Shown: positions 1 through 12,603 of the stretch, in pieces | Layout: every line of letters starts with the position of its first letter | Numbering within the stretch: position 1 is the stretch's first letter | Assembly (NCBI GenBank): GCA_007128865.1 | Contig: SKWP01000227.1 | Coordinates: forward strand, 1 to 12,603 | Reading direction: 5' to 3' | Length of the DNA stretch: 12,603 bases | Source: Paracoccaceae bacterium | Lineage (GTDB): Bacteria; Pseudomonadota; Alphaproteobacteria; Rhodobacterales; Rhodobacteraceae | Program-made: the position numbers and the translations under genes | Notes under the pieces: model-generated | Database searches by the model: none | What the model was told of the DNA's origin: nothing | The model's input: the letters and a program-made list of their open reading frames with translations, nothing else

Positions 1-1
1 C

Positions 2-1222
2 GACACCGGCACGCCGGGCTGTGTGGCCGCGATTGCCTCGCTGCCGAGCATGGAATGGTTTTCGCGTCAGGATCTGACCGAGGTTGCCGCCCATAACCGC
101 CGGCTGGTGGACCGGATCATTACCCGCGCCGATGATCTTGGCCTGCCGCTGCATTCCCCGCGCGAGGCGGAACGGCGCGGTGGGGCGGTGATGATGCGGC
201 TTCCCGACAAGCCCGAAGCCGCGGCCGCCGTCGGCGCGCTGGGGGTCGAAGGCTATTCGGTCGATTTCCGCGGCCCGGTCCTGCGCATGTCGCCGGGTTT
301 CGTGACCGAGGAAGCCGCCGTCGATGCGGTCTTCGACATCATGCGCAGCGTGCTGGACCGCCGCCGCGGCCGCCTTGCCGGCCGCGCACAGGCCATGCCC
401 ACGGCGAAGGGAGACACCATGTCATCGAACGAAATCCTGGGCGGCCTCGGCGCCATGCTGCTTTCCGGAAGGGTCCGGGTGGTCGACTGCACCGCCGTGC
501 TCGGCCCCCGGACACCGATCCTGCGGCTGCCCGAGGATTTCGCCAGAAACACCCCGAAGGTCGAGATCCACAAGATCAGCGAATATGATGCCGATGGCCC
601 CTTCTTTGCCTGGAACTGGATGGTTCTGGGCGAACATTCCGGCACCCATTTCGATGCGCCGCACCACTGGCTTTCGGGGCGCGACTTTCCCGATGGATTT
701 ACCGACACGCTCGATGTGCAGCGTCTGATCGCGCCGGCCAATGTCATCGACTGTTCGCGCGAGGCTGCCGAAGACCCCGATTTCCTGCTGACGGCCGCGC
801 ATGTGAAGGCATGGGAGGCCGAACACGGCGAGATCGGACCGGGCGAATGGGTGCTGATGCGCACCGACTGGGACAGGCGTGCCCATGACGAAGCGCTGTT
901 TCTGAACGAAGACCCGGACCCCCACGAGGACGGCTCGCACAGCCCCGGGCCGAGCCCGGAATGCATCGATTACCTGCTGTCTCGCGGCATTGTCGGCTGG
1001 GGCACGCAATGCATCGGCACCGATGCAGGCATGGCCGGCAAGTTCAGCCCGCCCTATCCGGCGCATAACTTCCTGCACCGCGACAACTGCTTCGGCCTTG
1101 CCAGCCTGTGCAATCTCGACCAACTTCCACCCAAGGGGGCAATCCTGATCGCTGCGCCGCTCAGGATCGAACATGGCACCGGATCGCCGATCCGGGCCCT
1201 GGCACTGGTGCCGCAAGGCTGA
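2..1222 (+). CDS. Class V PLP enzyme C-terminus fused in frame to a cyclase-family hydrolase (5' partial)
   Basis: The reading frame is open from the first complete codon at position 2 to the TGA at 1220-1222, so the gene begins before the window. Up to about position 355 it encodes the C-terminal small domain of a fold-type I, class V PLP enzyme of the kynureninase/aminotransferase kind: a GTP motif at the very start, an AAHNRRLVDRII helix, and the closing 'LRMSPGFVTEEAAVDAV' segment, which matches the 'R-x-SP-x-x-x-T-x-x-x-I-D' end typical of that family. About 20 Arg/Ala-rich residues follow, then a complete cyclase domain. No stop codon separates the two, which is unusual for activities normally made as separate proteins. 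A good ribosome binding site just before position 419 means the cyclase may also be made alone; that product is listed separately. The PLP lysine and large domain are outside the window, so the substrate cannot be judged. Confidence 0.7.
   Translation, partial: DTGTPGCVAAIASLPSMEWFSRQDLTEVAAHNRRLVDRIITRADDLGLPLHSPREAERRGGAVMMRLPDKPEAAAAVGALGVEGYSVDFRGPVLRMSPGFVTEEAAVDAVFDIMRSVLDRRRGRLAGRAQAMPTAKGDTMSSNEILGGLGAMLLSGRVRVVDCTAVLGPRTPILRLPEDFARNTPKVEIHKISEYDADGPFFAWNWMVLGEHSGTHFDAPHHWLSGRDFPDGFTDTLDVQRLIAPANVIDCSREAAEDPDFLLTAAHVKAWEAEHGEIGPGEWVLMRTDWDRRAHDEALFLNEDPDPHEDGSHSPGPSPECIDYLLSRGIVGWGTQCIGTDAGMAGKFSPPYPAHNFLHRDNCFGLASLCNLDQLPPKGAILIAAPLRIEHGTGSPIRALALVPQG
419..1222 (+). CDS. Cyclase-family metal-dependent hydrolase (kynurenine formamidase/isatin hydrolase superfamily), internal start
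   Basis: From ATG 419, preceded by the Shine-Dalgarno-like GAAGGGAG, the frame gives a 267-residue protein, a normal full length for the family. The signature HxGTHxDxPxH is intact as HSGTHFDAPHH at residues 73-83 and supplies the metal ligands and catalytic His. A later His (residue 216) and the closing 'NLDQLPPKGA' segment also fit. The family hydrolyses cyclic or linear amides, for example N-formylkynurenine or isatin. The position 12 residues after His216, which is Glu in KynB-type formamidases and, as I recall, Gln in isatin hydrolase, is Ala228 here in 'GLASLCNL'. The substrate is therefore unknown. No signal peptide is seen, so it is probably cytoplasmic. It is followed after 4 bases by the IorA-like gene, suggesting co-translation. 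Whether it exists free or only as the C-terminal half of the fusion is undecided. Confidence 0.75.
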   Translation: MSSNEILGGLGAMLLSGRVRVVDCTAVLGPRTPILRLPEDFARNTPKVEIHKISEYDADGPFFAWNWMVLGEHSGTHFDAPHHWLSGRDFPDGFTDTLDVQRLIAPANVIDCSREAAEDPDFLLTAAHVKAWEAEHGEIGPGEWVLMRTDWDRRAHDEALFLNEDPDPHEDGSHSPGPSPECIDYLLSRGIVGWGTQCIGTDAGMAGKFSPPYPAHNFLHRDNCFGLASLCNLDQLPPKGAILIAAPLRIEHGTGSPIRALALVPQG

Positions 1223-1226
1223 GGCA

Positions 1227-3386
1227 ATGGCCGAACGATCCTTCAAGGCCGAAGTCGAACATCTGCGCAAGGGCGCGGGCGAGACCTTCACCGGCGAAGG
1301 GATACTGGCGATCACCAAGGCGCTGCTGGAAAACGGCGTCGGTTATGTCGGCGGCTATCAGGGCGCGCCGATCAGCCATCTGATGGATGTGCTGGCCGAT
1401 GCAGAGGATCTGCTGACCGAACTTGGCGTGCGCTTCGAGGCGAATGCATCCGAGGCGGCGGCCGGGGCGATGCTGGCGGCCTCGGTCCACTATCCGATCC
1501 GCGGCGCGGTCACCTTCAAGGGGCCGGTGGGGGTGAATGTGGCCTCGGACGCGCTGGCCAACCTGTCGTCCAGCGGTGTCACCGGCGGCGCGTTGATCAT
1601 CGTGGGCGAGGATTATGGCGAGGGCTCCAGCATCATGCAGGAGCGCAGCCACGCCTTTGCCATGAAATCGCAGTTCTGGCTGCTGGACCCGCGCCCAAAC
1701 CTGCCTTCGATCGTCAAGGCGGTGGGGGACGGGTTCGATCTCAGCGAGGCGTCCGGCACCCCCGCCATGCTGATGCTGCGCATCCGCGCCTGCCATGTGA
1801 CGGGCCAGTTCGAAACCCGCGACAACCGCCGCCCGCCGCTGACCGTGGCCGAGGCGCTGTCGGCCCCGCGGCGCGAGGTATCGCGCATCGTCCTGCCGCC
1901 GATGTCCTACGCCCAGGAACAGGACAAGATCGCCAACCGCTGGCCCGCCGCGCTGCGCTTCATCCGCGACCACGGCCTGAACGAGGTCTTCGGCCCCGAT
2001 CAGGCGCCCGTCGGCATCATCTGCCAGGGCGGCATGTACAATGGCGTGGTCCGCGCGCTGCAGCGGCTGGGGCTGGCGGATATGCATGGCAACACTCAGG
2101 TGCCGATCTACTGCCTGAACGTGACCTATCCGATCGTGCCCGAGGAATTCCTCGGCTTCTGCGCCGGCAAGGATGCGGTGCTGGTCGTCGAGGAAGGCCA
2201 GCCGGAATTCATCGAGCAGCAGCTGGCGACCCATCTGCTGCGTGCAGGCATGCCGACGCGGCTGCATGGCAAGGATATCCTGCCCATGGCCGGCGAATAT
2301 ACCGGCAAGGTGATGCTGGACGGGATCGAGGGCTTCCTGCGCCGCGCCGCGCCCGATCAGCTGCCGGCGCAGGTCCGTGCCCCGAATGCCGAGGCACCGG
2401 TCATCCCCGACCTGTCGCAAACCGTTCCCGCCCGCCCGCCGGGTTTCTGTATCGGCTGTCCTGAACGGCCCGTCTTTGCGGCCCTCAAGCTGGTGCAGAA
2501 GGAACTGGGCGAACACCAGATCTCTGCCGATATCGGCTGCCACCTGTTCGGCTCGCTGCCGCCCTTCAACATCGGGGGCGCGACGATGGGCTACGGGCTC
2601 GGCCCGGCATCCAACGGCGCCTTTGACGGCGGGCGCGCGGCCGGCGGGGGCAAGCGGCCGATCTCGATCATCGGCGATGGCGGGTTCTGGCACAACGGGC
2701 TGACCTCGAGCTTTGGCAACATGACCTTCAACAAGGCCGATGCCGTGGCCGTGGTGGTGGACAATTTCTATTCTGCCGCGACCGGGGGGCAGGATATCCT
2801 GTCCTCGCGCGCGGAAAACCCCACCAAGGCCACCAACCACCCGATCGCAAAGGCCCTGCGGGGCATCGGCATCGGCTGGGTGCGCCAGATCGACCGCACC
2901 TATGACGTGGCGCGGATGCGCGACACCCTGCGCGAGGCACTGACATCCGGTTTGCCGGGGCCGAAGGTGATCGTGGCCTCAAGCGAATGCATGCTGAACC
3001 GCCAGCGCCGCGAAAAACCCCGGCGCGCGCAGGCGATAAGGGAAGGCCGCAGGGTCGAGGCCCCGCGCTTTGGCGTGGACGCGGCCATCTGCACCGGCGA
3101 TCACGCCTGCATGCGGCTTTCGGGCTGCCCTTCGCTGAGCCTGAAGACGCTGGACGACCCGCTGCGCGACGATCCGGTGGCCAGCATCGACCACAGCTGC
3201 GTCGGCTGCGGCAATTGCGGCGAGGTGGCCGAGGCGGCAATCCTGTGCCCGTCGTTCTACGAGGCCCGCGTCGTGCACAACCCCGGCCTGTGGGAACGCC
3301 GGCTGAACCGCTGGCGACAGGCCGCCATCGGCTGGCTGATGCGCCGGCGCGAACAGCGGCGGCTGCGTTTCGGGGGCGCGGGGTGA
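1227..3386 (+). CDS. iorA: Indolepyruvate:ferredoxin oxidoreductase-type 2-oxoacid oxidoreductase, alpha subunit
   Basis: This 719-residue thiamine-diphosphate enzyme subunit should, with the next gene, convert an aryl- or other 2-oxoacid plus CoA to acyl-CoA and CO2, passing electrons to ferredoxin. An N-terminal PYR-type domain (about residues 20-240) carries the presumed cofactor-activating Glu76 in 'ANASEAAAG'. CIGCPERP at 408-415 precedes the TPP-binding domain, which has GDG at 483-485 and 'DNFYSAATGGQ' at 512-522. The C-terminus holds an iron-sulfur domain: C-x5-C-x5-CP (Cys622, 628, 634) and C-x2-C-x2-C-x9-CP (Cys658, 661, 664, 674). The first motif has Asp where a fourth Cys is expected, which I believe is common in proteobacterial members. 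ATG 1227 is chosen because AAGG lies 9 bases before it and it just follows the previous stop; an ATG at 1173 would overlap the cyclase by 50 bases and add 18 unlikely residues. Substrate specificity is not proven by sequence. Confidence 0.88.
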   Translation: MAERSFKAEVEHLRKGAGETFTGEGILAITKALLENGVGYVGGYQGAPISHLMDVLADAEDLLTELGVRFEANASEAAAGAMLAASVHYPIRGAVTFKGPVGVNVASDALANLSSSGVTGGALIIVGEDYGEGSSIMQERSHAFAMKSQFWLLDPRPNLPSIVKAVGDGFDLSEASGTPAMLMLRIRACHVTGQFETRDNRRPPLTVAEALSAPRREVSRIVLPPMSYAQEQDKIANRWPAALRFIRDHGLNEVFGPDQAPVGIICQGGMYNGVVRALQRLGLADMHGNTQVPIYCLNVTYPIVPEEFLGFCAGKDAVLVVEEGQPEFIEQQLATHLLRAGMPTRLHGKDILPMAGEYTGKVMLDGIEGFLRRAAPDQLPAQVRAPNAEAPVIPDLSQTVPARPPGFCIGCPERPVFAALKLVQKELGEHQISADIGCHLFGSLPPFNIGGATMGYGLGPASNGAFDGGRAAGGGKRPISIIGDGGFWHNGLTSSFGNMTFNKADAVAVVVDNFYSAATGGQDILSSRAENPTKATNHPIAKALRGIGIGWVRQIDRTYDVARMRDTLREALTSGLPGPKVIVASSECMLNRQRREKPRRAQAIREGRRVEAPRFGVDAAICTGDHACMRLSGCPSLSLKTLDDPLRDDPVASIDHSCVGCGNCGEVAEAAILCPSFYEARVVHNPGLWERRLNRWRQAAIGWLMRRREQRRLRFGGAG

Positions 3387-4921
3387 CGCCCCTGCCGCAA
3401 AACGTCCGCGCCATTCCCGACGGCCACCTGCCCGGCGGCATCATCAAGCTTGCCATCATGGCTGTCGGCGGCCAGGGCGGCGGTGTGCTGACCGGCTGGA
3501 TCGAGGCGCTGGCCCGGTCGCAGGGCCTTGCAGTGCAGGCCACCAGCGTTGCGGGCGTGGCGCAGCGTACCGGCGCGACGATCTATTACATCGAGATCGC
3601 GCAGGCTGACGGCGGCACCCCGGTCCTGGCGCTGGCCCCTTCGGCGGGCGATGTGGACATCGTGATCGCAGCCGAGATGATGGAGGTCGGTCGCGCCATC
3701 CTGCGCGGCCTTGTCACGCCGGACCGGACGGTGCTGATCGGCTCGACCCACCGCGCGCTGGCGGTCAGCGAAAAGACGGCGCCGGGCGATGGCATCGCCG
3801 ATGCCGAAGAGGTCCGGGCGGCCGCCGAAATCGCGGCGCGCAGGCTGATCCTGGCAGATTTCGATCAGCTGGCGGTGGACGCGGGATCGATCATTTCCGC
3901 CAGCCTGTTCGGGGCGCTGGCGGGTTCGGGCGCCCTGCCCTTTCCCCGCACGGCTTACGAGGCGGCGATCCGCGCCGGGGGCAAGGGCGTCGATGCCAGC
4001 CTGCGCGCCTTTGACGCCGGTTTTACTGCGGCCCGGGCGGGGGGTGCCGATGCGCATCCGGGCGAGGCCCCTGCCCCTGCGCCCCCCTCGCCGCAAGGCC
4101 CCGCGCCGCTGCTGACCGCATGGCAACGGCTGGAGGATCGCGCCCGTGCCCTGCCCGCACCGGTGCAGGGCATGGCCATGGCCGGGTTGCAAAAGGTGGT
4201 GGCGTTTCAGGATCCGGCATACGGCGCCGAATACCTTGACCGGCTGGACCGCGTGCTGGCGCTGGACCGGACCGGCGATCACGCGCTGACCCGGCAAGCG
4301 GCCAAGCATATCGCCAATGCCATGGCCTATGACGACGTGATGCGGGTGGCCGATGAAAAGACCCGAAGCACGCGCTTTGGCCGTATCCGCGCCGAAATGG
4401 GGGCCGGTGAGGTGATGCAGTTGACCGACTATACCCATCCCCGCGGCGAAGAGATCGTGTCGATCCTGCCGGCCGGGCTGGGCCGGTGGGTTCATGCCCG
4501 GCCGCGCCTTGTGGCCTGGATCGACCGCCGCGTGAACCGTGGCCGGCGCCTGCGGACCGACCGGCTGCGGCCGTTCCTGCAATTGTGGCTGATCGCGGGG
4601 CTAAGGCGCTGGCGCCGCGGCACCCTGCGCCATGCGCAGGAGATGCGCCATCTCGAAGCCTGGCTGAACACGGCAATGGCCCAGGCAGACCGCGACCCGG
4701 CGTTTGCAATCGAAATCCTCTGCGCCCGGCGTCTGATAAAGGGCTATTCCGATACCCATGCCCGCGGCATGTCGAAATTCGACCGGGTCATGGAAGGGGT
4801 CGCATGTGTTGCCGGGCGCAAGGACGCGGCAGACTGGACCCGCCGGCTGGTCACCGCCGCGCTTGCCGATGAAGACGGCAAGGTGCTCGATGGCGCCCTG
4901 CGAACCATCCGCTCGTTCTGA
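3383..4921 (+). CDS. iorB: Indolepyruvate oxidoreductase beta subunit-like protein with DUF6537-type C-terminal domain
   Basis: This 512-residue protein is the partner of the preceding alpha subunit. Its N-terminal quarter is the gamma-type domain of 2-oxoacid:ferredoxin oxidoreductases: GGQGG at residues 29-33 and VAQRTGAT at 59-66, followed by a Y-Y-x-E. A low-complexity Ala/Pro-rich linker (roughly residues 220-245) leads to a long helical C-terminal region resembling DUF6537, including 'LIKGYSDTHARG' near residue 455, a segment I associate with the long proteobacterial IorB form; archaeal IorB proteins are only about 200 residues. The start is a GTG at 3383 whose last three bases overlap the alpha-subunit TGA (GTGA, 3383-3386), a classic translational-coupling arrangement that favours 1:1 synthesis. 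The frame is open further upstream, but those codons lie inside the alpha gene. The stop is followed by 40 non-coding bases before the next gene. Confidence 0.86.
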   Translation: MTPLPQNVRAIPDGHLPGGIIKLAIMAVGGQGGGVLTGWIEALARSQGLAVQATSVAGVAQRTGATIYYIEIAQADGGTPVLALAPSAGDVDIVIAAEMMEVGRAILRGLVTPDRTVLIGSTHRALAVSEKTAPGDGIADAEEVRAAAEIAARRLILADFDQLAVDAGSIISASLFGALAGSGALPFPRTAYEAAIRAGGKGVDASLRAFDAGFTAARAGGADAHPGEAPAPAPPSPQGPAPLLTAWQRLEDRARALPAPVQGMAMAGLQKVVAFQDPAYGAEYLDRLDRVLALDRTGDHALTRQAAKHIANAMAYDDVMRVADEKTRSTRFGRIRAEMGAGEVMQLTDYTHPRGEEIVSILPAGLGRWVHARPRLVAWIDRRVNRGRRLRTDRLRPFLQLWLIAGLRRWRRGTLRHAQEMRHLEAWLNTAMAQADRDPAFAIEILCARRLIKGYSDTHARGMSKFDRVMEGVACVAGRKDAADWTRRLVTAALADEDGKVLDGALRTIRSF

Positions 4922-4961
4922 CGTCACGCAAGCGCACAACGCCCGCCACCGGAAACAGGAA

Positions 4962-5387
4962 ATGGACAAGCCCATGAGCGATACCGCCCCGAATGCCCGC
5001 CCGCCCTATCGTGTGCTCCTGCTGGGTGCGGCAACACCGGGCTGGTATGCGGCCGATGCCGAAGAACGCCGCGAAAGGGCCCTGCCGCGGCTTGTGGAGG
5101 TCTGCGCGGGGTGGGTCGACAGGGGTGCGCGGCTGATCACCACGCTGGATGACGATATCCTCAAGGTCGGCCAGCCCGCGGCCGATGATTTCACCTGGTA
5201 TCTGGTCTATGAGGTCGATGACCTGCAAACCGTGTCCGACATGCTGCACGATTTCCGCATCGAAGTTGACGGCGCGCGGCTGGATCGCTGGTTCCGGCTC
5301 GAAGCCCGCATCTGCCGGCCGTTCTTTCCCATAGAGCCGATCAGCCAAAGCGCAGCCAGCCGGCCCGTTCCTGCAGGGCGGCAATGA
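4962..5387 (+). CDS. Small conserved-looking protein, possibly distant IacB/darcynin-like
   Basis: This 141-residue cytoplasmic-looking protein is the last gene of the plus-strand operon. The N-terminus is polar and Pro-rich; the body starts with a hydrophobic beta strand (YRVLLLGAATPGWY), then an ERR-containing helix, 'ARLITTLDDDILKVG', and 'FTWYLVYEVDDLQTVSDMLHDF'. This strand-helix-strand layout suggests a ferredoxin-like alpha/beta sandwich. The 'VLLL-x-x-ATP-x-W ... ERR' opening recalls IacB/darcynin-type small proteins linked to aromatic degradation, but I rate that resemblance as weak, and no catalytic residues can be named. ATG 4962 is preferred because GGAA lies 7 bases upstream; ATG 4974 is a possible alternative giving 137 residues. 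The final 15 or so codons overlap the end of the opposing minus-strand gene, so its tail (Ala/Pro/Arg-rich) may not be under normal constraint. Confidence 0.7.
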   Translation: MDKPMSDTAPNARPPYRVLLLGAATPGWYAADAEERRERALPRLVEVCAGWVDRGARLITTLDDDILKVGQPAADDFTWYLVYEVDDLQTVSDMLHDFRIEVDGARLDRWFRLEARICRPFFPIEPISQSAASRPVPAGRQ

Positions 5388-6060
5388 TGGCCGTGGCAAC
5401 CGGGTGTTGCCTGTCGGGCGAAAGGTCGAACCGGGCCTCGGTCTCGATCAGCGTGCCGGGCATGCGGTACTGCAGCGCCAGGACTTGGGGGCTTCCGGCC
5501 TGAGTGCAGGTCAGACGAACCGAGGTGGCCGCGATGCCCGGCCCGGCGAGGGCAGCGGCTGTTGCGGTGTTGAGATGATCGGGAAAGCGCAGCGCAGCCT
5601 CGGCCAGCGGCCCGTCGAAAACGGGGCCTGGCGCGGGGCCAAGGCCGGGTGCGGATTGCCGGACCAGCAGCCGCACCGGGGTTTCCCGGGGCCACCGCGC
5701 CGGGCCGGCAAGGGTGGCAGTGAAAAGACGCAGGCGGTTGCCACTGGCCTGAGCCACCCGGCGCAGGCGTTCGGCAAACGCGGTGTCGGCCAGCGCCGCG
5801 GCGCCGACCGTCCAGAGATCACCCTCGGCAAGCAGTCTTTCGCCATGGTCGCGCAGGGCGCCGGGGCCGGCGGTGTCGATGGTCAGGGGTGCCGGTTGCC
5901 AGCCGCATGCCCCCCTTCCGATCAGCTCTTGCAGGCGGTAGCCGGGGGCGTTCGACAGCCATTCGGCCACGGCTGCGCCAATCCGGCCCTGCCCGACAAG
6001 ATTGACAGCCGCCGCACGGCCCGCCCCGCCGGTGCCGGCAGGACGGGCCGGGTTCGTCAC
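5341..6060 (-). CDS. L-aspartate dehydrogenase-like oxidoreductase (NadX/DUF108 family), atypical
   Basis: The 239-residue protein has an N-terminal NAD(P)-binding Rossmann fold with GQGRIG at residues 23-28, followed by the family landmarks 'DLWTVGAAALAD' (81-92, equivalent to the S-V-G-A-L-A-D segment) and 'FPDHLNTATAAALAG' (159-173, equivalent to F-P-x-N-x-N-x-A-x-x-x-x-L-A-G). Canonical members oxidise L-aspartate to iminoaspartate or run the reductive amination. The His-Glu that normally follows the next strand is absent: the aligned stretch reads SPQVLAL, placing Leu194 at the His site. The reaction may therefore be a different amine/imine or hydroxyacid conversion. It starts with GTG at 6060, overlapping the binding-protein stop by 4 bases (GTGA, 6057-6060), and is the last gene of the minus operon. 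Its 3' end overlaps the convergent small gene by 47 bases. The family call is fairly sure; the substrate is not. Confidence 0.75.
   Translation of the reverse strand: MTNPARPAGTGGAGRAAAVNLVGQGRIGAAVAEWLSNAPGYRLQELIGRGACGWQPAPLTIDTAGPGALRDHGERLLAEGDLWTVGAAALADTAFAERLRRVAQASGNRLRLFTATLAGPARWPRETPVRLLVRQSAPGLGPAPGPVFDGPLAEAALRFPDHLNTATAAALAGPGIAATSVRLTCTQAGSPQVLALQYRMPGTLIETEARFDLSPDRQHPVATAIIAALQERAGWLRFG
5395..5411. terminator. Small stem-loop just after the plus operon, possible weak terminator
   Basis: GGCAAC (5395-5400) and GTTGCC (5406-5411) form a perfect 6-bp stem with a CGGGT loop, starting 8 bases after the plus-operon stop codon. No T-run follows, so it is not a standard intrinsic terminator. 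It could mark or stabilise the 3' end of the plus transcript. It also lies inside the coding region of the opposing gene, so it may be coincidental. Confidence 0.2.
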
Positions 6061-7316
6061 TCGATCGAGGCGCCGAATGCGGCGACCTCTTCAAGCGTGA
6101 TGTACTGGATTTCGGTGATCGCCCCGTCGGCGCCGAAGTTCCAGAACACCGCCGGCGCCGACACGTCGCCATACTGGTCAAAGGTCACCGCACCGGTGCC
6201 ACCCTGATAGGAGACCGGTTGCCCGGCCGAAAGCAGCTCCATCGCACGGGCAAAGCCGGCAACGTCACCGTCGATCGGCTCGCCGGCCGGGTCGGTGACC
6301 ATCGGCACCTTGGCAGCGATCTGGGCGCCGGTCGCATCGCGCCCGGCCGCGTGATAGGCCAGCAACGATATCGCCGCGGCATCGAAGGCGTTCGGCAGGC
6401 CCGGACCGCTGGGCGGTGCGTTGAAATGGGCGGTATAGGCATCGACAAAGGCCGTGGCCGAACCGGTGCGCGGGGTCGAGCTGTCGGTGCCGATGAAATT
6501 GCCCAGATGCTGCATGCCGACCGCTTCGCGGAACTCATCGGATTTCAGCGAATTGGTACCGATGAATTCGGTGGTCCCGCCCAGCGAGATCCATTCGCGC
6601 ACGACCGCGATGCCTTCCTTGGGATAAAGCGCCAGATACAGCGCTTCGGGACGGGTCGCCAGCGCCTGGGTCACCTCGGCGCGATAGCTGGGCTGATCGT
6701 CGTTGATGGCGATCTGGGCCTTTACCTCGATCCCCGCTCCGGCAAAGGCAGCCGCGGCGAGCGAGCCCAGATCCTGCCCCCAGTCGTCGTTCTTGTACAG
6801 GATGGTGATGGTTTCGTAACCGGCCTCCTGCGCCTTCATTGCGGCGACAAGGGCCTGCACGTTGGAGGTGGCAAAGGTGCGGAAGAACAGCCCGTTGGCG
6901 CCCCCCTCGGCGGCGATCTCGGTCAGGCGGGTTGTGGATGAACAGCAGGAAATCTGCATCACCCCCGATGGTGCGGCCACCGAGGTCAGGATCGGTATTG
7001 TCACCCCCGAGGCGACGGCACCGATCAGAAGCTGCACCCGGTCCAGATCGACCAGCGCCCGGGCGGCATCGACCCCCACGCGCGGGTCGACCTGGGTATC
7101 GCGCAGGATCGCATTGACCCGGCAGCCATCGACGCCGCCGGCCTCGTTGATCATGTCGGCGACCCACAAGGTGGTTTCGGCGATGGGTTTGCCCCAGTCC
7201 ACCGAGGTCGGGTAAACCACGCCCACGGGAAGCGTGCAGTCTGCCGCTGCGGTGCCGGCATGGGCCGTCACGGCCAGGGCGGCCAGGGCAGCGATGCTCG
7301 TCAGGTTGTTTTTCAT
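6057..7316 (-). CDS. ABC transporter periplasmic substrate-binding protein, LIV/HAAT type
   Basis: This 419-residue protein begins with a Sec signal peptide (Lys-containing start, hydrophobic core, AHA and AAA cleavage candidates near residues 20-26), so the mature protein is periplasmic. The body is a type I periplasmic-binding fold like LivK/Peripla_BP_6: 'VGVVYPTSVDWG' near the start, 'DMINEAGGVDG', the 'QLLIGAVASGVTIPI' strand-turn, and 'YKNDDWGQDLG' in the second lobe. Family members bind branched-chain or aromatic amino acids, amides, urea or aromatic acids. The ligand-site segment, usually similar to 'ISPASTSP', here reads ISCCSSTTRLT, with two adjacent cysteines. ATG 7316 is only 2 bases past the LivM stop, with GGAG in the right position. 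Being distal to the permeases is less usual, since the binding protein is often the most strongly expressed component. Family call strong; ligand unknown. Confidence 0.9.
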   Translation of the reverse strand: MKNNLTSIAALAALAVTAHAGTAAADCTLPVGVVYPTSVDWGKPIAETTLWVADMINEAGGVDGCRVNAILRDTQVDPRVGVDAARALVDLDRVQLLIGAVASGVTIPILTSVAAPSGVMQISCCSSTTRLTEIAAEGGANGLFFRTFATSNVQALVAAMKAQEAGYETITILYKNDDWGQDLGSLAAAAFAGAGIEVKAQIAINDDQPSYRAEVTQALATRPEALYLALYPKEGIAVVREWISLGGTTEFIGTNSLKSDEFREAVGMQHLGNFIGTDSSTPRTGSATAFVDAYTAHFNAPPSGPGLPNAFDAAAISLLAYHAAGRDATGAQIAAKVPMVTDPAGEPIDGDVAGFARAMELLSAGQPVSYQGGTGAVTFDQYGDVSAPAVFWNFGADGAITEIQYITLEEVAAFGASIE

Positions 7317-7318
7317 TG

Positions 7319-8317
7319 TCAGGTGACTCCCTTGTTGGTGGTGGCGGTCGTATTGGTGCCGGCCGGTCTTGTACGATCCGGGCCGGCAGAGGTTTCCAGA
7401 CGTTCGGGCAACAGCCCCTGCGGGCGCCAGAGCAACATGCCCACGATCACCGAGCCGATAAGGATATACTGGATCGAGCCGGTGTAAATCTGCATCGCCA
7501 CAGGGGCGTGCCGCGCCAGGAGAAAGCCGCTGGCAGTCCAGGCCGCCCAGATCAGGAAGGCGCCGAGGATCGCGCCGCGGTTGTTGCCGGCGCCGCCGAC
7601 AATCAGCATGGCCCAGATCTGGAAGGTCAGGATCGGCGCCAGATCCTGCGGACTGACGAATGCATAGAAGCTTACGTAAAGCCCGCCGGCAACACCCATG
7701 ATCATCGATCCGATGACAAAGGATGTCAGCCGCAGCCGGGTGGGGTTCTTGCCCAGCGACCGCGCCGCGGTTTCATCCTCGCGGATGGCACGAAGCGCGC
7801 GGCCGAAGGGCGACCGCACCAGCCGTTCCAGCCCGATGTAGACAAGCACCAGCACCAGCAGCACAAAGGCCAGAAACAGCAGCCCATAGACGAAATTGTT
7901 GCCGACCGCGGCCTCGAACGGGCGCGGAAACCCGCGCAGCCCGCGGGCGCCACCGGTCAGCCATTCGGCATTGCGGGTCAGGCTTTCAAAGGCGATGGCA
8001 ACGCCGAAGGTGGATATCGCCAGATAATCGTGTCGCAATCGGACCGTCAGCAGGCCAACGATCCAGGCAAGCATCCCGGCCAGCACGACGCCCCCGGCAA
8101 GGGCGACCAGAAACGGCAGGCCGAAACCGCCCAGCACCGTTGCATCGGCCCGCCCGCCAAGGATCATGGTTCCATAGGCACCGGCGCCGAAAAAGGCGAC
8201 CACACCGCCATTGAACAGCCCCGTGTAGCCCCAGTGCAGGTTGAGCCCCAGCACCGCGATGGCAAAGATTGCCGCCATGGTGGAAAAGAACGCCAGATAG
8301 GAGATCATTCCGATCAT
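7319..8317 (-). CDS. livM: Branched-chain amino acid-type ABC transporter permease (LivM-like)
   Basis: This 332-residue integral membrane protein has about eight hydrophobic segments. The N-terminal 'NLHWGYTGLFNGGVVAFFGAGAY' region (quoted in part) is the LivM-family landmark (N-L-x-x-G-x-x-G-x-x-x-x-G). 'GRALRAIREDETAARSLG' is the cytoplasmic coupling loop that contacts the ATPases, and 'MLIVGGAGNNRGAILGA' is the typical late motif. It pairs with the neighbouring LivH-like permease to form the transmembrane channel. The C-terminal tail after 'LLWRPQGLLPERL' is Thr/Pro-rich and not conserved-looking. The start ATG at 8317 overlaps the LivH stop (ATGA, 8314-8317). The frame stays open upstream to about 9271, but that stretch is inside LivH and is not used. 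Confidence 0.9.
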   Translation of the reverse strand: MIGMISYLAFFSTMAAIFAIAVLGLNLHWGYTGLFNGGVVAFFGAGAYGTMILGGRADATVLGGFGLPFLVALAGGVVLAGMLAWIVGLLTVRLRHDYLAISTFGVAIAFESLTRNAEWLTGGARGLRGFPRPFEAAVGNNFVYGLLFLAFVLLVLVLVYIGLERLVRSPFGRALRAIREDETAARSLGKNPTRLRLTSFVIGSMIMGVAGGLYVSFYAFVSPQDLAPILTFQIWAMLIVGGAGNNRGAILGAFLIWAAWTASGFLLARHAPVAMQIYTGSIQYILIGSVIVGMLLWRPQGLLPERLETSAGPDRTRPAGTNTTATTNKGVT

Positions 8318-9231
8318 CGGTGCAGCTCCTCTCCGAACAGGCCATGGGGGCGCAGGAGCATCACCGCGATGATGATCAGGAACGGCATCGCCGGCGTATA
8401 GCCCGATGGCAGGATCATCAGCGACAGGCCCGAGGCGATGCCGACGATGAAGCCGCCCAGCACCGCGCCATAGACGCTGCCGATTCCGCCAACGATGGTG
8501 GCGGCAAAGACCGGCAGCACGAAGTTGTGCCCCAGATGCGGCGATATCTGGTTGGTCAGGCCATAGAACACCCCGGCCGCGGCCGAAAGCCCGCCGCCAA
8601 GCACCCAGACCGAAACCACCATCCGCGAAAGCCGCACCCCCGACACCTGCGCGAGATCGGGGTTTTCCGCGACCGCCCGATGCGAATAGCCAAAGGTGGT
8701 ACGGGTCAGCACCACATGCAGCATGAGCATCAGCACCAGCGCCGCGCCCAGCACGAAGACCTGATCGGGCTTGATCAGCAGCAGCGGGTCGAAGCTGACC
8801 ACGATGGCAAAGGCGATATCGGGGGAATAGAGCTGTGCACGATGGCCGAACGCCAGGGTGATGATGTTGCGCAGGATCAGCGCCACACCGAAGGACGCAA
8901 ACACCATCGACAGCGGCCCGGCGTTTTCGCGGATGCGCTTGAACACCAGCTTGTCCAGCACCACCGCCGATGCCCCCGTCACCACCATCGCCAGAACCAC
9001 CGAGACCGAAAGCGTCCAGGTCAGGCTCAGCGGCCCGATCTTTTCGTGCATGAAGGGTATCAGCGCCGCCAGCAGCCGGTCGAACACCAGCGCCGAATAG
9101 GCCCCGATGCCAAGCAGTTCGGCATAGGAGAAATTGGCAAAGCGCAGCATGTGCATGATCAGCGTCAGCCCGATCGCGCCCAGCGATATGATCGATCCGG
9201 TCAGGATGCCATCGACAAGGTGCTGGATCAT
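8314..9231 (-). CDS. livH: Branched-chain amino acid-type ABC transporter permease (LivH-like)
   Basis: This 305-residue membrane protein is the usual length for LivH. It opens with 'LVDGILTGSIISLGAIGLTLI' and then 'MLRFANFSYAE', matching the family pattern G-x-x-x-G-x-x-Y-A-L-x-A-x-G-L-x-L-I followed by the N-F-A/S-x-G/A-E segment. The coupling loop is 'THFGYSHRAVAENPDLAQVSG'-like (seen as TTFGYSHRAVAENPDLA), and 'VFAATIVGGIGSVYGAVLGG' near the C-terminus matches the G-G-x-G-S-x-x-G-A motif. About eight transmembrane spans can be seen. It forms the heterodimeric permease with LivM. The start ATG at 9231 overlaps the LivF stop (ATGA, 9228-9231). No missing family features are seen, so it is probably functional. 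Confidence 0.92.
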   Translation of the reverse strand: MIQHLVDGILTGSIISLGAIGLTLIMHMLRFANFSYAELLGIGAYSALVFDRLLAALIPFMHEKIGPLSLTWTLSVSVVLAMVVTGASAVVLDKLVFKRIRENAGPLSMVFASFGVALILRNIITLAFGHRAQLYSPDIAFAIVVSFDPLLLIKPDQVFVLGAALVLMLMLHVVLTRTTFGYSHRAVAENPDLAQVSGVRLSRMVVSVWVLGGGLSAAAGVFYGLTNQISPHLGHNFVLPVFAATIVGGIGSVYGAVLGGFIVGIASGLSLMILPSGYTPAMPFLIIIAVMLLRPHGLFGEELHR

Positions 9232-9956
9232 GCCGCTCCGACCCTTCTGCCGCCCAGATAGATTTCACCAACCGCCGGATCGGACAGGATGCTTTCGGCG
9301 GGGCCGTCGATCTGGTTGCGGCCTTCGGCGAGGATATAGCAATGGTCGGCCACCCGCAGCGCCTGCTTGACGTTCTGTTCCACCAGCAGGATCGACACGC
9401 CTTTTTCCGTCAGCCCGCGCGCAAGGTCGAGAACCTCGCGCTGGATCTTGGGCGACAGCCCGGCCGAAGGTTCGTCCATCAGCATCACCCGCGGCCGGCT
9501 GGCCAGCGCCATCGCCACCGCCAGCATCTGCCGCTGCCCGCCCGAAAGCGAACCGGCGCGGTCACCGCGCTTTTCGGCCAGCGGCGGGAACAGCGTGTAA
9601 AGCTCGTCCAGCCGCGTCGCGCGGTCGGGCACCCGCCGCAGCACCAGTGCGAGGTTTTCCGAAATCTTCAGGCTGCGAAAGATGTTATCGGTCTGCGGCA
9701 CATAGGCCAGACCCAGGCTTGCCATCTGGTCGGGGCGGATGCCGGTGATGGGTTTGCCATCCAGCATCACCCGCCCGGCACTGACCGGCACAAGGCCGGC
9801 GATAGCCTTGATCAGGGTGGATTTTCCGGCGCCGTTCGGACCGATGATGGCGCAAAGCGTGTCGCGCCTCAACGTCAGGTTCACGTCGCGCAGGATCGGC
9901 AGGTCGCGCACATAGCCCGCCGTGAGCCCCTCCACGCTGAGCACCGCGTCGGTCAT
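9228..9956 (-). CDS. livF: Branched-chain amino acid-type ABC transporter ATPase (LivF-like)
   Basis: This 242-residue cytoplasmic ATPase has every required motif: Walker A GPNGAGKST near residue 39, Q-loop in 'AYVPQTDNIFRSL', ABC signature LSGGQRQ near 138, Walker B VMLMDEPS near 158 and switch His region in 'LLVEQNV', where, as is normal for LivF proteins, the H-loop reads EQNV rather than EHD. 'DNIFRSLKISENL' is the typical LivF version of 'V-F-x-x-L-T-V-x-E-N-L'. It forms the heterodimeric nucleotide-binding pair with LivG. The start ATG at 9956 overlaps the LivG stop (ATGA, 9953-9956). Confidence 0.93.
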   Translation of the reverse strand: MTDAVLSVEGLTAGYVRDLPILRDVNLTLRRDTLCAIIGPNGAGKSTLIKAIAGLVPVSAGRVMLDGKPITGIRPDQMASLGLAYVPQTDNIFRSLKISENLALVLRRVPDRATRLDELYTLFPPLAEKRGDRAGSLSGGQRQMLAVAMALASRPRVMLMDEPSAGLSPKIQREVLDLARGLTEKGVSILLVEQNVKQALRVADHCYILAEGRNQIDGPAESILSDPAVGEIYLGGRRVGAA

Positions 9957-10723
9957 GCCGGCGACCCGAGATAGGCATCCAGCAGCACCGGGTTGCTGCG
10001 CGCCTCTTCGCCGGTGCCCTGAAACACCACCCGCCCCTCGGCAAGCGCGATCACCGGGTCGCAGTGGCGCATGACGAAATCCATGTCATGTTCGATGATC
10101 ACAAAGCTGGTGCCGCGGCGGTTCAACTCTTCGATCCGTTCCACAAGGATGCGGGTCAGCGACGGGTTCACGCCGGCGGCCGGTTCGTCAAGCAGGATGA
10201 TCGTCGGGTCGCCCATCAGCGCACGCGCCAGTTCCAGAAGCTTCATCTGCCCGCCGGAAACCTTGCCGGCCGGCTGGTCGGCCAGCCTGTCCAGCGTCAT
10301 GAATTCGAGGATATCCATGGCCTTGTCGCGCATCCGCCGCTGTTCGGCCGCCATGCTACGACGGCGGAACAGGGCGCCCAGCACGGTTTCGCCGGTCTGC
10401 GCCGAAGGCACGAGCATCACGTTTTCCAGCACCGTCATGCGGCGGAACGGGCGCGGAATCTGGAATGTCCGCGCAAGGCCGCGTGCGAACAGCGCATCGG
10501 GGCGCAGGCCGGTCACGTCCTGACCGTCAAGCAGCACCTGACCCGCGGTTGGCGGCAGTTCGCCGGCGATCATGTTGAAAAGGGTCGTCTTGCCGGCGCC
10601 GTTGGGGCCGATCAGCCCGGTCATGCGGCCGCGGCCGAAATCGAGCGTCACCGAATCAACGGCCCGGAACGCGCCAAAATCCCGCGTCAGGCCGCGGGTG
10701 GAAAGGATCGGCCCGGCGGTCAT
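9953..10723 (-). CDS. livG: Branched-chain amino acid-type ABC transporter ATPase (LivG-like)
   Basis: This 256-residue ATPase has Walker A GPNGAGKTT near residue 38, the LivG-specific 'ARTFQIPRPFRRMTVLENVM', the signature VSGGQMK, Walker B IILLDEPAAGVNP, and the H-loop FVIIEHDMDFVM. The 'P-A-A-G-x-N-P' after Walker B and the 'ARTFQ' Q-loop distinguish LivG from LivF. The start ATG at 10723 overlaps the aldo/keto reductase stop (ATGA, 10720-10723). The same frame is open upstream to 11188, but it would run through the aldo/keto reductase gene and the added residues look non-coding. It is the first transporter gene in the operon, which places the two enzymes ahead of the importer. Confidence 0.93.
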   Translation of the reverse strand: MTAGPILSTRGLTRDFGAFRAVDSVTLDFGRGRMTGLIGPNGAGKTTLFNMIAGELPPTAGQVLLDGQDVTGLRPDALFARGLARTFQIPRPFRRMTVLENVMLVPSAQTGETVLGALFRRRSMAAEQRRMRDKAMDILEFMTLDRLADQPAGKVSGGQMKLLELARALMGDPTIILLDEPAAGVNPSLTRILVERIEELNRRGTSFVIIEHDMDFVMRHCDPVIALAEGRVVFQGTGEEARSNPVLLDAYLGSPA

Positions 10724-11799
10724 GTCGCCGCCCCGTGCACGGCATCCTGGGGATTGGTGTTGAGGTTGTATTTCATGATCCGGCCATGCCGGCCGTTCCG
10801 ATCCCCTTCGAGCCCGTAAACGGGGCCGGAGGGACCGGCCGCCTTGCCAAGCACGGCATCGATCGCGGCCCGGTCGGCCGCATCCAGCTTCAGGCCGAAG
10901 ACCTCGAGCGTTTGCGGAAGGTGCCTTGCATAGCGCGCACCGACGATCGCGGCGGCAACCTGGGGCTGGTCCAGAACCCAGCGCGTTGCGACCGAAGCCA
11001 GCGAAACGCCATGCCGGTCCGCCACCGCCCGCAGCGTTTCGAGCAGGGTCTGGAACAGATCCCATGGCCCGAATTCGTCGATGATCAGCCGGTACTTCAC
11101 CAGACTGCGGTTTTCGAAGGCAAAGCCGGGGTCGGGCCTGCCAAGCCAGGCATCGGTCAGGAACCCGCCGGCCAGCGTACCGTAGCACAGGAACTGCATG
11201 TTTCGCGCCGCAGCCCAGGCGGCAAGGCGCCCCGCCGGCCGCCGGTCGAGCAGGGAATACTGCACCTGCGCCGATACGAGATCGAACCCGTCATCGACAA
11301 AACGCCCCATCGCCCCGGCATCCCAGTTCGTGGTTCCCAGATTGCCGATCTTGCCCTTGTGCTGGCATTCCTTCAGCACCTGCAGCGCGGAAACCGGATC
11401 GCCGATCTCGATATCCCACCAGAAGAACTGCACCAGATGCAGCCGTTCGATGCCCAGCCGCAAAAGCGACCGGTCGACGATCGCCTCGATCTCTTCGGGC
11501 CGGATATCGGCCAGGCGGGCAAGGTCGGGAACAAGCTTGGTATGGACGATCACCCGGTCGGCGAACCCGGCACCGCGCCGGCGGCGGATATCGGCAATGA
11601 AGGCACCGATCATCTCTTCCACGCCCCTGTAGATATCGGCGCAGTCGAATGTGGTGATGCCAGCGTCGAGGAACGCCTCCATATCCGCGATGGCCGCGGC
11701 GCGGTCCACCGGGCCGTGGTCGCCGGCAAGCTGCCAGCCGCCCTTGATCACCCGCGAAATCCGGTGGCCCGGGCGAAGGTCGGTCGTTTCAGGCGTCAC
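10720..11799 (-). CDS. Aldo/keto reductase-family protein lacking the catalytic His
   Basis: The 359-residue protein shows the aldo/keto reductase barrel in order: 'RVIKGGWQL' at the first strand, 'GITTFDCADIYRGVEEMIG' (quoted from residues 47-65) with Asp52 and Tyr57, the Lys strand 'RVIVHTKLV' with Lys88, 'SLLRLGIERLHLVQFFWWD', 'IGNLGTTNWDA', 'SAQVQYSLLDRR', and the late cofactor segment 'AAIVGARYARHL'. Family members reduce carbonyls with NADPH. Three of the four catalytic-tetrad residues (Asp52, Tyr57, Lys88) are present, but the His position ('L-V-Q-x-H-W') is Phe126. It has a C-terminal extension of about 40 residues ending in 'MKYNLNTNPQDAVHG'. It starts with GTG at 11799, overlapping the preceding stop (GTGA, 11796-11799). 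Its place directly behind the TIGR04076-like gene suggests a functional pair. Family call sure; enzymatic activity uncertain. Confidence 0.85.
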   Translation of the reverse strand: MTPETTDLRPGHRISRVIKGGWQLAGDHGPVDRAAAIADMEAFLDAGITTFDCADIYRGVEEMIGAFIADIRRRRGAGFADRVIVHTKLVPDLARLADIRPEEIEAIVDRSLLRLGIERLHLVQFFWWDIEIGDPVSALQVLKECQHKGKIGNLGTTNWDAGAMGRFVDDGFDLVSAQVQYSLLDRRPAGRLAAWAAARNMQFLCYGTLAGGFLTDAWLGRPDPGFAFENRSLVKYRLIIDEFGPWDLFQTLLETLRAVADRHGVSLASVATRWVLDQPQVAAAIVGARYARHLPQTLEVFGLKLDAADRAAIDAVLGKAAGPSGPVYGLEGDRNGRHGRIMKYNLNTNPQDAVHGAAT

Positions 11800-12176
11800 T
11801 TCGGGTCATCTCCCGACTGCCAGTAGGGGGTCGTGCGCGCATCCGGCAGGCCGGTTGTCGCGGCATGCGAATACCACCGCCGCCCCTCGCGGTGAATACG
11901 GAACCTGCCGCCGCAGTGCGGATCGGGGCAGGCAATCTCGGCGTCGGTCGACATCCAGTCACCGGCTGCAGTTTCGCGTTGCTTGGCCGGCAGCAGCGGC
12001 AGGACTGCGGCCAGGGCATACATCGATATCTTCTGGCCCGCCTCGAAAACGAGGTTTTCGCCGATGACCCGAAAGCTTTCGCCCTCGATGTGGCGACACA
12101 CCGGCGTCCGGCCATCCAGCACCGTTTCGACCCGCAGGTCATAGAGCCAGAAGCCCTTGTCGCCGTCCCGATCCAT
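11796..12176 (-). CDS. TIGR04076-like small protein, first gene of the minus operon
   Basis: The 126-residue protein has no signal peptide or membrane segment. 'YDLRVETVLDG' opens a beta strand, Cys27 follows in 'PVCRHIEGESFRV', 'YALAAVLPLLPAKQR' forms a helix, and 'DAEIACPDPHCGGRFRIHR' gives Cys83 and Cys88. This strand, 'GE/D-x-F', helix, 'ACPDP' order fits the TIGR04076 family, whose function is unknown; the C-x4-C pair plus Cys27 could bind a metal or be redox active, which is inference. ATG 12176 is preceded by a GGCGGGGG stretch that may serve as ribosome binding site, and no upstream in-frame start fits. It is promoter-proximal and transcribed divergently from the GntR regulator. Its stop overlaps the aldo/keto reductase GTG. 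Confidence 0.72.
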   Translation of the reverse strand: MDRDGDKGFWLYDLRVETVLDGRTPVCRHIEGESFRVIGENLVFEAGQKISMYALAAVLPLLPAKQRETAAGDWMSTDAEIACPDPHCGGRFRIHREGRRWYSHAATTGLPDARTTPYWQSGDDPK

Positions 12177-12191
12177 GATGCCCCCGCCGGC

Positions 12192-12223
12192 TTGACCCGG
12201 ATAAGTGTTATCTGTGATATAAG
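12192..12223 (+). promoter_or_regulatory. Predicted promoter of the GntR gene, extended -10
   Basis: TTGACC at 12192-12197 resembles a -35 box. TGATATAAG at 12215-12223 is an extended -10 (TGn followed by TATAAG, 5 of 6 to TATAAT). The gap between -35 and TATAAG is 20 bases, longer than ideal, so the extended -10 may be the main determinant. Transcription would start near 12230, leaving a leader of about 38 bases before ATG 12268. This region is clearly richer in A/T than the rest of the window. Confidence 0.5.
12208..12222. promoter_or_regulatory. AT-rich imperfect palindrome, candidate GntR operator
   Basis: TTATCTGTGATATAA is an odd-length imperfect inverted repeat centred on 12215, with 5 of 7 base pairs symmetric (perfect TTAT/ATAA arms). 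A nested TATC-TGT-GATA is also present at 12209-12219. It overlaps the extended -10 of the regulator gene and lies about 32 bases before the first codon of the divergent operon, so one bound dimer could repress both. FadR-type GntR proteins commonly bind short palindromes in their own divergent promoter; the assignment to this regulator is inference. Confidence 0.4.
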
Positions 12224-12267
12224 ATCAAAGGAAGCCCACGCCCGTCAATCCCTGCCGAGCAGACTTC

Positions 12268-12603
12268 ATGACCTCGCCCGTGATTGCCCGTATCGATGCC
12301 GTCAAGCTGCGCGAGAATGCCTATTTCGCGCTGCGCGATGCCTTCACCCGCGGGGCATTCGCCCCCGGCGACAGGCTGAGCCTGCGCCAGCTTTCCGAAC
12401 AGCTCGGCATCTCGATGACCCCGGTGCGCGAGGCAGTGCGCCGGCTTGTGGCCGAAGGCGCCCTTGTCGACACCCCGTCGCGCACCCTTCAGGTGCCCGA
12501 ATACAGTCAGGATCGCGCGGCCGAACTGATGGCGGGGCGGCTGGCGCTGGAGGCGCTGGTCCTCGACCGGGCGATGGACCGGATCGATGCGGCCGGAATC
12601 GCG
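12268..12603 (+). CDS. GntR-family transcriptional regulator, FadR/FCD type (3' partial)
   Basis: The frame is open from ATG 12268 to the window end, giving the first 112 residues. Residues 14-75 form the GntR winged helix-turn-helix: 'LRENAYFALRDAFTRGAF' then 'PGDRLSLRQLSEQLGISMTP' and 'VREAVRRLVAEGAL', matching the family pattern P-G-x-x-L-x-x-x-x-L-A-x-x-x-G-x-S-x-T-P-V-R-E-A. The following helix 'AAELMAGRLALEALVLDRA' resembles the start of an FCD effector domain, which typically binds small carboxylates with a metal ion; most of that domain is beyond the window. Its divergent position over a shared promoter makes it the likely local regulator of the catabolic and transport operon. No strong Shine-Dalgarno is seen; the start is chosen because the HTH begins soon after it. 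Confidence 0.9.
   Translation, partial: MTSPVIARIDAVKLRENAYFALRDAFTRGAFAPGDRLSLRQLSEQLGISMTPVREAVRRLVAEGALVDTPSRTLQVPEYSQDRAAELMAGRLALEALVLDRAMDRIDAAGIA

Follow-up and report, generated by a model that had tools for sequence, protein, structure and literature searches.

The structures of isatin hydrolases are known and their mechanism has been studied; these enzymes carry a metal motif, HxG[T/A]HxDxPxH, an aromatic pocket motif, WxW/FxW, and the signature GLAS or GLQC, with GLAS marking isatin hydrolase B; for KynB, an I(L/I)E motif is reported (PMC6117287, excerpts). The literature that we found gives no assigned supplier of isatin for these hydrolases in the bacteria considered here. Isatin and isatinic acid have been detected en route to anthranilic acid in work on the iad loci (PMC9613470, excerpts). 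A preprint reports, in the excerpts available, that Variovorax regains the formation of anthranilic acid with a nine-gene region, iadC-K2, from which iadA/iadB are absent; it proposes a revised route and suggests that IadI, despite its annotation as a kynurenine formamidase, may act broadly as an amidase and that a compound of formula C8H7NO3 is likely a late intermediate (PMC12633357, excerpts). This formula is that of isatinic acid.

We analyzed a stretch of 12,603 nucleotides (hereafter, the window) from a Paracoccaceae bacterium (assembly GCA_007128865.1, contig SKWP01000227.1), in which a kynureninase-like PLP domain is fused to an isatin hydrolase B domain. The window shares an IorA/IorB pair (1227–4921) with the iad indoleacetate loci of Variovorax and Bradyrhizobium. 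Among the window proteins scanned, on a contig that starts inside the fusion, no Rieske oxygenase (IadDE) or CoA ligase was found, and here it is the PLP domain that is predicted to form isatin as the front end. An Azospirillum cluster combines IorAB with a Rieske oxygenase, an AMP-binding protein, and a salicylyl-CoA 5-hydroxylase, as in the iad loci. Another related system is a plasmid cluster of Caballeronia sp. SBC1 (L138, L141), where a PLP gene of this family (46.5%) is accompanied by branched-chain ABC genes, IorAB, and an isatin-hydrolase-type cyclase; there, however, the genes are separate, the hydrolase is of the GLQC (A) type (48.3%), and the cluster extends to genes for a thioesterase, a salicylyl-CoA 5-hydroxylase, and other catabolic enzymes. 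Cupin genes give no ground for assigning the Paraburkholderia and Caballeronia clusters to the same pathway, since their cupins are unrelated by BLAST.

Organization of the Fusion Gene

Positions 2–1222 (plus strand) form a single open frame of 406 codons with its sole stop at the end. The frame is open at its 5' side because the window starts at base 1 of the contig (C141) in a genome that is 66.86% complete, and the gene start is missing from the assembly. A full-length counterpart, P0002 (665 amino acids; 99% identity over 140 compared residues and 99.5% over the whole shared part), supplies the complete chain, with the whole PLP domain at residues 1–384, a linker at 385–398, and the hydrolase at 399–665. 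Window positions 2–376 (plus strand) thus encode the C-terminal third of a kynureninase-like class V PLP domain (P0002 residues 260–384), the remainder, including the catalytic Lys, lying beyond the contig edge. The KYNU_C family (PF22580) matches residues 34–100 of the window frame at 27.2 bits, barely above the Pfam gathering score of 27. An Arg/Ala-rich linker (377–418, plus strand), variable in length and sequence among relatives, leads into the isatin hydrolase B domain (419–1222, plus strand), which is recognized by Pfam (Cyclase, PF04199, residues 162–342 of the frame, E = 9.5e-34), by structure-sequence matching, and by motifs.

The initial annotation had proposed an in-frame fusion with no stop between the domains, and it was right on this point: the window holds one open frame with two domains, and the same domain order recurs, in one stop-free frame, in 11 other genomes of a 295-genome family sample and in 45 of 80 loci of relatives. 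A structure prediction of the whole fusion from 64 close homologues was poor (pLDDT 61.9) and was set aside. A promoter and terminator scan of window positions 1–1400 gave one promoter-like site, within the hydrolase region, and no terminator; Rfam gave 0 matches in the window at gathering scores.

The Hydrolase Domain

The nearest solved structure of the hydrolase half is isatin hydrolase B of Labrenzia aggregata (LaIHB, PDB 4j0n, E = 5.5e-147), followed by isatin hydrolases A (E about 1e-78), with kynurenine formamidases last (E = 4e-4 to 8e-4). The L. aggregata enzyme aligns end to end (chain residues 1–262 with window domain residues 1–266), its IAM 12614 copy is 78.6% identical to the hydrolase domain, and the metal, aromatic, and GLAS motifs are common to both. 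It has its own gene, as do the 53 stand-alone rows of our hydrolase tree, whereas here the hydrolase is the C-terminal half of a 665-amino-acid chain with an internal ATG. The metal motif, HSGTHFDAPHH (635–667, plus strand), fits HxG[T/A]HxDxPxH, and its residues (H471, H475, D477, P479, and H481) are kept in 64/64 full-length fusions, the free position between P and H being Arg in three. The aromatic pocket motif, WNW (611–619, plus strand), fits WxW/FxW, with both Trp present in all 64. The isatin hydrolase B signature, GLAS (1094–1105, plus strand), is found in 59 of the 64 and reads GIAS in the other five. Judged by its sequence, the hydrolase half is a Mn-type isatin hydrolase B of predicted activity.

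Several sources annotate the fusion proteins as "kynurenine formamidase," and the initial annotation had likewise taken this half for the formamidase of tryptophan breakdown. The label is doubtful given that 4j0n is the best solved relative and that the isatin hydrolase motifs are near-invariant in the full-length fusions. The bacterial arylformamidase model TIGR03035 scored 30.4 and 32.4 bits for the window and 26.5–28.4 bits for three full fusions, far under its cut-off of 223.05, and GLAS stands where KynB is reported to have I(L/I)E (PMC6117287, excerpts). On model score and motif, we rejected a kynurenine formamidase identity.

The PLP Domain

First-ranked among solved structures for the PLP domain were kynureninase and cysteine desulfurases, and the predicted structure of this domain from locus L003 (48 rows) had a pLDDT of 92.9. 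The fold is kynureninase-like, as first annotated, though the kynureninase model fails: three full fusions scored 42.4, 47.3, and 47.7 bits with TIGR01814, whose cut-off is 246.4, and a search with this model listed the fused PLP domain in five of the 12 fused genomes (the window's and the 11 others) at 37–60 bits. The SufS-type cysteine desulfurase model TIGR01979 gave the three full fusions 47.8–56.8 bits against 475.1, and we rejected membership in both families.

In an alignment with the kynureninase of Pseudomonas fluorescens (PDB 1qz9), Leu replaces the Tyr that precedes the catalytic Lys, so that Tyr-Lys there is Leu-Lys here, and Gln replaces the His after Asp. Among the 64 full-length fusions, the Lys is present in 63 and the Leu and Gln in all. 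P0086 has Ile at the Lys position, reflecting either a sequence error or an inactive PLP domain. R354 of P0002 (window 284–286, plus strand) aligns with the Arg of the kynureninase segment IMRFGFTP and is kept in 64/64. The Tyr at the kynureninase PLP site has an active-site role; we know of no activity established for the present PLP family.

Most fused genomes have a TDO-kynureninase pair elsewhere. TDO occurs in nine of the 12 (eight over the cut-off), and in each of these nine its contig also encodes, a few kb away, a kynureninase that exceeds the cut-off; of the other three, G227 has a kynureninase just under the cut-off, while neither gene was found in G201 or in the incomplete G000. In those genomes, the fused PLP domain is a protein distinct from the kynureninase beside TDO. 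This bears on the proposal of the initial annotation that the fusion joins a kynurenine formamidase to a kynureninase, as consecutive steps of classical tryptophan breakdown. The borderline KYNU_C match, the name "kynurenine formamidase" in several sources, and a TDO-family gene near one stand-alone PLP relative speak for such a pairing, which nevertheless seems to us very improbable in view of the arylformamidase scores, GLAS in place of I(L/I)E, and the separate TDO-kynureninase pairs; it would also leave IorAB unexplained. What survives of that proposal is that the chain carries out neighboring steps, still the best reading, with steps other than formamidase and then kynureninase.

Distribution and Age of the Fusion

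A search for relatives found 325, of which 80 were kept. Both domains are covered in 48 of these loci, 45 of them in one stop-free frame and three (L033, L054, and L068) truncated or split; the remaining 32 match the hydrolase only. Together with the fusions from the 295-genome sample, and including the window, the fused set amounts to 57 sequences, 47 of them distinct. Precomputed domain assignments for the best 120 of 203 matched proteins place both Aminotran_5 and Cyclase on 117. Among 183 plasmid records with a match, none covers 80% of the query. In 385 genomes drawn across the class, no fusion besides the window's was found at E = 1e-60 or better; 12 other genomes matched, all at the hydrolase part, and one of the genomes (G055) has a separate PLP gene. 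A metagenome bin named Granulosicoccaceae (L058) has the fusion, perhaps by transfer or by a binning error.

In a hydrolase tree of 103 rows built by a quick method, the 50 fused rows fall on one side of one branch with 99% SH-aLRT. A midpoint-rooted tree of the PLP domain (68 rows) places its 47 fused rows in a group with 100% support, into which three stand-alone genes (L115, L116, and L117) also fall. These three may have lost the hydrolase domain. Both trees are explained by one old fusion together with a small number of early offshoots or subsequent separations, and as read from them the fusion is a single, old, conserved event. The hydrolase tree speaks against the recent loss of a stop codon that had first been supposed. 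The window does lie at a contig edge of an incomplete genome, and its linker is variable, as might be expected of an assembly error or a newly lost stop, but with 57 sequences (47 distinct) sharing the open fusion and the fused hydrolases confined to one side of one branch, we regard either explanation as practically out of the question.

The Linker and an Internal Start Codon

The join is poorly conserved in the 64 full-length fusions, with mean column identities of 0.48 (P0002 residues 381–398) and 0.53 (399–414) against 0.80–0.90 for the domain blocks. A Shine-Dalgarno-like AAGGGAG (407–413, plus strand; duplex energy -8.7) precedes an in-frame ATG (419–421, plus strand), a candidate start of the isatin hydrolase domain. 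An ATG at this site or at most three codons away is found in 26 of the 47 distinct fused genes, in 22 of them in the same alignment column, and is absent from 21; repeating the count without choosing the best ATG gave the same result. Pairing of the sequence upstream of this ATG with the 16S tail has a median of -6.55, compared with -2.6 for 760 other in-frame ATGs (Mann-Whitney p = 3e-11, relatedness ignored), and is about equal to that of 37 fusion starts (-5.0).

The internal ATG is present in L076 and L077, the earliest-branching fused rows of the PLP tree, and at least five changes are needed to account for its distribution on the tree. It is kept in 9/9 genes with IorA directly downstream and in 17/38 others (Fisher p = 0.0025), but as this contrast amounts to only 3–4 independent pairs, we do not claim a link with IorA. 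The initial annotation had taken the ribosome binding site and ATG to suggest that two products may be made. Since both are conserved beyond chance, two products are plausible. A shorter, free isatin hydrolase is probably also made from the ATG at 419 in the species of the window, and plausibly in the other species that keep this ATG. The linker, which had been read as former intergenic DNA and as a sign of a recent stop loss, may descend from an intergenic stretch with a ribosome binding site, but one as old as the fusion.

Genomic Context

A gene for an IorA-like 2-oxoacid:ferredoxin oxidoreductase alpha subunit (1227–3386, plus strand) begins 4 bases past the fusion stop, its start having been chosen by alignment with relatives. 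Its stop is overlapped by the GTG start of an IorB-like beta subunit (3383–4921, plus strand), a member of the PRK08312 family over the cut-off. Farther along, on the minus strand, lie a branched-chain-amino-acid-type ABC importer (6057–10723), comprising a binding protein (6057–7316), permeases (7319–8317 and 8314–9231), and ATPases (9228–9956 and 9953–10723), and an aldo/keto reductase (10720–11799). Similar ABC and aldo/keto reductase genes occur near the fusion in some of the fused loci (L034, L036, L037, L041, L043, L044, and L047); most have none within 5 kb.

Three smaller genes were also noted in the window. A short aspartate-dehydrogenase-like gene (5341–6060, minus strand; Asp_DH_C, E = 2.5e-10) overlaps the binding-protein gene, with no match listed in the fetched loci of relatives. 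A small open reading frame after IorB (4962–5384, plus strand) has no family above cut-off and a weak chlorite dismutase match (E = 0.012). A TIGR04076 family protein of unknown function (11796–12176, minus strand) adjoins the aldo/keto reductase, as a relative does in fused locus L063.

IorA at 75% identity or more is encoded in 12/12 fused genomes, within 0.6 kb of the fusion in four; most fused loci among the 80 kept have no IorAB within 5 kb. In the family sample, IorA at 62% or more occurs in 63 of 295 genomes, which include all 50 of the 50 genomes with this hydrolase (at least 60%; relatedness ignored). A CoA-hydroxylase homologue occurs in 10 of the 12 fused genomes, the count having been taken in these 12 only. 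Among the 32 stand-alone hydrolase loci (L080–L111), IorA lies in the fetched stretch of 28; two of the other four stretches are short, and two (L080 and L093) are not. In L097 and L110, a PLP gene and the hydrolase gene are divergently oriented. Of the 21 genomes for which a stand-alone PLP gene was listed, 19 have IorA, and the other two (G070 and G228) have neither the hydrolase nor the IorA partner.

Two further clusters deserve mention. In Sulfitobacter dubius (L114), a DHDPS-family aldolase gene (10863–11825) stands ahead of isatin hydrolase, MarR, and IorAB, where it may serve as a different front end that forms isatin. A record titled Nocardioides marinus (L106) holds an isatin hydrolase-FAD-MarR-IorAB cluster at alphaproteobacteria-like identities and is possibly contaminated or mislabelled.

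Whether fused or not, the PLP gene is found linked to isatin hydrolase and IorAB in both alpha- and betaproteobacteria. This argues against the view that the PLP domain, as an aminotransferase or some other PLP enzyme, has a substrate with no relation to isatin and sits on the chain for co-expression only, as does the first ranking of kynureninase and cysteine desulfurases among solved structures. The class V fold serves many reactions and the weak model matches are broad, which leaves such an enzyme conceivable, if improbable.

Hydrolase or IorA genes are found in seven of 20 stand-alone-PLP stretches, the bounds of those seven having been set to include the hydrolase match; the other 13, some on short contigs, have neither isatin hydrolase nor IorAB. 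Both are likewise absent from stretches of Paraburkholderia (L136 and L137), Alloyangia (L135), and Sulfitobacter (L139 and L140). On the L140 plasmid, isatin hydrolase and IorAB lie about 26 kb away, and in the L135 strain both are on another plasmid. In Alloyangia pacifica (L135, 6884–12140), a TDO-family gene and amino-acid ABC genes are located some 3 kb from the stand-alone PLP relative. Because PLP relatives occur in stretches without isatin hydrolase, the PLP family may have other substrates. Such clusters, one with its TDO-family gene, together with the first rank of kynureninase among solved folds, would suit a diverged kynureninase that forms anthranilate from kynurenine or hydroxylated kynurenine while the hydrolase separately treats isatin, as two non-consecutive branches converging on anthranilate. 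We consider this unlikely, though deserving of some weight: Leu and Gln replace the Tyr and His of kynureninase, the three full fusions score far below the kynureninase cut-off, and a kynureninase that exceeds this cut-off is already present in nine of the 12 fused genomes, a tenth having one just under it.

Predicted Metabolism

We infer the reactions that follow, with their order, substrate, and IorAB product, from the genome data. The branched-chain-type ABC importer would bring in an amino acid, which the fold-type I PLP domain would split beyond the beta carbon, as kynureninase and cysteine desulfurases do with their substrates, releasing L-alanine; the hydrolase domain would then open isatin to isatinate (2-aminophenylglyoxylate). 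The predicted net reaction of the fusion is amino acid + water to L-alanine + isatinate, and it would be equal if, in the alternative order, isatinate were released by the PLP domain once the hydrolase had opened the lactam. Isatinate is an alpha-keto acid and hence fitting for IorAB, which is predicted to convert it to what we take to be anthraniloyl-CoA. The fusion would thus be a bifunctional catabolic enzyme that forms L-alanine and isatin(ate) from an oxidized tryptophan-type amino acid and passes isatinate to IorAB, an account that we judge somewhat better than an even bet. The C8H7NO3 result from Variovorax agrees with the proposed hydrolase step; the restoration of anthranilate by iadC-K2 without iadA/iadB counts against a need for the IorAB step in that organism (PMC12633357, excerpts).

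A PLP domain that frees alanine and supplies the hydrolase with its substrate would itself act on the sum of the two, and isatin (C8H5NO2) and alanine (C3H7NO2) add up by formula to dioxindolylalanine (C11H12N2O4). Kynureninase cleaves dihydrokynurenine by retro-aldol, and cysteine desulfurases and selenocysteine lyase release alanine. An amino-acid-type importer agrees with a substrate of this kind, and dioxindolylalanine is named among the major known tryptophan degradation products (PMC8228365, excerpts). We tentatively suggest that the PLP domain may be a kynureninase-type retro-aldolase converting dioxindolylalanine to L-alanine and isatin, the isatin being opened on the same chain (or the lactam first), an assignment with a real chance of being right but a greater one of being wrong.

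Among the titles and abstracts listed in literature searches, none dealt with such a fusion or with the release of isatin by a PLP enzyme, which does not prove their absence. The families are known and the bifunctional protein is real, old, and conserved; the step is probably new. The conserved fusion points to the step neighboring isatin hydrolase, which a single purified protein would suffice to test, and it suggests that such proteins are mislabelled as "kynurenine formamidase." A further point of interest is that the fusion offers a natural case of a fused second domain whose own start codon persists in certain lineages but is lacking elsewhere. If the dioxindolylalanine reading is true, these bacteria would have a dedicated route for oxidized tryptophan, in which one gene gives both the fusion and, from an internal start, a free isatin hydrolase.
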